From NCBI RefSeq assembly GCF_029223525.1, contig NZ_JARHTQ010000030.1:1-64000 (forward strand): DNA of 64,000 bases, read 5' to 3'. Shown in pieces: positions 1 to 64,000 of the stretch. The translations under genes were made by a program, and so were the position numbers. Each line of letters opens with the position of its first letter. Positions within the stretch are counted from its first letter, which is position 1. Below the pieces are notes generated by a model, which was not told the DNA's origin, did not search any database, and worked only from the letters and a program-made list of their open reading frames with translations. Source of the stretch: Streptantibioticus ferralitis (GTDB lineage: Bacteria; Actinomycetota; Actinomycetes; Streptomycetales; Streptomycetaceae).

Positions 1-93
1 AAGCGTGACCCCGAGCGCGCCATGCGCCGCATAATGAGGGAAGCCAACAGCCTCGGGCTGACCGTCCGCTTCGAACCGATCGCAGCTACCTGA
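1..93 (+). CDS. C-terminal end of an unidentified protein (cut by window edge)
   Basis: The first 31 codons read open in frame 1 and end at a TGA at 91-93. The visible tail is rich in Arg and Met and ends in ...VRFEPIAAT. The start lies outside the window. The tail is too short to assign to a family; a transposase tail is possible given the recombinase remnant nearby, but nothing seen proves it. Confidence 0.4.
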   Translation, partial: KRDPERAMRRIMREANSLGLTVRFEPIAAT

Positions 94-225
94 GCGCGGG
101 AACAGCTCTATTTTCGTGTCAGACCCGTTCAAGGCCACGCCTGGTCGGCTGGGAGCCGGGTTCAGCCCGATGAGGGAGACCTGAGTGCCTGTTTTACGAA
201 GCCCTGGCAGGTCTAAACTCGGCGG

Positions 226-579
226 ATGACCTTGGAATGGGAACAGGTGATTGTTCACTCGGTAGATCCGGTGGCCTTGGGGCAGTGGTGGGCCGAGGCT
301 CTTGGCTGGGTTGTGGTCCACTCCTCTGATGAGGAGTTCGAGATCCGCCCGGAGCCGGATCGCCTGCCGGGGTTGGACTTCGTCCGGCTTGATGAGAGCA
401 AGAAGGCTAAGAGCCGACTGCATCTCGACTTCAGGCCTGATGACCAGGACGCCGAGGTGGCTCGTCTGGTGGCTCACGGCGCACAGCGTGTTGATATTGG
501 CCAGGGTGATCAATCGTGGGTTGTATTGGCAGACCCCGAAGGTAACGAGTTCTGTGTCCTTGGCCGGCGGCGTCAGTAA
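226..579 (+). CDS. VOC-family (glyoxalase-like) protein
   Basis: This 117-residue protein is a single vicinal-oxygen-chelate unit. It opens with a beta strand (EWEQVIVHSVDP), followed by a helix with GQWWAEALGW, an HLDFRPDD strand and the terminal LADPEGNEFCVLG signature of the Glyoxalase_6-like group. The length is normal for a one-domain VOC protein, which usually dimerises to build its metal or ligand site. The substrate cannot be told from sequence. The ATG follows a roughly 130-bp gap after the partial gene. The next gene downstream is a recombinase fragment on the other strand, so it appears to stand alone. Confidence 0.75.
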   Translation: MTLEWEQVIVHSVDPVALGQWWAEALGWVVVHSSDEEFEIRPEPDRLPGLDFVRLDESKKAKSRLHLDFRPDDQDAEVARLVAHGAQRVDIGQGDQSWVVLADPEGNEFCVLGRRRQ

Positions 580-582
580 GGC

Positions 583-975
583 TCACGCCTGGGTGGGGTC
601 GATGGTGAAGCATTCGGGGTGGGCGGCGAGGACGTAGTGGATCGCGGTGTGCGAGGTGATGCCGAACAAGCGCATCAGTCGGACCGGGTCCGCGGTCTCT
701 CGTGCCTTGTCGAGGAATCGGTCCTGTCGAAGCCGTGTGAAGTTGATTCCGATCCGGTCGCCGAGCGCTGGGAAGTTGGAGATGCCGACGGCGGGCTGGT
801 CGACGTGCATGGCGGTGATGGGGCTGACGATCAGATAGGGATTGGCGCTCAGCGGCCAGCGGTGATGACACTCGACCAGCCGGTCCTTGACCAGTTGCAG
901 GGCGAACTCGTCCAGCCAGACTTCGTGGTCGAGCCGATTCGGTCCGCGGATCCGCAGCTGTCCTGTCGATCGGCA
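583..975 (-). pseudogene. C-terminal remnant of a tyrosine recombinase / integrase-like protein
   Basis: About 110 residues at the end of this frame resemble the C-terminal part of streptomycete XerD-like integrases: LVKDRLVECHHRWP, an SANPYLIVSPITA strand, FTRLRQDRFLDKA, TADPVRLMRLFGI and a final AIHYVLAAHPE. The N-terminal DNA-binding part is absent, and the sequence upstream becomes low-complexity and unrelated. I read it as a decayed fragment of a mobile element. Family assignment is by recall of the motif pattern, with no search run. Confidence 0.5.
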
Positions 976-1006
976 TCGCGGATGCCAAGGCGCAGGTCGG
1001 GTTGCA

Positions 1007-1276
1007 TCACACTTCGGGGTCGATGGACCGTGTCTGAGCCACCTCGTCCGCCGGCAACCGACCCGACCATCGTCGGCCATCGAGAAGACGCAGCCCCGGG
1101 ATGTGTCTGATCTCCAGGGCCGAGAGGGACACCAACGCGCCGAATGTGGCCAGGATTTCCCTTCCCTGGCCTGCCGTGGCGCCGATAGCCGCGGCAGCGA
1201 AGATCGCCGCGGCGGTGGTGATACCGTGCACCACCTCTCCAGAGGCCATTGCCTGCCGGAAGCACGGATAAATCAT
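1007..1276 (-). pseudogene. MgtC/SapB-like membrane protein fragment
   Basis: The frame contains VVHGITTAAAIFAAAAIG followed by ATAGQGREILATFGALVSL. This matches the end of the MgtC/SapB N-terminal membrane domain, where G(I/L)TTAA and an AAIG.A.G segment are typical. The preceding two or three transmembrane segments of a normal MgtC are missing, and the frame upstream is not MgtC-like. It is therefore a truncated copy, probably non-functional, lying beside the integrase remnant. Confidence 0.4.
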
Positions 1277-1560
1277 CCGACCAGGTAAGAGTCCTGATCG
1301 CCAAAGGGTGCCGATACCCGTCCCCGTTCCACGGCGTGGGTTTCTGGCCACCGCATGCGCGCCTTGAGCCTGTCTGCCCGGTGTCGGACGTCCACGACGA
1401 GGACGACGGTGACGAGAGCGGCCCAGATGCCGGTCTTCTTCAAGAACGCGCCCAGGTTGACCTTGTCCAGCCGCGTCGATAACCCGAAGCCGGCCGGGAC
1501 GACGACTCCCGCCGCGACGGCCAGTGTCCGCCCCAGGGGGTCGTCAAGCCCGGCGCCCAC
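1273..1560 (-). CDS. Small hypothetical membrane protein downstream of the multicopper oxidase
   Basis: This 95-residue frame has one strong hydrophobic segment (IWAALVTVVLVVDV) preceded by a short hydrophobic stretch (LAVAAGVVVPAGFGL). It starts 21 bp after the stop of the multicopper oxidase and on the same strand, so it could be co-transcribed. I do not recognise the family. It overlaps the start of the MgtC-like fragment and may itself be debris of the same decayed locus. Confidence 0.3.
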   Translation of the reverse strand: MGAGLDDPLGRTLAVAAGVVVPAGFGLSTRLDKVNLGAFLKKTGIWAALVTVVLVVDVRHRADRLKARMRWPETHAVERGRVSAPFGDQDSYLVG

Positions 1561-1581
1561 TCGCCGGTTGGCGCTGGGGCG

Positions 1582-3087
1582 CTACGGAACCCTGTGCTTC
1601 CCGACGGCTTGGCGTGGGGAACCCGGCTGGGCGGGGACGATGTCGAGGACAGCCATCATGCCCTTGTCCTCGTGGTTGAGGAGGTGGCAGTGCAGGACTG
1701 TCCTGCCGACGTACTCGGTGAAGTGGACGCGGATGACGATGTTGCCCTGGACGGGGACGTTGAACGTCTCGTACCAGGCGTGGCCTCTCGGCACGGGTCG
1801 GCCGTTGACGCTCATCACCTGGAAGTGGTCGGTGTGCAGGTGGAAGGAGTGCTGCTCGTTGGTCTTGTTGAAGACGGTCCACTCCTCGACCGTGTTGAGG
1901 GTGGACGTGAAGTCCACCCGGTTCGGGGCGAACTGCCTGCCGTTGATGTAGAACTCGGTGCCAGCGGCGTTCTCGGTGTACGTCATGGACTGCCGAGTGG
2001 TGATCGTGGCGTGGCTGAGGTCCTCGTTGGGCGCGAAGCCGACGGGGATGCTGGCGGCGGGCGTCGGCGCGCCTTGGGAGACGACGGTGGCCAGGTTCAC
2101 CTGGGGGAACTGGTTGCCGGCCGGACCGGTGTTGTAGGCGAGGGTCTGCAGCGGGGCCTGCCCCGCCGGGCCGCCCTGCACCAGTACGTCGAAGCGGGAG
2201 GCAGCCGGAATGACGAGTGAGTCCGCTGCGTAGACCCGCTTCACGGGATAGCCGTCCTGCGCGATCACGTAGAACTTCGATCCAGGTAGGTGGAGGTTGT
2301 AGTAGATGTTCGCGCCGATGTTGGCCAGGCGCCACAACTGGGTTTCTCCCGGCCGGATGCGGATCACGGGATCCTGCTGGCCGTTGACCGTCCGGTTGGT
2401 GCTCGCTCCGACGGTCAGGCCCTCGGTTTTGATCGCGTTCCCTTGGACTTGGTCGTCCTTGAGCGCGATGACGTGCTCGGTGATGTGCCGCAGTGACGGG
2501 CGCAGGTAATCGCGCAGCCCGTCTACGATGATGATGCCCGACTCGCCTCCGGCCACCTGTGGGGCGGAACGCATGTTCTCGTGGGAGTGGTACCAGTACG
2601 TTCCCGGCGTGATGTTGCGCGGGAGCCGGTACGCGTAGTGGTAGGTCTGCCCGGGCTTGATGGTGATGAAGATGTTGTCGCCGGGGCTGCGCGGGGACAC
2701 GTGGAGTCCGTGGACGTGCACGTTGGTGCCCTCGCTCGTCCGGTTGGCCATCGTCAGGTCCAGCTGGTCGCCAGGGCGCAGGCGGAGCGTGGGGGGCATG
2801 TAGCGGCCGTTGTAGGTGTCGGCGAACAGGATGCGGTCACCGACCAGGACCTTTCGCCGCTCCACGACGATCCGTGCCCGGAGAACCCCGTTCCGGCTGA
2901 CCAGCTCCGGCGGATCCTGCAACGGCGGTCCCGTGTGTGCAGCGGAGGGCATCACTGCCGTACGCGCCATCGTCGGCAGGGAGGGGCCCGTGGCCGAGAC
3001 CTCCCCGAAGTGGCCGAAAGTCAAGGCGAAGACAGGCAGCGGGAGCACTACGGCCAGCCAGCGGAGGATCGATCGGTGGCGTATCAA
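1582..3087 (-). CDS. Secreted three-domain multicopper oxidase (laccase/CueO-like)
   Basis: All four copper-binding signatures are present in order: HVHGLHV, TYWYHSH, HSFHLHTDHF and VLHCHLLNHEDKGMM. The last carries the type 1 His-Cys-His set with an axial Met, so the enzyme should hold the mononuclear site and the trinuclear cluster that reduces O2 to water. The chosen TTG start at 3087 is preceded by AAGGAGG at four-base spacing. It gives 501 residues beginning with a basic signal peptide (RHRSILRWLAVVLPLPVFAL). An in-frame ATG at 3162 lacks a ribosome site and would bury the signal. Substrate may be phenolic or Cu(I); no copper regulator is adjacent. Confidence 0.88.
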   Translation of the reverse strand: MIRHRSILRWLAVVLPLPVFALTFGHFGEVSATGPSLPTMARTAVMPSAAHTGPPLQDPPELVSRNGVLRARIVVERRKVLVGDRILFADTYNGRYMPPTLRLRPGDQLDLTMANRTSEGTNVHVHGLHVSPRSPGDNIFITIKPGQTYHYAYRLPRNITPGTYWYHSHENMRSAPQVAGGESGIIIVDGLRDYLRPSLRHITEHVIALKDDQVQGNAIKTEGLTVGASTNRTVNGQQDPVIRIRPGETQLWRLANIGANIYYNLHLPGSKFYVIAQDGYPVKRVYAADSLVIPAASRFDVLVQGGPAGQAPLQTLAYNTGPAGNQFPQVNLATVVSQGAPTPAASIPVGFAPNEDLSHATITTRQSMTYTENAAGTEFYINGRQFAPNRVDFTSTLNTVEEWTVFNKTNEQHSFHLHTDHFQVMSVNGRPVPRGHAWYETFNVPVQGNIVIRVHFTEYVGRTVLHCHLLNHEDKGMMAVLDIVPAQPGSPRQAVGKHRVP

Positions 3088-3284
3088 GCCGCCTCCTTCG
3101 GGTCTTCGGTGCCGCCAGGGGATGGATGGCACTGGACGTCGGCCCGCGCCGCAGCCCGCCATGGGCAGCCCAGCCGATACTTGGCGACGCTGACATCACA
3201 CCGCGCGCCCGCCGGCCGCGCACCCGACGAGGGCCCATTCGAGTCATGGCACAGGGGTGTCGGCTCCGGTGGACGTGACCGGCG

Positions 3285-3960
3285 TCAGCGCCGACCCGTC
3301 CGCCGCCCCGCGGCAGCCGGGCCTGCCTGGGTCTTGTGCTCGGCGCGAGCGCGTAGCAGGAGTGCGATCCAACTTCGGTAGGGCTTCCAGCGGTCGGCGA
3401 TCTCGGCCAGCCGGCGCACGTCGTGGGAGCCGGTCTCCCCGAGGTCGTATTCGTCGGCGATGGATGCGCGCAGTCGCCGTTCGTGGCGAGGGAATACGTC
3501 GGGATGTCCGGCGCCGCGGATGAGGATGAGTTCGGCGGAGAAGGGGCCGATGCCGGGAAGGGTGCGCAGCGCCTCGAGGGCGTCGTTCGCTGGGCATCGC
3601 GCGCAGTCGCGCGGCGTCCAGTTCGCCAGCGGCGGCTGCTTCGGCCAGCGCATGCAGCCGGTCGACCCGCACGTCGGTCAGGCCAGGACGCGGGTGATCG
3701 CGCGCGGGGCCAGCGGGGTGGGGAAGGCGCGCAGGGTCCGGCCCGCGACCTGGACGCGCTGTCCGTGCTGCTCGGCGAGGCGGGCCTTGATGGTGGCGGC
3801 CTGGGTCATACGGATGCGGTGGCCGATGACCGCCCACACGGCGGCTTCGTAGGGCGAGTGGAAGCACACTGGCCGAAGCCCCGGATAGTCCGCCATGAGC
3901 CCGGCCACCACCGGATCGTCGGCGGCCAGTTCGGGGAAGCCGCTTCCGTCGGTCCATGGG
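3285..3960 (-). pseudogene. Frameshifted DNA-3-methyladenine glycosylase 2 (AlkA-like HhH-GPD) remnant
   Basis: Parts of an AlkA-type base-excision glycosylase are visible in three reading frames in the right order: GFPELAADDPVVAGL and YEAAVWAVIGHRI (to about 3680), then LTDVRVDRLHALAEA, then LRTLPGIGPFSAEL with GAGHPDVFPRHE (3653 down to 3285). The helix-hairpin-helix LPGIGPFSAE and the catalytic Asp of HPDVF are intact, but at least two frame changes interrupt the gene and the N-terminal lobe is missing. Sequencing error could explain one shift, not the missing front. The fragment is fused without a gap to the truncated VOC gene upstream. Confidence 0.7.
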
Positions 3961-4254
3961 CGGGCTGATGATGGGCACCCCGGCGGCGGTGAGCTGGTCG
4001 TGCAGCTGCTGGGCGTCCGCGGTGCGGAACCACAGGGCCACCCCGAGGCCGGGCCGCGCGACGCCGTCGAGATCGACGCCCGGCAGCGGCTCGCGGACGG
4101 CGAACGGGATCGGCTCGGTGGTGAACACCACCGCACCGGGAGGCGAGGCCGGTGCCCGCCGCAGTCCGAGGTGCTTTTCGCAGAAGGCGGCCGCCGCCTC
4201 GACATCGCGTACCTGCAGCGCGATGAAGTCAGGGCCGTCGACGGTGACAGTCAT
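3960..4254 (-). pseudogene. Truncated VOC-family protein, fused into glycosylase debris
   Basis: The first 95 or so residues form a clear VOC half: FIALQVRDVEAAAAFCEKHLGL, GAVVFTTEPIPFAV and ALWFRTADAQQLHDQL, ending at GVPIISPPMD. The usual closing segment (FTFADPDGY...) is replaced at about 3960 by the frame-shifted glycosylase sequence, so the frame runs on to 3244 as nonsense. The ATG at 4254 diverges from the MarR gene across two palindromes, which suggests this was the regulated partner of that MarR protein before the deletion. Confidence 0.65.
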
Positions 4255-4273
4255 GGGTCCTCCCCGATTGCTA

Positions 4274-4291
4274 ATGTCAGGACTTTGACAT
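4274..4291. promoter_or_regulatory. MarR-type operator, upstream copy
   Basis: An 18-bp inverted repeat ATGTCA-N6-TGACAT lies between the divergent VOC and MarR genes. An identical half-site arrangement is repeated 45 bp downstream (4319-4336). Two matched perfect palindromes in a divergent MarR spacer are the expected layout for autoregulation and repression of the partner gene. Confidence 0.65.
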
Positions 4292-4318
4292 GCAGGACTG
4301 TACTCACGGCGACCCCCT

Positions 4319-4336
4319 ATGTCAAAATGCTGACAT
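4319..4336. promoter_or_regulatory. MarR-type operator overlapping the regulator start codon
   Basis: This is the second ATGTCA-N6-TGACAT palindrome. Its last bases include the A and T of the proposed ATG start at 4335, so bound repressor would cover the start of the message. The centre-to-centre distance to the first copy is 45 bp, a little over four helical turns. Confidence 0.65.
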
Positions 4337-4796
4337 GGATGACCGGAAGTCCGTGGAACCGCCGCACCCCGCTCAGGACGTCACCGAGCACGTGGGATAC
4401 CGCCTCAAACGCGCCGCCGCGGCGCTGCGCGGCGCCATGGACAAAGCACTGCGCGAGCACGGTCTGACGGTGCCGCAGTACGCATGCCTCGAACTCCTCG
4501 ACCAGCAGCCCGGCCTGTCCAACGCCGAGTTGGCCCGCGGCACGTTCGTCACACGGCAATCCATGAACGTCGTCCTCCGCGGCCTCCAGGACGCAGGCCT
4601 GATCTCCCGGCCCGCCACCACCGACCACGGCCGCGCCCTACCCGCCCACCTCACCGCGGAGGGCCGCGGCCGTCTCGACGCGGCCCGGTCCACCGTCTAT
4701 GACATCGAACGGCAGATGGTCGAAGCGGTCCCGCAGCGGCGCCTGGCCGCCCTGCTCTCCGACCTCGACCGCATGGCGGCAGCCCTTGGCGGCTGA
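4335..4796 (+). CDS. MarR-family transcriptional regulator
   Basis: The 153-residue protein carries a winged helix: LTVPQYACLELLDQQPGLSNAELARGTFVTRQSMNVVLRGLQ, then wing residues in ATTDHGRALPAHLT, and a C-terminal dimerisation helix (LLSDLDRMAAAL). The ATG at 4335 gives the normal MarR length; an in-frame ATG at 4290 would add 15 odd residues. No ribosome site precedes 4335, so the transcript may be leaderless or start at 4290. Two identical palindromes upstream indicate autoregulation. The divergent VOC gene it presumably controlled is truncated, so this may now be an orphan repressor. Confidence 0.85.
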   Translation: MDDRKSVEPPHPAQDVTEHVGYRLKRAAAALRGAMDKALREHGLTVPQYACLELLDQQPGLSNAELARGTFVTRQSMNVVLRGLQDAGLISRPATTDHGRALPAHLTAEGRGRLDAARSTVYDIERQMVEAVPQRRLAALLSDLDRMAAALGG

Positions 4797-4966
4797 CCCG
4801 CTGCCCCGCCGCGCCCGGCCGCGTTTCGGTGGACCGCAGGAGGCGACTCCACCCGCATCGCGGTCGGCGCCGAGCAACACGACACGGACGGCAGTTGATG
4901 CTGTGCCGTCCGTGTCGGTGAATGAGGATCGCTGAGGACTTGGGAGCGTGATGGTTCAGCCCGGGA

Positions 4967-5203
4967 TCAACCGTTGACGCATCTGTTGCCTGCCGCCGGG
5001 TTGAGTAGCCCGATGATGTCGATGCTGTTCCCACACAGGTTGATCGGCACATTGATCGGGACCTGGATCACGTTGCCGGAGAGGATTCCGGGGGAACCTG
5101 CGGCCACACCCTTGGCCCCCGAGTCAGCGGAGGCGGTGCCGGCCCCGGCCAGGGCGCCAGTCAGAGCCAAAGCGGCGGCGATGACAGCACTTCGAAAACG
5201 CAT
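4967..5203 (-). CDS. Short chaplin (secreted amyloid-like surface protein)
   Basis: A 78-residue precursor has a Sec signal peptide (MRFRSAVIAAALALTGALAG...ASA) followed by one chaplin domain: GNVIQVPINVPINLCGNS, then IDIIGLLNPAAGNRC. The paired cysteines and alternating Val/Ile strands are those of short chaplins, which coat aerial hyphae and spores and lower surface tension. No second domain or LPXTG sorting motif is present, so it is a freely secreted type. The ATG at 5203 has a purine-rich GGGAGAGG upstream; an earlier ATG at 5242 would put 13 non-signal residues in front. Confidence 0.9.
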   Translation of the reverse strand: MRFRSAVIAAALALTGALAGAGTASADSGAKGVAAGSPGILSGNVIQVPINVPINLCGNSIDIIGLLNPAAGNRCVNG

Positions 5204-5366
5204 GGCCTCTCCCGAGGAATCGACGAAATACCAAGGCGGCAATCACACCGGGTGCGGCAGTGCGTTCCTTCGCATTCGCCCGATCGAGAGCGTGTCGGTA
5301 CCCCTATGCGCGGATGCCACCGGAGAGGACCGGCTGACCGCCGAGGCCGCCTGACCGATCACGCCG

Positions 5367-5665
5367 TCACGGGATCGCGGATGAGGCGCCACCGTCCCGC
5401 CAGGCGAACGCGGCAAGGCCGACGGCCACCAGAGCGGTCAACCCACCCGTGATCCACGGGGTGCGTTCGAGTGCGTACTGCGGTGTCAGGGCGGCGAAGA
5501 TGCGGCGATGACGGGGCAGACCACCATGAGCGCGCCGACCGGCAGCCCGATCGGCGTGCCCTTGGGGCTGCTGAGCAACGCTCCCACTGACCAGAACGGC
5601 AGGGACAGCACGGTCACCAGCGCAAGGAACACCAGAAGTGGCCTTCGGTCCAACTCGCTCCTCGA
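5367..5665 (-). pseudogene. CPBP-family intramembrane protease remnant
   Basis: Two pieces in different frames resemble the ends of a CPBP (CAAX/bacteriocin-processing) membrane protein. One is an N-terminal segment RPLLVFLALVTVLSLPFW followed by LPVGALMVVCPVIAA. The other is a C-terminal TPWITGGLTALVAVGLAAF segment ending at 5367. The central catalytic helices with the EE.xR and H motifs are absent, so the gene has lost its middle and shifted frame. Confidence 0.5.
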
Positions 5666-5841
5666 TCTGGTACATCGGCAGGCGGCAGACCTTCGGCAAC
5701 GGCTCGACACGGTATGCCTGCCGCACCTGGGACGTCGGCGACGACCCCAAGTGGGGTGGCTACGGGGCTCAGACCGATGCGGTCACGAACCACGTCACCG
5801 TCCAGAAGACCGGCACCAGCTACGCCGACGTCGCCAACTGA
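5665..5841 (+). pseudogene. Possible C-terminal fragment of a secreted protein
   Basis: The plus-strand frame from about 5665 to a TGA at 5839-5841 reads like folded extracellular protein rather than a shadow frame: FGNGSTRYACRTWDVGDDP, then GAQTDAVTNHVTVQKTG. No start codon or signal lies in front, and it begins where the CPBP remnant of the other strand ends. I cannot name the family. Confidence 0.25.
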
Positions 5842-5943
5842 CCTGGCGCACAGCCTGGTTGACGGGCACGGTTGTCCCGCGATGGGACGACCGTGCCCGT
5901 TGCCGTACAGCACCGGGCGGATGCCGGGCCAGCGGAATCCGCG

Positions 5944-6696
5944 TCAGACCGCCGTGCGGCCGCCGTCGACGGGCAGTACCACGCCGTGCACGAAGCTCGC
6001 CGCGTCAGTTGCCAGGTAGGCGATCGCCTCCGCGATCTCCGCCGGGGAGGCCGGCCGTCCAGCGGGCGCCTGGGCGGCCAGAGCGTCGAGGTCCTCGCCC
6101 ATGTCCGCAGTGCCCTCCGTCCGGGTCGGACCGGGCGCGACAGCGTTGACCCGGACACCGCGCGGACCGTACTCCGCGGCCCACGCCTTGGTCAGCAGGT
6201 TCAGTGCCGCCTTGCTCGACCCGTAGAGCGCCATCCCCGCGACGCCGAACTCGCTCACCATCGTGCTCACATTGACGATGGCTCCGCTGCCCCGCTCGGC
6301 CATCGCCGGGGCGAGCTCGGCCACCAGATGGAACGGAGCCTTCACATTGACCGCGTAGACGGCGTCGACATCGCTGTCCTGCGCCTGCGCCGTCGGTCCG
6401 AACGGGAAGACGCCCGCGTTGTTGACCAGGATGTCCACCCGGCCGCCGCCCAGTTCAAGGGCCTCATGGGCCAGCCGTCGAACGGACTGGGCATCGCTCA
6501 GATCAGCGGCGACGAAGTCCGCCTTTCCACTCCTCCCCCGGATGCCGCCGACCACGGCCTCGCCGCGGGCCCGGTCGCGGCCGGCGACCAGCACATGTGC
6601 GCCCCGCTCGGCGAGCGCCGCCGCGGCAGCGGCACCGATACCGCTGGTCGCTCCGGTCACCAGCGCGACACTTCCCGTCAGGTGTGCAGAAGACAT
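5944..6696 (-). CDS. SDR-family NAD(P)-dependent oxidoreductase
   Basis: A 250-residue classical short-chain dehydrogenase: the TGATSGIG cofactor loop near residue 14, VDILVNNAGVFPFG, the catalytic Ser in VSTMVSEFG, the YGSSK catalytic Tyr-Lys pair and the closing FVHGVVLPVDGG segment. Arg residues after the first strand (AGRDRARG) favour NADPH. The substrate is not predictable. The gene stands alone, with the CPBP debris downstream and a 368-bp gap upstream. Confidence 0.88.
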   Translation of the reverse strand: MSSAHLTGSVALVTGATSGIGAAAAAALAERGAHVLVAGRDRARGEAVVGGIRGRSGKADFVAADLSDAQSVRRLAHEALELGGGRVDILVNNAGVFPFGPTAQAQDSDVDAVYAVNVKAPFHLVAELAPAMAERGSGAIVNVSTMVSEFGVAGMALYGSSKAALNLLTKAWAAEYGPRGVRVNAVAPGPTRTEGTADMGEDLDALAAQAPAGRPASPAEIAEAIAYLATDAASFVHGVVLPVDGGRTAV

Positions 6697-7064
6697 CAGC
6701 CAGATCCTTTTCTCTTCGAACGCGCCGCGTAGAGCGCCTTTTTCCAGCGATCACTTCATGCACGGTGCCGAGCCCCCCGAAAGCAGATTCGAGTTGAGCG
6801 CTCGCCGTGCACCACTTCACGAGGTGACCAATGCGAAGAGCACTCTTCGTTTCCGCGGGATTCCACCCAGGCCATTGCCGGTCTCGATGGCGGGCATAAC
6901 CAGATGCGATGGCCTTGCCGAAATACGTCGAGTGGATTGGGGATCGCACGTCGGCCGGACGCCGTATAGATGCCGGACAACCGCCTTGGTGATTGCCTGG
7001 AGGCGAGGAAGCGGGCCTGTCCTGGCCCGCCCGAGGCAGGAATCGCCGCGAAGGGCAAGAAGCC
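6697..7064. other. Intergenic region between divergent SDR and DUF427 genes
   Basis: This 368-bp stretch is less GC-rich than its flanks and should contain the two divergent promoters. I see no convincing gene, no strong palindrome and no clear -35/-10 pair. Confidence 0.4.
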
Positions 7065-7868
7065 ATGGAGCACTACACACCGGACTACCCGGGAATGATC
7101 GTCCCGGTAGGACACGTCGAGCCGGTACCGCGCCGCATCCGCGGCTACGCGGCCAACCGTCTGGTCTTCGACACCGTGCGGGCACGATACGTGTGGTTGT
7201 GGCCGGGCTACCCGCAGTACTGCATTCCCCGCAAGGACATCCTTGACGGCGTTCTCGTCGACGAGGACCGGACCCTCGTACTGAGGGTCGGCAAGGTGCG
7301 CCGCCAGACCCTCGAGTTGGACTCGCTCACCCGCCCGGGCGCGGCCTGGGAGTGGGGCGACGACGCGCCTTCCGGCATCGCGGGCTGTGTCAGCTTCCGT
7401 TGGGAGGCCATCGACGCGTGGTTCGAGGAAGACGAGCAGGTGTTCGTCCACCCCAGGAGTCCCTACACCCGTGTCGACGCGCTCCGGTCTGGCCGCGGCG
7501 TCCGCGTCATGCTCGACGGAGCCGTGCTCGCCGACGCGCCGTGCTCGGTGATGGTGCTGGAGACGGGCCTGCCGACGCGCTACTACCTGGACCGCGGGTA
7601 TCTCGACTGGGCTCGGATGCAGCCCACCGACACCGTCACCGACTGCCCGTACAAGGGGAGAACCAGTGGCTACTGGTCCGTCACGACGGACACCGCCACC
7701 TACCCCGACCTCGCCTGGGCCTACGACTTCCCCACCCGGCAGCTGACGCCCATCGCCGGACTGGTCGCCTTCTACAACGAGAAGGTCGACCTCTACCTGG
7801 ACGGGCAGCTACTCCCCCGCCCCGCCCCCGTCACCAGAGCCGTCTGGGAGCGGGAACACCACGCCTGA
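7065..7868 (+). CDS. DUF427 domain-containing protein
   Basis: The 267-residue protein ends in a well-conserved DUF427 domain: VRVMLDGAVLADAPCSVMVLE, then LPTRYYLDRGYLDW, DCPYKGRTSGYWSV and YPDLAWAYDFPTRQ. The N-terminal half (FDTVRARYVWLWPGYPQYCIP) looks like a diverged copy of the same fold, giving a two-lobed beta-barrel protein as in other actinomycetes. The biochemical role of the family is unknown. The ATG at 7065 was preferred to one at 6993 because it follows a purine-rich AAGGGCAAGAAG and starts at the conserved region. Confidence 0.8.
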   Translation: MEHYTPDYPGMIVPVGHVEPVPRRIRGYAANRLVFDTVRARYVWLWPGYPQYCIPRKDILDGVLVDEDRTLVLRVGKVRRQTLELDSLTRPGAAWEWGDDAPSGIAGCVSFRWEAIDAWFEEDEQVFVHPRSPYTRVDALRSGRGVRVMLDGAVLADAPCSVMVLETGLPTRYYLDRGYLDWARMQPTDTVTDCPYKGRTSGYWSVTTDTATYPDLAWAYDFPTRQLTPIAGLVAFYNEKVDLYLDGQLLPRPAPVTRAVWEREHHA

Positions 7869-7925
7869 ACCGCGTGAACGCCTGCGGGCACGGCACGCGA
7901 CGGCAATGCTTCGGTGCGCTGCCCG

Positions 7926-8825
7926 TCACATGACCGCGGGGCTGTCGAAGGCGGCGATGAGGCGGCCCAGGTCGCGGCGGTGCGAGGTGGCCGGCCAGGC
8001 CGCCCAGGTGCGCCGGACGAGGGGGTGGCCGACCAGCGGGCACCAGGTGACCGTGTCGGGGATGGGCTGCGACCAGTTGGGCGGCGCCAGGGCGAAGGCC
8101 CCGCCCGCGGCGACGGCGGCGAGTTTGACATCGGCGATCAGCGACTGCCCCTCGGGCACGGCAGGGCCCAGCTCCAGGCCGTGGCTGCGCAGCACGGCGG
8201 TGAGTTCGTCGTACCAGGCCGGACTGCCGGAGCGCGGGAAACCCACCCATTCCAGCCCGGCAAGGGCTTCCAGGCGGATCCCGTCTGCACACTCGGTCTG
8301 CTTGGCCTGCCCGGCGGCAATCAGCACGCCCAGCCGTTCCTCGGCGACGAGTACGGCGTCCAGCTCCTGGCCCACCGGGTGCTCGCGCAGCAGGCCGACG
8401 TCCAGCTCACCGGCGTGCAGGGCCGCGATCTGGGCGGACGTGGACAGGTGACGGGCTTGGACCCGGGTGGCCGGGTAGGCGGCGGACAGCTCCGCCAGCG
8501 GCCGGGAGAGCAGCTCAGAGGGCAACTCAAGCGGAATTCCGAGTCGCAGCACGCTCCCGCCGACCGCGGTGTGCCGAGCCACCGCCGCCACGGCCTGATC
8601 ATGACGCGCCAGCACGGCACGGGCCTCGCTGAGCAGCGTCATGCCCGCGTCGGTTGCCTTCACCCCGGAACTGGTGCGCACCAGCAGTTGTACGCCGAGT
8701 TGCCGCTCCAGAGCGCTGACGGTCTGCGACAAGGCGGGCTGGCTCAGGTGCAGTCGACGCGCTGCCGCGGACAGGCCGCCCTCTTCGACGACGGCGATGA
8801 ACGCCCGCATCTCGCGCAACTCCAT
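7926..8825 (-). CDS. LysR-family transcriptional regulator
   Basis: The 299-residue protein begins MELREMRAFIAVVEEGG with the LysR helix-turn-helix (LSAAARRLHLSQPALSQTVSALERQLG) in the first 60 residues. A two-lobed periplasmic-binding-like effector domain follows. The ATG at 8825 gives the standard N-terminus; longer in-frame versions run through unrelated sequence. It diverges from the NAD kinase gene 142 bp away. LysR proteins usually act on a divergent neighbour, but control of an NAD kinase would be unusual and nothing in the spacer proves it. Confidence 0.9.
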   Translation of the reverse strand: MELREMRAFIAVVEEGGLSAAARRLHLSQPALSQTVSALERQLGVQLLVRTSSGVKATDAGMTLLSEARAVLARHDQAVAAVARHTAVGGSVLRLGIPLELPSELLSRPLAELSAAYPATRVQARHLSTSAQIAALHAGELDVGLLREHPVGQELDAVLVAEERLGVLIAAGQAKQTECADGIRLEALAGLEWVGFPRSGSPAWYDELTAVLRSHGLELGPAVPEGQSLIADVKLAAVAAGGAFALAPPNWSQPIPDTVTWCPLVGHPLVRRTWAAWPATSHRRDLGRLIAAFDSPAVM

Positions 8826-8967
8826 GCACTCATCGCACCACGTGGGCGGGGTGCACGCCAGGGCCTCCCCAGCGACCTGATCGGGCAGGACTTGTCGGCG
8901 GTAGTCCGGTGTGCGTGACTGGGAGGGACGGGGCGTCGGCGACCCGACGGACATCGAGGCAATGCTC

Positions 8968-9828
8968 ATGGGACTCATCAACGCCGTAGGACTGGTGCTC
9001 CACCCCGAGCGGCACTGCGCGCCCACCGTGGAGACCATCACCCGCTGGAGCCGGGCCCGGGGTGGAAAGGTCCTGGGGCTGGCGGAGGAGGTGGCACGGA
9101 TCGACTGCGAGGCGGTACCGGTGGCGGCAACGGAGCTGACCGCGGCCGCCGACCTGCTGATCAGCCTCGGTGGGGACGGCACCATGCTGCGCACGATGCG
9201 CCTCGCGGTCGGCGGCCACGCGCCCGTCCTGGGGGTCAACGTCGGACGCCTGGGGTTCCTCGCCGAAATCGACACACCCGAGCTGCCCGCCGCGCTCGAC
9301 GCCATCGACGAGCGCCGTTTCACCGCGGAGGCCCGCTCCGCCGTCCAGGTCCGGTCGGGTTCCGATCAGGAGACAGCACTCAACGACGTCGTCCTCCTGC
9401 GCAGCCCCGGGAAGCGGTCCGCGGCGGTCGGCGTACGGGTGCAGGGCCACCCTTTCGTGAAGTACACCGCCGACGCGGTCATCGTCGCCACTCCCACCGG
9501 CTCCACCGCCTACAGCTTCTCCGCCGGCGGCCCCATCGTCTCCCCCAACGCCGAGGGACTGCTGGTCACGCCGGTTGCTCCGCACTCCGCGTTCAACCGG
9601 TCCGTTTTCCTCTCCGGCGGAGAGAAGCTGGCACTGGAGGTCCTGCCCAGCAGCGGTGAGCTCGCGGTGGAGGCCGACGGCCGCCTGGTCGGTCACGTCT
9701 GCCCCGGAGACGTCATCGACGTGACGCTACTGCCCGCCGCGGCGCGGGTCGTCCGCCTCGGCCTCACCACCTTCTACCAGCGCGCCCAGCGCAAGCTACG
9801 GATCACCGGCTCGGCGGAACCCGTCTGA
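8968..9828 (+). CDS. nadK: NAD kinase (ATP or polyphosphate-dependent)
   Basis: The protein phosphorylates NAD to NADP. The diagnostic motifs are present: ISLGGDGTMLR (phosphate-binding GGDGT), GVNVGRLGFLAEI, ALNDVVLLR and ATPTGSTAYSFSAGGPI. Length (286 residues) is normal. The ATG at 8968 gives the usual MGLINAVGLVLHPER opening and has GAGG eight bases upstream; ATG 8962 and a GTG at 8911 are in frame but less likely. Streptomycetes usually also have a housekeeping nadK near recN, so this may be a second paralogue; the window cannot show that. Confidence 0.9.
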   Translation: MGLINAVGLVLHPERHCAPTVETITRWSRARGGKVLGLAEEVARIDCEAVPVAATELTAAADLLISLGGDGTMLRTMRLAVGGHAPVLGVNVGRLGFLAEIDTPELPAALDAIDERRFTAEARSAVQVRSGSDQETALNDVVLLRSPGKRSAAVGVRVQGHPFVKYTADAVIVATPTGSTAYSFSAGGPIVSPNAEGLLVTPVAPHSAFNRSVFLSGGEKLALEVLPSSGELAVEADGRLVGHVCPGDVIDVTLLPAAARVVRLGLTTFYQRAQRKLRITGSAEPV

Positions 9829-9959
9829 CGCGATGCGTTCGGCAGGAGTGCCGTCGCGGGTCTTGCCCATGGCCCGCAACGCGGCCGTAGGCCCGGCCCA
9901 CGAAGTCCTGGCCCGCACGATCGACCGGCCTTCCGGTGCGGGCCAACACCGGGACCACC

Positions 9960-10320
9960 ATGGCGTGACGGGGCCAGGCGCGGTACATCGAACGTCACGT
10001 TCCGCTGCCGTCCATCGCCACGGCCGAGCCCACCAGGGCCTGGGCGCTCACTCATCTCGATCGACAGCGGTCCCTCGCCGACCTCGCAGCGCACGCGGCG
10101 CTCAGCATGCGCACCTTCGCCCGCCGGTTCCGCGACGAAGTGCGCGTCAGCCCAGGCGCTGGCTGGCCCAGCAGCGCATCGACCACGCCAGAACCCTGCT
10201 GGGAAACCACCGATCTGCCCGTGGACGCACATCACCCGCAGCCGCGGCTTCAACACGGGAACACCGATGCGGCAGCACTTCCGCAAGACCGTCGGCGTCC
10301 CCGTCAGCGGTGCGGCCGCT
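9960..10320 (+). pseudogene. GlxA/AraC-family regulator remnant
   Basis: Fragments of the C-terminal AraC DNA-binding domain appear in shifted frames. They are GQARYIERHVPLP (the linker typical of GlxA-type regulators), SLADLAAHAALSMRTFARRFRDEV (first helix-turn-helix), RWLAQQRIDHARTLLG and FNTGTPMRQHFRKTVGVP (second helix-turn-helix). At least two frame changes separate them and the DJ-1-like N-terminal domain is absent. The remnant runs into the end of the SDR gene of the other strand. Confidence 0.65.
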
Positions 10321-11095
10321 GGGCCTCCACGATCTGGGTGATGGTCCGGTCGGCGGCGGCCCGTCGTTGGACCCGCTCCGCGAAGCCGGGGAACTGCCCG
10401 GCTATGGAGCTGAGGATCCTCAGCTCCAAGGGGGCGACGTTGACTTCGCACAGGTTGCGTTCGATGGCCCGGGTGACGCCGGTGGCCACCCGGCGCGGGG
10501 TGACGGTGCGTACGCCGCCCGGCGGTGTGGCACCGGTGGCGGCGAACATACCGGCGTCGCGGACGAATCCGGGCTGGATGAGGGAGACGCCGACTCCCGT
10601 GCCGTGCAGGTCCTGCCGGAAGCCGTGCGCGAAACCGCGCAGTCCGAACTTGGTGGCGTTGTACAGGGAGGAGGACCTGGTGGCGGCCTTGCCTGAGATC
10701 GAGCCGACGAAGGCGATGTGGCCCCGGCCCGCCCGGACCATACGGGGTGCGAGGAGCCGGGCCAGCATGACCGGGGCCCGCAGGTTGACGTCGAGGGCCC
10801 GGTCGGCCTGTTCGGGGGTGTAGTCGAGGAGTTCGCCGCTGGCGGGCAGGGCCGCGTTGGCGATGAGGATGTCGACGTCTCCGCACGTCTCCGCGAGGCG
10901 CTCGACGTCCGCTGGGTCGGCGAGGTCGGCGGTGACGGCTCGGGCGCCCAGTTTCGCCGCGACTGATTCCAGGGCGTCGGCCCGGCGGCCGGAGACCACC
11001 AAAGTGGCTCCCCTGCGGGCGAGTTCATCGGCGATCTCCTCGCCCAGGCCGCCGGTGGCCCCGGTCAGGAGCACGGTTGATCCGCTGATGCGCAT
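10304..11095 (-). CDS. SDR-family oxidoreductase
   Basis: A 263-residue short-chain dehydrogenase with LLTGATGGLGEEIA, DILIANAAL (an NAAL variant of NNAG), the catalytic Ser in VGSISGKA and YNATKFGLRGFA. The extended C-terminus (IVEAQRPHR) and the VSLIQPGFV segment resemble the subgroup acting on bulky alcohols or acyl chains. SGRR after strand two points to NADPH. It is a single gene between a regulator remnant and the LOG-like gene on the same strand. Confidence 0.87.
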   Translation of the reverse strand: MRISGSTVLLTGATGGLGEEIADELARRGATLVVSGRRADALESVAAKLGARAVTADLADPADVERLAETCGDVDILIANAALPASGELLDYTPEQADRALDVNLRAPVMLARLLAPRMVRAGRGHIAFVGSISGKAATRSSSLYNATKFGLRGFAHGFRQDLHGTGVGVSLIQPGFVRDAGMFAATGATPPGGVRTVTPRRVATGVTRAIERNLCEVNVAPLELRILSSIAGQFPGFAERVQRRAAADRTITQIVEAQRPHR

Positions 11096-11181
11096 CCGGA
11101 AAGCCTCCAGTCACTCGCTCGAACGATATGGATGAGGGGCGGCCGTGTCCACAGTTGGCCGTCACAGCCCGCGCCGCGGCT

Positions 11182-11709
11182 TCACCCTTCGTCGCCGCGC
11201 CCGGAACCGCCATCGGCCAGCCGAAGGGCCAACTCCACGGCCTCCTCGGCCGAGCCGACCGCCGTCGGCATACTGACTGCGTGGGGCCGTGCCGGCTTGA
11301 CGTCCCAACTGTCGACCACCACGGTCGGTTTCCCCGTCCTCATCGCCAACGCGATCTCGCTGAGCGTCCCCCAGCCCCCGCCCACCGCGATGACGGCATC
11401 GCCCGCCGCCACCACCAGGCCGTTGCGCAGTTCGCCGAGTCCGGTCGGCAGCGCGACGGACAGACAGGGGTTGCCGACGGCCCGATCCCGGCCCGGCAGC
11501 AACCCGACCGCGGTCCCGCCGCGGCTCCGCACGCCCCGGCACGCGGCCTCCATGACCCCGCCGAGACCGCCGCAGACCACCACCACTCCGCGCTCGGCCA
11601 GTAGAGCGCCGACATGCTCGGCCGCCTCCTTCTCCGCGGCCGACGCGTCCCCCGCGCCGATCACGGCCACGTAGGTGATCTCTCGCTTCGCCGCGGGGTC
11701 CTGGGCCAT
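11182..11709 (-). CDS. LOG/TIGR00725-family nucleotide-binding protein
   Basis: The 175-residue protein has the Rossmann fold of the lysine-decarboxylase-like/LOG superfamily: VAVIGAGDAS at the start, VVVCGGLGGVMEAACRG and the signature GGGWGTLSEIALA (GGxGTxxE). Family members cleave cytokinin nucleoside monophosphates or related nucleotides, releasing ribose 5-phosphate, though the TIGR00725 branch is little studied. The ATG at 11709 was preferred because sequence further upstream in the same frame is the complement of the LysE gene. Confidence 0.8.
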   Translation of the reverse strand: MAQDPAAKREITYVAVIGAGDASAAEKEAAEHVGALLAERGVVVVCGGLGGVMEAACRGVRSRGGTAVGLLPGRDRAVGNPCLSVALPTGLGELRNGLVVAAGDAVIAVGGGWGTLSEIALAMRTGKPTVVVDSWDVKPARPHAVSMPTAVGSAEEAVELALRLADGGSGRGDEG

Positions 11710-11825
11710 CGTTGCTCCACGTGTGCACTGCCGGATCTGCCGCCCTGCCAGGGGCGAGTGTGGCACGTCATCACGGCACTGCCGCGCAGGTCGCACCCGA
11801 CCGGCCGACACGACCGTCGGCCCTC

Positions 11826-12473
11826 TTACGAGGCTGGCGCCGGCAACGAGTGGTCTGCGGCGAGTTTTACCGCGAGGGCACCGAGCACCGTCCCCATCAC
11901 ATACCGCTGGGCCCGCAGCCAGGCCGGGCGTCGGGCGAGGAACACCGCGATGGTGCCCGCCGCGACGACGAGGAGGAGGTTCACCAGCAGACTCACGGCG
12001 ATCTGGATCCCGCCCAGGACGAACCCCTGAACCAGCACATGGCCAGCGCGGGGGTCGACGAACTGCGGAATCAACGACAGGTACATCACGGCGATCTTGG
12101 GGTTGAGGAGATTGGTCATCAACCCCATGGCGAACAGCCGACGATGGGAGTCCGGCGGCAGTTCCTTCGGCGTGAACACCGACACACCACCGGGCTTGAG
12201 CGCCTTCCATGCCAGCCACCCCAGATACCCGGCGCCCGCGAGCTTTACGGTCGCGTACAGCGCCGGAACGGTGCGGAACACCACCGAGAGGCCGAGGTTC
12301 GCGGCGCTGAGGTAGCCGAGGAAGCCGACCGCGACGCCGGTGAGGGAGACCAGCCCGGCCTTGCGGCCCTGGGTGATGCTCCGCGAGACCAGGTACATCA
12401 TGTTGGGTCCCGGCGTCAGCACCATGCCTAGAGCCACCGCCGCGACGCCGAGGACCGCGCCTGTTGTGATCAT
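11826..12473 (-). CDS. LysE-family translocator
   Basis: The 215-residue integral membrane protein has about six hydrophobic segments and the family signature near the N-terminus (LGMVLTPGPNMMYLVSRSITQG). Internal landmarks are GYLGWLAWKALK and LMTNLLNPKIAVMYLSLIPQFV. Such proteins export amino acids or small metabolites by a proton- or ion-coupled mechanism across the cytoplasmic membrane; the substrate is not predictable. It lies 116 bp upstream of the LOG-like gene on the same strand. Confidence 0.88.
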   Translation of the reverse strand: MITTGAVLGVAAVALGMVLTPGPNMMYLVSRSITQGRKAGLVSLTGVAVGFLGYLSAANLGLSVVFRTVPALYATVKLAGAGYLGWLAWKALKPGGVSVFTPKELPPDSHRRLFAMGLMTNLLNPKIAVMYLSLIPQFVDPRAGHVLVQGFVLGGIQIAVSLLVNLLLVVAAGTIAVFLARRPAWLRAQRYVMGTVLGALAVKLAADHSLPAPAS

Positions 12474-12609
12474 GGGTCAAGCCTCACCCGGGCCGGCCCT
12501 CCACCACCAGCGACAGTTTCTCGACTCGTCGATTAAGCGTCACTTCAGGCAGCGCCTGACGCGACCGTGCCGACGTCGGCCGGGAACACCAGGGCCGCAC
12601 CGCGGACCG

Positions 12610-12885
12610 AACGGGTCGCTACAGGCCCTCGGCATGTGCATGGACGTCACCTCCGCCGGGACCGCCAACGGCACCCGGGTCCAGCTCCACGACTGCAACG
12701 GCACCGGTTCACAGGTCTGGCAGAGGGGCTCGAACGGCAGCCTGGTCAACCCGCAGTCCGGGCGCTGCCTCGACGCCACCGGCCCCAGCTCCGCAAACGG
12801 CACCCGGCCGCAGACCTGGGACTGCACCGGCGCCGCCAACCAGCAGTGGGCACTGCCCAGTCGACGCACCTCCCGCAGGGCATGA
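12610..12885 (+). pseudogene. Ricin B-type lectin domain fragment
   Basis: The plus frame encodes about 80 residues of a ricin-type carbohydrate-binding module: GMCMDVTSAGTANGTRVQL, then HDCNGTGSQVWQ, GRCLDATGPSSANGTRPQTW and NQQWAL. These are two QxW-type subunits of the beta-trefoil. In streptomycetes such modules sit at the ends of secreted glycoside hydrolases, and no catalytic domain or signal peptide precedes this one. It is an orphan tail left by deletion. Confidence 0.6.
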
Positions 12886-13149
12886 CGTGAGGCGGTGAAG
12901 CGACGCCGGGTGCCAGTGGAGGCAAAGGCCTCCCGTGGCACCCGATGTCTTTTCGTGAAGGTACAGACCTTGACGTGCCCATGCGCGGTGCCCAACTTCT
13001 TCAGCGATCGAAGCCGTTCACGTCCCCAACACTCGTTCATCTATGCGCCCGGGGCGGCCGGCGCTGAGCGGTCGTATTCGCCGTTGACGGCCGGGACGGC
13101 CTCCCGCGCGTCCGAGGCGCCCCGACAGGCCGGACCGCTGATGGTGGCC

Positions 13150-14352
13150 CTAGCTCTGCGGGACGTCCTTGACGAACACGATGCCGTCGCTGTCCGCCAG
13201 GTGGGCCGGGTCAAGCGGGGAGTAGCCGAACCAGGGGGATACGCGGGGCGCGGGCCGCGTGTCGCCGAGGCCGGTGGCCAGCCGCGGGGCGTCGATGACG
13301 TAGCGGTCCGCCGGGAGCGCGTACAGGAGTCCTTCGACGGTGTCCGGTGGCGGGGTGTCCACTCCCCGGTGCCGGATCGTGCCGAGGGCCGTGGCCAGGA
13401 AGGCATACCCCTCGCCCAGGCGGGAGTTCACGATCGCGCCGGCGCTCCACCACTCCAACGGCAGGCCGCCCATCCGCATCGTGCTCTTGTCCCGCTGGAG
13501 ATGGCCGTTGTGGGCATGGACCAGTCCCGGGCCCCGTTCGGCGACGGCGAACAGGTTGTCGGCCATCATCTGGCCCCGCAGGCCCACCAGCCGCGTCATA
13601 CGGCTCGGTGAGGTGTCGGCCATCCAGAAGTGGTAGCGCAGCAGGCCGGTGGCGGTGCGCCCGTACAGGCGTGCCCGGTCCCAGTCGTCCCGCGAGGTCG
13701 TCGTGATCAGGTGCGGCGTCTGTACGTCGAGCAGCGCCACCAGATCGTCGGCGAGGAGCCGCAGCTGACTGGCCGCGGGCGACTGCCCCACGGACTGGGC
13801 CGGGTCCATCATGACGGCGGGGCTGGTCCACCGGTCGTCGGCGCCGAGCAGGCGGTCGAGCGTTTCCGCGGTGCAGGGAAGCAGGTCCGCGTCCACCCGG
13901 CCCGAGAGGTAGCCGTGGAGTGCGGTGAGGGCCTGCCGGGGGCTCGCGGCGCCGGTGATCTCCAGCGGGCCGTCGAACCCGGCGAAGCGGAGCCACTCGG
14001 ACGCGGGCCGGCCGTCGTTGTAGGCGCGCATCCAGCGCACGAGCTCGCGGTTGGCCGCGGAGGTGCCGAACCCGTGGCTGAATCCTTGCTCCATGACTTC
14101 GTCGAGGGTGCCCGTGCCCGAGGTGACGTAGTCGTCCACGAGCAGGCCCATCATGCAGTCGCTCTCGATCGCGATCGTCCGGTAGCCCTCCTGCTCGACG
14201 AGTTGCCGGAAGAGCTCGTTGCGCAGGTCGAGCAGCGTGTCCTCGCCATGGGTGGGCTCGCCCAGAGCGAGCAGCCGCGGCCGGGCCGGTAGCAGCCGCA
14301 TGACGGCGGCGGCCTCGACGGCATGGGCGGTGTCCTTGATGTCAGTAGCCAT
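13150..14352 (-). CDS. Erythromycin esterase-family protein
   Basis: The 400-residue protein shows the family landmarks: LLALGEPTHGEDTLLDLRN near residue 30, a conserved IESDCMMGL, WMRAYNDGRP, LRFAGFDGP and LVHAHNGHLQRD, which hold the Glu and His pairs of the metal- or water-activating site. True erythromycin esterases open the macrolide lactone; most streptomycete members have no known substrate. The ATG at 14352 gives the conserved start, although only one base separates GAAGG from it. It diverges from the TioE/MerR gene across a palindrome, so the pair probably forms a drug-responsive unit. Confidence 0.85.
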   Translation of the reverse strand: MATDIKDTAHAVEAAAVMRLLPARPRLLALGEPTHGEDTLLDLRNELFRQLVEQEGYRTIAIESDCMMGLLVDDYVTSGTGTLDEVMEQGFSHGFGTSAANRELVRWMRAYNDGRPASEWLRFAGFDGPLEITGAASPRQALTALHGYLSGRVDADLLPCTAETLDRLLGADDRWTSPAVMMDPAQSVGQSPAASQLRLLADDLVALLDVQTPHLITTTSRDDWDRARLYGRTATGLLRYHFWMADTSPSRMTRLVGLRGQMMADNLFAVAERGPGLVHAHNGHLQRDKSTMRMGGLPLEWWSAGAIVNSRLGEGYAFLATALGTIRHRGVDTPPPDTVEGLLYALPADRYVIDAPRLATGLGDTRPAPRVSPWFGYSPLDPAHLADSDGIVFVKDVPQS

Positions 14353-14355
14353 ACC

Positions 14356-14373
14356 TTCAACGGTATCGTTGAA
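14356..14373. promoter_or_regulatory. Palindromic MerR-type operator between esterase and TioE genes
   Basis: The sequence TTCAACGGTATCGTTGAA is an 18-bp inverted repeat with 7-bp arms (TTCAACG/CGTTGAA). It starts four bases upstream of the esterase ATG and 38 bases upstream of the regulator ATG. Position and symmetry suit binding of the divergently encoded MerR-family dimer. Confidence 0.6.
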
Positions 14374-14410
14374 CTTTCGGTTGAGACTTTCTCGCGATAT
14401 CGGCAGGACC

Positions 14411-15160
14411 ATGGAGCGAAACCCTCAAAACGGCAAGCGGCTCAGGCCGGTTGACCTGGCACGCGGGCACGGTCTGTCCACGCAGGCGATCAGGAACTAC
14501 GAGGAGGCCGGCATCCTTCCGGCCGCCGGTCGCACACCCCACGGCTACCGCACCTACACCTCGTTGCACGCGGGGGCGCTGCGCGCGTTCCTCGCCCTGC
14601 TGCCCGGCCACGGCCACCAGACGGCGACGTCGATCATGCGGGCGGTGAACGAGGGCGCGGCCGAGGAGGCGTTCCGCCTCATCGACGAGAGCCATGCCCA
14701 GCTCCTCCAGGACCGCCGGACCCTCCAGGCCGTGGAGAACGCCCTCCGCGACCTGGAGCCCACCACGGCGTCCGAGCCCGGTGTGGGGTTGGATCCAGCC
14801 GTGGTGCCCGGGCCCGGCGGCACGTTCATCGGGCCGCTGGCGGGGAAGCTCGGAATCCGGCCCGCGACGCTGCGCAAATGGGAGCGCGCCGGGCTGGTGC
14901 GCCCGCGCCGCGACCCGCTGACCGGGTACCGCGTCTACGACGAGGCCGACGTACGGGACGCCCGGCTGGCCCACCAGCTCAGGCGGGGCGGCTACCTGCT
15001 GGAGCAGATCGCCCCGCTGATCGCCCAGGTGCGGGCGGCCGGCGGGCTGGAGCCGCTGGATGCCGCACTGTGCGACTGGCGCGGCCGGCTGTCCGCCCGC
15101 GGGCAGGCGATGCTGACCGGGGCCGCCGAGCTGGAGGCGTACCTCCGCGAGCGCGGATGA
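14411..15160 (+). CDS. TioE-family (double MerR) transcriptional regulator
   Basis: The 249-residue protein holds two MerR-like winged helices in tandem: LRPVDLARGHGLSTQAIRNYEEAGILP at residues 10-40 and IGPLAGKLGIRPATLRKWERAGLV near 140-165, the latter followed by DPLTGYRVYDEADVRDARL. This two-headed layout is that of TioE-family regulators. The ATG at 14411 follows GGCAGGA. With the divergent esterase-like gene and the palindrome between them, it likely senses a drug or metabolite and controls both genes; the ligand is unknown. Confidence 0.85.
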   Translation: MERNPQNGKRLRPVDLARGHGLSTQAIRNYEEAGILPAAGRTPHGYRTYTSLHAGALRAFLALLPGHGHQTATSIMRAVNEGAAEEAFRLIDESHAQLLQDRRTLQAVENALRDLEPTTASEPGVGLDPAVVPGPGGTFIGPLAGKLGIRPATLRKWERAGLVRPRRDPLTGYRVYDEADVRDARLAHQLRRGGYLLEQIAPLIAQVRAAGGLEPLDAALCDWRGRLSARGQAMLTGAAELEAYLRERG

Positions 15161-15535
15161 GACTTCGGTCGCCAGCCGAAGAGAACAGGGGTCACAGGCG
15201 GTTCCGTCTCGGCTGACCCGTCCGCCGATGTCGGCCTGGTCCTGGGCTGAGCCTTACTCCTCATCGACCGCAACCGGATCACGCAGGGGCCGCAGGCCGC
15301 GAGCGCGTGGCGGCCCTCCCGGCGGTTGGCCTGCGTCCTGATCTGTCGCCGGTGGCCGGGCTCGTCGGCCAGGCGCAGGTTGTGCAGGGTTGGCCGATTC
15401 GCCCCCCGAAGGCGAACTTCTGGGTGAGCACCCGGTCGGGGCGCGCCGACCAGGGCCAAGGTGGCGATCAACAAGAGTCCGAGGAGCATCGACATGCCGC
15501 GCACGGCGAGGTCCATGGGTGGGGATGGCGGGTGA

Positions 15536-15547
15536 GAGAGCGCTCTC
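15536..15547. promoter_or_regulatory. LacI-type operator, distal copy
   Basis: GAGAGCGCTCTC is a perfect 12-bp palindrome with the central CG and AGCGCT core typical of LacI/CebR-family operators in streptomycetes. A matching core recurs 224 bp closer to the gene. Confidence 0.5.
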
Positions 15548-15722
15548 CCGGTGGGGTGATGTTTACGGTGTTGTTTCTGGCACGTCAAGAACTTAAACGC
15601 TGATCCTCTTCAACCATTCACTAATTGACGGCAGTTGATGACACGTCAGTGGTTAATCGCGCTGATTGACCGCATACATCCCGGCAGTCCGGCCAGTGGA
15701 TAGCGGAACTGTGTGCAATGTC

Positions 15723-15751
15723 TTGACACATCGAAAGCACCGTCGTAACAC
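15723..15751 (+). promoter_or_regulatory. Candidate promoter of the beta-helix protein gene
   Basis: A perfect TTGACA at 15723-15728 is followed after 17 bases by TAACAC at 15746-15751. The gene starts about 70 bp downstream, and the proximal LacI-type palindrome begins nine bases after the -10, where a repressor would block initiation. Confidence 0.55.
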
Positions 15752-15759
15752 TCCCTGGC

Positions 15760-15769
15760 AGAGCGCTCT
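15760..15769. promoter_or_regulatory. LacI-type operator, proximal copy
   Basis: AGAGCGCTCT is a perfect 10-bp palindrome sharing the core of the site at 15536-15547 and lying just after the candidate -10 box. Two such sites upstream of a secreted beta-helix protein suggest sugar-controlled repression; no LacI gene is present in the window. Confidence 0.55.
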
Positions 15770-15822
15770 CCTGTGCCCGACCGCTGTCCGGGCGTCACTC
15801 CCCCCACTTCCGCAGGAGATGC

Positions 15823-17637
15823 ATGTCCATGAGACCCGCCCGCGTCCGTACACGTCATCGACTTCCCTGGGGGCGCGGCGGTCCACTCGCGCTCTGGGCC
15901 GTCCTGCCGGTCGTCGCCGCCGCCCTGGTCGCGCCGACGATGACCGCACAGGCGTCGGGGACTTCGCTGCCGCACGCCAGGCCCGCGACCTCCGACACCC
16001 CGGACTTCGGTCCCAACGTGAAGATCTTCGACCCGTCGATGTCCAGCTCCAGCATCCAGTCCACCCTGGACTCGGTCTTCAACCAGCAGCAGTCAAACCA
16101 GTTCGGCACGCAGCGCGACGCCCTGCTGTTCAAGCCCGGCACGTACAACGTCCAGGCCAGCATCGGCTTCAACACCCAGATCGCCGGTCTCGGCCTGTCA
16201 CCCGACGACGTCCAGATCAACGGCTATGTCACCTCCGACGCGGGCTGGAACAACGGCAACGCGACACAGAACTTCTGGCGCGAGGCGGAGAACCTCTCGG
16301 TCACCCCGCCCAGCGGCACCGACACCTGGGCGGTCTCCCAGGGCGCGTCACTGCGCCGGATGGACGTGCACGGCGAGTTGAAGTTGGACCCGAGCGGCGA
16401 CGGCTGGTCCAGCGGCGGCTTCCTGTCCGACTCCCGCGTCAGCGGTCAGGTCTTCTCCGGCTCGCAGCAGCAGTGGATGACCCGCAACACCGACTTCGGC
16501 AGTTGGAGCAACGGCGTCTGGAACCAGGTCTTCGTCGGCGACCCCAACGCGCCCGCGCAGAGCTTCCCCAATCCCACGTACACCACCGTCGCCCAGACAC
16601 CGGTCTCCCGCGAGAAGCCCTTCCCGTACATCGACGCGTCGGGGAACTACCACGTCTACGTGCCCTCGCTGCGCACCAACACCGCGGGTGCCACCTGGAT
16701 CAACGGCAGCACCCCCGGCACCTCGCTGCCGATGCACGACTTCTACGTCACCCAGCCGAACGACTCGGCGGAGACGATGAACGCGGCGCTCGCCGCGGGT
16801 GACGACCTGCTGATCACCCCCGGCGTCTACCACCTCGACCAGACGCTCCAGATCACCCACCCCGACCAGCTCGTGCTGGGCATGGGTCTGGCCACCCTGG
16901 TACCGGACAACGGCGTCACCGCCGTCTCCACCGCCGACGTCAACGGCGCGCAGATCGACGGGCTGCTCATCGACGCCGGGTCCACCAACTCCGCCAGCCT
17001 GGTCCAGATGGGCCAGAGCGGTTCCAGTGCCGACCACTCCGCCGACCCGCAGTCCATCGAGGACGTGTACTTCCGCATCGGCGGCGACGGCGTGGGCAAG
17101 GCGACCGACAGCCTGGTCATCAACAGCCATGACACCATCGGCGACAACCTGTGGCTGTGGCGGGCCGACCACGGCAGCGGCGTCGGCTGGACGTCCAACA
17201 CCGCCGACACCGGACTGATCGTCAACGGGGACAACGTCACCATGTACGGCCTGGCGGTCGAGCACTACCAGAAGACCGAGGTCCTCTGGAACGGCAACGG
17301 CGGACGCACGTACTTCTTCCAGAACGAGAACCCCTACGACCCGCCGGACCAGAGTTCCTGGATGAACGGCGGCACCAACGGCTACCCCGCCTACGAGGTC
17401 GCGAACAACGTCACCAGTCACCAGGCCTGGGGCGTGGGCAGCTACTGCTACTTCAACGTCAACCGGGCCATCGTCAACGACCATGCCTTCCAGGCGCCCA
17501 ACACCTCCGGCGTGGTCTTCCACGACCTGCTCACGGTGTCGCTCGGCGGCGTGGGCACCATCAACCACGTGATCAACGCAAGCGGTGGCGCCGCCAACTC
17601 CACCACCAACAACGTCTATCTGGCCAACTACCCCTGA
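15823..17637 (+). CDS. Secreted right-handed beta-helix protein (GH55-like)
   Basis: The 604-residue protein has a twin-arginine-free signal segment (LALWAVLPVVAAALVAP) and then repeats of parallel beta-helix type. Landmarks are GPNVKIFDPSM, TQRDALLFKPGTYNV, LGLSPDDVQINGYV, GDDLLITPGVYHLDQTLQI and VLGMGLATLVPDNG. The layout with two related helices resembles the GH55 exo-beta-1,3-glucanase superfamily; close relatives are often labelled adenylyl cyclase or coagulation-factor 5/8 protein without experimental support. AGGAG precedes two possible ATGs at 15823 and 15829. The LacI-type sites upstream argue for a carbohydrate-linked role. Confidence 0.7.
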   Translation: MSMRPARVRTRHRLPWGRGGPLALWAVLPVVAAALVAPTMTAQASGTSLPHARPATSDTPDFGPNVKIFDPSMSSSSIQSTLDSVFNQQQSNQFGTQRDALLFKPGTYNVQASIGFNTQIAGLGLSPDDVQINGYVTSDAGWNNGNATQNFWREAENLSVTPPSGTDTWAVSQGASLRRMDVHGELKLDPSGDGWSSGGFLSDSRVSGQVFSGSQQQWMTRNTDFGSWSNGVWNQVFVGDPNAPAQSFPNPTYTTVAQTPVSREKPFPYIDASGNYHVYVPSLRTNTAGATWINGSTPGTSLPMHDFYVTQPNDSAETMNAALAAGDDLLITPGVYHLDQTLQITHPDQLVLGMGLATLVPDNGVTAVSTADVNGAQIDGLLIDAGSTNSASLVQMGQSGSSADHSADPQSIEDVYFRIGGDGVGKATDSLVINSHDTIGDNLWLWRADHGSGVGWTSNTADTGLIVNGDNVTMYGLAVEHYQKTEVLWNGNGGRTYFFQNENPYDPPDQSSWMNGGTNGYPAYEVANNVTSHQAWGVGSYCYFNVNRAIVNDHAFQAPNTSGVVFHDLLTVSLGGVGTINHVINASGGAANSTTNNVYLANYP

Positions 17638-17882
17638 TCTCCTGACCACTTGGGCGAGCGGGGGCATCAGCGGCCGGTTCACCTGCCGATGCCCCCGCTC
17701 GCCGGGCCCGGTGAAACGGCAGTCGGCGCGGCCGACACCCCGCCCGAGGCCTCGCTGAACCCGCCGCCCTCCCAACGGCGTCGAGGACTCGCCGATCACA
17801 AACTATCCTGGCGTCGAGAGATATCTCGTGGAGGCTGGATTCCAGATACCTTGACGTCGAGACACACGGGAGAGGTGCCACC
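17638..17882. other. Intergenic region with partial palindromes
   Basis: Directly before the methyltransferase remnant lie GAGATATCTC (a perfect 10-bp palindrome near 17816) and a CTTGACGTCGAGA element near 17850. These look like remains of a regulated promoter whose gene has decayed. Confidence 0.3.
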
Positions 17883-18180
17883 GTGACGACCCCCCGATGG
17901 GATCCTGAGCAGTACCCGCGCTTCACCGACGAGCGGATCAGGCCGCTACGCGAACTGCCGGCCCGCGTACCCGCGCTTCCCGCCGCACCTGCCGCTCTCG
18001 ACCTCGGCTGCGGGCCCGGCAACTCCACCACCGTGATCCGCGAGCGCTGGCCCGAGGCCGCCATCACCGGCGTCGACGACTCCGCCGAGACGCTGCGAAC
18101 CGCCCACGCCACCGGCGAACCCAGCGCCGACCACCTGCTGGCCGACGCCGCCGAATACGACCCGGCCCCAGCCCGCCCCG
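17883..18180 (+). pseudogene. Trans-aconitate 2-methyltransferase N-terminal fragment
   Basis: The first 100 residues match the opening of a Tam-type SAM methyltransferase: RWDPEQYPRFTDERIRPLREL, then AALDLGCGPGNSTTVI (SAM motif I), RWPEAAITGVDDSAE and ADAAEYDP. The family is about 260 residues long; here similarity stops near 18180 and the frame drifts into unrelated sequence up to 18311. The active-site C-terminal half is lost. Confidence 0.75.
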
Positions 18181-18376
18181 GCCTGTGGGACGGTCAGCCC
18201 GGAACTGTCCACTCAAACTGTTCAATGCGGTCGAGGCAATCGCCGTCACCGACTGACCATATGTCAACTACAGCGGATATTGACGACTCGCACACCGCGT
18301 TGATTGGCTAGAGTAAGCGGCCCCAAGGCCCTGGACTGACCGCGGCGACGGCCGATTGCGGGGGTGCGGCTAGACC

Positions 18377-18877
18377 ATGACCACACGGCGCATCCGGAAG
18401 AAGTGCCAGGCGTTGGTCAGTACGCTCGATCTGCCCCGGCCGTTCTCCGTGGAAGGCCTGATCCACGATCTCTCCTTACAGCGCGGCCGCGCCATCCGGC
18501 TCCGCAGCCTGCCCAGCGGCTTCGCGGCTCATGCGTGCGGACTGGTCATCTCCACCGACACGGCCGATGAAATCTACGTCGAGGAGCAGACCACCCAGTT
18601 CCATCGAGAGCACATCGCCCTCCATGAAATCGGCCATATCCTGATGCATCACGACAACGGCAGCCGGGAAAGCCATGGCGCGCTGGCCGCGTTGCTGCCG
18701 AACCTCAGTCCCGAAGCGATCAGCCGAGTCCTTGCTCGCACCAGCTACACCACCGAGCAGGAACAGGAGGCCGAACTCGTCGCGAGCCTGATTCGGGCAA
18801 CCGCCGGAACGCTCGCCCCGCTGCCGTCGACCGGAGTGCGCGGCAAACTCGAAGTGTCCCTCGGAATACGCGAGTAG
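18377..18877 (+). CDS. ImmA/IrrE-family metallopeptidase-like protein
   Basis: The 166-residue protein carries the zinc signature HEIGH at residues 83-87 (REHIALHEIGHILMHHD). A downstream EQEAELVASLI helix should supply the third ligand. Such proteases normally cleave or inactivate a neighbouring XRE repressor, but no XRE gene precedes it: the upstream 200 bp hold only the end of a decayed methyltransferase. It starts a three-gene operon (five-base gap, then a four-base overlap) with a MAB_1171c-type membrane protein and a methyltransferase. Relatives in this position are sometimes named toxin component; I regard that as unproven. Confidence 0.8.
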   Translation: MTTRRIRKKCQALVSTLDLPRPFSVEGLIHDLSLQRGRAIRLRSLPSGFAAHACGLVISTDTADEIYVEEQTTQFHREHIALHEIGHILMHHDNGSRESHGALAALLPNLSPEAISRVLARTSYTTEQEQEAELVASLIRATAGTLAPLPSTGVRGKLEVSLGIRE

Positions 18878-18882
18878 GAGTC

Positions 18883-20145
18883 ATGGACAACGCTTCGGTC
18901 TACCACTTAGGCTCCACCGTCGAACTTTCCGGCGCGCTGGCGCTCTGGCTGGCGGTGTTCCTGCGACTGCCGACAGCCCGGCGCTCACACCAGCAGCGCA
19001 TGCTCCTGCTCGCCGTGGCCGGTCTCGCCGGGTCGATCACCGTCTATCTGGACCCCGTTACCGCGGCGATCAACCGGACCTTCGTCTTCGCCCAGAGCTG
19101 CGGCCTCTTCATGAACGTATGGGGTGTCTTCAGCTCGGCCCTCATCCTGGACTTCGTGCTGGCCGCCGTCTCCCGGCGGCGCCCGTGGCTGATCTACGGT
19201 TCGATGGCCGTCACGACCGTCGCGTTGATCACCCTCAACTCCACCATCGCGCCGCACTCAGGCTGCGTCACCTCGGAGTCCGTGCCGTGGTACAGCCTGT
19301 TCTGGTGGATCCTGGTCGCCGCGCATCTGACCGGAACCATTCCGTGTCTCGTGATGTGCGTGCGCTACAGCCGTCAGGCGCAGCGGGATCGCCCACTGCG
19401 CGTCGGCCTGGTGCTGCTCGCCGGCGGTTTCCTGTCGTCCACCGTGTTCTGGTCCGTGGTGCTGGCGTTCCTGCTCGCTCGCCCCGCCTGGCTGAGGGCG
19501 CTGTTCCCGCTCAACATCGGCATCACCGCCTGGCTGATGACCGCGGGAACCTCGCTGCCGCTCCTCTTGATGGCGTCCCGGCTCATCCGGCACGCGACGG
19601 CCCTGTGGCGGCTGTCACCACTGTGGCGGGATCTCGTCGGGGCTGTTCCGCACGTCGCCCTGGACCGTCCGCGCGGCCGGTTCCGCGAGACCCTCGGTGG
19701 ACCTCGTTCCGTCTATCTGCGTCTGTACCGGGAAGTCATCGAGATCCGGGACGCCATACTGATCCTGCGTGACTATGTGACGCCCGGGACCGTGGCACGC
19801 GCCCGCGAGCACGTCGGCCTGCTCGGTCTGCCCGAGCATCGGATCGAGCCCGCCGTGGTCGCGTGCTGGCTGGAGGAGGCCCGCCGGGCCAAGGCGGCGG
19901 GTGCCGCACCGCAGCCGAATCCGCTGGACCCCACGAGCTTCCAGGGGCGCGACCTCCAGGACGAGATCGGGTTTCTGCTTGAGGTCCGCCGCGCGCGCCG
20001 ACTCTCCCAGTCGTTCCTTTCCGCCCCGTCGCAGCCGACGTACTCCACGCCCACGTACTCCACCGCCGTTCCGGACGGATACGGCGAGAAGATCACGGAC
20101 ACGCTCCAGTACCAGCCGCAACCAGGAATCCAGCGAGAACTATGA
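18883..20145 (+). CDS. MAB_1171c-type multi-pass membrane protein
   Basis: The 420-residue protein has about seven hydrophobic segments in its first 240 residues (for example LALWLAVFLRL, LILDFVLAAVS, LFWWILVAAHLTGTIPC and WLMTAGTSLPLLLMASRLI). A cytoplasmic C-terminal half with TALWRLSPLWRDLVGAVP and LYREVIEIRDAILILRDY follows. That ending is the signature of the MAB_1171c putative transporter group common in actinomycetes. Function is unknown. Its ATG lies five bases after the ImmA-like stop and its end overlaps the methyltransferase start, indicating translational coupling. Confidence 0.78.
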   Translation: MDNASVYHLGSTVELSGALALWLAVFLRLPTARRSHQQRMLLLAVAGLAGSITVYLDPVTAAINRTFVFAQSCGLFMNVWGVFSSALILDFVLAAVSRRRPWLIYGSMAVTTVALITLNSTIAPHSGCVTSESVPWYSLFWWILVAAHLTGTIPCLVMCVRYSRQAQRDRPLRVGLVLLAGGFLSSTVFWSVVLAFLLARPAWLRALFPLNIGITAWLMTAGTSLPLLLMASRLIRHATALWRLSPLWRDLVGAVPHVALDRPRGRFRETLGGPRSVYLRLYREVIEIRDAILILRDYVTPGTVARAREHVGLLGLPEHRIEPAVVACWLEEARRAKAAGAAPQPNPLDPTSFQGRDLQDEIGFLLEVRRARRLSQSFLSAPSQPTYSTPTYSTAVPDGYGEKITDTLQYQPQPGIQREL

Positions 20146-20969
20146 ACTCCGACCGTCCCGCATCCACCAACCGTTACCGCACCGGCATGTTGGGCAAGAA
20201 CGCTCCGCAGGAACGCACCCGGCTGGAGTCCATCCAGCAGAGCGTGGACTCGCGGACGATCGCGATCATCCAGGACCTCTCCATCACACCGTCCTGGCGC
20301 TGCCTGGAACTGGGTGCGGGTGCCGGATCCATCGCCTACTGGCTGGCCGGGCGCTGCCCGGACGGAGAAGTGGTGGCCGTCGACATCGACACCCAGCACC
20401 TCGACGCCGACCGGGCCGCCAACCTCGTGGTACAGAAGGCCGACATCATCCACGAGGACTACCCACCAGCGAGCTTCGACCTCATTCACGCCCGCTATCT
20501 GCTCTGCCATCTACCGGAGCGCGACGAGATCATCGAACGGGCTGCCGGATGGCTGGCTCCCGGCGGCTGGCTGGTCATCGAGGACCCTTACCAACTCCCC
20601 GCGGACACCTCCCCGTTTCCGGTGGTCCAGCGGCTCATGGCGGCCTACGAGCGCAAGTACAACGAGCATGGCGCCGATCTGACCTGGGCACGGGGCGTTC
20701 CCGCGGTCCTCGCCCGGAGCGGACTGGGCGACGTGGGGTTCGCCGGGAACCTGGGCTGTATGGGGTGCCTCGACAAGGACCGCTGGTTTCCGCTCATCAA
20801 CCAGGCGGGTCCGTCTCTGGTCGCCGACGGCCTCATCACGGAGACGGACCTTCAGCAGTTCTTCGATCTGCTGAAGGACCCGGCCTTTGTCGACATCCCA
20901 CAGGTCACGATTTCGGTGTGGGGGCGCCGTCCTGCGCTGTCAGCGGACGACGGCGCGTCGATCGGCTAG
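20142..20969 (+). CDS. Class I SAM-dependent methyltransferase
   Basis: The 275-residue protein has the Rossmann SAM site WRCLELGAGAGSIAYWLA (motif I), the acidic strand VVAVDIDTQHL (motif II) and FDLIHARYLLCHLPERDEI (motifs III-IV). The LAPGGWLVIEDPYQLP step is typical of small-molecule methyltransferases. Its start overlaps the membrane protein stop by ATGA. The substrate is unknown; the constant linkage with an ImmA-like protease and a MAB_1171c protein in streptomycetes suggests a shared pathway. Confidence 0.83.
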   Translation: MNSDRPASTNRYRTGMLGKNAPQERTRLESIQQSVDSRTIAIIQDLSITPSWRCLELGAGAGSIAYWLAGRCPDGEVVAVDIDTQHLDADRAANLVVQKADIIHEDYPPASFDLIHARYLLCHLPERDEIIERAAGWLAPGGWLVIEDPYQLPADTSPFPVVQRLMAAYERKYNEHGADLTWARGVPAVLARSGLGDVGFAGNLGCMGCLDKDRWFPLINQAGPSLVADGLITETDLQQFFDLLKDPAFVDIPQVTISVWGRRPALSADDGASIG

Positions 20970-21799
20970 CCGAACAGGCTGTTCAGACCAGCGGAGTCCA
21001 GCGAACCGTCCAGCGCCGTGTAGGTGCCCTCGGTCAGCAGTTCCAGCGTGGCCCGCCGGGCCGCCGTGTACGCGGCCCGGGCCACACCGGCGCCAAGGCT
21101 GATCCTGCGCACCCCGGCCCGGGTCAACTCGGCGACGCTCGGGCCGCCCGGCGTGGCCAGCACGTTCAGCGGTAGCGGGCAGCCGTCGGCGAGCTTGCGC
21201 AGCGTGTCCAGATCAAGCAGGCCCGGGACGAAGATGCCGTCAGCGCCCGCCTCGGCGTAGGCCGCGGCGCGCTCCAGCACATCGTCGAGACGGTCCTCGG
21301 TCGCGCCGATCTGGAACAGGTACACATCTGTACGGGCGTTGATCACCAGTTCCGGCAGTCCGGCCTCGGCCGCCGCCTCCCGGGCCGCGCGGATGCGGGC
21401 GGCCTGCTCCTCCTCGGTGAACAGCGGCCCGCGGACCGCTTTGGAGTCCTCCAGGTTGAGGCCGATGGCACCGGCCGCGACCACCGCCCTGGCGGTGGCC
21501 GCCACGTCCTCCTCGGTGGAACCGTAGCCTCCTTCCGCGTCCACGGTCACCGGCAGGTCAACGGCCGCCGCGACCCGGGCGGCGGCCTCGGCCATCTGCT
21601 CGCGGCTCATCTTCTGGCCGTCCCCGCGCCCCAGCGACCAGGCGACCCCGGCACTGGTCGTGGCGATCGCCCGGGCCCCGGCGGCAGCGATCACCGCGGC
21701 ACTCGCGGCATCCCAGGCGTTGGGTAGCAGGAGGGCGCCTTCCGCGCTCAACTCGCGGAAACGTAGGGCCTTTTCCTTGGTGCGGGCATCAATCGCCAT
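20966..21799 (-). CDS. Isocitrate lyase/PEP mutase-family protein
   Basis: The 277-residue TIM barrel has the superfamily landmarks: LLLPNAWDAASA, TTSAGVAWSLG, LPVTVDAEGGYG (metal and phosphate binding), GLNLEDSK, INARTDVYL and ADGIFVPGL. PEP mutases carry a DSK or DN motif in a loop over the active site; here GLNLEDSK fits the lyase-like PEP mutase/carboxyphosphonoenolpyruvate group of unassigned function. The ATG at 21799 has AAGGAGAG upstream. Its stop overlaps the last bases of the convergent methyltransferase gene. Confidence 0.82.
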   Translation of the reverse strand: MAIDARTKEKALRFRELSAEGALLLPNAWDAASAAVIAAAGARAIATTSAGVAWSLGRGDGQKMSREQMAEAAARVAAAVDLPVTVDAEGGYGSTEEDVAATARAVVAAGAIGLNLEDSKAVRGPLFTEEEQAARIRAAREAAAEAGLPELVINARTDVYLFQIGATEDRLDDVLERAAAYAEAGADGIFVPGLLDLDTLRKLADGCPLPLNVLATPGGPSVAELTRAGVRRISLGAGVARAAYTAARRATLELLTEGTYTALDGSLDSAGLNSLFG

Positions 21800-22618
21800 G
21801 TCTCTCCTTGTGAATGCGTGTGAACACGCGGAGTCGGGATCAGCGGGCCGCTGGCTCCGCCCTGCGACGGTACGCCTGAGTCGGCGTGAGATACAGGTCC
21901 AATTCCGTGCGGGGATCCTGGCCCAATTCCCGTCCCGCAACGCGCCGTTACCCGCTGAACGGCGTCCGGTGCGCTGGTGGTGGCGGTGTACGCGGGCCGC
22001 GAGACCGCGGGTCCGCGGCATCGTGATCGTTCGCCGTCGCGGTGGAATCCCCATACCGCTGCCACGGCGAGTACGGCGGTCGTCTGAACGCCCTTTCCCC
22101 ACGTGGTGGTTGGCACCCCGACGGCGGCAAATCCCTGCTGCCGCCATGCGGCGGAGCATTTTAGCACGCCTGCGGATTGCCCTTGACCCGGCCGCGACCG
22201 CCGCGGCTCGGCGAAGCGGCCTTCGACACGGTTTTGAAATCGCCGTTAAGTCCCCAGAACCGGCTGGTAAAGCCGTTCGAGATCCGCACCGTTGCGCGAC
22301 TCGGGCGTTCTCTCATTTTCCTCTTACGTTCTTCTCATGCTTGGCTTACCAACGCCTTATCCCTGTCTCCTGGTGACGCTTGACATTTTTTCGAACAGAT
22401 TTTGTGGAGGACCTACGCACTCTTGGCCCACTGTTTGCGCCATTGCCACCAACTGCGCCAACTCGTCGTGCGTCTCTATACGTGCAGACAAGCCCGCCGC
22501 TCCCGCTCCGCACGCGGACCGGCGGGCCGCCGTCCCGGTCACACAATGCCGCTGTACGGGGCGGCGGCAGCCGTGACACACGCCCGCCCGCACAGGGCGT
22601 AATCCAGAAGGACTCTCC
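21800..22618. other. Long gene-free leader before the Pls-type synthetase
   Basis: I find no gene in these 819 bp. The part from about 22230 to 22420 is markedly AT- and pyrimidine-rich for this genome (TCATTTTCCTCTTACG, TTGACATTTTTTCG), with a perfect TTGACA at 22380-22385. A long, compositionally distinct upstream region suggests a heavily regulated promoter and a long 5' untranslated leader for the synthetase. No riboswitch fold could be recognised. Confidence 0.45.
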
Positions 22619-25600
22619 TTGACACTGCAACCGCAGTACGCCGCCCCGGCGCGCCGAATTCCGTCCCAGCAGGACTTACTGACCACTTCCCCCGTCTCCG
22701 GAGCGCTCTGGCCGGCGGTACCTCCCGCCCCGGCCCGTACACTCATCGACATCCTGGAGACGGTCGCGCAGACGCATCCCACGGCTCCAGCCCTGGACGC
22801 CGGGGAAGCTGTCCTCGACTACCGCACTCTGCTCGCCGAAGTCACCGTGCTCGCCGACAAGTTGGGCGCACAGGGCATCGGAGCCGGTGACCGGGTGGGT
22901 ATACGTGTGCCCTCCGGCACCGCCGATCTGTATGTGGCCGTTCTCGCCGTGCTGTACGCCGGTGCGGCCTACGTACCGGTCGACGCCGACGATCCCGATG
23001 AGCGGGCCGAGATGATCTGGTCCGAGGCCGCGGTGTCCGCCGTCATCGGGTCCGGTCTTTCGGTGCTCGCCCGCCCCGAGGCCGCCCCGCAGGGCAGGCA
23101 CCGCAGACCGTCCCCCGAGGACGACGCGTGGATCATCTTCACCTCCGGAACGACCGGACGGCCCAAGGGCGTCGCGGTCACCCACCGCTCCGCCGCCGCC
23201 TTCGTCGACGCCGAGGCCCGGCTGTTCCTCCAGCGGGCTCCGCTGGGACCCGGCGACCGTGTGCTGGCCGGTCTTTCGGTCGCGTTCGACGCCTCCTGCG
23301 AGGAGATGTGGCTGGCCTGGCGGCACGGCGCCTGTCTGGTACCGGCTCCCCGCTCGCTGGTCCGCGCGGGCACCGACCTGGGGCCGTGGTTGGTGGAGCG
23401 CGGGATCACGGTGGTGTCGACGGTTCCGACCCTGGTCGCCCTGTGGCCGGTGGAATCCCTCGACCTGGTGAGGCTGTTGATCGTCGGCGGCGAGGCATGC
23501 CCGGCCGAGCTGGTGGACCGCCTCGGCGGCGAACGTGAGATGTGGAACACCTACGGTCCGACGGAGACCACGGTGGTCGCCTGCGCCACCCGGCTCGTGC
23601 CGGGCGAGCCGGTGCGCATCGGCACTCCACTGGACGGCTGGGAACTCGCCGTCGTGGACACCGAGGGCCGTCCCGTCCCCTGGGGTGAGACCGGTGAACT
23701 GGTGATCGCGGGTGTCGGCACCGCGCGCTACCTCGACGAGGCCAAGGACGCCGAGAAGTTCCGCGCGCACCCCGCCCTGCCGGGCCGCCGCGCGTACCGC
23801 AGCGGTGACCTGGTGCGCGCGGAGCGGCAAGGGCTGGTGTTCGTCGGCCGCGCCGACGAACAGGTCAAGCTGGCCGGGCGGCGGGTTGAACTCGGTGAGA
23901 TCGACGCCGCGTTGCAGGCGCTGCCCGGGGTACGGGCGGCCGCCGCCGCGGTACGCGGCACGGCGGGCGGCGGCCAGGTGCTGGTCGGCTACCTGGTACC
24001 GGCGGGGCCGCCGCTGGATGTCGCGGCCGCCCGCCGTCAACTCCTCGACCATCTGCCGCAGTCACTCGTCCCGGTACTCGCCGTGGTCGACGGACTACCG
24101 ACCCGCACCTCGGGCAAGGTCGACCGCAACGCCCTGCCCTGGCCGCTGCCGCATGCCGAGCCGCGGCCGGACGAGGCGCTGGAGGGCACCGCGGCCTGGC
24201 TCGCGGCGCGCTGGCAGGATCTGCTGGGCCTTCCGATCACCGCCGAGTCGGACTTCTTCGCGCTCGGCGGCACCAGTCTGGCCGCCGCGAAGCTGGTCTC
24301 CACCTTGCGCGAGCGGTACCCGGATGTGTCCGTCGCGGATGTCTACCACTGCTCCGGGCTGCTGGCGCTGGCCGAGCGGCTGGACTCGTTCGGCGAGTCG
24401 TCCGGGGCGCAGCGGGTGGTCCGGCCGACGCCGCGGCGCGCCGGGGTCGTGCAGTGCCTGGTGCTGGCCGTCCTGTTCACCGTCACCGGGCTGCGCTGGC
24501 TGCTCGCGCTGGCCGCGCTCGACAATCTGTCGGGTCCGCTGCCCTGGGCGCCGCACACCTCGTGGTGGGTGGTGCTGGGCGGCTGGGTGGCGCTGTACAG
24601 CGCGCCCGCCCGGCTGGCCATCGGCGCCGGGCTGGCCCGGCTGCTCACCCGGGGCCTGCGGCCGGGCGCGCATCCGCGGGGCGGCTCGGTGCATCTGCGG
24701 CTGTGGGCGGCCGAGCGGGTGGTGGCGACGTTCGGCGTACCGCAGCTGATCGGTACGCCATGGGCATCGCGGTACGCCCGCGCGTTGGGCTGCACGGTCG
24801 GCCGTGGCGTCCAGTTGCACTCCATGCCGCCGGTGACCGGACTGGCCGAACTCGGCGACGGCTGCAGCGTGGAGCCGGAGGTCGATCTGGCCGGTTGGTG
24901 GCTGGACGGCGACGTACTGCACCTCGGGGCGCTGCGTGTCGGTGCGGGCGCCCGGGTGGCGACGCGGTCGATGCTGCTGCCCGGTGCGTCGGTGGGTGAC
25001 GGCGCGGAGATCGCGCCCGGTTCCTGTGTGAGCGGGGTGGTACCCGCGAACCAGCGCTGGACCGGCAGCCCGGCCAGGCCCGTTAAGGGCGCGGGCCGGG
25101 TGGGCGCCGAGTGGCCCGCTCCGCGGTATGCGCACTCCCGGCGGTGGTACCCGGCGTACGCGGCCGGGCTGTTGGGCTTCAACCTGCTGCCGCTGGTGTC
25201 CGGGCTGCCCGCGCTCGGGCTGCTCTACTGGATCGCCGGGCGCGATGCCTCGCTGGGCACCCTGCTGGGCGATCTGCTGTGGACCGCTCCCCTGCTGACC
25301 GTGCTGACGATGTCCTGCTACGCGGCGTTGACGGTGGTCATGGTCCGGCTGGCCGGACGGGCGCTGAAGCCCGGCTTCCATCCGGCGCACGGCCGGGCGG
25401 CCTGGTGTGCCTGGGTCACCTCGGGGTTGATGGACCAGGCCCGCGGTTCCCTCTTCCCGTTGTACGCCAGCCTGTTCACGCCGGTGTGGATGCGGTTGCT
25501 GGGCGCGCGGGTGGGGCGCCGGGCCGAGCTGTCCACGGTACTGGCGCTGCCGGGGCTGATGTCGGTCGAGGACGGGGCGTTCCTGGCGGACGACACGTTG

Positions 25601-26548
25601 GTGGCGCCGTACGAAATGCGCGGCGGCTGGCTGCGGTTGGGGACGTCCAGCGTGGGACGACGGGCGTTCGTCGGCAACTCGGGCATCGTCGGGCCGGGTC
25701 GGTCGCTGCCCGACGAGGCGCTGGTCGGCGTGCTCTCCGACGCGCCCGCGCAGGCCGAGCCCGGCTCGTCGTGGCTCGGCAGGCCCGGTTTCACCGTCGC
25801 CCGCAACGCCGACGGCGCTGATCCCAGCCGTACCTTCGAGCCGCCCGCCCGTCTGGTGCTGGCCCGGGCCTCGGTGGAACTGTGCCGGTTCATCCCGCTG
25901 TTGTGCACCGCGGTGCTGGCTGATGTGTCCTTCGTGGCGCTGCAGGAGGTGGTCGACCTCAACGGTTGGGCGGCGGCCACGGTGCTGGCCGGTGTGCTGG
26001 TGTTGGCGGCGGGCGCGGTCGCGTGTGTGACCACGACGGCGGCCAAGTGGCTGCTGGTGGGGCGGTTCCGGCAGGGTGAGCATCCGCTGTGGAGCTCGTT
26101 CGTGTGGCGCAACGAGCTGTACGACGTGTTCGTCGAGGAGTTGGCGATGCCCTGGCTGGGCGGTTCCCTGGTCGGCACGCCGCTGCTGAACGTGTGGCTG
26201 CGCACGCTGGGCGCGCGGATCGGGCGCGGGGTGTGGTGCGAGAGCCACTGGCTGCCGGAGACGGATCTGGTGCGGGTGGAGGACGGGGCGAGCGTGAACC
26301 GCGGCTGTGTGCTGCAGACGCATCTGTTCCACGACCGTCTGATGCGTGTCGACGGCGTCCGGTTGGGGCGAGGCGCGACACTGGGTCCGCACTCCATCGT
26401 GCTGCCCGGTTCCGCGGTCGGCGACGGTACCGTGATCGGCCCGTCGTCCCTGGTGATGCGCGGTGAGCAGGTGCCGTCCGGCACCCGCTGGCTGGGCAAC
26501 CCGGTGTCATCGTGGACGCCGGACGCCGAGCCGGTCGCCTCGGCGTGA
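22619..26548 (+). CDS. pls: Pls/PosA-family NRPS, predicted epsilon-poly-L-lysine synthetase
   Basis: The 1309-residue protein has the architecture of poly(amino acid) synthetases. An adenylation domain comes first, with FTSGTTGRPKGV near 174, FDASCEEMW at 223 and NTYGPTET near 310. A thiolation domain follows (DFFALGGTSLAAAKL, carrier Ser553). The rest is a membrane part with about six helices and tandem hexapeptide-rich segments that act as the polymerising C domains. There is no condensation or thioesterase domain. S. albulus Pls is 1319 residues. Specificity positions read D224 A225 E228 S267 I288 G290 T311 V319 V320 K500, eight of ten matching the classical lysine code. The TTG start follows AGAAGGA at suitable spacing. 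Ornithine or diaminobutyrate remain alternatives. Confidence 0.85.
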   Translation: MTLQPQYAAPARRIPSQQDLLTTSPVSGALWPAVPPAPARTLIDILETVAQTHPTAPALDAGEAVLDYRTLLAEVTVLADKLGAQGIGAGDRVGIRVPSGTADLYVAVLAVLYAGAAYVPVDADDPDERAEMIWSEAAVSAVIGSGLSVLARPEAAPQGRHRRPSPEDDAWIIFTSGTTGRPKGVAVTHRSAAAFVDAEARLFLQRAPLGPGDRVLAGLSVAFDASCEEMWLAWRHGACLVPAPRSLVRAGTDLGPWLVERGITVVSTVPTLVALWPVESLDLVRLLIVGGEACPAELVDRLGGEREMWNTYGPTETTVVACATRLVPGEPVRIGTPLDGWELAVVDTEGRPVPWGETGELVIAGVGTARYLDEAKDAEKFRAHPALPGRRAYRSGDLVRAERQGLVFVGRADEQVKLAGRRVELGEIDAALQALPGVRAAAAAVRGTAGGGQVLVGYLVPAGPPLDVAAARRQLLDHLPQSLVPVLAVVDGLPTRTSGKVDRNALPWPLPHAEPRPDEALEGTAAWLAARWQDLLGLPITAESDFFALGGTSLAAAKLVSTLRERYPDVSVADVYHCSGLLALAERLDSFGESSGAQRVVRPTPRRAGVVQCLVLAVLFTVTGLRWLLALAALDNLSGPLPWAPHTSWWVVLGGWVALYSAPARLAIGAGLARLLTRGLRPGAHPRGGSVHLRLWAAERVVATFGVPQLIGTPWASRYARALGCTVGRGVQLHSMPPVTGLAELGDGCSVEPEVDLAGWWLDGDVLHLGALRVGAGARVATRSMLLPGASVGDGAEIAPGSCVSGVVPANQRWTGSPARPVKGAGRVGAEWPAPRYAHSRRWYPAYAAGLLGFNLLPLVSGLPALGLLYWIAGRDASLGTLLGDLLWTAPLLTVLTMSCYAALTVVMVRLAGRALKPGFHPAHGRAAWCAWVTSGLMDQARGSLFPLYASLFTPVWMRLLGARVGRRAELSTVLALPGLMSVEDGAFLADDTLVAPYEMRGGWLRLGTSSVGRRAFVGNSGIVGPGRSLPDEALVGVLSDAPAQAEPGSSWLGRPGFTVARNADGADPSRTFEPPARLVLARASVELCRFIPLLCTAVLADVSFVALQEVVDLNGWAAATVLAGVLVLAAGAVACVTTTAAKWLLVGRFRQGEHPLWSSFVWRNELYDVFVEELAMPWLGGSLVGTPLLNVWLRTLGARIGRGVWCESHWLPETDLVRVEDGASVNRGCVLQTHLFHDRLMRVDGVRLGRGATLGPHSIVLPGSAVGDGTVIGPSSLVMRGEQVPSGTRWLGNPVSSWTPDAEPVASA

Positions 26549-26592
26549 GCTGCGTCCCTCCGGGGCCCGCGACGTCGACGACGGGCGTCGCG

Positions 26593-26630
26593 GACCCCGG
26601 AACCCCCCGGAACCCCCCGGAACCCCAAGG
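26593..26630 (+). repeat. Short 10-bp tandem repeat before the peptidase ribosome site
   Basis: The unit CCGGAACCCC is repeated about three times head to tail in the 92-bp spacer between the synthetase and the peptidase, ending at the AAGGAG ribosome site. Copy number could vary by slippage and alter spacing or RNA structure. Confidence 0.6.
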
Positions 26631-26640
26631 AGATCGAACC

Positions 26641-28062
26641 GTGTGTCCGTGGACTCGCCGGGCGTTCGTGGCCGGTGCGCTCTCGCTTCCGGTGTCGTGC
26701 GCCGCGGCGGACTCCCACGGGGAGCCTGGTGGCCGAAGGGCGCGGCCGCTGACCTCGGAACGCTACTTCCCCAACCATGGCGACCCGGGATTCCATGTCG
26801 CCGAGTACGACCTGCGGCTGACGTACCATCCGCCGACCCGCGCGCTGGACGGCCTCGCGCGAGTGGCCGCGACCGCCGACGCCGCGGGGGCCGGATTCGG
26901 TCTTGACCTGTCGTCCGCGCTCACCGTCTCCGCGGTGAGCGTGGACGGGGTCGCCGCCCAATTCCGGCATCGACGGGGCAAGTTGCGGGTCACGGCGGCC
27001 ACCGCGCTGGCGCCCGGGCAGCCGTTCAGTTGCGAGGTGCGCTACTCGGGCAGGCCCAAACCGCTGCGCACCCCCTTCGGCGACATCGGCTGGGACTACA
27101 CCACGGACTCGCCCCCCGGTGTGCTGGTGGCCAGCCAGCCGCTGGGCGCGCCCTCCTGGTTCCCGTGCAACGACCATCCCGCCGACAAGGCCGCGTACCG
27201 GGTGGCGGTGACCGTACCCGAGGGGTACCAGGTGGTCGCCAACGGAGTGCTCACCGACCGTTCGACGGCACCGGGTTCCGGAACGACCTGGACGTATGAG
27301 CACGCCGGGCCGATGGCCAGTTATCTGGCCACGCTCAACGTGGGCCGCTTCGTCTTCACCACGCAGCACGGCGGCCCGGTACCGATCCGCAACGCGTACC
27401 CCATGCGGCTGGCCACCGCCTTCGACCATGACTTCGGACGGCAGCCGCAGATGATGCGGCTGTTCCAGGAACTGTTCGGGCGGTACCCGTTCGAGGTGTA
27501 CGGATCGGTGGTCGTCGAGGCCGAACTCGACGAGCCGGTGGAGAACCAGACGTTCTCCCTGTTCGGCAGCAACCATGTGGACGGCAAACGCGGCAGTGAG
27601 CGCCTGGTCGCGCATGAACTCGCCCACCACTGGTTCGGCAACAGCGTCACTCTCGCGCAATGGCGGCACATCTGGCTCAACGAGGGGTTCGCCACCTACT
27701 GCGAGTGGTTGTGGTCCGAGCATTCCGGCGGCTCCAGCGCCGACCAGCTGGCGGCGGACAACTGGGCGGACCTGGCCCAGGCGGGCCAGCGGCTGCGGAT
27801 CGGCGATCCCGGCCCCGACCGGCTCTTCGACGACCGGGTCTACTCACGCGGCGCCTGCACCCTGCACGCGCTGCGCACCACGATCGGCGACGACGCCTTC
27901 TACGCGACGCTCAGGGCGTGGGCGGACCAGTACCGCCACCGCAACGCCGGGACGGAGGAGTTCATCGCCCTCGCCGAGCAGCACGGCAACCGGAAACTGG
28001 ACTCGCTCTTCCGCTCATGGCTGTACGAGAAGCGGCTGCCGCGGCTGCCACAGCGCGCCTGA
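26641..28062 (+). CDS. Secreted M1-family zinc aminopeptidase, partner of the synthetase
   Basis: The 473-residue protein has the gluzincin site HELAHHW (H325, E326, H329) and the third ligand in NEGFATYCEW (E348), exactly HExxH-x18-E. PVENQTFSLFG stands in for the exopeptidase GxMEN strand. The N-terminus (TRRAFVAGALSLPVSC) is a twin-arginine-like signal with a possible lipid-attachment Cys. The GTG at 26641 has AAGGAG eight bases upstream; longer frames start inside the synthetase gene. Zinc peptidases that trim epsilon-polylysine protect producers from their own polymer; position and family make that role likely here but unproven. Confidence 0.82.
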   Translation: MCPWTRRAFVAGALSLPVSCAAADSHGEPGGRRARPLTSERYFPNHGDPGFHVAEYDLRLTYHPPTRALDGLARVAATADAAGAGFGLDLSSALTVSAVSVDGVAAQFRHRRGKLRVTAATALAPGQPFSCEVRYSGRPKPLRTPFGDIGWDYTTDSPPGVLVASQPLGAPSWFPCNDHPADKAAYRVAVTVPEGYQVVANGVLTDRSTAPGSGTTWTYEHAGPMASYLATLNVGRFVFTTQHGGPVPIRNAYPMRLATAFDHDFGRQPQMMRLFQELFGRYPFEVYGSVVVEAELDEPVENQTFSLFGSNHVDGKRGSERLVAHELAHHWFGNSVTLAQWRHIWLNEGFATYCEWLWSEHSGGSSADQLAADNWADLAQAGQRLRIGDPGPDRLFDDRVYSRGACTLHALRTTIGDDAFYATLRAWADQYRHRNAGTEEFIALAEQHGNRKLDSLFRSWLYEKRLPRLPQRA

Positions 28063-28134
28063 CCAGCTGCCGCGGCTGCGTTCTGGCTGGTAGGGCCTTG
28101 GCTGCGGGCTGGCTGGCAGGGGCCTTGGCTGCGG
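28035..28134 (+). repeat. Pairs of short direct repeats after the peptidase gene
   Basis: GCTGCCGCGGCTGC occurs at the end of the coding region and again just after the stop; GGGCCTTGGCTGCGG occurs at 28093-28107 and 28120-28134. They are direct, not inverted, so they do not form a terminator and probably reflect local slippage duplication. Confidence 0.45.
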
Positions 28135-28323
28135 CCGGATACGCATGCCGTGCCACGTCCCACGGGATCGACATCAAAGGGGTGTCAAGGACCGAGCGGC
28201 GGCCGTAGAGAGCCCGTAAAGGCGGTCATCTTCCCGCTCCCGCCGGACGTCCACTGGATGTGCGGAACACCTGGGATCAGCAGGGAGCCCAGGGGCACAG
28301 CGGAACAAGGGAAGCGAACGATC

Positions 28324-28854
28324 ATGACCGAGGGCACGCGAGTCATCGTCGGGGTCGGCGGAACGCTGAGCAGCCTCGCGGCGCTGCACCGCGCGGTGGG
28401 CGAGGCACGCCGCAGGGACGCCCTCCTGGTACCGGTACACGCCTGGGCACCGGTGGGCGGCGAGGCCGTGTACCGCCGCAGCCCGTGCCCGCCGCTGCTC
28501 AAGGAGTGGGAGAACGCCGCCGGCAAGCGGCTCGACACCGCCTTCGAGCAGGCCTTCGGCGGCTACCCGGAGGGGCTGCGGATCCACGCCAAGGTGGTGC
28601 GCGGCGACGTCGGCGAGGCACTGGTCCAGACCGCTGACCGGCCGGATGACCTGCTGGTGGTGGGTACCGGACGGCGTGGTCGGCTGCGCCGCCTGTTCCA
28701 CGGCTCGGTGAGCCGCTACTGTCTGGCCCGCGCCACGTGCAGCGTGCTCGCCGTTCCGCCGTCGGAACTGCTCGACACCCTGGAGCGCATGATGCGCGGC
28801 GCCGATCCGATGACGCTGCTGGCCCGGACGACCCAGACCTCCGGCGCACGCTGA
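28324..28854 (+). CDS. Universal stress protein (UspA) family protein
   Basis: The 176-residue alpha/beta protein begins RVIVGVGGTLSSLAALHRAV, whose first strand and loop form the ATP pocket. It contains LLVVGTGRRGRLRRLFHGSVS, the G-x2-G-x9-G-S nucleotide motif, followed by CSVLAVPP. It is a single Usp domain, likely ATP-binding. The ATG at 28324 was preferred to one at 28150, which would add an unrelated 58-residue leader. A 260-bp gap separates it from the peptidase, so co-regulation is uncertain. Confidence 0.82.
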   Translation: MTEGTRVIVGVGGTLSSLAALHRAVGEARRRDALLVPVHAWAPVGGEAVYRRSPCPPLLKEWENAAGKRLDTAFEQAFGGYPEGLRIHAKVVRGDVGEALVQTADRPDDLLVVGTGRRGRLRRLFHGSVSRYCLARATCSVLAVPPSELLDTLERMMRGADPMTLLARTTQTSGAR

Positions 28855-28960
28855 CCGGGTACCTATGCATGACGGATTCCGCGCCGCCCGGGGCTCCGTA
28901 GCGTCGGTCCCACCCGCGGCCGTCCGGCCCGGGCAGGACCGACGCCCGCGGAGGAATCCG

Positions 28961-29266
28961 ATGACCGCATATGCCGTAGCCCACCTGCACGAGGTCACCA
29001 TGGGCCCGGCGATCGTGGAGTACCTGGAGCGGATCGACGACACGCTGAAGCCGTTCGGCGGCCAGTTCCTGGTGCACGGCGACGACGTGGAGCTACGCGA
29101 GGGCAGCTGGCCGGGTTCGTTGATCGTCATCGCCTTCCCCGACCTGGGGCGGGCCCGCGCCTGGTACACGATCCTTCCGCTGCGCACCGAGAACTCGGTC
29201 GGCGATGTGGTGATGGTCCAGGGCGTCTCCCCCGAGCACCACGCGACCGACGTCCTGGCGGGCTGA
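28961..29266 (+). CDS. DUF1330-domain protein
   Basis: A 101-residue ferredoxin-like fold of the DUF1330/dimeric alpha-beta-barrel family: TAYAVAHLHEV, EYLERIDDTLKPFGGQFLVHG and LIVIAFPDLGRARAWYTI (the W-Y pair is characteristic). The ATG at 28961 is preceded by GGAGG. Function of the family is unknown; it is a small cytoplasmic homodimer in known structures. Confidence 0.82.
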   Translation: MTAYAVAHLHEVTMGPAIVEYLERIDDTLKPFGGQFLVHGDDVELREGSWPGSLIVIAFPDLGRARAWYTILPLRTENSVGDVVMVQGVSPEHHATDVLAG

Positions 29267-29442
29267 TCGCTACGACGGACGCCATCGCGCCGCTTGGGAA
29301 CGGCCGCGCCGAGGCCGCCCGCCGAGCCCCGAGTGGCGGGAGCTCCGCCGGTCGGCAAGTGTGGAAAGAAAGGGAGTGGACACCGTCCGCCGGTGGTGCT
29401 CCGCGGCCTTCGGCGGACCGTCGACATGTGGAGGCGAAGGGC

Positions 29443-30228
29443 ATGTCCGAGGTCACAGCCGCGTACCCGGTGGGGACTCCGTGCTGGGTGGATCTGATGG
29501 TGGGCGATCAGCAGGCCGCCCTGGACTCCTACCACGAACTGTTCGGCTGGTCCGGTGAGATCGGTCCGGAGGAGATGGGCGGCTACACGGTCTGTACGTT
29601 GCACGGCAAAGCCGTCGCCGGGATCGGCAAGGCGATGGCCATGGACGGCCAGGCCGCGCCGCCGACCGCCTGGACCACGTACCTGTCGGTGGACGACCTC
29701 GACGAGGCACTGCGAGCGGTCGCCGACAACGGCGGCCAGGTCTACACCGGGCCGCATGACATCCCGGACAACGTCGGCCGGATGGCGGTCGGCGCCGATC
29801 CGACGGGCGGCGCCTTCGGTCTGTGGCAGCCGTTGGACTTCGTCGGTGCCCAACTCGTCAACGAGCCGGGCACCTTGTGCTGGAACGAGCTCAACTCCCA
29901 GGATCCGCAGGCCGCCGCCGCGTTCTACTCGCGGGTGCTCGGCGTCAGCTTCACCCCGTACAAGGTGATGCCCGGCTACTACACGATGCACGCGGGCGGT
30001 CGAACGGTGGGCGGGCTGCAGGGCCTTGACCAGTTCCCCGAGGGCACGCCCTCGCACTGGCTGGCGTACTTCTCGGTGAACGACACCGACGCGACGGTCG
30101 ACCAGGTGACCAAGCGAGGCGGAGCGGTGCTGCAGAAGCCCTTCGAGATCCCCGCGGGCCGGATGGCCGTGGTGCGTGACTCGCAGGGCGGGGTGTTCGG
30201 CGTGATCGCCATGCCGCCGACGGCCTGA
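29443..30228 (+). CDS. Two-domain VOC-family protein
   Basis: The 261-residue protein contains two glyoxalase-like halves. The first is PCWVDLMVGDQQAALDSYHELFGW to VGADPTGGAFGLWQP; the second is LCWNELNSQDPQAAAAFYSRVLGV to VVRDSQGGVFGVIAMP. This pseudo-symmetrical arrangement matches the mycobacterial CFP30B-like group, which lacks confirmed activity. The ATG at 29443 follows GGAGG. It stands alone, converging on the chitinase gene 67 bp away. Confidence 0.85.
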   Translation: MSEVTAAYPVGTPCWVDLMVGDQQAALDSYHELFGWSGEIGPEEMGGYTVCTLHGKAVAGIGKAMAMDGQAAPPTAWTTYLSVDDLDEALRAVADNGGQVYTGPHDIPDNVGRMAVGADPTGGAFGLWQPLDFVGAQLVNEPGTLCWNELNSQDPQAAAAFYSRVLGVSFTPYKVMPGYYTMHAGGRTVGGLQGLDQFPEGTPSHWLAYFSVNDTDATVDQVTKRGGAVLQKPFEIPAGRMAVVRDSQGGVFGVIAMPPTA

Positions 30229-30295
30229 CGGTGGGCGAGGCGAAGGGCCGTGAGCCGCCGCCGCGGCCCGCGGCCCTTCGCCGTCGGCCCGGTCG

Positions 30296-31354
30296 TCAGC
30301 CGGTGTAGCCGCTCATGGCCTGGCCGAACGCGCCGGGGCTCTGGTCGATGGAGGAGCAGGTCGGCTGGGCGTAGCCGGTCGAGCCGCCCGGGCATGCCTG
30401 GTCGCGGGTCGCGGACCAGAACGACAGCCAGGCCAGGTGCCTGCTCTGGGCGAACGAGGTGAGACCGGCGGCGTTGTCGAGGGTGAACGTCTCACTGGTG
30501 AGGTCGTTGAGCCCGATCATCGGGGTGACCGCCACCTTGTTCCATGCCTGGTCATCGCTGAGGTCCGGCCATACGGACTTGATCTGGCCCTGCGTCGCGG
30601 TGGCCGCGTCGATGGCGTTCTGCCCCATGTCCGACGGGAACGACGAGCCGTAGTCCATGGCCATCACGTTCACCGCGGCGATCGCCGCTCCGTTGTTCTT
30701 CGCGCTGGTCAGGATGTTGACGCCGTCGGAGGTCAGTCCGCTGGGCAGCACCGGCAGGGTGTACGAGACCTGTAGCGACGGGTTGTTCTGCTCCAGGACG
30801 GCGATCGCCTGGTTGCGGCGGTCGACTGACGCGGTGTCTGCCACGGAAGCGCCCTCGACGTCGAAGTCGAGGGAGGTCAGCGAGTACTGGTCGATGACCT
30901 TCTGGTACGCGGCGGCCAGATCGGAGGCCGAGGAGCAGCTGGTGGCCAGCTCCGTGCCGTTCGCACCGCCGAACGACACCCGGACGTCTCCGCCGGCCGA
31001 CCGCAGTCCCGCGATGTTGGAGGCGGTGGCGGCGTCCGACAGATCGGTGACGCCGCCCCACTTGGGATCGCAGCTTCCGCCGTCCGTGACGAAGGCGAGG
31101 TTGAAGTAGTGGGTGCCCTCGGTCGAGGCGCCCGTTGCGAGGTTGTACTGCGGCCAGAGCGACAGGTCCACGTACGGGGACACGGTCCCGAAGCCGCTGG
31201 CTGCCGGGTGCGCGGTGGCCGCCGCGGCGGTGTCCGTGCCGGTGGTGAGCGCCGCGGCGCCCGCGAGGAGCGCGGCGGCCGCGGCCATCGCCGTGGTACG
31301 GCGCTTGACCGTGCCCCTCGCGGGCGTTTCGGGCAGGGCGGAGCGTTGCGGCAT
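30296..31354 (-). CDS. Secreted GH18 chitinase
   Basis: The 352-residue precursor has a long signal peptide (RRTTAMAAAAALLAGAAAL, cleavage near TAAAA). The catalytic domain carries SLDFDVEG, the GH18 DxxDxDxE motif with acid/base E167, plus the strands VSPYVDLSLWP, VRVSFGG and VMAMDYGSS and a late WLSFWS. There is no separate carbohydrate-binding module, in line with small bacterial GH18 enzymes. The ATG has AGGAG six bases upstream. A DasR-like palindrome lies 174 bp before the start, so induction by N-acetylglucosamine or chitin is likely. Confidence 0.87.
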   Translation of the reverse strand: MPQRSALPETPARGTVKRRTTAMAAAAALLAGAAALTTGTDTAAAATAHPAASGFGTVSPYVDLSLWPQYNLATGASTEGTHYFNLAFVTDGGSCDPKWGGVTDLSDAATASNIAGLRSAGGDVRVSFGGANGTELATSCSSASDLAAAYQKVIDQYSLTSLDFDVEGASVADTASVDRRNQAIAVLEQNNPSLQVSYTLPVLPSGLTSDGVNILTSAKNNGAAIAAVNVMAMDYGSSFPSDMGQNAIDAATATQGQIKSVWPDLSDDQAWNKVAVTPMIGLNDLTSETFTLDNAAGLTSFAQSRHLAWLSFWSATRDQACPGGSTGYAQPTCSSIDQSPGAFGQAMSGYTG

Positions 31355-31527
31355 GGCGGACTCCTGGTGTGGGGGATGGGGCCCGTGCCGGGACGGGTGG
31401 TCGGGCACACCGTCCCGGCACGGGAGATGAGGGCGCCGCGGTCGTGGGGGCGACGTCGTCCGGGCGTGCGGGGTCGCATTCGGCGCGGGCGTCCCGCTGG
31501 ACACCGCGGTCACCGCATGCCCAATAA

Positions 31528-31543
31528 ATTGGCCTGGACCAAT
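31528..31543 (-). promoter_or_regulatory. Candidate DasR-responsive element upstream of the chitinase
   Basis: On the minus strand the sequence is ATTGGTCCAGGCCAAT, a 16-bp near-perfect palindrome. It closely follows the DasR consensus A(G/C)TGGTCTAGACCA(G/C)T. DasR is the GntR-type repressor of chitin and aminosugar genes in streptomycetes, and sites of this kind flank chitinase promoters. The pcaG gene ends about 75 bp away but reads in the same direction, so the site should serve the chitinase. Confidence 0.65.
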
Positions 31544-31617
31544 GACCCGCGTCAAGACGTGGTCGGCGAAAAGTTGCGCGGCCGGCTGGCGCCGACCACC
31601 CGTGCATCGGGCCGAGT

Positions 31618-32178
31618 TCACCCAAAGGCGAGGAAGACCGTCTCCTCGTGCGCACCGTCGCCCTGGAGCCGCACATCGAAGCGGTGGACCCCGGCGCGTT
31701 CCCGCTCCGCGACCAGCGTGGCGCGGCGCCGGGCGTCCAGCGAGGACAGCAGCGGATCGTCGGCCTCGCCCAAGTACACGCGGGTGAACAGGTGTTGGAG
31801 CAGCCCCCGGGCCATGACGCATACCGACAGATACGGCGCACCGCCGGGCGGCAGGGTGCGCAGTACGTAGCTCCCGTCGGCGCCGGTGGCGACCCTTCCG
31901 AACCCGGTGAAGGCCACGCCGTCCCGGCCGATGGCCGCGCCACCCACCGGATCGCGGCGCAGCGAGCCGGGCGCTCCGGCGCGCGAGCCGTCCGGTGCGG
32001 GCTGCCAGAACTCCAGCAGGGCGTCGTCGACCGGCTCGCCGTGACCGTCCAGGACACGACCCCGCACGGTGATGGTGTCCGGGTGCCCGGTGGGCGCGAT
32101 CTGGCCGCCTCCCGGATGCGGCAGCGCGTACCCGAAGTAGGGGCCGATGGTCTGGGACGGTGTGGGCAGCGGTGTCAT
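31618..32178 (-). CDS. pcaG: Protocatechuate 3,4-dioxygenase, alpha subunit
   Basis: The 186-residue protein is an intradiol dioxygenase fold: PTPSQTIGPYFGYALP at the start, TITVRGRVLDGHGEPVDDALLEFWQP, GFGRVATGADGSYVLRTLPPG and YLSVCVMARGLLQHLFTRVYLG. It lacks the four iron ligands, as expected for the alpha subunit, and pairs with the beta subunit whose stop overlaps its ATG by four bases. The complex opens protocatechuate to 3-carboxy-cis,cis-muconate in the beta-ketoadipate pathway. Confidence 0.92.
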   Translation of the reverse strand: MTPLPTPSQTIGPYFGYALPHPGGGQIAPTGHPDTITVRGRVLDGHGEPVDDALLEFWQPAPDGSRAGAPGSLRRDPVGGAAIGRDGVAFTGFGRVATGADGSYVLRTLPPGGAPYLSVCVMARGLLQHLFTRVYLGEADDPLLSSLDARRRATLVAERERAGVHRFDVRLQGDGAHEETVFLAFG

Positions 32179-32867
32179 CGGCGGCCCCCCTCGGTACGGG
32201 TGGCCGACGGTCCGCCGAGGACGATGTCCCAGCGGTAGCCCAACGCCCAGTCCGGCGTGGACAGTTCGGGGTCGTACGCGGCGACCAGCCGTTGCCGGGC
32301 CGCGTCATCGCCCACGGACTGCAGGATGGGGTCCAGCGGGAGCAGCGGATCGCCGGGGAAGTACATCTGGGTGACGAGCCGCTGGGTGAAGGCGGCGCCG
32401 AACAGGGAGAAGTGGATATGCGCGGGCCGCCAGGCGTTGGAGTGGTCGCCCCAGGGATAGGCGCCGGGTCTGATCGTGGTGAACCGGTACCGGCCCTGGT
32501 CATCGGTCAGGCAGCGGCCGGCGCCGGTGAAGTGCGGGTCCAGCGGGGCGTGGTGCTGGTCGCGCCGGTGCGCGTAGCGTCCGGCGGCGTTGGCCTGCCA
32601 GATCTCGATGAGTTGGCCGCGTACCGGACACCCCGCCCGGTCGAGCACCCGGCCGGTGAGGGTGATGCGCTCCCCCAGCGGCGCCCCGGGGCGCTGCCGG
32701 GTGAGGTCGCCGTCCAGGTCGGTGACATCGGCGCTGCCGAACACCGGTCCGGTCAGTTCCACCGCCTCCGGGTCGTCCACCACGACCAGCGGGTTCACCG
32801 GTTGCCGCCATAAGGCGCCGCGGTAGGGCTCGGGGCCCTCCGAAACACTCATGCCCGAAACACTCAT
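32175..32867 (-). CDS. pcaH: Protocatechuate 3,4-dioxygenase, beta (iron) subunit
   Basis: The 230-residue subunit carries the Fe(III) ligands of the family: the Tyr of GRYAHRRDQ, the Tyr of GAYPWGDHSNAW and the two His of RPAHIHFSLFG. The N-terminal half has LTGRVLDRAGCPVRGQLIEIWQAN. The first ATG (32867) follows AGGAG at seven bases; a second MSVS repeat five codons later offers an alternative start. pcaH and pcaG are translationally coupled. The other pca genes (pcaB, L, I, J) are not in the window except pcaF upstream. Confidence 0.93.
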   Translation of the reverse strand: MSVSGMSVSEGPEPYRGALWRQPVNPLVVVDDPEAVELTGPVFGSADVTDLDGDLTRQRPGAPLGERITLTGRVLDRAGCPVRGQLIEIWQANAAGRYAHRRDQHHAPLDPHFTGAGRCLTDDQGRYRFTTIRPGAYPWGDHSNAWRPAHIHFSLFGAAFTQRLVTQMYFPGDPLLPLDPILQSVGDDAARQRLVAAYDPELSTPDWALGYRWDIVLGGPSATRTEGGRR

Positions 32868-33057
32868 GCACGGTCTCCTGGGTCCGGTCCGGCGGATCTT
32901 CGTCGGGTTGCCGCCTGCTCGGCGCCGCCGGTCTGCGCCGTAGGGCCGTTCGGCGCCCCGGCGGCCGAGTTCCCGGCCGCCGGGGTGGGCGAGCACGATG
33001 GATCTGGAGCGGAGGTCAGGCGCCCACGGCCGGTGCCGATGGCCCGCCGGGTCGGCC

Positions 33058-34254
33058 CTAGCGTTCGAGGACCAGGGCGAGGCCCTGGCCGACGCCGATG
33101 CACAGCGCGGCCAGTCCGGTGCCGGAGCCCGCGGCGGCCAGCTGGTGGGCGACGGCTCCGGCCAGCCGTGCGCCCGAGGCGCCGAGCGGATGGCCGATGG
33201 CGATGGCGCCGCCCCGCGGATTGACGGTGGCCGGGTCCAGCTCAGGCCACTCGGCGAGGCAGCCGAGCGCCTGGGCGGCGAAGGCCTCGTTCAGTTCGAA
33301 GGTCAGCAGGTCCGCGAAGCGGCGACCGGCTCTGGCCAGGGCGCGGTTCACGGCCTCGACCGGCCCCAGCCCGAAGTACTGCGGCTCGATGCCGGTCACC
33401 GCGGATGCCGAGATACGGGCGAGCGGTTCCCGTCCGCAGGCTCGCAACCCCTCCTCGTCGACGATCAGCAGCGCGGCGGCGCCGTCGTTGAGCGGTGAGG
33501 CGTTGCCCGCGGTGACCGTGCCGTCCGCGCGGAAGACCGGCTTGAGCCTGGCCAGCGCCTCAAGCGAGGTGGCGTCGCGGATGGTCTCGTCCCGCACCAG
33601 ATCGGTACCGGCGACCGGCACGGCCTCCGGTGCGTAGAGTCCGTCCTTCCACGCGCGGCCGGCCTTCTCATGGCTGGCGAGCGCGAAGGCGTCCTGTGCC
33701 TCGCGGGTGATGCGGTGCCGGTCCGCGACGAGTTCGGCGCCCTCGCCGAGGGAGACCGTCCACTCCTTGGGCATGAGGGCGTTGGTCATCCGCCAGCCGA
33801 GCGTGGTGGAGTACATCTCCTGGTGTCCGGTGGGGAAGGCCCGCTCGGGCTTGGGCACCACCCAGGGCGCTCGGCTCATCGACTCGACACCGCCCGCGAT
33901 CGCGATCGACGCGTCGCCGAGCGCGACCGCGCGGTAGGCCTGGATGACCGCCTCAAGACCGGATCCGCACAACCGGTTGACGGTCGAGCCGGGCACGGTG
34001 ACCGGCAGCCCGGCGAGCAGCACGGCCATCCGGGCCACATCGCGGTTCTCCTCGCCCGCACCGTTGGCGTTGCCGAGGACGACATCGTCGATACGAGCCG
34101 GGTCGAGCTCCGGCGAACGGTCGACCAGCGCCCGGACCACATGCGCGGCGAGATCGTCCGGGCGCACGCCCGCCAGCGCGCCGCCGTACTTGCCGATGGG
34201 CGTACGCACCGCGTCGGCGATGTACACGTCACGGGCTGCCCCGCCAGTACTCAT
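33058..34254 (-). CDS. pcaF: Thiolase, probable beta-ketoadipyl-CoA thiolase
   Basis: The 398-residue thiolase has the nucleophile in STVNRLCGSGLEA, the GGVESMSRAP loop, NGAGEENRDVARMAVL (the branch-typical loop), ELNEAFAAQALG, GGAIAIGHPLGASGAR and the second Cys in ALCIGVGQGLA. The close match to PcaF-type loops and its position 191 bp before pcaHG on the same strand indicate the last step of protocatechuate breakdown, splitting beta-ketoadipyl-CoA into succinyl-CoA and acetyl-CoA. A general acetyl-CoA acyltransferase remains possible. Confidence 0.85.
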   Translation of the reverse strand: MSTGGAARDVYIADAVRTPIGKYGGALAGVRPDDLAAHVVRALVDRSPELDPARIDDVVLGNANGAGEENRDVARMAVLLAGLPVTVPGSTVNRLCGSGLEAVIQAYRAVALGDASIAIAGGVESMSRAPWVVPKPERAFPTGHQEMYSTTLGWRMTNALMPKEWTVSLGEGAELVADRHRITREAQDAFALASHEKAGRAWKDGLYAPEAVPVAGTDLVRDETIRDATSLEALARLKPVFRADGTVTAGNASPLNDGAAALLIVDEEGLRACGREPLARISASAVTGIEPQYFGLGPVEAVNRALARAGRRFADLLTFELNEAFAAQALGCLAEWPELDPATVNPRGGAIAIGHPLGASGARLAGAVAHQLAAAGSGTGLAALCIGVGQGLALVLER

Positions 34255-34737
34255 CGGTTTCCTTCCCTGCGCATTGCCCCTGTTCGCCTGGCGAACTGAA
34301 GTTCACGGCGGCTCGCGCCCGAGTCTGTTCCCGGCCGTCGGCGCTGTCAACGGACCATCCCGCCGAAGCCGGGCTGGTGGGGGCCCCGATTCCGGTCCGG
34401 GACGTGCGGGGGCCGAAGTGGGCGCGGGCACGGATCGCCGCGTGGGGCCGGTCCGGCGGCGCCGCGGCATCCAGCGGCGGCCTGCGTCCGGGGGCGACGC
34501 GACATGGCCGGGGCCCTCCGGAGCGGCCCCAACTCGCCGCGCCCGCAGCGGAGATCGCCGGGTGCCTGCGGCATTCGCCGTAACCGCGCCGGTGGCCGCC
34601 ACGTTGATCATCCGGTAGTCGCGGAGCAGCAAGGAGGGGAAGCCCGTGCCGCCCCAGCCGGTCGACCTGGCGCAGCACATCGGGGCCTTCATCTCGGGAT
34701 TTCCGGTGGCGGGGGGCTACCAGGTGCCGGAGCGGGC
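34255..34737. other. Gene-free stretch before pcaF
   Basis: These 483 bp should contain the pcaF promoter. The minus strand near 34600-34690 reads briefly like protein (LLLRDYRMINVAATGAV) but has no recognisable family or clean frame, and it directly continues from the inverted copy at 34738. It may be debris of the same lost transport locus. Confidence 0.35.
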
Positions 34738-34898
34738 GGCGATCGCGGCGCTCTTGCCGTTCGCCGTGGTGCTCGTGGCGGGCGCGGCGCCGCACGCGCT
34801 GAGGGTGAGTGCCGCGGCGGCCAGGATGCCTGCTGCGCCGATGGCCCGGGTTCTGGGCACGTTCGCTTCGGTCTCCTTGCGAGGTTCCGGGAGGTGGC
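34738..34898 (-). repeat. Inverted copy of the binding-protein gene's 5' region
   Basis: Read on the minus strand this 161-bp block is the same as 35913-36073 on the plus strand with four mismatches (about 97.5% identity by direct comparison). It contains the ribosome site (GCAAGGAGAC), the signal peptide and lipobox codons (AAALTLSAC) and the Ser/Thr linker. Similarity ends abruptly on both sides. One mismatch turns the GTG start of the intact gene into GCG, so the copy has lost its normal start. It lies directly downstream of the GntR gene and in its direction of transcription. Confidence 0.9.
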
Positions 34899-34975
34899 GC
34901 ATGGCTGGCGGTGAGGCTCCAACCACGGGGCCGCTGACCGGACTTGATTGCCGCCGCGAGTCGCCCGACGCGGCG

Positions 34976-35731
34976 TCAGATCGTGGTCCGGCGGGAAAGC
35001 CCGGTGGTCGCAGAGGAGTTGTGCACGGTGAAGGCCACGGTGCCCGGCAGATAGCGGTCCTCGGACCACTCCACGGGCGTTCCGGCGGGATCGGTGCTGT
35101 GCCGCCGCTCGCGCAACAGCGCGTCACCGATCCCGCAGCCGAGCAGATCGGCGTCGTCCGCGTCGGCGAAGGTTACGTCGATGGTGTGGTGTACATCGGT
35201 GAACTGCACGCCCTGTTCCTCCAGCGGCACGGTGTGCGAGACGGCGGCCGGATCGAGTTGGGCGACGATCTCCCCGATGTGCCGTGGGTACACCGAGCGT
35301 TCGACCATGACCGGCGCCCCGGAGAGGGTACGAACCCTCAGCACCATGCACACCTCCTCGCCCTCGGCCAGCCGCAGCTTCTCGCGTTCGACCTCGTCGG
35401 CGGGTCGTCGTACGACGTCCACCACCCGGCCGCCGGGTTCCTCGCCGAGGGAGCGCGCCCAGCGGGTGAAGCTGACGGTCTCGCTGAACGTCTGCACCCG
35501 GGCGGTGCCCAGGACGACCCGGCGGGTGCCACGGCGGGAGGTCACCAGGCCATCAGCGCGCAGCAGGGCGAGAGCCTGGCGGATGGTGCCGCGGGAGACG
35601 CCGTAGGTCTGCGCCAGCGCGGCCTCGGCGGGCAGCCGGCCACCCGAGCCGTACGCGCCGTCAGCTATGCCCTGCCGGAGCTCGGCGGCCACCTTCCGGT
35701 ACATCGCCTGGCGCCCGTCCGCCACGATCAT
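34976..35731 (-). CDS. GntR/HutC-family regulator of the ABC operon
   Basis: The 251-residue protein has an N-terminal GntR winged helix (YRKVAAELRQGIADGAYGSGGRLPAE, then YGVSRGTIRQALALLRADGL). The UTRA effector domain follows, with VMVERSVYPRHIGEIVAQL and EWSEDRYLPGTVAFTV. It diverges from the ABC transporter operon across a 213-bp spacer, the standard layout of a local substrate-sensing repressor. The 161-bp inverted repeat flanks it on both sides. The ligand is presumably the imported solute or a derivative. Confidence 0.87.
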   Translation of the reverse strand: MIVADGRQAMYRKVAAELRQGIADGAYGSGGRLPAEAALAQTYGVSRGTIRQALALLRADGLVTSRRGTRRVVLGTARVQTFSETVSFTRWARSLGEEPGGRVVDVVRRPADEVEREKLRLAEGEEVCMVLRVRTLSGAPVMVERSVYPRHIGEIVAQLDPAAVSHTVPLEEQGVQFTDVHHTIDVTFADADDADLLGCGIGDALLRERRHSTDPAGTPVEWSEDRYLPGTVAFTVHNSSATTGLSRRTTI

Positions 35732-35944
35732 CCCCGTCCACCGTCCCTGCAGGTATCCATGCGCGTGCCACGTACTTCGATCGGGAGCCTAACCGGCACC
35801 GATGACCCAATCCGCGTCGTTCCTGGGACCGTCGTCGAATCTCGGCCACTCGTTCACTTTCCGGACACCCGGCTCGTACGTACTTGGCGCGTCGAGTTGT
35901 ACAGCCAACCTGGCCACCTCCCAGAACCTCGCAAGGAGACCGAA
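35732..35944. promoter_or_regulatory. Divergent control region of gntR and the ABC operon
   Basis: The spacer holds both promoters. The palindromic GTACGTAC near 35877 and the related CACGTACTTCG near 35771 are the best operator candidates for the GntR protein. The last 32 bases belong to the repeated block. No classical -35/-10 pair stands out. Confidence 0.35.
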
Positions 35945-36073
35945 GTGAACGTGCCCAGAACCCGGGCCATCGGCGCAGCAGGCGTCCTGGCCGCCGCGGC
36001 ACTCACCCTCAGCGCGTGCGGCGCCGCGCCCGCCACGAGCACCACGGCGAACGGCAAGAGCGCCGCGACCGCC
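35913..36073 (+). repeat. Functional copy of the 161-bp inverted repeat
   Basis: This block covers the ribosome site, start and first 43 codons of the binding-protein gene. Its partner, in the opposite orientation at 34738-34898, is separated by about 1.0 kb that holds the gntR gene. The pair could form a stem or recombine, inverting the regulator. Confidence 0.9.
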
Positions 36074-37093
36074 ACCTCGGCAGCCGACTTCGGCGGGATG
36101 AACGGCCTGGTCGCCGCCGCGAAGAAGGAGGGCACGCTGAACGCCATCGCCCTCCCCCGGGACTGGGCGAACTACGGCGCGGTCATCGACGGGTTCACCA
36201 AGAAGTACGGCATCAAGGTCCAGGACGAGAACCCGGGCGGCGCCAGCCAGGACGAGCTGAACGCGATCACCTCCCGCAAGGGCCAGGACCGTGCCCCCGA
36301 CGTGGTCGACCTGGGCTCGTCCTTCGCGCTCAGCGGCGCCCAGCAGGGCCTGTTCGCCTCCTACAAGGTGGCCGGATTCGACCAGATCCCCGGCGTCCAG
36401 AAGGACAGCCAGGCGCGCTGGTACAACGACTACGGCGGCTACATCTCGATCGGCTGCGACGCCAAGCGGGTCAAGAACTGCCCGAAGACCTTCGCCGATC
36501 TCCTCAAGCCCGACTACAAGGGCCAGGTGGCGCTCAACGGCAACCCGACCAAGGCCGGTGCGGCCTTCGGCGCGGTGTACGCGGCGGCGCTGGCCAACGG
36601 CGGCTCCTTCGACAACATCCAGCCCGGTATCGACTTCTTCGGCAAGCTGAAGAAGGCTGGCAACTTCGACCCGGTGCAGGCCACTCCGGCGACGATCCAG
36701 AAGGGCGAGACCCCGATCACCGTCGACTGGGACTACCTCAACTCCGGTTACGCGGACGAGTTCCGCGACAAGGGCGTCGACTGGCAGGTCACGGTGCCGT
36801 CCGACGGCCAGTACTCGCAGTACTACTCGCAGGCGATCAACGCCTCCGCACCGCACCCGGCGGCCGCCCGGCTGTGGCAGGAGTACCTGTACAGCCCCGA
36901 GGGCCAGAACCTCTTCCTCAAGGGCTACGCCCGCCCGGCCCTGATGGCCGCCATGAAGCAGGCCGGAACGCTGGACTCCGCCGCGGCGGGCAAGCTCGCC
37001 GCGGTCAGCGGTGTGCCCTCCTTCCCCACCCCCGACCAGACCGACAAGGCGAAGCAGGTCGTCACCGAGAAGTGGGCTCAGGCTGTCTCGTGA
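35945..37093 (+). CDS. ABC transporter substrate-binding lipoprotein
   Basis: The 382-residue protein has a lipoprotein signal (AAALTLSAC, Cys25) and an SBP_bac_6-like type II binding fold: LVAAAKKEGTLNAIALPRDWANY, the RAPDVVDLGSSFA strand, WYNDYGGYISIGCDA and PITVDWDYLNSGYADEF. This resembles ferric, polyamine or 2-aminoethylphosphonate binding proteins. The GTG at 35945 has AAGGAG upstream. Its stop overlaps the first permease by four bases. The HAD phosphatase at the operon end points to a phosphorylated or phosphonate substrate, but this is not settled. Confidence 0.85.
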   Translation: MNVPRTRAIGAAGVLAAAALTLSACGAAPATSTTANGKSAATATSAADFGGMNGLVAAAKKEGTLNAIALPRDWANYGAVIDGFTKKYGIKVQDENPGGASQDELNAITSRKGQDRAPDVVDLGSSFALSGAQQGLFASYKVAGFDQIPGVQKDSQARWYNDYGGYISIGCDAKRVKNCPKTFADLLKPDYKGQVALNGNPTKAGAAFGAVYAAALANGGSFDNIQPGIDFFGKLKKAGNFDPVQATPATIQKGETPITVDWDYLNSGYADEFRDKGVDWQVTVPSDGQYSQYYSQAINASAPHPAAARLWQEYLYSPEGQNLFLKGYARPALMAAMKQAGTLDSAAAGKLAAVSGVPSFPTPDQTDKAKQVVTEKWAQAVS

Positions 37094-38010
37094 CGAACGT
37101 TGCCACTTCGGCTGATACCGGTGTGTTGCGGGGGCAAGCCCCCGAACTCCCACGCGGTAGAGCCATCAGATCGCGGCTGGGCGGCGGACTTGCCGTCGCC
37201 CCGCTGCTGCTCTTCATGGCGATGGCCTTCGGTCTGCCGGCCATCGCCATCGGCACCGGTGCCTTCACCACCAGTGCCGACGCACCCGGCGGGGTGCACT
37301 GGACGCTGTCCAACATGACCACCTCGGTACACGGCGCGTATCTGACCGCGCTGTGGGGCAGCGTCAAGCTCTCGGCGCTGTCCGCGCTGCTGGCGACGGT
37401 GCTCGGACTGCCGCTCGCGCAGGCGGTGGTGACCTCGAACAGCCGGGCGCTGCGGGACGCCGTCATGTCCGCCTCGGGCGTGCTCGCCAACTTCGGTGGC
37501 GTTCCCCTGGCGTTCGCGTTCGTGGCCACCTTGGGCAACGCGGGTGTGCTCACCGCGCACCTCGGGCTGGCCGCCAAGGGCTGGAGCCTGTACAGCTTCT
37601 GGGGCCTGGTCGTGGTGTACCTGTACTTCCTGCTGCCGCTGATGGTGCTGACCATCGCCCCCGCACTGGAGGGGCTGCGCGCAGGATGGCGGGAGGCGGC
37701 ACGCAACAACGGGGCCACCACGTGGCAGTACTGGCTGCATGTCGCGCTCCCGGTGCTCGCGCCCTCGCTGCTCGGCGGCTATGTGCTGCTGTTCGGCAGT
37801 GCCTTCGCCGCCTACGCCACCGCCGCCGCGATGGTCGGCAGCTCGGTGCCGCTGCTGACCTCGCAGATCGCCGACGCCCTGTCCGGCAACGTCCTGGTGG
37901 GCCAGGGCAATGTGGCCCTCGCCCTCAGCATCGACATGGTCGTCGTCGCGGGCGCGGTCATGGCGGTCTACGTACCCCTGCAGCGAAGGAGCGCCCGATG
38001 GCTCGCCTGA
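37090..38010 (+). CDS. ABC transporter permease (first)
   Basis: The 306-residue protein has about six transmembrane segments (for example VAPLLLFMAMAFGLPAIAIG, FWGLVVVYLYFLLPLMVLTI and LGGYVLLFGSAFAAY). The binding-protein-dependent permease EAA loop is REAARNNGATTWQYWLHVALP, which docks the ATPase. Its GTG overlaps the upstream stop (GTGA) and its end overlaps the next permease by 13 bases, so the genes are tightly coupled. Confidence 0.87.
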   Translation: MTNVATSADTGVLRGQAPELPRGRAIRSRLGGGLAVAPLLLFMAMAFGLPAIAIGTGAFTTSADAPGGVHWTLSNMTTSVHGAYLTALWGSVKLSALSALLATVLGLPLAQAVVTSNSRALRDAVMSASGVLANFGGVPLAFAFVATLGNAGVLTAHLGLAAKGWSLYSFWGLVVVYLYFLLPLMVLTIAPALEGLRAGWREAARNNGATTWQYWLHVALPVLAPSLLGGYVLLFGSAFAAYATAAAMVGSSVPLLTSQIADALSGNVLVGQGNVALALSIDMVVVAGAVMAVYVPLQRRSARWLA

Positions 38011-38873
38011 CGAACCGCCGGATCCGCTGGTGGCGCGGTGCGGTCGGGCTCATCGCCGGGCTGTACTTCCTGGTGCCGCTCGCCTGCTCGGTGCTCTTCA
38101 CCGTGGATGTGCCCGGGCAGGGCTTCACCCTGAGCTCGTACACCGGGATCCTGAGCGCGAGCGGCTTCACCAGCAGCCTGCTGCTCACCCTGGAGCTGGC
38201 CGCCGCGACCATCGTGCTGGTGCTGGGACTGCTGGTCCCGGCCCTGCTCGCGGCGCGGCTCGGCGCGCCCCGGCTGCGTCCGCTGCTGGAAGTCGTCTGC
38301 TCGCTACCGCTCGTGGTGCCCTCGGTCGCACTGGTCGCCGGATACAGCGGTGTGCTGCGCTGGGGTCCGCAGTACCTGTCCCGCACACCGTTGTTCCAGA
38401 CCTTCGTGGCCGTGCAGAACGCCAGCTTCCCCGTGGTGCTGGTGCTCGCCTACACGGTGATGTCGCTGCCGCTCGCCTACCGGGCGCTGGACGCCGGACT
38501 GCGTGCGGTGGACGTCCGTACGCTGATGGAGGCGGCGCGCAGCTGCGGCGCCAGCCCGGTGCGGGCGGTGTTCCAGGCGGTGCTGCCGAATCTGCGCGGT
38601 GCGCTGATGAACGCGAGCTTCCTCACGCTGGCGCTGGTGCTCGGCGAGTACACCGTCGGCGCGCTGCTGGGATTCAGGCCGTTCGCGGTGTGGATCGTCG
38701 GCATCGGCGGCAGCCAGGCCCAACTGTCGGTCGCCGTCTCGGTGTTGAGCCTGCTGCTGACCTGGGCACTACTGCTGGTGTTCGCGGCCGCGGGCCGCTC
38801 CCGTACCCGTATCCCCCGCCGGGCCCGTGCCAAGGCCGCCCCGGCGCTCGTTCCGCAGGAGTCGGCATCATGA
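37998..38873 (+). CDS. ABC transporter permease (second)
   Basis: The 291-residue partner permease has six predicted helices (AVGLIAGLYFLVPLACSVLF, LLLTLELAAATIVLVLGLL, VVLVLAYTVMSLPLAYRAL and others). Its EAA loop is EAARSCGASPVRAVFQAVLP. The ATG at 37998 overlaps the upstream gene by 13 bases. Together the two form a heterodimeric membrane channel of the PotB/PotC or PhnU/PhnV kind. Confidence 0.87.
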   Translation: MARLTNRRIRWWRGAVGLIAGLYFLVPLACSVLFTVDVPGQGFTLSSYTGILSASGFTSSLLLTLELAAATIVLVLGLLVPALLAARLGAPRLRPLLEVVCSLPLVVPSVALVAGYSGVLRWGPQYLSRTPLFQTFVAVQNASFPVVLVLAYTVMSLPLAYRALDAGLRAVDVRTLMEAARSCGASPVRAVFQAVLPNLRGALMNASFLTLALVLGEYTVGALLGFRPFAVWIVGIGGSQAQLSVAVSVLSLLLTWALLLVFAAAGRSRTRIPRRARAKAAPALVPQESAS

Positions 38874-39907
38874 CCGTCGAATTCCGGTCGCTGCACAAGT
38901 CGTTCGGCGCCACCAAGGCCCTCGATGGGCTCGACCTGACCGCTCACCAAGGCGAACTGCTGGCGCTGCTCGGCCCGTCCGGCTGCGGCAAGACCACGGC
39001 GCTGCGGATGCTGGCGGGCTTCGAACATCCGGACTCCGGGCAGGTGCTGGTGGACGGTGAGGACATCAGCGAGGTACCGGCGCACCGCCGGGACGCCGGG
39101 ATGGTCTTCCAGTCGTACAGCCTCTTCCCGCATCTGACCGCCGCCGACAACGTGGCGTTCGGATTGCGGATGCGCAAGGTCGGCGCCGCGGAACGGCGTG
39201 CCAGGGCGGCGGAGTTGCTGGAGCTCGTCGGCCTGCCGCAGCACGCCGACCGCTATCCGCACCAGATGTCCGGCGGTCAGCAGCAGCGGGTGGCGCTGGC
39301 CCGGGCGCTCGCGCTGCGCCCGAAGGTGCTGCTGCTGGACGAGCCGTTGTCCGCCCTGGATGCCAAGGTCCGGGTGCAGCTGCGGGAGGAGATCCGGCGG
39401 CTGCAGCAGGAGTTGGCGATCACCACGGTGTTCGTCACCCATGACCAGGAGGAGGCGCTGTCCACCGCCGACCGCGTCGCGGTGATGCGGGACGGCCGTC
39501 TGGAGCAGTGCGCCAGCCCCGCCGAGTTGTACGACACGCCCTCGACCGCGTTCGTCGCGGAGTTCGTCGGCACCATGAACCGGCTGCCGGGTCGGGCGAC
39601 GGGCGACGGCACCGTGGAGGTCCTCGGGCAGCGACTGCCGGTCCGCGGCGCCGCGGACACGTCGGGCGCGGTCGATGTACTGGTGCGTCCGGAGGCGGTC
39701 GACGCCACCGCCGACGAGGACGGATCCGCACGGGTCACCGCCACCGCCTTCCATGGCGCGGTCACCCGGCTGACGGTCACGCTCGCCGACGGCACCACGG
39801 TCAAGGCCGACATCCCCAGCCACCGCGCCAGCGACCTGGCGGCGGGCGCCGCGGCGACCGTGACCCTCCCGGAGCGGCCGGTGCTGATCGAGGCGCATGC
39901 CGCATGA
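38870..39907 (+). CDS. ABC transporter ATP-binding protein
   Basis: The 345-residue ATPase has Walker A GPSGCGKTT, the Q-loop VFQSYSLFPH, the ABC signature MSGGQQQR, Walker B VLLLDEPLSALD and the switch histidine in VFVTHDQEEA. A C-terminal TOBE domain (VDVLVRPEAVDA) follows. This is the PotA/FbpC importer class. ATGA overlaps join it to both neighbours. Confidence 0.92.
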   Translation: MTVEFRSLHKSFGATKALDGLDLTAHQGELLALLGPSGCGKTTALRMLAGFEHPDSGQVLVDGEDISEVPAHRRDAGMVFQSYSLFPHLTAADNVAFGLRMRKVGAAERRARAAELLELVGLPQHADRYPHQMSGGQQQRVALARALALRPKVLLLDEPLSALDAKVRVQLREEIRRLQQELAITTVFVTHDQEEALSTADRVAVMRDGRLEQCASPAELYDTPSTAFVAEFVGTMNRLPGRATGDGTVEVLGQRLPVRGAADTSGAVDVLVRPEAVDATADEDGSARVTATAFHGAVTRLTVTLADGTTVKADIPSHRASDLAAGAAATVTLPERPVLIEAHAA

Positions 39908-40560
39908 CCCTGGCCGCAGTTCTGTTCGACATGGACGGCACGCTGGTGGACACCGAGGAGGTGTGGTGGCAGGCGGTCGCCGACACCGCGACCGGCCTCG
40001 GCTACCAGCTCTCCGACCAGGACCTGCCCGATGTGCTGGGCCGCCCGGTGGAGCACACCGCGCAGCACCTGCTGCGGGTCACCCGCACCGACCGCGACCG
40101 CGCCGAGCTGACGGCGGAGCTGGACAACCGCTTCGCGGAGCTGGTCGCCCATGAGATCCGGCCGCGCCCTGGCGCGCTGGAGCTGCTGGACGCCCTGCGG
40201 GCGCAGCGGCTCACCACCGCCCTGGTGTCGGCCTCGCCGCGCCGGGTGGTCGACATGGTGCTGCGGGTACTGGGCCGGGAGCGGTTCACGGTGACGGTCT
40301 CGGCGGACGACACGCCCCGGACCAAGCCCGCGCCCGACCCGTATCTGGCCGCGGCACGGCTGCTCGGTGTGGACCCCGCGCACTGCGTGGCCGTGGAGGA
40401 CACGCCGACGGGCGTGGCATCCGCGGAGGCGGCGGGCTGCCAGGTACTGGCCGTGCCGTCGGCCGTGCCGATCGAGGCGGCGCCCGGCCGCACCGTACTG
40501 CCTTCCCTGGAGCAGGCCGGTCCCGCGCTACTGCGGTCCCTCGTGCCCAGCCCGCGATAG
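39904..40560 (+). CDS. HAD-family phosphatase of the ABC operon
   Basis: The 218-residue hydrolase has motif I AVLFDMDGTLVDTEE, motif II LVSASPRR, the Lys of motif III in TKPAPDPYL and motif IV VAVEDTPTGVASA, with a helical cap after motif I (beta-phosphoglucomutase or phosphatase subclass). It overlaps the ATPase gene by ATGA. Placed last in an importer operon it probably dephosphorylates, or cleaves phosphonate from, the imported compound. Confidence 0.87.
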   Translation: MTLAAVLFDMDGTLVDTEEVWWQAVADTATGLGYQLSDQDLPDVLGRPVEHTAQHLLRVTRTDRDRAELTAELDNRFAELVAHEIRPRPGALELLDALRAQRLTTALVSASPRRVVDMVLRVLGRERFTVTVSADDTPRTKPAPDPYLAAARLLGVDPAHCVAVEDTPTGVASAEAAGCQVLAVPSAVPIEAAPGRTVLPSLEQAGPALLRSLVPSPR

Positions 40561-40669
40561 TGGCTGCGCGGGAGAGCCGGTGACGGGGGTGGGTCGGAGA
40601 GACGGTATCGGCGGTGGGCCGGAGAGACGGTAACGGGTGGGTGGGCGGGAAAAAGTAGTTGACGCTACG

Positions 40670-41092
40670 TCAGCTGATCGCCACGGCGAGCAGCGCCAGG
40701 CACGCCAGCAGCAGGGCGCTGCCCACCACGATGAATCCGTACTCCAGGCCCACCCGCTCCCTGCGGTGCACGACCACGGTGCGCGGATCGGCCGGGTCGT
40801 AGGACACCAGCACGGTGTCGCCGTCCCGCAAGGGGCGGCGCCGGGTGGACGGTACCGGGCTGACGATCTCCATCACCCGGTCGTCCTCCGTCGCGAACTG
40901 CAACAGCGGGCGCGGCGGCCAGGGTTCGCCGGAGGCATCCCCGGGAGGGCGTTTGACCAGCGCGCCGGCCACCACGCCGAACCGCCGGACCCGCCGGATC
41001 TCGCGCAGCCCGAGGATCCCGACCAGCGCCGCGAACGCCCCGCACACACCCGCGAGCCCGGCGAACACCGCCACCACCACGCCTGCCTCCAT
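40670..41092 (-). CDS. DUF3592-domain membrane protein
   Basis: The 140-residue protein has one N-terminal membrane helix (VVVAVFAGLAGVCGAFAALVGI), an extracytoplasmic beta domain (LLQFATEDDRVMEIVS, LRDGDTVLVSYDPADPRTVVVH) and a second helix at the C-terminus (FIVVGSALLLACLALLAV). This is the layout of DUF3592 proteins. It begins 11 bases after the kdpE stop on the same strand. No role is known. Confidence 0.75.
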   Translation of the reverse strand: MEAGVVVAVFAGLAGVCGAFAALVGILGLREIRRVRRFGVVAGALVKRPPGDASGEPWPPRPLLQFATEDDRVMEIVSPVPSTRRRPLRDGDTVLVSYDPADPRTVVVHRRERVGLEYGFIVVGSALLLACLALLAVAIS

Positions 41093-41103
41093 GGTTCGCC
41101 GCC

Positions 41104-41790
41104 TCAGGGGTCGAAGCGGTAGCCCATCCCCGGCTCGGTGATCAGATGCCGGGGACGGGACGGATCGGGCTCCAGTTTCCGGCGTAACGCGGACATGTAG
41201 ATACGCAGGTAGTTGGTGCGGTTCTCGCGCCCCGGCCCCCATACGTCGCGCAGCAGTTGAGCACCGGTGACCAGTCTGCCCGGGTTGCGCAGCAGCGGAG
41301 CCAGCAGCCGCCACTCGGTCGGCGTGAAGTGCAGCGGCTCGCCTTCACCCGACGTGGGCACAGCGGTGTACGAACCGAGATCGACGGTGAACGCCGCCAC
41401 CTCCACGGTCTCCCGCGGCTGCGCCGCGGGGACCGGGCGGCGCAGCACGGCCCGCAGCCTGGCCAGCAGTTCATCCATGGAGAACGGTTTCGTCAGGTAG
41501 TCGTCCGCCCCCGCGTCCAGCGCCTCGACGGTGACCGCCGGTCCGGTACGCCCGGACAGCACGATGATCGGCGCCGAACACCAGACGCGTAGCCCCGCGA
41601 TCACCTCGACACCGTCCAGATCCGGCAGGCCGAGGTCGAGAACGATCGCGTCCGGCGGGCAGTGTCCGGCGAGGCGCAGCGCGGTGGCGCCGTCCGGCGC
41701 GGTGGCCACCGCGTAGTGCCGCGCCCTGAGGTTGATGCCGAGGGCGCGCAGCATCTGCGGTTCGTCGTCGACGACCAAGACCCGCCTCAT
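41104..41790 (-). CDS. kdpE: Response regulator KdpE
   Basis: The 228-residue OmpR/PhoB-type regulator has a receiver domain with acidic pair D8/D9, the phosphoacceptor D52 in IVLDLGLPD and Lys in DYLTKPF. The winged-helix DNA-binding domain contains HFTPTEWRLLAPLLRNPGRLVTGAQLL and NYLRIYMSALRRKLEPDP. Its ATG overlaps the kdpD stop (ATGA). It normally activates the high-affinity potassium pump operon kdpFABC, which is absent from this window. Confidence 0.92.
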   Translation of the reverse strand: MRRVLVVDDEPQMLRALGINLRARHYAVATAPDGATALRLAGHCPPDAIVLDLGLPDLDGVEVIAGLRVWCSAPIIVLSGRTGPAVTVEALDAGADDYLTKPFSMDELLARLRAVLRRPVPAAQPRETVEVAAFTVDLGSYTAVPTSGEGEPLHFTPTEWRLLAPLLRNPGRLVTGAQLLRDVWGPGRENRTNYLRIYMSALRRKLEPDPSRPRHLITEPGMGYRFDP

Positions 41791-44318
41791 GTCACCACCT
41801 CGTCCCGCACGGCGGGTGCGACGGGCAGCGACACCACCATCGTCAGCCCGCCGCCGGGCGTCTCCTCCGGGGTGAGCGAGCCGCCCATCGCCTCGGTCAG
41901 CCCGCGGGACAGCGCGAGGCCCAGACCCAGACCGGTGCTGTTGTCGGTGTCGCCCATGCGCTGGAACGGCTCGAACGCCCGCTCCCAGTCGGCCGGTTGG
42001 ATTCCCGGCCCGCGGTCCACGACGCGTATCTCCACCCAGGAGCCGAGCACGCTGGCGCTGACCGACACCGGCTGGCCCGACGGCGAGTGGCGTACCGCGT
42101 TGGCCACCAGATTGGCCAGCACCCGTTCCAGCAGTGGTGGATCGGCGAGCACATCCGCCACCTCCTCAAGCCCCGGGGTCAGCACCGGTACGAAGGTGTC
42201 CGGCAGGGTGTCCAGGGCCAGCGGCAGCACCTCGGCGGGCGCGGTCGGCCGCAGGCGCAGAGTGAGGGCTCCGGCCTGCAGCCTGCTCATGTCGAGGAGG
42301 TTGTCGACCAGCCGGTTGAGCTTGACCAGCGACTCCTCGGCGGTGGCGAGCAGTTCCTCGCGGTCCTCCTCGCTGAAGTCCACATCGCGGCTGCGCAGAC
42401 TGCTGACCGCTGCCCAGCCACTGGCCAGCGGGGTCCGCAGGTCGTGGCTGACGGCGGCCAGCAGTGCGGTGCGCATCCGGTCGGCCGCCTTGACCGGCTC
42501 GACCTCGGCGGCGGCCTCGGCGAGCCGGGCCCGTTCCAGCGCGGCCGCCAGGTGCGCGGCGAAGGCGGTCAACACCCGGTGCTCGGAAGCTGCCAGGTCG
42601 CGCCCCTTCAGCAGCAGCAGGCTGTCCGGCCCGATCGGGATGGTGAGGTCGGCGTCGTCGCTCGGGCACGGCTCGTCGCCGGCGGTGCGCCACGCCAGCA
42701 CCGCTGACTCCATGCCGAAGGTCTCCCGGGTCAGGTTCAGCAGCGCGGAGACGGCCTGGTCGCCGCGGAGGATGTTCCCGGCCAGCGCGGAGAGCGTTTC
42801 GGCCTCGGCGGTGGCGTTGGCGGCCCGCCGGGACAGCCGCAGCGAGCGGTCGACGATGGCGGCGACTATCACCGCCACCATGGTGAAGGCGGCCAGCGCC
42901 AGGATGTTGTTGGGCTCGGCGATGGTGAACTCGCCGACGGGCGGTATGAAGTAGTAGTTCAACAGCAGCGACGCGCTGATCGAGGCGAGCACCGCGGAGA
43001 CCACACCGCCGATGCACGCCACCGCGACCACGGTGATCAGGAAGAGCAGCGTCTCACTGGTGAGGTTGAGGTGCAGTGCGTGGGAGACGGCACGCAGCAG
43101 CAGGGTCAGCAGCCCGGGCAGCACCAGCCCGGCGACCGGGCCCGCCACCCGCCGGACGACCGGCAGCGACTGCCCGCGGACCGGCAACACCCTGCCGCCG
43201 CCCGCACGTTCATGGGTGACCATATGGACATCGATGTCCCCGGACAGCTCGACGGTGGTCTCGCCCACGCCGCGTTCGGCCAGGAACCGCCTGAGCCGAC
43301 TGCGGCGGCTGGTGCCGACGACGAGCTGGGTGGCGTTCTCCGCACGGGCGAAGTCCAGCAGCGCGGAGGGCACATGATCGCCGACGACCGAGTGGAAGCT
43401 ACCGCCGAGACTCTCCACCAACTGGCGCTGCCGGGCGAGAGCGGCCGGGGAGAAGTCGGTGAGGCCGTCGCTGCGCACCACATGGACGGCGAGCAGGTCG
43501 CCGCCGGACGACCGGGCGGCGATCCGGGCAGCCCGGCGAATGAGCGTTTCCCCTTCGGAGCCGCCGGTCAGCGCGACCACCACCCGCTCCCGGGTCTCCC
43601 ACACCTTGCCGATGCGGTGCTCGTAGCGGTACTTCTGCAGTGCCTCGTCGACCTGTCCGGCCACCCACAGCAGCGCCAGCTCCCTCAGCGCGGTCAGATT
43701 GCCGACCCGGAAGTAGTGCGAGAGCGCGGCGTCGATCTTCTCCGGCGGATAGATGTTGCCGTGTGCCATCCGGCGGCGCAGCGCCTCGGCGGGCATGTCG
43801 ACCAGCTCTACCTGCTCGGCGCGGCGGGCGATCTCGTCGGGCACGGTCTCCCGCTGCGGTACACCGGTGATGTTCTGGACGACGTCGTTGAGGGACTCCA
43901 GATGCTGGATGTTGAGGGTGGTGACCACATCGATCCCGGCGGCCAGCAGTTCCTCGATGTCCTGCCAGCGTTTGGCGTTGCGCCCGCCGGGGACGTTGGT
44001 GTGGGCGATCTCGTCGACCAACGCGACTTCGGGGTGCCGGTCGAGCACGGCGGCCAGGTCCAGCTCGGTGAAGTCGACGCCCCGGTAGCTTCGCCGGACT
44101 CTGGGGACGACCTCCAGCCCGGCGAGCATCTCCTCGGTGTGCGGCCGGTGGTGACACTCGGCGAGCGCCACCACGACGTCCTTGCCGCGTGCGGCGCGGC
44201 GCCTGCCTTCGTCCAGCATCCGGTAGGTCTTGCCGACTCCGGGCGCCGCCCCGAGGAAGACCTTGAGCTTGCCGGGCCGTGGGCCCTGCGTGCCGGGCGG
44301 GATGGCGCTGTGCACCAC
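41787..44318 (-). CDS. kdpD: Sensor histidine kinase KdpD
   Basis: The 843-residue protein has the N-terminal KdpD ATP-binding domain (Walker A GAAPGVGKTYRMLDEG, ALVDEIAHTNVPG) and a Usp-like domain (VVVALTGGSEGETLIRRAA, LVVGTSRRSRLRRFL). A four-helix DUF4118 membrane domain (LLFLITVVAVACIGG, SLLLNYYFIPPVG) and a GAF-like linker follow. The kinase end has H-box AVSHDLRTPL (His near 624), N-box NLVANAVRHSP and G-boxes DRGPGI and GLGLGLALS. The GTG at 44318 has AAGGAGG at seven bases. It should sense potassium limitation or osmotic stress. Confidence 0.93.
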   Translation of the reverse strand: MVHSAIPPGTQGPRPGKLKVFLGAAPGVGKTYRMLDEGRRRAARGKDVVVALAECHHRPHTEEMLAGLEVVPRVRRSYRGVDFTELDLAAVLDRHPEVALVDEIAHTNVPGGRNAKRWQDIEELLAAGIDVVTTLNIQHLESLNDVVQNITGVPQRETVPDEIARRAEQVELVDMPAEALRRRMAHGNIYPPEKIDAALSHYFRVGNLTALRELALLWVAGQVDEALQKYRYEHRIGKVWETRERVVVALTGGSEGETLIRRAARIAARSSGGDLLAVHVVRSDGLTDFSPAALARQRQLVESLGGSFHSVVGDHVPSALLDFARAENATQLVVGTSRRSRLRRFLAERGVGETTVELSGDIDVHMVTHERAGGGRVLPVRGQSLPVVRRVAGPVAGLVLPGLLTLLLRAVSHALHLNLTSETLLFLITVVAVACIGGVVSAVLASISASLLLNYYFIPPVGEFTIAEPNNILALAAFTMVAVIVAAIVDRSLRLSRRAANATAEAETLSALAGNILRGDQAVSALLNLTRETFGMESAVLAWRTAGDEPCPSDDADLTIPIGPDSLLLLKGRDLAASEHRVLTAFAAHLAAALERARLAEAAAEVEPVKAADRMRTALLAAVSHDLRTPLASGWAAVSSLRSRDVDFSEEDREELLATAEESLVKLNRLVDNLLDMSRLQAGALTLRLRPTAPAEVLPLALDTLPDTFVPVLTPGLEEVADVLADPPLLERVLANLVANAVRHSPSGQPVSVSASVLGSWVEIRVVDRGPGIQPADWERAFEPFQRMGDTDNSTGLGLGLALSRGLTEAMGGSLTPEETPGGGLTMVVSLPVAPAVRDEVVT

Positions 44319-44650
44319 CGGGGCCCCTCCTTGTGTCGTCAGGCGTGATGCCGCGCCGGAGGCCCGATCCGCTGGCGGTGGCCGCGACCACGGGGACTCC
44401 ACCGCGGCCCGGTGGGCTGCGCGGCACCGGAGCCAGGCCCGGGAGCGGCGAGCGGCATCGGCTGGCACCGGCTTCAGTAGCCTGCTTCGCTGACCAGCCG
44501 TTGCGGCCGTTGTTAGCGGGGTCCTTACACGATCACGGTGCTCCTTGACGGTGCCTTGACGCGGTTGGGCCGATAGGGTGAGGCACGGAGCGCCGGGAAG
44601 TCTGGTCGGCCGGGACGGAAGTCCCGAAAACTCGGTCAGGGAGCGACGGC
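44319..44650. other. Divergent spacer between kdpD and the Na+/H+ antiporter
   Basis: This 332-bp region must hold both promoters. A run with CTTGACGGTGCCTTGACG near 44548 precedes a TAGGGT, but spacing is poor. No coding sequence or strong palindrome was seen. Confidence 0.35.
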
Positions 44651-46213
44651 GTGCACAGTGTTGGAACGGTCCTGTTCCTGGTGGTCCTAGCCACCGTGGT
44701 GGCGACCGGCGCCAGGCGTTGGAGCATCCCCGCGCCCTCACTCCTGGTGGTTGCCGGACTCGGAGTGGCGCTCCTGCCGGGCATTCCGCAGATCAGGGTG
44801 ACGCCCGACCTCATCGGCCTGGTGGTGTTGCCGCCACTGCTGTACGCCTCGGCCGAGGAGATCTCATGGCGTGAGCTGCGGGCGGTCTGGCGGCCGGTGA
44901 CGGTGCTCGCGGTGGGCCTGGTGCTGTTCTCCGCGGCCGCGGTGGGTGCGGTCGCGGCGGCGTTCACTCCGCTCCCGCTGTCGATGGCGTTCGTGCTGGG
45001 CGCGGTGCTGGCCAGTACCGACCCGGTGGCGGTGACCGCGTTGGGACGGCGGCTGGCGCTGCCGCCGCGTGTCCAGGTGCTGGTGCAGGCGGAGAGCCTG
45101 TTCAACGACGCGACGTCGCTGGTGCTGTTCCGGGTCGCGGTCTCCGTGGCGGTGGCGTCGAGCACGGTGTCATGGCAGGCGGCGGGCGGGCAGTTCGCGC
45201 TGCTCGCCGGGGGCGGGGCGGTGCTGGGGGCGGCGGTGGCCGGCGCGGTGGCGCTGATCCGGCGGCGTACCGAGGAACCGGTGCTGGAGACCGTGATAGC
45301 GCTGGTGACCCCGTACTCCGCGTACGTCCTCGCCGAGGCGGCACACACCTCGGGCGTGACGGCGGTGGTGGTGTGCGGGGTGCTGCTGGGCAGCGGCGGG
45401 CACCGGCTGACGACGGCGCCGATACGGCTGCAGTTGCACGCGGTCTACGGCACGGTGGTCTTCCTGCTGGAGAGCGTGGTCTTCAGCCTGATAGGACTGG
45501 AACTGCCCAGCCTGATACGCGACTTGAGCGGCGCCGACCACGGGTGGCCGGTGCAGGCGCTGGCGGTGGCGGTCACCTTGATGACGGTACGGATGCTGTG
45601 GGTGTTCCCGCTGTCGGCCCTACTGCACCGCAAGGACGGCGCGGCCAACGGATCGTCGCGGGTCGCGGCGGTCGCCTCCTGGGCGGGCACCCGTGGAGTG
45701 GTGCCGCTGGCCGCCTCCTTGTCGATTCCGCTGACCACGGCGCACGGAGCCGCGCTCCCGCACCGCGCGCTGGTCCTGGTGCTGGCCACCTCGGTCGTCG
45801 TGGTCACGCTGATCACGCAGGGCTTCACCCTCGCACCGCTGGTACGTCGCTCGGGGATCGCCATGGAACCCGCGCACACCCGGCGCGAGGAGGCGCAGGC
45901 CCAGCACCTGGTGGTCAGCGCCGGGCTGCGCCATCTGGAGCAGATAGCCGAGTTGGAGGCGGCCCCAGAGGTGGTGGTGGAGCGGCTCCGCCGGACCCTG
46001 CGCAGCCAGGTGGAGCACGCCCGCGAGCGGCTCGGCGAAGAGGAACAGGACCACGCGACGGCGGACGCGTATCGTCAGTTGCGTATCGACGTGATAGCGG
46101 TCGAGACCGCCGAGCTGCGGCGGCTGTACGACATCAACCGGATCAGCGACACCACCCGGCGTCGCATCCAACGCCGTCTCGACCTGGAGGAAGCCCGCCT
46201 GGGAGAGGGCTGA
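44651..46213 (+). CDS. CPA1-family Na+/H+ antiporter
   Basis: The 520-residue protein has ten to twelve hydrophobic segments and the monovalent cation:proton antiporter core: VLGAVLASTDPVAVTALGRRL (with the conserved Asp), QAESLFNDATSLVLFRVA (the ND transport motif) and WAGTRGVVPLAASLSIP. A roughly 120-residue charged cytoplasmic tail follows (HLEQIAELEAAPEVVVERLRR...). The GTG start gives a helix-first N-terminus. Divergence from kdpDE, a potassium and osmotic sensor pair, fits a shared theme of cation homeostasis. Confidence 0.9.
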   Translation: MHSVGTVLFLVVLATVVATGARRWSIPAPSLLVVAGLGVALLPGIPQIRVTPDLIGLVVLPPLLYASAEEISWRELRAVWRPVTVLAVGLVLFSAAAVGAVAAAFTPLPLSMAFVLGAVLASTDPVAVTALGRRLALPPRVQVLVQAESLFNDATSLVLFRVAVSVAVASSTVSWQAAGGQFALLAGGGAVLGAAVAGAVALIRRRTEEPVLETVIALVTPYSAYVLAEAAHTSGVTAVVVCGVLLGSGGHRLTTAPIRLQLHAVYGTVVFLLESVVFSLIGLELPSLIRDLSGADHGWPVQALAVAVTLMTVRMLWVFPLSALLHRKDGAANGSSRVAAVASWAGTRGVVPLAASLSIPLTTAHGAALPHRALVLVLATSVVVVTLITQGFTLAPLVRRSGIAMEPAHTRREEAQAQHLVVSAGLRHLEQIAELEAAPEVVVERLRRTLRSQVEHARERLGEEEQDHATADAYRQLRIDVIAVETAELRRLYDINRISDTTRRRIQRRLDLEEARLGEG

Positions 46214-46307
46214 CCCTCGCCAGGTCGCCGTCGGCCCGGCCCGGGGCTCGCCGACCCGCACCACCGCCACCTGGTTGCCGCTGTGATGACCTGGGGAGTC
46301 TACGAAG

Positions 46308-47894
46308 GTGACCACCGTCCCGAAGCCGACCACCCCCCGCCGCCGCAGCCCTGGCGCGACGAGGCGCCAGGACATGCCGCCCCGGGACTCCGCCCGCCGC
46401 CCATCGCTCACTTCTCCCTGGTGGCGCGGGGCCGCGGCCGTCGTGGCCGGCGCGCTGCCCGCCCTCGCCTTCCCGGCGCCGGCGCTGTGGTGGTTGGCCT
46501 ACGTCGCCCTGGTACCGCTGATCCTGCTGGCGCGCTCGGCCCCCACCAGCGGCCGGGGGGCGCTGGACGGCTGGCTCGGCGGGACCGGGTTCATGATCGC
46601 CGTGCATCACTGGCTGCTGCCGAGCCTGAGTGCCTTCATCGTGGTGATCGCCGCGCTGCTCGGCCTGGTCTGGCTGCCCTGGGGCTGGCTGGCGCAGCGG
46701 CTGCTCGGCGGGTCGCCGGGGGTCGGCAGTGTGCTGGCGGCACTGGTGTTGCTGCCATCGGCGTGGCTGCTGGTCGAGATGGTCCGCTCGTGGCAGTACC
46801 TCGGCGGTCCGTGGGGGCTGCTCGGCGCCAGCCAGTGGCAGGTGCAACCTGCGCTGCGGCTGGCGTCCATCGGCGGGGTATGGCTGCTGAGCTTCCTGCT
46901 GGTGGCGGTGAACACCGCGATCGCGGCGCTGATCGCGGCGCCCGCGGTGCGTCATACGGCGGTGGCGGCGCTGGTCGCGATCGCGCTCGGGGTCACGGCG
47001 GTGTGGTTCTGGGCGCCGGTGGCGCCGCGCACCGGGAGCGTACGGATCGCGGTGGTGCAGCCAGGGGACATCGAGAACGGGCTGGCCCGGTTCGACCGAA
47101 GTGCCCAGCTCACCACTCAACTGGCCGGGCTGCATCCGGATCTGGTGGTGTGGGGGGAGAGCAGTGTCGGCTTCGACCTGTCGGCCCACCCGCCGCTGAG
47201 CAGACGGCTGGCCGACCTGTCCCGGCAGGTCGGCTCGGACCTGCTGGTCAACGTGGACGCGCAGCGCGCCGACGGGCGCGGCATCTACAAGACGTCCGTG
47301 CTGGTGGGCCCGCAGGGCCCGACCGGGGACAGCTACGACAAGATGCGGCTGGTGCCGTTCGGTGAATACATCCCGTTGCGTTCGGTGCTCGGCTGGGCGA
47401 CGAAGGTCGGCAAGGCGGCGAGCGTCAACCGGCACCGCGGCACCCATCAGGTGGTGATGAACGTCGGCACTCTCCGCATCGGCCCGCTGATCTGCTTCGA
47501 GACGGCCTTCCCTGACATGAGCCGCCACCTGGCCGACATGGGCGCCCAGATACTGGTGGCGCAGTCCTCCACCTCGACCTTCCAGGACAGTTGGGCACCG
47601 GCCCAGCACGCCTCTCTGGCCGCGCTGCGCGCGGCGGAGACCTGGCGGCCGGTGGTCCACTCGACCCTGACCGGTATCAGCGCGGTCTACGACGCGCGCG
47701 GCACCCGGCTGGGCCCGCGGCTCGGCACATCGAGCAGCACCGCCCGGCTCTACACGGTTCCGCTGTCCGGCGGTCGCAGCCCGTACGACCGGTTCGGTGA
47801 CTGGGTGATCAAGATGTCGGTCGGCCTACTGCTGCTGAGCGCGGTCCACGAAGGGCGTCGGGCCGTCAGGAGGCCTGCTGCAGTGCGGCGTTGA
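46308..47894 (+). CDS. lnt: Apolipoprotein N-acyltransferase
   Basis: The 528-residue membrane enzyme adds the third acyl chain to lipoprotein N-terminal Cys. The N-terminal half has six or so helices (ALWWLAYVALVPLILLA, LLLPSAWLLVEMVRSW). The nitrilase-like domain shows the catalytic triad E283 (VVWGESSVGF), K345 (YDKMRLVPFGEYIPLR) and C396 (LICFETAFPDMSR). The GTG start has GGGAG nine bases upstream. The C-terminus overlaps the convergent oxidoreductase gene by 29 bp. Streptomycetes often have two Lnt paralogues; none other is seen here. Confidence 0.92.
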   Translation: MTTVPKPTTPRRRSPGATRRQDMPPRDSARRPSLTSPWWRGAAAVVAGALPALAFPAPALWWLAYVALVPLILLARSAPTSGRGALDGWLGGTGFMIAVHHWLLPSLSAFIVVIAALLGLVWLPWGWLAQRLLGGSPGVGSVLAALVLLPSAWLLVEMVRSWQYLGGPWGLLGASQWQVQPALRLASIGGVWLLSFLLVAVNTAIAALIAAPAVRHTAVAALVAIALGVTAVWFWAPVAPRTGSVRIAVVQPGDIENGLARFDRSAQLTTQLAGLHPDLVVWGESSVGFDLSAHPPLSRRLADLSRQVGSDLLVNVDAQRADGRGIYKTSVLVGPQGPTGDSYDKMRLVPFGEYIPLRSVLGWATKVGKAASVNRHRGTHQVVMNVGTLRIGPLICFETAFPDMSRHLADMGAQILVAQSSTSTFQDSWAPAQHASLAALRAAETWRPVVHSTLTGISAVYDARGTRLGPRLGTSSSTARLYTVPLSGGRSPYDRFGDWVIKMSVGLLLLSAVHEGRRAVRRPAAVRR

Positions 47895-48792
47895 CGATCC
47901 GCTCGCACAACTCATGGGTGAGCAGGTCGTCCTGGGCGCTCAGCACCCTTCCGGCGCGTACGGCGTCCAGGAAGGCAAGGGTGATCTGCTCAATACCGCG
48001 CTGACGGGCCACCGGCACCCAGTCACCGCGTCTGCGCAGGCTCGGCTGGCCCTTGTGATCCACGATCTCCGCGAGGTTGAGCACCTGGCGCTTGGTGTCC
48101 TGGCCCATCACCTCCAGGATCTCCTCGGTGGAGCCGCTCATGCGGTTCATGATGCCGAGCGCGGTGAACCCGTCGCCGGACAGTTGCAGCACCACGTGGT
48201 GCAGCAGACCGCCGTCCGACTTGGTCCGGATGTCGATGTGCTCGACGGTGCCGGGGACCAGGAAACGCAGCGTGTCGACGACGTGGATGAAGTCGTCGAA
48301 GACGAACTCCCGTGGTTCGGCGGCGAGACCGACCCGGTTCTTCTGCAGGACGACCAGATCACGCGGGTGGTCGAGACACTGCAGGTAACCGGGCGCGTAA
48401 CGGCGGTTGAAGCCGGTCATCAGGGTCACACCGCGCTGTTCGGCACGGCGGACCAGGGCTTCGGCGCCCGCGAGGTCGTAGGCCAGCGGCTTGTCGACAT
48501 AGGTCGGGACCCCGGCGTCGATGAGTGCCTCGGTGATCTCGGCGTGCACCGTGGTGGGGGCGTGTACGAAGGCGGCATCGAGTTCCTGGTCGATGAGCGC
48601 GCGCAGGTCGGTGTGGCGGCTGGCCGCCGGGATGCGGTGGCTGTCACCGATCCGGTCCAGCGTGGCCCGGGTGCGGGTCTGCAGATGCAGCTCGATACCG
48701 GGCAGTGCGGTGAGCACCGGCAGGTAGGCCTTCTGCGCCATGTCACCGAGGCCGATGACGCCTACTTTGAGCGGCCTGCCAGCGGATGCCAC
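47866..48792 (-). CDS. Gfo/Idh/MocA-family oxidoreductase
   Basis: The 308-residue protein starts with a dinucleotide-binding strand (KVGVIGLGDMAQKAYLPVL), then AAFVHAPTTVHAEITEALIDAG and the catalytic-type VDKPLAYDLAGAE, with GFNRRYAPGYLQ beginning the substrate domain. The family oxidises or reduces sugars, inositols or dihydrodiols with NAD(P). The GTG at 48792 has GGGAG seven bases before it. Its neighbours do not reveal a pathway. Confidence 0.85.
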   Translation of the reverse strand: MASAGRPLKVGVIGLGDMAQKAYLPVLTALPGIELHLQTRTRATLDRIGDSHRIPAASRHTDLRALIDQELDAAFVHAPTTVHAEITEALIDAGVPTYVDKPLAYDLAGAEALVRRAEQRGVTLMTGFNRRYAPGYLQCLDHPRDLVVLQKNRVGLAAEPREFVFDDFIHVVDTLRFLVPGTVEHIDIRTKSDGGLLHHVVLQLSGDGFTALGIMNRMSGSTEEILEVMGQDTKRQVLNLAEIVDHKGQPSLRRRGDWVPVARQRGIEQITLAFLDAVRAGRVLSAQDDLLTHELCERIVNAALQQAS

Positions 48793-48940
48793 TGCCGATC
48801 TCCCGTGTCCGGTGGTACGGAGGTCCCTGCTCCGCAGCATACGTGTGCCGATGGGGCGGTGCGGGCCCGGGCGGACGGCGGCTGGGCGGCCCGGAAAAAT
48901 GCAGCGCGGCTTGCCGGTGGTCCGCGCCATCATGGCTGCC

Positions 48941-49444
48941 ATGACGCAGACCACGCGAACCGAGACGCCCACGGCCGCCGACGAACGCACCACCCTGGAG
49001 GCGATGCTGGACTACCACCGGGCGACGCTTGCGATGAAGTGCGAGGGGCTCTCCGACGAACAGCTGCGCACCGCCACCGTGCCGCCGTCGGAGTTGACAC
49101 TGCTGGGCCTGGTACGGCATCTGTCCGAGGTGGAGTGCGGCTGGTTCCGCAACGTCCTGGGGGCGGAGGACGTCAAGCCGCTCTACTACTCCGACGAGGA
49201 CATGGACGGCGAGTTCCACGACCTCGCGACGGCGGATACGGCGGAGGCCTTCGCCACCTGGCGGGCCCAGATCGACCGCGCGAAGGAGCTGGCGGCGACG
49301 CGCTCGCTGGACGACACCGGCACGCGCCGGGGCGAGGCTTACTCGCTGCGCTGGATCTATGTGCACATGATCGAGGAGTACGCCAGGCACAACGGGCATG
49401 CCGATCTGATCCGCGAGCGCCTAGACGGCGCCACCGGGGAGTGA
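48941..49444 (+). CDS. DinB-family protein
   Basis: The 167-residue helical bundle matches the DinB/DUF664 group common in actinomycetes. Landmarks are LEAMLDYHRATLAMKCEGLSDEQL, LTLLGLVRHLSEVECGWF (with the metal-binding His) and WIYVHMIEEYARHNGHADLIRERL (the second and third His). These are thiol-dependent transferase-like or metal-binding proteins of unknown substrate. A start nine bases earlier (48932) is possible; neither has a good ribosome site. Confidence 0.85.
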   Translation: MTQTTRTETPTAADERTTLEAMLDYHRATLAMKCEGLSDEQLRTATVPPSELTLLGLVRHLSEVECGWFRNVLGAEDVKPLYYSDEDMDGEFHDLATADTAEAFATWRAQIDRAKELAATRSLDDTGTRRGEAYSLRWIYVHMIEEYARHNGHADLIRERLDGATGE

Positions 49445-49508
49445 GACGGCCGGCGATCACCCGTGCGGGGAATATCCAACCGCCGCTCCACAGGCCAGAG
49501 TTGACCGG

Positions 49509-50099
49509 GTGCGCCGATTCCCCGCAGTGGTCGTCCTGGCGGCGGCCGCGCTCCTCACCGGATGCGTCAACGTCTCCGAGCAGCCCGGCATGCCGAGCGG
49601 TACGGCGCCCTCGCCGCCGCCACGTCAACCGGCCCTGTCACGGATGGAACCGCGGCCCGCCCGCGAGGAGCTGACCACCACCGAACCGTATGCGGGCGCG
49701 TCGTCATCCACCCCTTCCGCGGCCGCGCCCCCCGCGCCCGGGACACCGACGACCGCGCCAGACCCCGGGTCCACGTCCGGGTCCAGGTCCACGTCCGGGT
49801 CCGGGTCCGTGACGCAACCGGCGCTGCCCGCACCGGACCTGGGGCAGCGTCCCGCACCGCCGTCTCCCCCGGTCCTGCCCCGCCCGGCGCCGCGGCCGGT
49901 GCCCCCGCCGTCCGTCTCGCGGCCGGACCCACACCCGGCCCCGCCTCCGCCGCCGGCGCACCAGCCCGAGCGACCAGCGCCGCCGCCCGCCGGGCAACCG
50001 GCCGGGCACGGCGATGTCTGCGGGCTCGGTGAGACATACGGCCGCTGGGCACCGGACAGTCCCGCCGCCCGGATCTGCCACCAGACCTACGGCAGATGA
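49509..50099 (+). CDS. Proline-rich lipoprotein
   Basis: The 196-residue precursor has a lipoprotein signal (FPAVVVLAAAALLTGC, Cys near 19). A long low-complexity wall-spanning region of Pro, Ala, Ser and Thr follows, including a GSTSGSRSTSGSGS tract encoded by a 6/12-bp DNA repeat (GGGTCC/ACGTCC) near 49767-49808. The short C-terminal part (DVCGLGETYGRWAPDSPAARICHQTYGR) with two cysteines looks folded and is a recurring streptomycete ending. It is probably anchored to the membrane with this tip exposed; function unknown. Confidence 0.75.
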   Translation: MRRFPAVVVLAAAALLTGCVNVSEQPGMPSGTAPSPPPRQPALSRMEPRPAREELTTTEPYAGASSSTPSAAAPPAPGTPTTAPDPGSTSGSRSTSGSGSVTQPALPAPDLGQRPAPPSPPVLPRPAPRPVPPPSVSRPDPHPAPPPPPAHQPERPAPPPAGQPAGHGDVCGLGETYGRWAPDSPAARICHQTYGR

Positions 50100-50105
50100 C
50101 CGGCG

Positions 50106-50579
50106 CTACGGCAGTTGGTCGGGGTCCGCGGCCGTGGCCAGCCGCAGTTCCAACCGGTCCAGCGCGGCACGGATACCGTCCCCGTACGCGTCGTCGGCCA
50201 GGGCGTCGGACGACTCACGTGCTCTGCCGAGGTAGCCGCGCGCTATGCCGTGCTCGCCCAACTTGTGGTAGTCCGCTGCCAGGTTCAGATACAGCGAGGG
50301 ATAGAAGCCGCGCACCGAGAGCACATGGTCACCCCAGGCGACCTCGTTCTGGTCAACGGCGTCAGCGGCCCGCAACGCCTTGAGATCCCAGGCGAGTTCG
50401 TCCTCCGGATCATCCTGGGTGTCCGCCATGTAGTGCGCGAGGGTGCAGCGGTGCACCGGTGATCCGTCCTCCCCGATCTCCTTCCACAGGGTGGCGAAGC
50501 GGCTGCGTGCCTCCTCACGATCGCCCCCGTGCAGCAGCATGATCACCTGGCCGATACGCATGGTCATCTCGTCCGCCAC
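50106..50579 (-). CDS. TPR-like hypothetical protein
   Basis: The 157-residue protein is mostly helical with degenerate tetratricopeptide units: VIMLLHGGDREEARSRFATLWKEI, then CTLAHYMADTQDDPEDELAWDLKALRAAD, then SLYLNLAADYHKLGEHGIARGYLGRARE. Streptomycete homologues are uncharacterised. A GTG at 50579 is the first usable start, yet the frame stays open upstream through a tandem repeat encoding (N-A-D-E)4 to a stop at 50687; no standard start codon exists there. Either that stretch is leader or the annotated start has mutated. Confidence 0.7.
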   Translation of the reverse strand: MADEMTMRIGQVIMLLHGGDREEARSRFATLWKEIGEDGSPVHRCTLAHYMADTQDDPEDELAWDLKALRAADAVDQNEVAWGDHVLSVRGFYPSLYLNLAADYHKLGEHGIARGYLGRARESSDALADDAYGDGIRAALDRLELRLATAADPDQLP

Positions 50580-50608
50580 TGTCGCCTCCCGTGCCCGCGC
50601 CGCGTCGT

Positions 50609-50674
50609 CGTCCGCGTTCTCGTCCGCGTTCTCGTCCGCGTTCTCGTCCGCGTTCTCGATCTCGATCTCGATCT
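50609..50674 (-). repeat. Compound 12-bp and 6-bp tandem repeat upstream of the TPR-like gene
   Basis: Four exact copies of CGTCCGCGTTCT (50609-50656) are followed by three of CGATCT (50657-50674). Both units are multiples of three and lie in frame with the downstream gene on the minus strand, where they would encode NADE and EI repeats. Copy number is likely to vary between strains. Confidence 0.85.
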
Positions 50675-50885
50675 CGTGACGACGCTAGCGGCAGGGTCTG
50701 ACAATCACTGTGAAGCAGCCGCGGGGACGGGACCAGGAGGCTGAACCGTACTCCGCCGCACCGACCCCGACCTGGATACCTGGCAGAAGATGGAAGGTAT
50801 CCAGGGCATCGTGGAATCACCCGGCCCGCCCGGAGCGCCGATGTCGTAGCGCCGCCACCGAGTGCCGACAACGAGGAGCACAACC

Positions 50886-51287
50886 ATGAACCGCCATGTC
50901 ACCGGCACCTTCACCTTCGCCAGCTGGGAGGAGAACACCTCGGCCGAGGCCGAAGGCGGTGCGAAGCTCGGCCGCGCCTCGGTGGCCAACACCTTCACCG
51001 GCGCCGTCGAAGCCGCCGGAGCCGTTGAGTACGCACTGGTCTACACCAGCCCGACCGAGGGGGTGTTCTGCGGCTACGAGCATCTGACCGGCTCGGTGGA
51101 GGGCCGGGCGGGTGCCTTCGTGATCGAGCACCGGGGACGGTTCTCGGGAGACACCGTGCACTGCGCCCTGACGGTGGTCCCCGGTTCCGGTAGCGGCGAG
51201 CTGGCCGGAATCACCGGCGGCGGCAGCTTCATCGCCCGGCAGGGCGAACCCACCACCACCTACGCCCTCGACTACCACCTGGGCTGA
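50886..51287 (+). CDS. DUF3224-domain protein
   Basis: The 133-residue beta-barrel protein is typical of DUF3224 (allene-oxide-cyclase-like barrel): VTGTFTFASWEENT, ANTFTGAVEAAGAVEYALVYT, GYEHLTGSVEGRAGAFVIEH and GELAGITGGGSFIA. The ATG at 50886 follows GAGGAG at a fair distance. No reaction is known for the family. Confidence 0.85.
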   Translation: MNRHVTGTFTFASWEENTSAEAEGGAKLGRASVANTFTGAVEAAGAVEYALVYTSPTEGVFCGYEHLTGSVEGRAGAFVIEHRGRFSGDTVHCALTVVPGSGSGELAGITGGGSFIARQGEPTTTYALDYHLG

Positions 51288-51315
51288 CGCCGGGCGCTCG
51301 CCGCCGACGACGCCG

Positions 51316-52005
51316 CTATTGGGCGGGCGTGCCGAGGTCGGGGATCCGCCAGTCGACCGGCGGGTGGCTCTGAGCCGCTACCGCCTCGTTGATCTGGGTG
51401 AACGGGCGGCTGCCGAAGAACTTCTTGGCCGACAGCGGTGACGGATGCGCCCCCTGCACCACCATGTGCCGCTCGGTGTCGATCAGCGGCAGCTTCTTCT
51501 TCGCGTAGTTGCCCCACAGGACGAACACCGCGGGGTCGGGCCGCTCGGCGACGGCCCTGATCACGGCGTCGGTGAACTTCTCCCAGCCCTTGCCCTTGTG
51601 CGCGTTGGCCTCCCCCTCGCGGACCGTCAGCACCGCGTTGAGCAGCAGCACGCCCTGCCGCGCCCAGGGCATCAAGTACCCGTTGTCCGGCACCGGATGG
51701 CCGAGCTCCTCGTGCATCTCCTTGAAGATGTTCCGCAGCGACGGCGGGGTCTTCACCCCGGGCCGCACCGAGAAGCACATGCCGTGCGCCTGGCCCACGC
51801 CGTGGTACGGGTCCTGCCCCAGGATCAGCACCTTCACCCGGTCGTACGGGGTCGCGTCCAGAGCCGCGAAGACCTCGTCGCGGGGCGGGAACACATGGTG
51901 CTGGGCGCGCTCCTTCTCGACGTACTCGGTGAGCTCCTGGAAGTAGGGCTTGTCCAACTCCTCGCCGAGGACGGCCTGCCAGGACTCGGGCAGCATGCTG
52001 GGCAC
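51316..52005 (-). CDS. ung: Uracil-DNA glycosylase
   Basis: The 229-residue enzyme removes uracil from DNA. It has the water-activating loop VLILGQDPYHGVGQAHG (D65), LLLNAVLTVREGEANAHKG, VFVLWGNYAKKK and the minor-groove loop GAHPSPLSAKKFFG. All are family 1 motifs and the length is normal. The GTG at 52005 has GGAGG eight bases upstream; the ATG three codons later is an alternative. Confidence 0.95.
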   Translation of the reverse strand: MPSMLPESWQAVLGEELDKPYFQELTEYVEKERAQHHVFPPRDEVFAALDATPYDRVKVLILGQDPYHGVGQAHGMCFSVRPGVKTPPSLRNIFKEMHEELGHPVPDNGYLMPWARQGVLLLNAVLTVREGEANAHKGKGWEKFTDAVIRAVAERPDPAVFVLWGNYAKKKLPLIDTERHMVVQGAHPSPLSAKKFFGSRPFTQINEAVAAQSHPPVDWRIPDLGTPAQ

Positions 52006-52161
52006 GTCAAGAACCTCCGGTACGTGATCCGTTACTGACCACAGAACGTACCGGCCCCCACTGACAATCGGCCGTGCCGGGTAGCATCCGGGCCTGCCCG
52101 GCGCACGGTGAGGGGGCGGTGCCCGGCGCACCGCCCCCTCACCCGCCCGTGTGGTGGCCGC

Positions 52162-52920
52162 TCAGGCCACCCCGGCCTGCAGGAACAGACCACCGTCGAC
52201 CACCAGGGTCTGGCCGGTGATCCAGCTCGCCTGGTCGGACAGCAGGAACGCGGCGGCGCCCGCGACGTCCTCCGGCACACCGAGCCGCTTCAGCGGATAT
52301 CCGGCGGCCGCCTCCTCCTCACGTCCCTCGTAGAGGGTGGCGGCGAACTTCGTCTTGACGACGGCCGGGGCGATGGCGTTCACCCTTACGCCCGGCGCCA
52401 GTTCGGAGGCGAGTTGCAGCGTGAGGTTGATGAGCGCCGCCTTGCTCATGCCGTACGCCCCGATGAACGGCGACGGGGCGAGCCCGGCGACCGAGGCGAC
52501 GTTGACGATCGCGCCGCCGTTCTCCTTCTGCCAGGCCTTCCAGGTCTGCTGGGCGAAGCCGAGCGCGGAGATGACGTTGGTCTCGTAGACCTTGCGCGCC
52601 ACGGCCAGGTCGAGCTCGGCGATCGGCCCGAACACCGGGTTCGTACCAGCGTTGTTGGCGAGGAAGTCGACCCGGCCGAAGGCCTCCATGGTGCGCGCCA
52701 CGGCTTCCGCCTGGTGGGCCTCGTCATGGGCCTTGCCCGCGACGCCGATCGCCCGGTCGGCGCCGAGCCGCTCGACGGCCTCCTTGAGCGCGTCCTCGTT
52801 GCGTCCGGTGACGCACACCCGGTCGCCGCGGGCGACCAACGCCTCCGCGATGCCGTAGCCGATGCCGCGGCTGGCACCGGTGACGATCGCGACGCGGCCG
52901 CTGTCTGGCTGAGTGGTCAT
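52162..52920 (-). CDS. SDR-family oxidoreductase
   Basis: The 252-residue protein has VAIVTGASRGIGYGIA, NNAGTNPVFG, VASVAGLAPSPFIGAYGMSKAAL (catalytic Ser, Tyr and Lys) and the terminal WITGQTLVVDGGLF. CVTGRNEDAL favours NADPH. It follows a 3-oxoacyl-ACP reductase-like SDR by 56 bp on the same strand, so the two are probably co-transcribed and may act in one fatty-acid or CoA-ester pathway. Confidence 0.9.
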   Translation of the reverse strand: MTTQPDSGRVAIVTGASRGIGYGIAEALVARGDRVCVTGRNEDALKEAVERLGADRAIGVAGKAHDEAHQAEAVARTMEAFGRVDFLANNAGTNPVFGPIAELDLAVARKVYETNVISALGFAQQTWKAWQKENGGAIVNVASVAGLAPSPFIGAYGMSKAALINLTLQLASELAPGVRVNAIAPAVVKTKFAATLYEGREEEAAAGYPLKRLGVPEDVAGAAAFLLSDQASWITGQTLVVDGGLFLQAGVA

Positions 52921-52976
52921 GTGCTGCGTGCCTTTCCTTCGCCTGGTCTGTCTGCGCTACGCCGTTTCCGCTGACG

Positions 52977-53756
52977 TCAGTCGAGCGGACCGCCGGCGAC
53001 GTACAGCACCTGGCCGGAGACGAATCCGGCCTGGTCGCTGGTGAAGAACGCGACGGCGTTGGCGATGTCGTCGGGGTGGCCGACCCGCTGGACGGGGATC
53101 TGGCTCGCGGCGGCCTTCTGGAAGTCCTCGAAGTCCATGCCCACGCGGGCGGCGGTGGCGGCCGTCATGTCGGTGACGATGAAGCCGGGCGCGACGGCGT
53201 TGGCGGTCACCCCGAACTTGCCGAGCTCGATCGCCAGGGTCTTGGTGAAGCCCTGCAGACCCGCCTTGGCCGTCGAGTAGTTGGCCTGACCGCGGTTGCC
53301 CAGCGCCGAGCTGGAGGAGAGGTTGACGACCCGCCCGAACTTGGCGTCCACCATGTGCTTCTGCACGGCGCGGGTCATCAGGAACGCGCCGCGCAGATGC
53401 ACGTTCATCACGGTGTCCCAGTCCGTGGCGCTCATCTTGAACAGCAGGTTGTCGCGGAGCACACCGGCGTTGTTGACCAGGATCGTGGGCGCGCCGAGTT
53501 CTTCGGCGACCCGGGCGACGGCCGCCTCCACCTGCGCCTCGTCCGAGACGTCCGCGCCGACGGCGATCGCCTTGCCACCCGCCGCGGTGATCATCTCGAC
53601 GGTGCCCTTGCAGGCCGCCTCGTCGAGGTCGAGCACGGCGACCGTACGGCCCTCGGCGGCCAGCCGGACCGCGGTGGCCGCACCGATGCCGCGAGCGGCC
53701 CCGGTGACGATCGCACAGCGTTGCCCGGCGGACAGGGGCTGCTCGGTGGTGGACAT
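52977..53756 (-). CDS. 3-oxoacyl-ACP reductase-like SDR
   Basis: The 259-residue SDR shows CAIVTGAARGIGAATAV, ILVNNAGVLRDNLLFKM (the FabG-type loop), NLSSSSALGNRGQANYSTAKAGLQ and FVSGQVLYVAGG. The NNAGVLRD and SALGNRGQANY wording is typical of FabG-like reductases of acyl-ACP or acyl-CoA. The ATG at 53756 was chosen over 53789. It heads a two-gene run with the SDR downstream. Confidence 0.88.
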   Translation of the reverse strand: MSTTEQPLSAGQRCAIVTGAARGIGAATAVRLAAEGRTVAVLDLDEAACKGTVEMITAAGGKAIAVGADVSDEAQVEAAVARVAEELGAPTILVNNAGVLRDNLLFKMSATDWDTVMNVHLRGAFLMTRAVQKHMVDAKFGRVVNLSSSSALGNRGQANYSTAKAGLQGFTKTLAIELGKFGVTANAVAPGFIVTDMTAATAARVGMDFEDFQKAAASQIPVQRVGHPDDIANAVAFFTSDQAGFVSGQVLYVAGGPLD

Positions 53757-54033
53757 CTGCTCTCCTCGCCCTAAGGTGCGGTGCCACATATGAGCGACCG
53801 CTTAGTACGTCCGGTGCACGAAACCGTAGGAGTGCAGTGACCCAGTGTCAACGGCGCGACGCCAGATGTGGCTCATGGCACGGATCGCCTGCGGCGCGCG
53901 GAGGCGGACGGCTGAGCGCGGTGACGGCCCGACGGCCGGCACCGGTCCACGACCTCGGGCCAGGCGTTTCCGGACGCCACGCCGTCACCGGCCCGGACGA
54001 GCCCGGAGGCCCGGCCGGGCCGGTGCGGACGGC
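53757..54033. other. Spacer between the SDR pair and the DUF3037 gene
   Basis: It holds the SDR-pair promoter, with TATGAGCGACCGCTTAGTACG near 53788 as a possible TetR-type half-site region. I see no gene. Confidence 0.3.
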
Positions 54034-54417
54034 TCAGCGGACCAGCAGGTCCAGCAGCCGGTCGGCGTCGGCGGCCGGGTCGGAGGTCAGGCCGGTGTGG
54101 ATGGGTCCCGGCTGGACGACCGTGCTGCGGGGCGCCGTCAGCCAGCGGAACCGGCGGCCCGGGTCGTCGCCCGCCGCCTGACCGGCCCGCTCCCCGCCCT
54201 CGCAGACGCACTCGACGGCACGCAGCGCGGCCCGTACCGCGACCACGTCGGCGTTCGGGTCCAGACAGCGCAGCCGCTCCTCGTCCAGGTGGATCCGGGC
54301 GGCGATGAAGGAACGCGCCCGGCAGTAGAGGAGGACACCGGCGTTGATCTGCTCACCGCGCTCGACCCGCGGGACGACGCGGACCACCGCGTACTCGAAC
54401 ACATCGCGGGCGGTCAT
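54034..54417 (-). CDS. DUF3037-domain protein
   Basis: The 127-residue protein matches DUF3037: FEYAVVRVVPRVERGEQINAGVLLYCRARSFIAARI, DEERLRCLDPNADVVAVRAAL and a closing RFRWLTAPRSTVVQPGPIHTGL. Its ATG overlaps the stop of the HipA-like kinase gene by four bases, a pairing that recurs in actinomycetes and proteobacteria. No activity is known; a regulatory or antitoxin-like role is conceivable only by analogy. Confidence 0.85.
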   Translation of the reverse strand: MTARDVFEYAVVRVVPRVERGEQINAGVLLYCRARSFIAARIHLDEERLRCLDPNADVVAVRAALRAVECVCEGGERAGQAAGDDPGRRFRWLTAPRSTVVQPGPIHTGLTSDPAADADRLLDLLVR

Positions 54418-55262
54418 CGGGGGCCCTCCTGCTGAGAACCGGCGGCCTTCCCCTCGACCCAGGTGCGCAGCCACTCCGGCGGCGCGTCGGCCTTCTTCGG
54501 CGGTGCCGACAGCAGGATCCGGTCCTGGATCGTGGCGGCCCGCCCGCTCAGTACCTCGGTGTAGGCGCGGCGCACCGCGTCGGGCGTGTCGAAGCCGGGC
54601 TCGTCCAGCAGCCACTCGTCCGGGATCAACGCGGTGACCTCGCGCAGCAGCGCGTCGGTGACCCGCGGCGCGAGCTCGGCGGCGGCCTCGGCCACCTCGG
54701 CGGCGGACACGAAACGGGCGAGCGCGTGGTCCGTGGCGTCGTACGGCCTGGCGGCCGAACTCTGCGCGCCGTTCCAGTTGTGGTGCCAGATCAGCGCGGC
54801 GCCGTGGTCGATCAGCCACAGCTTGCGGTGCCAGATCAGCATGTTGGGATTGCGCCAGGAGCGGTCGACGTTGTTGACCAGCGCGTCGAACCAGATGATG
54901 CGCCCGGCCTCGTCCGCGGCCACCTCGAAGGCGAGCGGGTCGAAGCCGACGGATCCGGGCAGGAAGTCCATGCCGAGGTTCAGCCCACCGCTGGCCTTGA
55001 GCAGGTCCTGGACCTCGGTGTCGGGTTCACCCAGCGCGATGACCGGGTCGAAGTCGAGCCGTACCAGCTCGGGCACCCGCAGCTCCAACCGTCGGGCGAG
55101 TTCGCCGCAGACGACCTCGGCGACCAGCGCCTTACGGCCCTGCGCCGCACCGATGAACTTCGCTACGTATGTACCCAGATCGTCCGCCTCGACGATCCCG
55201 GGCACCGATCCGCCCTCACGCAATGGCGTGACGTAGCGGATCGCGGTCACTTCAGGGAGCAT
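54414..55262 (-). CDS. HipA-like kinase-fold protein
   Basis: The 282-residue protein has a protein-kinase-like core of the HipA_2 group: YVAKFIGAAQGRKALVAEVVCGELAR (nucleotide-binding Lys and helix C), WFDALVNNVDRSWRNPNMLIW (catalytic loop N/D) and LWLIDHGAALIWHH (the DHG replacing DFG). It is shorter than HipA toxins and lacks the HipA N-terminal subdomain, and no HipB-like repressor is adjacent. Instead it is translationally coupled to DUF3037. It may phosphorylate a protein or small molecule. Confidence 0.8.
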   Translation of the reverse strand: MLPEVTAIRYVTPLREGGSVPGIVEADDLGTYVAKFIGAAQGRKALVAEVVCGELARRLELRVPELVRLDFDPVIALGEPDTEVQDLLKASGGLNLGMDFLPGSVGFDPLAFEVAADEAGRIIWFDALVNNVDRSWRNPNMLIWHRKLWLIDHGAALIWHHNWNGAQSSAARPYDATDHALARFVSAAEVAEAAAELAPRVTDALLREVTALIPDEWLLDEPGFDTPDAVRRAYTEVLSGRAATIQDRILLSAPPKKADAPPEWLRTWVEGKAAGSQQEGPR

Positions 55263-55556
55263 CCGCCCAGGTTACTGGGCAGGTGGGCGCGGGGCTCGCG
55301 GATATACGGGGCGCTCGGCGACGCCCACCTTGTCCAACTGGCGCACAGGGAGCGGGCGCGGGCGTGCCGAGGGCATCGTCGGCCAGGCCACGGACGCGGC
55401 GGTGGTGCGTCCGCCTGGCGGGACCGTCCGGGCGTTTGAACGCGAGTGGCTCGCGAGCCGTATGGGAAGGGGCGGCGCGACGGCGCGAGACTCGACCACA
55501 GATCGCGCGGGACTCGCCGGCACGCTTGACGACAACCTCACCGAAGGACGTGACCC
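55263..55556. other. Spacer before the Rieske gene
   Basis: This 294-bp divergent region must contain the HipA-like and Rieske promoters. No gene or clear operator was seen; GAGGCCCGG-type GC tracts dominate. Confidence 0.3.
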
Positions 55557-56069
55557 ATGGACGACCTGACTTCCGGCTCCCCGGTATCCACCTCCCGCCG
55601 CACCGTGGTCGCGGCAGCGGGAGCCGTCGGCCTCGCCGCCGCGCTGGCGGCGTGCAGTGGGTCCAACAGCAACTCGGCGGCCTCCGCGCCGTCCCAGGAC
55701 AGCAGCAGCCAGGCGTCCGGTTCGTCGCCCGAGAGCTCCTCGTCAGCACCGGCGGGCAACGGCGGCAGCGGCGGTGGCGGTGGCGCCGTGCTGGCGAAGA
55801 CCTCCGACATCCCGCAGGGCGGCGGCAAGGTGTTCCCGGACAAGCAGGTGGTGGTGACACAGCCGACGGCCGGTACGTTCAAGGCGTTCAGCACGATCTG
55901 CACCCACCAGGGCTGCCCGGTCAACCAGGTGCAGAACGGCACCATCAACTGCCCGTGCCACGGCAGCAAGTTCCACATCGCGGACGGCAGTGTGGCGAAC
56001 GGTCCGGCCACCCAGCCGCTGGCGCCCGCCAAGATCTCGGTCGAGGGCGGTTCAGTGAAGCTGGTCTGA
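55557..56069 (+). CDS. Rieske [2Fe-2S] lipoprotein
   Basis: The 170-residue protein has a twin-arginine-type signal (STSRRTVVAAAGAVGL) ending in a lipobox Cys33 (LAAALAAC), and then a Ser/Gly-rich spacer of about 45 residues. The Rieske cluster follows: C115-T-H117 in ICTHQGCPV and C132-P-C-H135 in CPCHGSKFH, with C120 and C134 as the stabilising disulfide. Such export-folded single Rieske domains act as extracytoplasmic electron carriers; the partner is unknown. Confidence 0.92.
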   Translation: MDDLTSGSPVSTSRRTVVAAAGAVGLAAALAACSGSNSNSAASAPSQDSSSQASGSSPESSSSAPAGNGGSGGGGGAVLAKTSDIPQGGGKVFPDKQVVVTQPTAGTFKAFSTICTHQGCPVNQVQNGTINCPCHGSKFHIADGSVANGPATQPLAPAKISVEGGSVKLV

Positions 56070-56696
56070 CCCCTGCCAGCTGGCCAGTACGGCTTCGGCC
56101 GTGGTGACCGTCGCGACCAGGTCCAGGGTGTGCCGGAGCACGGCGGCCGCGTAGTCGGCAGGCACCCCGGCCACGGCGTCGGCGGGCACCACGGCCGTGT
56201 ATCCGAGGTTGACGGCGTCGAACACGGCGTTCGGCACGGCGATGTTCAGCGACACGCCGGTGACGACGACCGTACGGACGCCGAGGTTGCGCAGCAGCGC
56301 GTCGAGGCCGGTCCCGGCCAGCGGCGACAGGCCGTGCAGTCGGCGGACGACGAGGTCCGAGGCGCCGACGGCGATCTCATCGGTGACCTCGGCGGCGGGC
56401 GTACCGGTGAGCTGCTGCACCGGAAGCCGTTCGGCGGTCCGGAACAGCCGGGCGTTGCGGCTCGCACCGCGGCCGTCCGGGCGCCGTTCGGCGATCGCGT
56501 GGACGACGGTCGCTCCGGCCGACCGGGCCGCCGCCACCAGGGCGGCGATGCGGGAGAGCGTCCCGTCGGCGCGCACCGCCACGGCGAGATGCGGCAGCGC
56601 GCTGCCGGGCCCGACGACACCGCGTTGGCACTCCACGGTGAGCAGCGCGGTATGAGCGGGTTCCAGCAGTCCGGCAAGGCATTCCCGCTCCGCCAT
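56052..56696 (-). CDS. Isochorismatase-like hydrolase lacking the catalytic cysteine
   Basis: The 214-residue protein has the superfamily fold: ALLTVECQRGVVGPGSAL (Asp replaced by Glu in the first triad position), IGVGASD-type SDLVVRRLHGLSPLAGTGLDALLRNLGV and RTVVVTGVSLNIAVPNAV. In cysteine hydrolases the last motif ends in Cys; here it is Ala. True isochorismatases also lack Cys, so the protein may hydrolyse a vinyl ether, or be inactive. The start at 56696 has GAGAGG upstream. It overlaps the convergent Rieske gene by 18 bp. Confidence 0.82.
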   Translation of the reverse strand: MAERECLAGLLEPAHTALLTVECQRGVVGPGSALPHLAVAVRADGTLSRIAALVAAARSAGATVVHAIAERRPDGRGASRNARLFRTAERLPVQQLTGTPAAEVTDEIAVGASDLVVRRLHGLSPLAGTGLDALLRNLGVRTVVVTGVSLNIAVPNAVFDAVNLGYTAVVPADAVAGVPADYAAAVLRHTLDLVATVTTAEAVLASWQGSDQLH

Positions 56697-56730
56697 GGCG
56701 TTCCTCTCGCCCCGGGGCACCCGTTAGCCT

Positions 56731-56745
56731 GACGCTACGTCAGAC
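56731..56745. promoter_or_regulatory. Inverted repeat in the isochorismatase/PPOX spacer
   Basis: CTGACGCTACGTCAG has 6- to 7-bp arms (CTGACG/CGTCAG) around a short centre and sits midway between the two divergent starts. A TGACGCTACGTCAG block also occurs at about 40660 before the DUF3592 gene end, so this may be a recurrent regulator-binding or terminator-like element. Confidence 0.5.
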
Positions 56746-56766
56746 GCCGGGGTGAGGGGAAGACCG

Positions 56767-57225
56767 ATGACCACCGCACAGCGGCACGGCCGCAGGATCA
56801 TGATGTCGCCGCAGGAGTTGGACGGATACCTCGGCGAGCGCCGCACCTGCCGGGTGGCAACGATCTCGGCGGACGGCGCGCCGCATGTGAGCGCGCTGTG
56901 GTTCGCCTGGGACGGCAGCTCCCTGTGGCTGTACTCGCTGGTGCGCAGCCGCCGTTGGGCCCAACTGGCCGCCGATCCGCGGGCCGCGGTGGTGGTGGAC
57001 GACGGCGAGGAGTACGGGGAGCTGCGCGGCGTCGAGTTGTCCGGCGCCGTCGAGTTCGTCGGCGAGGCACCGCGCACCGGCGAGCCGCGCCCGGAACTCG
57101 ACACGCCCGAGAGGCTGTTCACGGCGAAGTACTTCGGCCATGACCGCATGCCGCACGACGGCCGTCACGCGTGGCTGCGGCTGACCCCCGAGCGCGTCGT
57201 CTCCTGGGACTTCCGCAAGCTGTGA
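56767..57225 (+). CDS. PPOX-class flavin/F420 split-barrel protein
   Basis: The 152-residue protein has the split beta-barrel of pyridoxamine-phosphate-oxidase-like proteins: LGERRTCRVATISADGAPHVSALWFAWDGSSLWLYSLV, AADPRAAVVVDDG and ELSGAVEFVGEAP. In actinomycetes many of this class bind F420 rather than FMN. The ATG at 56767 follows GGGGAAG. It diverges from the isochorismatase-like gene across 70 bp that contain CTGACGCTACGTCAG, a 15-bp inverted repeat. Confidence 0.82.
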   Translation: MTTAQRHGRRIMMSPQELDGYLGERRTCRVATISADGAPHVSALWFAWDGSSLWLYSLVRSRRWAQLAADPRAAVVVDDGEEYGELRGVELSGAVEFVGEAPRTGEPRPELDTPERLFTAKYFGHDRMPHDGRHAWLRLTPERVVSWDFRKL

Positions 57226-57226
57226 G

Positions 57227-58135
57227 TCACTGGCGCGCCAGTCGCTCCCCGGCCTGGCGCAGCGCTTCGACCGCCGCCCTGATGGACGGCCGACGATCCG
57301 CGTCGGCGCGCCACGCCGCGTAGATGTGGCGGCGCATGGTGTGTCGTACGGGCACGACGCTGACGCCTTCCGGGACCGCGCCGCGACCGAGGCGCGGGGT
57401 GATCGCCACGCCCAGACCGGCGGCCACCAGGGCCAGTTGGGTGTGGTGCTCCTCCGCCGCGTGCGCGACGTGCGGCTCCAGCCCCTTCCCGCGGAGCGTG
57501 AACACCAGCCATTCATGGCAGAACTCGCCGGGTGGCCAGCCGATCCAGTCGTCGCCCGCGAATTCCTCCAGATCGCACCACTCCCGCCCGGCCAGCGGGT
57601 GATCACTGGGCACCGCGACATCGGCGACATCGTCCAGCAGCGCGGCCTTGGCCAGCCCGTCGGGCAGCGGAAGCGGCTTGTTGTACCAGTCGAGGACCAC
57701 GGCGAGGTCGATGTCGCCGCGCATCAGCCGGGGCACCGACTCGTCGGGCTCCATCTCCTCCAGATAGGGCCGCAGTTGCGGATGCTCATGCCGCAGCGCG
57801 GCCAGGACCTGCGGAAACAGTCCGCGGGCCGCGGTGGGGAAGGCACCGACGGCCAGCGCGCCGACCGGCGACCCGCGATGCGCCTCAAGGTCGGAGTGGG
57901 CGAGCTCGACCATGGCCAGGATGCGGTCCGCATGGCCGGACAGCAGCCGCCCGGCGTCGGTCAGCCGCACACCGCGGCCGTTCTTGGCGAGCAGTTGCTG
58001 TCCGGTCTCCCGCTCCAGCTTGCCCATCTGCTGGGAGATGGCGGACGTCGTGACACGCAGAACGTCCGCGGCGGCGCTGACCGAGCCATAGGCGTCGATG
58101 GCGTGCAGGATGCGAAGGCGCTCCAGACTCAACAT
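57227..58135 (-). CDS. LysR-family regulator of the divergent EamA transporter
   Basis: The 302-residue protein has the N-terminal LysR helix-turn-helix (LRILHAIDAYGSVSAAADVLRVTTSAISQQMGKLERETGQQ) and an effector domain (VGALAVGAFPTAARGLFP, GLGVAITPRLGRGAVP). It diverges from an EamA transporter gene only 62 bp away; the AT-richer spacer (CACAAAAACTCACTTGTCC) should hold overlapping promoters and its operator. This arrangement usually means regulation of the transporter. Confidence 0.92.
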   Translation of the reverse strand: MLSLERLRILHAIDAYGSVSAAADVLRVTTSAISQQMGKLERETGQQLLAKNGRGVRLTDAGRLLSGHADRILAMVELAHSDLEAHRGSPVGALAVGAFPTAARGLFPQVLAALRHEHPQLRPYLEEMEPDESVPRLMRGDIDLAVVLDWYNKPLPLPDGLAKAALLDDVADVAVPSDHPLAGREWCDLEEFAGDDWIGWPPGEFCHEWLVFTLRGKGLEPHVAHAAEEHHTQLALVAAGLGVAITPRLGRGAVPEGVSVVPVRHTMRRHIYAAWRADADRRPSIRAAVEALRQAGERLARQ

Positions 58136-58197
58136 GTAAGCAACACTACGCTGTGCAGCTCACAAAAACTCACTTGTCCTAAGAGATAGCTCCCGGC

Positions 58198-59172
58198 ATG
58201 CTGCTCACCATGAGCGCCCCCGCAGGTTCCGCTGCCACCCCCATCCCCTCTTCCGCCGCCCCCTCCGGGACGAGCGCCGTCGGGGCCGCGCCGCGCCGAC
58301 GGGCCCTTGACTGGCGAGTGCGCTTCCTGGCGCTGGCGCTCATCTGGGGTTTCAGCTTCCTTTTCATCAAGGTGGGGACGGAGGCCTTTGCTCCGCTTCA
58401 GGTCACCCTGGGCCGTATGGTCTTCGGCACGGCGGTGCTGGTCGCGGTGCTGGCCGTGAAGCGTGAGCGGTTGCCACGCGCCAGGCGGGTGTGGGGGCAC
58501 CTGGTGGTGGCCGCCTTCCTGCTCAACGCTCTGCCGTTCTCTCTGTTCGCGTATGCGGAGCTGACCATTCCGTCCACGCTGGCGGGGATCTGCAATGCCA
58601 CGACTCCGCTGTTCAGCATGCTGCTCTCGGTGGTCGCGCTCTCCGAGGACCGGCCGACGCGGCGCCGCTTCGCCGGGGTGGGACTGGGCTTCCTGGGTGT
58701 GCTGACGGTGCTCGGCGCATGGCAGGGCTTCTCCGGGCAGGACCCGCTGGGCACCGCGCTCGCACTGGTCGCCTCGATCAGCTACGCGGTCGGCTGGATC
58801 TACGTGCGGCGCACCCTCAGCAACACCGGTGAGTCCAGCCTCTCGCTGTCCGCCGGACAGTTGGCCCTCGGCACGCTCCAACTGGCCGTGGTGACCCCGC
58901 TGTTCACCTCGCTGCCCGCGGCGTTCCCGATCGCCTCCGTACTGTCGGTGGTGGCGCTCGGCGCGCTGGGCACCGGTCTGGCGTTCCTCGTGCAGTACGG
59001 GCTGGTGAAGGAGGCCGGGCCGACCATCGCGACCATGGTCACCTACCTGGTCCCGGTCGTCGCCACCACGGCCGGGGTCTTCCTGCTGGGCGAACACCTG
59101 AGCTGGAACGAGCCGGTCGGCGCGGTCATCATCATCCTGGGCGCGGCACTGACCCAGACCCGCTCACGCTGA
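58198..59172 (+). CDS. EamA-family (DMT) transporter
   Basis: The 324-residue protein has ten predicted helices in two EamA repeats: ALIWGFSFLFIKVGTEAFAPLQVTLGRMVFG in the first, and SISYAVGWIYVRRTLSNTGESSLSLSAGQ through FLLGEHLSWNEPVGAVIIILGAAL in the second. Members export amino acids or other small metabolites. A later ATG at 58210 is possible. It diverges from the LysR gene and probably answers to it. Confidence 0.9.
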   Translation: MLLTMSAPAGSAATPIPSSAAPSGTSAVGAAPRRRALDWRVRFLALALIWGFSFLFIKVGTEAFAPLQVTLGRMVFGTAVLVAVLAVKRERLPRARRVWGHLVVAAFLLNALPFSLFAYAELTIPSTLAGICNATTPLFSMLLSVVALSEDRPTRRRFAGVGLGFLGVLTVLGAWQGFSGQDPLGTALALVASISYAVGWIYVRRTLSNTGESSLSLSAGQLALGTLQLAVVTPLFTSLPAAFPIASVLSVVALGALGTGLAFLVQYGLVKEAGPTIATMVTYLVPVVATTAGVFLLGEHLSWNEPVGAVIIILGAALTQTRSR

Positions 59173-59208
59173 CCCCTCGGTCGCGGTAACGGGTGGGCGC
59201 ATCGCGGC

Positions 59209-60549
59209 TCACCCGTAGTGCCCCGGCCGCCCGGGCCGCACCGCGGCGGCGACCGCGTCGGCCAGCGACTCGACGTCCTCCGGCGCCAACGGCGACACCG
59301 TCACCCGAACCCCCGGCCCGGAAGCCAGCCGGTACCGGGCTCCCGGAGCCGCCACCCACCCGCTCTGCAGCAGCCGCATCATCACCCCGGTCTCATCCGG
59401 CACCGGGATCCACACGTTCATTCCGCTGCGGCCATGGCCGGCCACCCCACGCTCGCTCAGCGCGGCGACCAGCGCGTCGCGGCGCTGCCCGTACGACGCC
59501 GCGACCCGCGCCGCGTCGACCGCACCGGTCCGCCAGAGGTGCAGCAGGGCGCTCTGCAGCAGCTGACTGACCCATCCCGCCGCCAGCCGGTATCTGCCCT
59601 GGACCCGGTCGACAGTGAGCGGGTCGCCGGTGAGCACCGCGATCCGCAGATCGGGGCCGTAGGCCTTGGCCGCGGAGCGGATGACGACCCAGTGACGGGT
59701 GACGCCGCCCAGCGGGTGCAGCGGCAGATCGACGATGGCATGGCCGTGGTCGTCCTCGATGAGCAGCACGTCGGGATGGTCGGCGAGGACGGTCCGCAGG
59801 GCGTGGGCCCGGGTCTCGGTGACGGCCGCGCCCGTCGGGTTCTGCGCCCGGTCGGTGACGATCAGGGCCCGCGCGCCCGAGCGCAGCGCCCGCTGCACGC
59901 TGTCCGGCAGCGGTCCTTCGTCGTCCACCGCGACCGGCACCGTCCGCAGTCCCAGCGCGGGGACCAGGTCGAGCAGGCTGCCCCAGCCCGGGTCCTCGAT
60001 CGCCACCGCGTCACCGGGCCGCAGATGCGCGCCGAGCACCCGCTCGATGGCGTCGAGGGAGCCGGAGGTGACGGTGACCGGACCGTCCGGAACACCGTCG
60101 ACGTCGAACCCGGCACGGGCAAGCGCCGCCAACTCGGCGTTGACACCCGGCATCCCGTACAGCATGGGGCGCTCGGCGTTGACCGCCGCCGCAGCGGCGA
60201 GCGCCTCGCCGAGCGGGGGCAGCAGCGCCGGGTCGGGATTGCCGCTGGACAGATCGCGGGCATCGGGAGGCACCACCACACCGAGTTCCTCGCGCGGTGT
60301 GCTGGCCGGGCGGGCCCGGACCCGGCTGCCGCGGCGGCCCGCGGTCTCGATGACCCCCCGGTCGCGCAGCAGGCGGTACGCGGCGGCGACCGTGTTCGGG
60401 TTCACCCCGAGTTCCGCGGCGAGTTCGCGCAACGGCGGCAGTGGACGGCCGGGCGCCAGCGCACCATCGCCGACGGCGCGTTCCACATCGGCGGCGATCT
60501 CCGTGGCGCGCCGACCAGTGATCCGATACTCTCCTAGCACAAACAACAT
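59209..60549 (-). CDS. MocR-family regulator (GntR plus aminotransferase domains)
   Basis: The 446-residue protein joins a GntR winged helix (PPLRELAAELGVNPNTVAAAYRLLRDRGVIE) to a fold type I aminotransferase domain. The latter has VTVTSGSLDAIERVL, LIVTDRAQNPTGAAV, VLLIEDDHGHAI and the PLP lysine in IRSAAKAYGPDLR. It diverges from a PNPOx-like gene with only 26 bp between starts, a pairing known for PdxR-type control of vitamin B6 metabolism. The ATG at 60549 lacks a ribosome site; a CATAAT box on the minus strand would start transcription at the in-frame GTG 60540, giving a leaderless message. Confidence 0.88.
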   Translation of the reverse strand: MLFVLGEYRITGRRATEIAADVERAVGDGALAPGRPLPPLRELAAELGVNPNTVAAAYRLLRDRGVIETAGRRGSRVRARPASTPREELGVVVPPDARDLSSGNPDPALLPPLGEALAAAAAVNAERPMLYGMPGVNAELAALARAGFDVDGVPDGPVTVTSGSLDAIERVLGAHLRPGDAVAIEDPGWGSLLDLVPALGLRTVPVAVDDEGPLPDSVQRALRSGARALIVTDRAQNPTGAAVTETRAHALRTVLADHPDVLLIEDDHGHAIVDLPLHPLGGVTRHWVVIRSAAKAYGPDLRIAVLTGDPLTVDRVQGRYRLAAGWVSQLLQSALLHLWRTGAVDAARVAASYGQRRDALVAALSERGVAGHGRSGMNVWIPVPDETGVMMRLLQSGWVAAPGARYRLASGPGVRVTVSPLAPEDVESLADAVAAAVRPGRPGHYG

Positions 60550-60551
60550 TA

Positions 60552-60563
60552 TGCACTAGTGCA
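60552..60563. promoter_or_regulatory. Palindromic operator between mocR and the PNPOx-like gene
   Basis: TGCACTAGTGCA is a perfect 12-bp palindrome filling almost the whole 26-bp divergent spacer. It overlaps the minus-strand CATAAT -10 candidate, so one bound MocR dimer could control both genes. Confidence 0.65.
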
Positions 60564-60575
60564 AAGGAGATGACC

Positions 60576-61235
60576 ATGGCCGCCGCCACCCCCTATCCGC
60601 AGACCGAGCGCACGGTGCCCACCCGCATCCCGAACCGCGGTTCCTGGGACCGGGAAACGGTGCACTCGATACTCGACGAGGGCTACGTCTGCCACCTCGG
60701 CTTCGTGCGTGACGGCGCGCCCGTGGTACTGCCCACCCTCTACGCGCGGGTCGGCGATCGCGTCTACGCGCACGGCTCCACCGGCTCTCCGGCGCTGCGC
60801 GGCGCCCGGCAGGACAGCGGCCTGCCGGTCTGCCTCACGGTCACCCATGTCGACGGTCTCGTCCTGGCGCGCTCCGCGTTCCACCACTCGATCAACTACC
60901 GCTCGGTGGTGGTGCACGGCACGGCCTACCAGGTCACGGACCCGGCCGAGCGCTCCGAGGCACTGGACGCCCTGGTCGAGCACATCGTGCCCGGCCGCGC
61001 CGACGACTCGCGTCGCGCCAACGCGAAGGAGCTGGCGGCCACCGCGGTCATCCGCCTCGACCTGGCCGAGGCATCGGCCAAGATCCGCACCGGGGGCCCC
61101 AGCGACGACCCGGAAGACCTCGAACTCCCCTACTGGAGCGGGGTACTGCCGGTCATCCATGGATACGGCGCGCCCATTCCGGCCGACGACCTCAACCCGT
61201 CGATCGCCGTTCCCGCCTACCTCGGCACCCGCTAG
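60576..61235 (+). CDS. Pyridoxamine 5'-phosphate oxidase-family protein
   Basis: The 219-residue split-barrel flavoprotein has ILDEGYVCHLGFVRDGAPVVLPTLYARVGDRVYAHGS, LPVCLTVTHVDGLVLARSAFHHSINYRSVVVHG and ALDALVEHIVPGRADDSR. This is the Pyridox_ox_2 group. The ATG at 60576 is six bases after AAAGGAG; the ATG at 60570 abuts it. It diverges from a MocR gene, which suggests a role in B6 vitamer turnover or in modifying the MocR ligand, and precedes the PaiB gene by eight bases. Confidence 0.87.
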   Translation: MAAATPYPQTERTVPTRIPNRGSWDRETVHSILDEGYVCHLGFVRDGAPVVLPTLYARVGDRVYAHGSTGSPALRGARQDSGLPVCLTVTHVDGLVLARSAFHHSINYRSVVVHGTAYQVTDPAERSEALDALVEHIVPGRADDSRRANAKELAATAVIRLDLAEASAKIRTGGPSDDPEDLELPYWSGVLPVIHGYGAPIPADDLNPSIAVPAYLGTR

Positions 61236-61243
61236 GAGCGTCG

Positions 61244-61906
61244 ATGCTCATCCACCCGTGGGACGCCGCCATCGACGGCACCGAGTGGCAGCGCTGGCTC
61301 AGCACCCATGACTTCGGCCAGCTCGCCGCCAACGGCCTCGGCGGCGAACCACCGTTCGTCCAACCGCTGCACTTCGCCTACGACCCCGAACGCGCCGAGG
61401 CCGTGACGCATCTGGCCCGGCCGAATCCGATCTGGGCGGCTCTGGAGGCCAACGAGCGGGTCACGCTCAGCGTGGTCGGCGACTACGTCTTCATCCCCGG
61501 CCCCTGGCACGCGCCGGACGGGGCTCCGCCGGAGCACGGCACCCCGACCAGCTACTACGCGGCCGTACAACTGCACTGCGTCGCCCACATCGTGGACGAC
61601 GGGCAGGAGAAGGCGGACCTGCTCCACCGGCAGCTGGCGCACTTCCAGCCCCGCGGCGACTACGCCGAGGTGGCACCCGGCCAGGCCCCGTTCGGCCGGA
61701 TGCTTCCCGGCATCCGCGCACTGCGCCTCGAAGTCACCGAGGTCCGGGCCAAGTTCAAGTACGGCGGCAACAAGCCGCGGGCCATGCAGGAGCGGGTCAC
61801 CGGCCTGCTGGCGGACCGGTCCACCGGCCACGACGCCGCGGCCCGTGACCACCAGTTGCGCCGCCTGGCCGCGACCCGGGACACCGAGCGGGACAGCCGC
61901 CCCTGA
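61244..61906 (+). CDS. PaiB-family FMN-binding regulator
   Basis: The 220-residue protein follows the PaiB pattern: FGQLAANGLGGEPPFVQPLHF, AVTHLARPNPIWAALEANERVTLSVVGDYVFIPGPWH, TPTSYYAAVQLHCVAHIVDD and the ending EVRAKFKYGGNKP. PaiB proteins are split-barrel homologues annotated as negative regulators of sporulation and protease genes in Bacillus; in actinomycetes they may simply be flavin enzymes. The eight-base gap from the PNPOx-like gene indicates an operon. Confidence 0.87.
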   Translation: MLIHPWDAAIDGTEWQRWLSTHDFGQLAANGLGGEPPFVQPLHFAYDPERAEAVTHLARPNPIWAALEANERVTLSVVGDYVFIPGPWHAPDGAPPEHGTPTSYYAAVQLHCVAHIVDDGQEKADLLHRQLAHFQPRGDYAEVAPGQAPFGRMLPGIRALRLEVTEVRAKFKYGGNKPRAMQERVTGLLADRSTGHDAAARDHQLRRLAATRDTERDSRP

Positions 61907-61923
61907 AGGCCCGCCGCAAGGCC

Positions 61924-62940
61924 TCAGGACTTGACCGTCTCCTCCCGGGACGTGACCCGGTGGACCACCCGATCCGTCCGGGCCCCACGGGTTTCGGCGA
62001 TCGCCAGGGCGGTCACCGCGCCGATCAGGACGACGGTGCCCAACACCGTCGAGACGGTGAGGCGTTCACCGAGCAGCACGACGGCGATCACTCCGGCGGC
62101 CACCGGCTCGATGAGGGTGACGACCGAGGCGGTGGCCGCCCGGACGACCGCCACGCCCGCGAAGTACAGCGCATAGGCGAGCGCTGTGGGCACCGATGCC
62201 AGATAGCCGAGCAGCCACAGTGCCCGGCCCATGTCCTGGACATGCGGCCACAGCCCCTGCGCGGCCGCGAGCGGCAGCAGGCAGACGGCGCCGACGGCGA
62301 ACGACCACAGCGTGGTCTCCAGCGGATCGGCGCCGCCGCCGTTCCTGCCGAACCAGCGGGTGTGCAGCGTGATGCAGGCGTAACCCGCGGCCGACAGCAG
62401 CGCCCATCCGACGCCTGCCGGGCGCACCGATCCGGCTCCGCCGTCCGCGCCGCCGTGGAGCAGGACGGCCAGCCCGGCGAAGGCGCCGAGCACCGCCACC
62501 GTCCCGGCCCTGCCGAGTCGTTCGCCCATGATGATCCGGGCGCCGAGCGCGATCAGCACCGGGCTCGCGCCAAGCGTGACCACGGTGCCGACCGCGAGCC
62601 CGGTCGCCTGGACGGAGGCGAAGTACGCGCTCTGGAAGACGGTCAGCCCGACACCGGAGACCAGGACGCGCAGCACCGCGCGGCGGCGGGGTCGGATGCT
62701 GCCGAGACCCGACGGACGGGCTCGGCGCCCCAGTGCCCACACCGGCAGCAGCAGCGCGAAGCCGCCCACGTACCGCCAGAAGGACAGGGTGATCGGGCCG
62801 AAGTCACCGGCTCGGTAGAGCAGGGCGGCCGCCGCCCCCGCGGTACCCCAGGCGATCGCGGCGAAGGCCACGTAGAGCAGACCCCGCCCGACGGGCAGGG
62901 AACGGGAACGGCCGAGAGCCCGGCCGGACATGCGTGACAC
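61924..62940 (-). CDS. EamA-family (DMT) transporter
   Basis: The 338-residue protein has ten hydrophobic segments: [59 protein letters not shown] and [20 protein letters not shown], the last being the conserved end-of-domain wording. The GTG at 62940 is preceded by TTGGAG at seven bases. It converges on the PaiB gene with 17 bp between stops. The solute is unknown. Confidence 0.88.
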
Positions 62941-63101
62941 GAGTGTTCTCCAACGGAGGAAGTCAGGTGGTCGCTTGATCCCGGATGCGGGCAGCGACAA
63001 CCTGCTCGTCAGGTCCTTGACCCCGAGCCGGCCTTCCGTGGCCTCGCCGCCCGCGCTAGGCGGCGGGAGGCGGGAGAACTGTCTGATGCATGATCGTCAC
63101 C

Positions 63102-64000
63102 CTAGGCGTGCCTGGTGGTGCCGGACAACCCCTGGTCCTGGTCCTGTGCGGACTCCGCGTTCGCCAGGGATCCGGCGACGGGATCGGTCGCGGCCTTCGG
63201 CGTGGCGGTCTGCGCGATGAACGCGCCGACCAACACCGCGGCGCCGCCCACCAGTTGCCAGGTGCCCAGCTTCTCGCCGAGCAGGAACCATGCCAGTACG
63301 GTCGCGATCACCGCCTCCAGACAGGCCACCACTCCCGCCACCTGCGGGGACAGCCGGCGGATCGACAGCACGCCGGTCAGATAGGCGACCACGGTGGCCA
63401 CCAGCACGATCCACGCCACCAGCAGGATCGCGGGCACCGACTTGTCGCCGAGCGCGGCCTGGTGGGACAGGACCTGCCAGTTCATGTTCCAGGGCCGGGC
63501 CACGACGGTGAGGATCGCGGCTCCGATCAACAGCCCGTGGGCGATGACCGCCAGCGGATCGACGGGGTTGTCGCCGTCGCTGCCGTGGTCGGAGAGGATG
63601 AAGTAGCCGACCTGGCAGCACGCGGCGCCGAGCGCCAGCAGCAGTCCGACCGGGTCGAAGCTCACTCCGTGCCACACCTCGACGACCGCGCCGAGGCCCG
63701 CGACGGCGAGCACCACGCCGACAGCCGCCGACCTGCTCACCGACCGCCGCTGGACGAACCGGACCCATCCGAGGACCAGCGCGGGTGCCAGGTACTCCAC
63801 CAGCAGCGCGACACCGACCGGGATACGGGAGAGCGCCGCGAAGTAGCAGGCCTGTACACCCGCGACGGCCAGCAACCCGAAACCGATCAGCACTCCGGGA
63901 CGGCGGCGCAGCGCGTCCCGGTGCCGCAGCGCCACCGGAAGCATGACGAGCGCGGCACCCGCGACCCGAAGCCAAACGACGTGCAGCGGGGCCAACCCGG
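63102..64000 (-). CDS. EamA-family transporter, N-terminus beyond the window
   Basis: About 297 residues of a second EamA transporter read open to the window edge, starting within the first repeat (VVWLRVAGAALVMLPVAL). Landmarks are GVQACYFAALSRIPVGVALLVEYLAPALVLGWVRF and VVACLEAVIATVLAWFLLGEKLG. The first helix or two are missing, so the true start lies beyond position 64000. It lies about 160 bp upstream of the other EamA gene on the same strand but differs in sequence. Confidence 0.88.
   Translation of the reverse strand, partial: GLAPLHVVWLRVAGAALVMLPVALRHRDALRRRPGVLIGFGLLAVAGVQACYFAALSRIPVGVALLVEYLAPALVLGWVRFVQRRSVSRSAAVGVVLAVAGLGAVVEVWHGVSFDPVGLLLALGAACCQVGYFILSDHGSDGDNPVDPLAVIAHGLLIGAAILTVVARPWNMNWQVLSHQAALGDKSVPAILLVAWIVLVATVVAYLTGVLSIRRLSPQVAGVVACLEAVIATVLAWFLLGEKLGTWQLVGGAAVLVGAFIAQTATPKAATDPVAGSLANAESAQDQDQGLSGTTRHA

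What the first reader, a model, noticed from the sequence alone, without database searches (positions are those of the whole stretch)
22619..28062. Predicted epsilon-poly-L-lysine synthetase with an adjacent secreted M1 peptidase
Seen: a single A-T module followed by about six membrane helices and tandem hexapeptide-like segments, 1309 residues, no condensation or thioesterase domain. Anchored by core motifs, the ten specificity positions are D A E S I G T V V K, with Glu at the third position to hold an amine side chain. From memory the classical lysine code is D-A-E-S-I-G-S-V-C-K (bacitracin), so eight of ten agree. Next gene: exported HExxH-x18-E peptidase. Known: such synthetases make cationic homopolymers and producers carry zinc peptidases that cut them. 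Inference: a polymer synthesis and self-protection or trimming pair.
Basis: partly seen in the sequence, partly recalled or inferred. Interest (0 to 1): 0.82.

Follow-up and report, generated by a model that had tools for sequence, protein, structure and literature searches.

The report
Polylysine synthetase with exported degrading peptidase
This actinomycete carries a gene pair that very probably makes the antimicrobial polymer epsilon-polylysine and breaks it down outside the cell; the pair is of a known kind, but it comes from a branch of the enzyme family whose members mostly lack the breakdown partner.

Summary
ORF 22619-26548 encodes a 1309-aa Pls/PosA-family synthetase: one A-T module, then three units of membrane hairpin plus hexapeptide-type domain. 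Its code residues, DAESIGTVVK, match the solved epsilon-polylysine synthase A domain (7WEW) at 10 of 10 positions, and it groups with Pls, not the poly-diaminobutyrate type. The next gene is an intact M1 zinc peptidase, PldII-like; its start should move to 26641, which gives a twin-arginine-like leader and removes the overlap. Both genes are under purifying selection and paired in all three genomes held for the genus. pls-pldII pairs are published, so this is a new member of a known kind.

Not found in the open-access papers searched: the genome has three synthetases with this code plus a poly-diaminobutyrate-type cluster. The window copy lies in a third Pls branch in which 11 of 16 rows lack the peptidase. 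In 91 family genomes, 30 of 31 single-copy genomes have the peptidase next door, and 29 of 31 genomes with a peptidase-less copy hold another pls-peptidase pair. The leader occurs in peptidases of two Pls branches and not in the third. A paralogue has Gly/Pro at two positions where mutations shorten chains.

The parts
22606..22612 (+). Shine-Dalgarno-like AGAAGGA, 6 nt before the TTG start of the synthetase
   Evidence: sequence read; the orthologue L099 begins with the same residues LTLQPQYA
22619..26548 (+). Pls-type synthetase, 1309 aa (A-T-terminal domain)
   Evidence: 73% identical to a Streptantibioticus cattleyicolor plasmid copy and 63% to the annotated pls of Streptomyces sp. NBC_01454
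22757..24139 (+). adenylation domain, about residues 47-507; code residues D224 A225 E228 S267 I288 G290 T311 V319 V320 K500 = DAESIGTVVK
   Evidence: 69.5% identical to 7WEW over 479 positions; the domain borders are approximate
24197..24382 (+). carrier (T) domain, residues 527-588, phosphopantetheine Ser553 (GGTSL)
   Evidence: Pfam PF00550; S553 invariant
24446..26506 (+). terminal domain TIGR02353: three units of membrane hairpin plus hexapeptide-type domain
26627..26632 (+). Shine-Dalgarno AAGGAG of the peptidase gene
26641..28062 (+). M1 zinc peptidase, PldII-like, 473 aa (revised start)
26641..26712 (+). twin-arginine-like leader (CPWTRRAFVAGALSLPVSCAAAD)
   Evidence: inspection and hydropathy only, no signal-peptide program was available
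27613..27684 (+). zinc motif HExxH-18-E (HELAH...NE)

Best explanation
The pair makes and limits epsilon-poly-L-lysine. The A domain activates L-lysine as its adenylate and loads it on the carrier domain (inferred from the code and homology). The membrane-embedded terminal domain, built of three hairpin-plus-hexapeptide units, joins lysines through the epsilon-amine and releases the polymer outward (established for Pls; inferred here). The M1 peptidase next door is sent across the membrane by a twin-arginine-like leader and cleaves polymer at the cell surface, which protects the producer or trims chains (inferred from S. albulus PldII). In this genome it is one of three Pls-coded synthetases and one poly-diaminobutyrate-type synthetase; its external peptidase could also act on polymer from the peptidase-less paralogue (speculative).
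For: TIGR02353 over cut-off. Code identical to 7WEW and to all 80 fetched relatives (one of the two search patterns covers code positions 2 and 3, so identity there is partly by construction). Groups with Pls; the poly-Dab and Rhizobium rows lie across a fully supported long branch. Departs at 2 of 222 columns conserved in the other clades. dN/dS 0.18-0.23 for the synthetase and 0.23-0.27 for the peptidase against two orthologues. Pair kept in the genus, neighbours collinear. M1 fold and zinc site intact. Published precedent: C. variabile Pls, 51% identical to Streptomyces Pls, made epsilon-polylysine in S. coelicolor, and the pls-pldII operon is described (PMC8117764, Results read). PldII of S. 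albulus is outside the membrane (PMC9223678, passages). The chain-length linker positions W646 and L883 of S. albulus Pls are Trp and Leu here (mutants cited in PMC8506220, passages).
Against: No product or activity data. The branch that holds the window copy contains no sequence that I could tie to a characterised enzyme, so chain length and even production are extrapolated. Pls genes can be silent: C. variabile itself made no detectable polymer in culture. Inactivating both S. albulus degrading enzymes is reported not to change yield or polymerisation degree, against a required trimming role (PMC8506220 passage), although PMC9223678 reports longer chains on repression (abstract passage). The leader was judged by eye and hydropathy.
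Confidence: 0.88

Rival explanations
1. The synthetase makes a cationic homopolymer other than epsilon-poly-L-lysine, such as poly-ornithine, poly-diaminobutyrate or poly-beta-lysine.
For: The family as a whole makes several polymers and codes only approximate substrates (PMC10522769, passages). The window copy lies in a branch with no enzyme that I could link to a product.
Against: Code identical to 7WEW in 10 of 10 positions. Position 2 is Ala, as reported for lysine enzymes; Met in PosA and Phe in PDAP/PDAB. The genome's poly-Dab-type paralogue has a clearly different code, DFECLSAVTK, with a dat-type transaminase and an aspartate kinase beside it; none of the eight neighbours of the window pair that I scanned is of that kind.
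Confidence: 0.06
2. The window copy is a non-producing or drifting spare of the genome's other Pls copy on contig C62.
For: Three Pls-coded copies in one genome; paralogues often drift. The C33 copy departs at 9 of 222 conserved columns.
Against: The window copy departs at only 2 of 222 columns, is under purifying selection and is kept with its peptidase in all three genomes held for the genus, whereas G001 has no C62-type copy.
Confidence: 0.05
3. The M1 peptidase is an ordinary nutrient aminopeptidase that merely sits beside the synthetase.
For: It has the general two-domain M1 fold; best PDB matches are Deinococcus radiodurans M1 entries, one with a bound tripeptide. The genome has further M1 paralogues elsewhere.
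Against: Adjacency is conserved far beyond the genus: 72 of 80 fetched relatives and 30 of 31 single-copy genomes in a separately drawn family sample. The published PldII has this gene context.
Confidence: 0.07

Closest known systems
epsilon-poly-L-lysine synthetase Pls of Streptomyces albulus (PDB 7WEW A domain; that 7WEW is from S. albulus is recalled, the call names only the molecule)
   Same: A-T plus TIGR02353 terminal domain, identical ten-residue code, Trp and Leu at the two chain-length linker positions, M1 peptidase gene downstream
   Different: 69.5% identical over the A domain; lies in a separate Pls branch; 92-nt gap to the peptidase gene instead of the translational coupling reported for S. 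albulus (PMC9223678 passage)
PldII, epsilon-polylysine-degrading enzyme of S. albulus
   Same: M1 zinc peptidase encoded directly after pls, leader consistent with the exterior location, intact zinc motif
   Different: PldII itself was not aligned; the M1s beside S. albulus-type pls genes are about 52-56% identical; activity untested
Corynebacterium variabile pls-peptidase operon (PMC8117764)
   Same: same gene pair; the synthetase was shown to make epsilon-polylysine in a heterologous host
   Different: other actinomycete lineage; not aligned here
PosA, delta-poly-L-ornithine synthetase of Acinetobacter baumannii (PMC10522769)
   Same: same overall architecture
   Different: code DMEHNGTVSK as printed in the paper; reported as a single-gene operon
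gamma-poly-diaminobutyrate synthetase clusters (pldA-dat-ask)
   Same: same family; the genome holds one such cluster on contig C88
   Different: code DFECLSAVTK, 36% identity to the window copy, dat and ask genes alongside

Membership tests
epsilon-poly-L-lysine synthetase (Pls) | single A-T module with TIGR02353 terminal domain, no condensation or thioesterase domain | tested here: met
epsilon-poly-L-lysine synthetase (Pls) | six membrane helices separating three hexapeptide-type domains | tested here: met
   AlphaFold2 model, mean pLDDT 78, pTM 0.83; Foldseek hits to hexapeptide acetyltransferases over about 190 columns at about 13% identity. Membrane insertion itself was not tested
epsilon-poly-L-lysine synthetase (Pls) | lysine code as in confirmed Pls | tested here: met
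   10 of 10 with 7WEW
epsilon-poly-L-lysine synthetase (Pls) | groups with Pls rather than poly-Dab or other polymer synthetases | tested here: met
   tree of 67 rows; the Pls reference in it is the 7WEW A domain and annotated or near-identical copies. PosA, PDAP and D-Dab enzymes were not in the tree
epsilon-poly-L-lysine synthetase (Pls) | makes epsilon-poly-L-lysine | not testable with these tools
   needs expression and mass spectrometry
PldII-type degrading peptidase | M1 fold with HExxH-18-E, gene directly downstream of pls | tested here: met
PldII-type degrading peptidase | located outside the membrane | tested here: inconclusive
   twin-arginine-like leader by inspection and hydropathy; no predictor or experiment
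PldII-type degrading peptidase | cleaves epsilon-polylysine | not testable with these tools
   needs enzyme assay
poly-diaminobutyrate or PosA-type synthetase | Phe or Met at code position 2; for Dab, dat and ask genes alongside | tested here: not met
   Ala at position 2; the scanned neighbours include a PEP mutase-type gene and a universal stress protein, no transaminase or aspartate kinase

The most novel reading that the evidence does not exclude
Streptomycetaceae run several epsilon-polylysine lines at once with shared protection: a third Pls branch tends to lack its own peptidase and relies in trans on a pls-peptidase pair elsewhere. The peptidases divide into an exported class (S. albulus-type and window-type branches) and a leaderless, probably cytosolic class (the widespread branch), so producers would deal with polymer on two sides of the membrane. 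In this genome the peptidase-less C33 paralogue, with Gly and Pro at the two linker positions whose mutation shortens chains in S. albulus Pls, would make a short polymer beside the long one of the window copy.
Probability: 0.3. Interest if true: 0.55.

Novelty: new member of a known kind. Interest (0 to 1): 0.36.

Why it matters
Epsilon-polylysine is a food preservative, and the need for a degrading enzyme is unsettled (inactivation and repression reports disagree). A genome with three synthetases of the same code, of which two have a peptidase next door (one with a leader, one without) and one has none, is a natural test bed: single and combined deletions would show whether one peptidase protects against several polymer lines and on which side of the membrane. 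The C33 copy offers a natural test of what sets chain length.

Tried and rejected
Rejected: overlap or translational coupling of the two genes through the long ORF (revised start). Rejected: a poly-Dab or ornithine product for the window copy (code and tree). Considered, not settled: short chains from the window copy. Its linker positions are Trp and Leu as in long-chain S. albulus Pls, yet the same branch holds two peptidase-less copies of Kitasatospora aureofaciens CPD02 (L012, L015), a species reported as a short-chain producer (PMC8506220 passage); which of its three copies corresponds to the characterised one (AZL89021.1, named in PMC8117764) could not be checked. The two linker positions are not fixed in the family: position 883 is Leu in 27 of 39 rows of group II and 12 of 16 of group III, so the C33 prediction is weak. 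Led nowhere: a literature search for pls phylogeny with paralogues and one for structures listed nothing on Pls; a search pairing the degrading enzyme with 'twin-arginine' gave 0 papers. PDB search with the Dab-type paralogue did not print the PosA alignment that I wanted. Limits of the pairing count: copies were split at 64% identity to the window copy as a stand-in for the branch, chosen by eye, and S. albulus-type copies lie close to that line (63-65%); some copies are pieces of fragmented genes; two pieces (G064:C32:8778-10541 and G045:C84:553098-554483) were left out because the other piece of the same gene was counted, while pieces in G022, G254 and G049 were counted as printed. Only the 64 best M1 rows, down to E about 1e-101, were entered, so weaker M1 paralogues beside a synthetase would be missed. 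The sample overlaps the genomes reached through loci (G035 and G054 show the same coordinates as G247 and G249) and holds the window's own genome and its two genus mates. Copy numbers are capped at four scored candidates per genome.
Full report
What was claimed and what is there. The window is the first 64 kb of contig C34 of an 8.8-Mb, 110-contig genome. The synthetase is 1309 aa, starts at TTG 22619 behind AGAAGGA and has only AMP-binding, PP-binding and hexapeptide hits in Pfam at E up to 0.001, with TIGR02353 'Pls/PosA family' at 692 bits against a cut-off of 423.

The code. The alignment to the solved A domain of an epsilon-poly-L-lysine synthase (7WEW) has one single-residue gap between code positions 6 and 7, off the code residues themselves. 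The ten positions read DAESIGTVVK in both, and also in the genome's C62 and C33 copies and in all 80 relatives fetched from named genomes. Those relatives were found with the patterns DDAWIIF and ASCEEMW; the latter spans code positions 2 and 3, so identity there is partly by construction. A-domain identity to 7WEW is 69.5% for the window copy, 67.4% for C62, 68.0% for C33 and 36.4% for the Dab-type copy on C88. PMC10522769 (passages) reports position 2 as Ala in lysine enzymes, Met in PosA and Phe in PDAP/PDAB; the window has Ala.

Terminal domain. An AlphaFold2 model of residues 515-1309 on 43 sequences (pLDDT 78, pTM 0.83) shows three repeats of long helices, shorter helices and a short beta domain. 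Foldseek returns galactoside and maltose O-acetyltransferases of the hexapeptide type as best hits (best E 3e-5, about 190 columns, 13% identity). This agrees with the published description of six membrane segments and three acetyltransferase-related domains (PMC8117764, Results read).

The peptidase. The 516-aa ORF is too long. The GTG at 26641 has AAGGAG 8 nt upstream and is the start of the ORFs of both genus orthologues (L097, L099). The protein is then 473 aa, begins VCPWTRRAFVAGALSLPVSCAAAD and lies 92 nt behind the synthetase. Among 79 aligned M1s the zinc motif HExxH-18-E is intact in 79; at the GAMEN position (motif recalled) Pro and Glu are kept in 79 of 79, followed by Ala in 68, Asn in 10 and Thr in 1. 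The AlphaFold2 model (pLDDT 85, residues 1-39 under 50) matches the Deinococcus two-domain M1 peptidase best (6ifg, TM 0.81).

Is the pair under selection? Against the two genus orthologues dN/dS is 0.18-0.23 for the synthetase and 0.23-0.27 for the peptidase. Gene order is collinear from about 18.4 to 34.3 kb with G001, and from the synthetase to 34.3 kb with G002; the upstream side of G002 does not match. Of 222 columns that are at least 97% conserved in the other clades and the Dab group, the window synthetase departs at 2 and the C33 copy at 9 (gaps not counted).

Four synthetases in one genome. The genome has four TIGR02353 proteins over the cut-off. C62 is Pls-coded with an M1 gene next to it. 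C34 is the window. C33 is Pls-coded with no M1 in the 18-kb stretch searched. C88 has code DFECLSAVTK and is followed by a dat-family transaminase, an aspartate kinase (both over an NCBIfam cut-off) and an M1 gene, that is, a poly-diaminobutyrate-type cluster. In the family sample 173 of 247 genomes have at least one TIGR02353 protein (at most four candidates scored per genome).

Tree. A quick maximum-likelihood tree of 67 rows (51 of the 80 fetched loci were used) gives three Pls groups: I with 7WEW, L018 (92.6% identical to 7WEW) and the annotated pls of NBC_01454 (7 rows); II, broad across actinomycetes, with C62 (39 rows); III, 16 rows, with the window and C33 (SH-aLRT 99). The named rows of III are Streptomycetaceae; the unnamed ones are of the window's own genus. 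The join of II and III has 90 only. Eleven of the 16 rows of group III have no M1 in the stretch held, which reaches 2.3 kb downstream for L012 and at least 5.8 kb for the other ten. L017 (group II) and L031 (group I) end within 0.6 kb and were not scored.

Peptidase pairing in a separately drawn sample. In 91 family genomes (joined), 61 have Pls copies at E up to 1e-200, 100 rows counted. Copies at least 64% identical to the window copy have an M1 within 3 kb downstream in 7 of 44 cases, the others in 53 of 56. Of 31 genomes with one counted copy 30 have it (exception G009). Of 31 genomes with a peptidase-less copy, 29 also have a pls-M1 pair; the exceptions are G009, which has none, and the fragmented G022, which has an M1 on another contig. 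In the seven genomes reached through loci the same picture holds: the five with peptidase-less copies (G247-G251) each have another pls with M1 beside it, and G252, with a single copy, has it beside that copy. Rows are related and the two sets overlap (G035 = G247 and G054 = G249 by coordinates), so these are not independent events. The trend may reflect one ancestral loss in a branch that occurs mainly as a second copy.

Leader classes. Among the 79 M1s, RR before a hydrophobic stretch occurs in 5 of 5 partners of group I (one at hydropathy 1.49, just under the 1.5 line of the script, which therefore counted 4) and 5 of 5 of group III, in 0 of 67 of the rest and in 0 of 2 Dab-cluster M1s. In an M1 tree of 45 of these rows the ten leader-bearing proteins and the two Dab-cluster ones form one side of a fully supported branch; the ten alone have 83. 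S. albulus PldII is reported outside the membrane (PMC9223678, passages), in line with group I. That group II partners lack a leader, and so are probably cytosolic, I did not find in the open-access library (searches; of the papers listed I read passages, and the Results of one).

Chain length. W646 and L883 of S. albulus Pls, whose mutants W646S and L883P give shorter chains (PMC8506220, passage), were mapped through L105 (1319 aa, Trp and Leu at those numbers). They are Trp and Leu in the window copy and in C62, and Gly and Pro in C33 and both its genus orthologues (the window-C33 alignment is ungapped there). Against a strict rule, both positions also vary elsewhere: in group III Trp in 12 of 16 and Leu in 12 of 16, in group II Trp in 36 of 39 and Leu in 27 of 39. 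I predict a normal-length product for the window copy and, with less confidence, a shorter one for C33.

Verdict. Interest comes from the set of paralogues, the missing partner in one branch and the two leader classes, all correlative.

Noticed in passing
L008:9060-13190 (genome contig C33): Third Pls-coded synthetase without an adjacent peptidase; Gly and Pro at the two chain-length linker positions in it and both genus orthologues; nine departures from otherwise conserved columns, some next to code positions in sequence.
   Followed up: partly
L009:4195-12499 (genome contig C88): Poly-diaminobutyrate-type cluster (synthetase, dat-type transaminase, aspartate kinase) that ends with a leaderless M1 peptidase; an M1 also lies downstream of the sister copy in G002 (L103) but not within 8 kb in three plasmid relatives (L107-L109).
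   Followed up: partly
L102:3910-10052 (sister genome G002 contig C61): TIGR02353-type protein of up to 965 aa without its own A domain, next to a separate ORF similar to the A domain; open frames of about 800-965 aa recur among the listed TIGR02353 matches of the family sample. A split architecture that I did not pursue.
   Followed up: no
L093 and L095 (orthologues of the C33 copy in G001 and G002): Val for Ile at code position 5 (DAESVGTVVK in L093; L095 is partial but agrees).
   Followed up: no
genome contig C23:102447-103892: A further M1 homologue (36% identity) reads with two stop codons inside the aligned stretch; either the aligned range runs past the gene's start or the gene is broken.
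   Followed up: no
window 18883-20969: DUF6545 protein followed by a methyltransferase, kept in G001 upstream of the synthetase locus.
   Followed up: no
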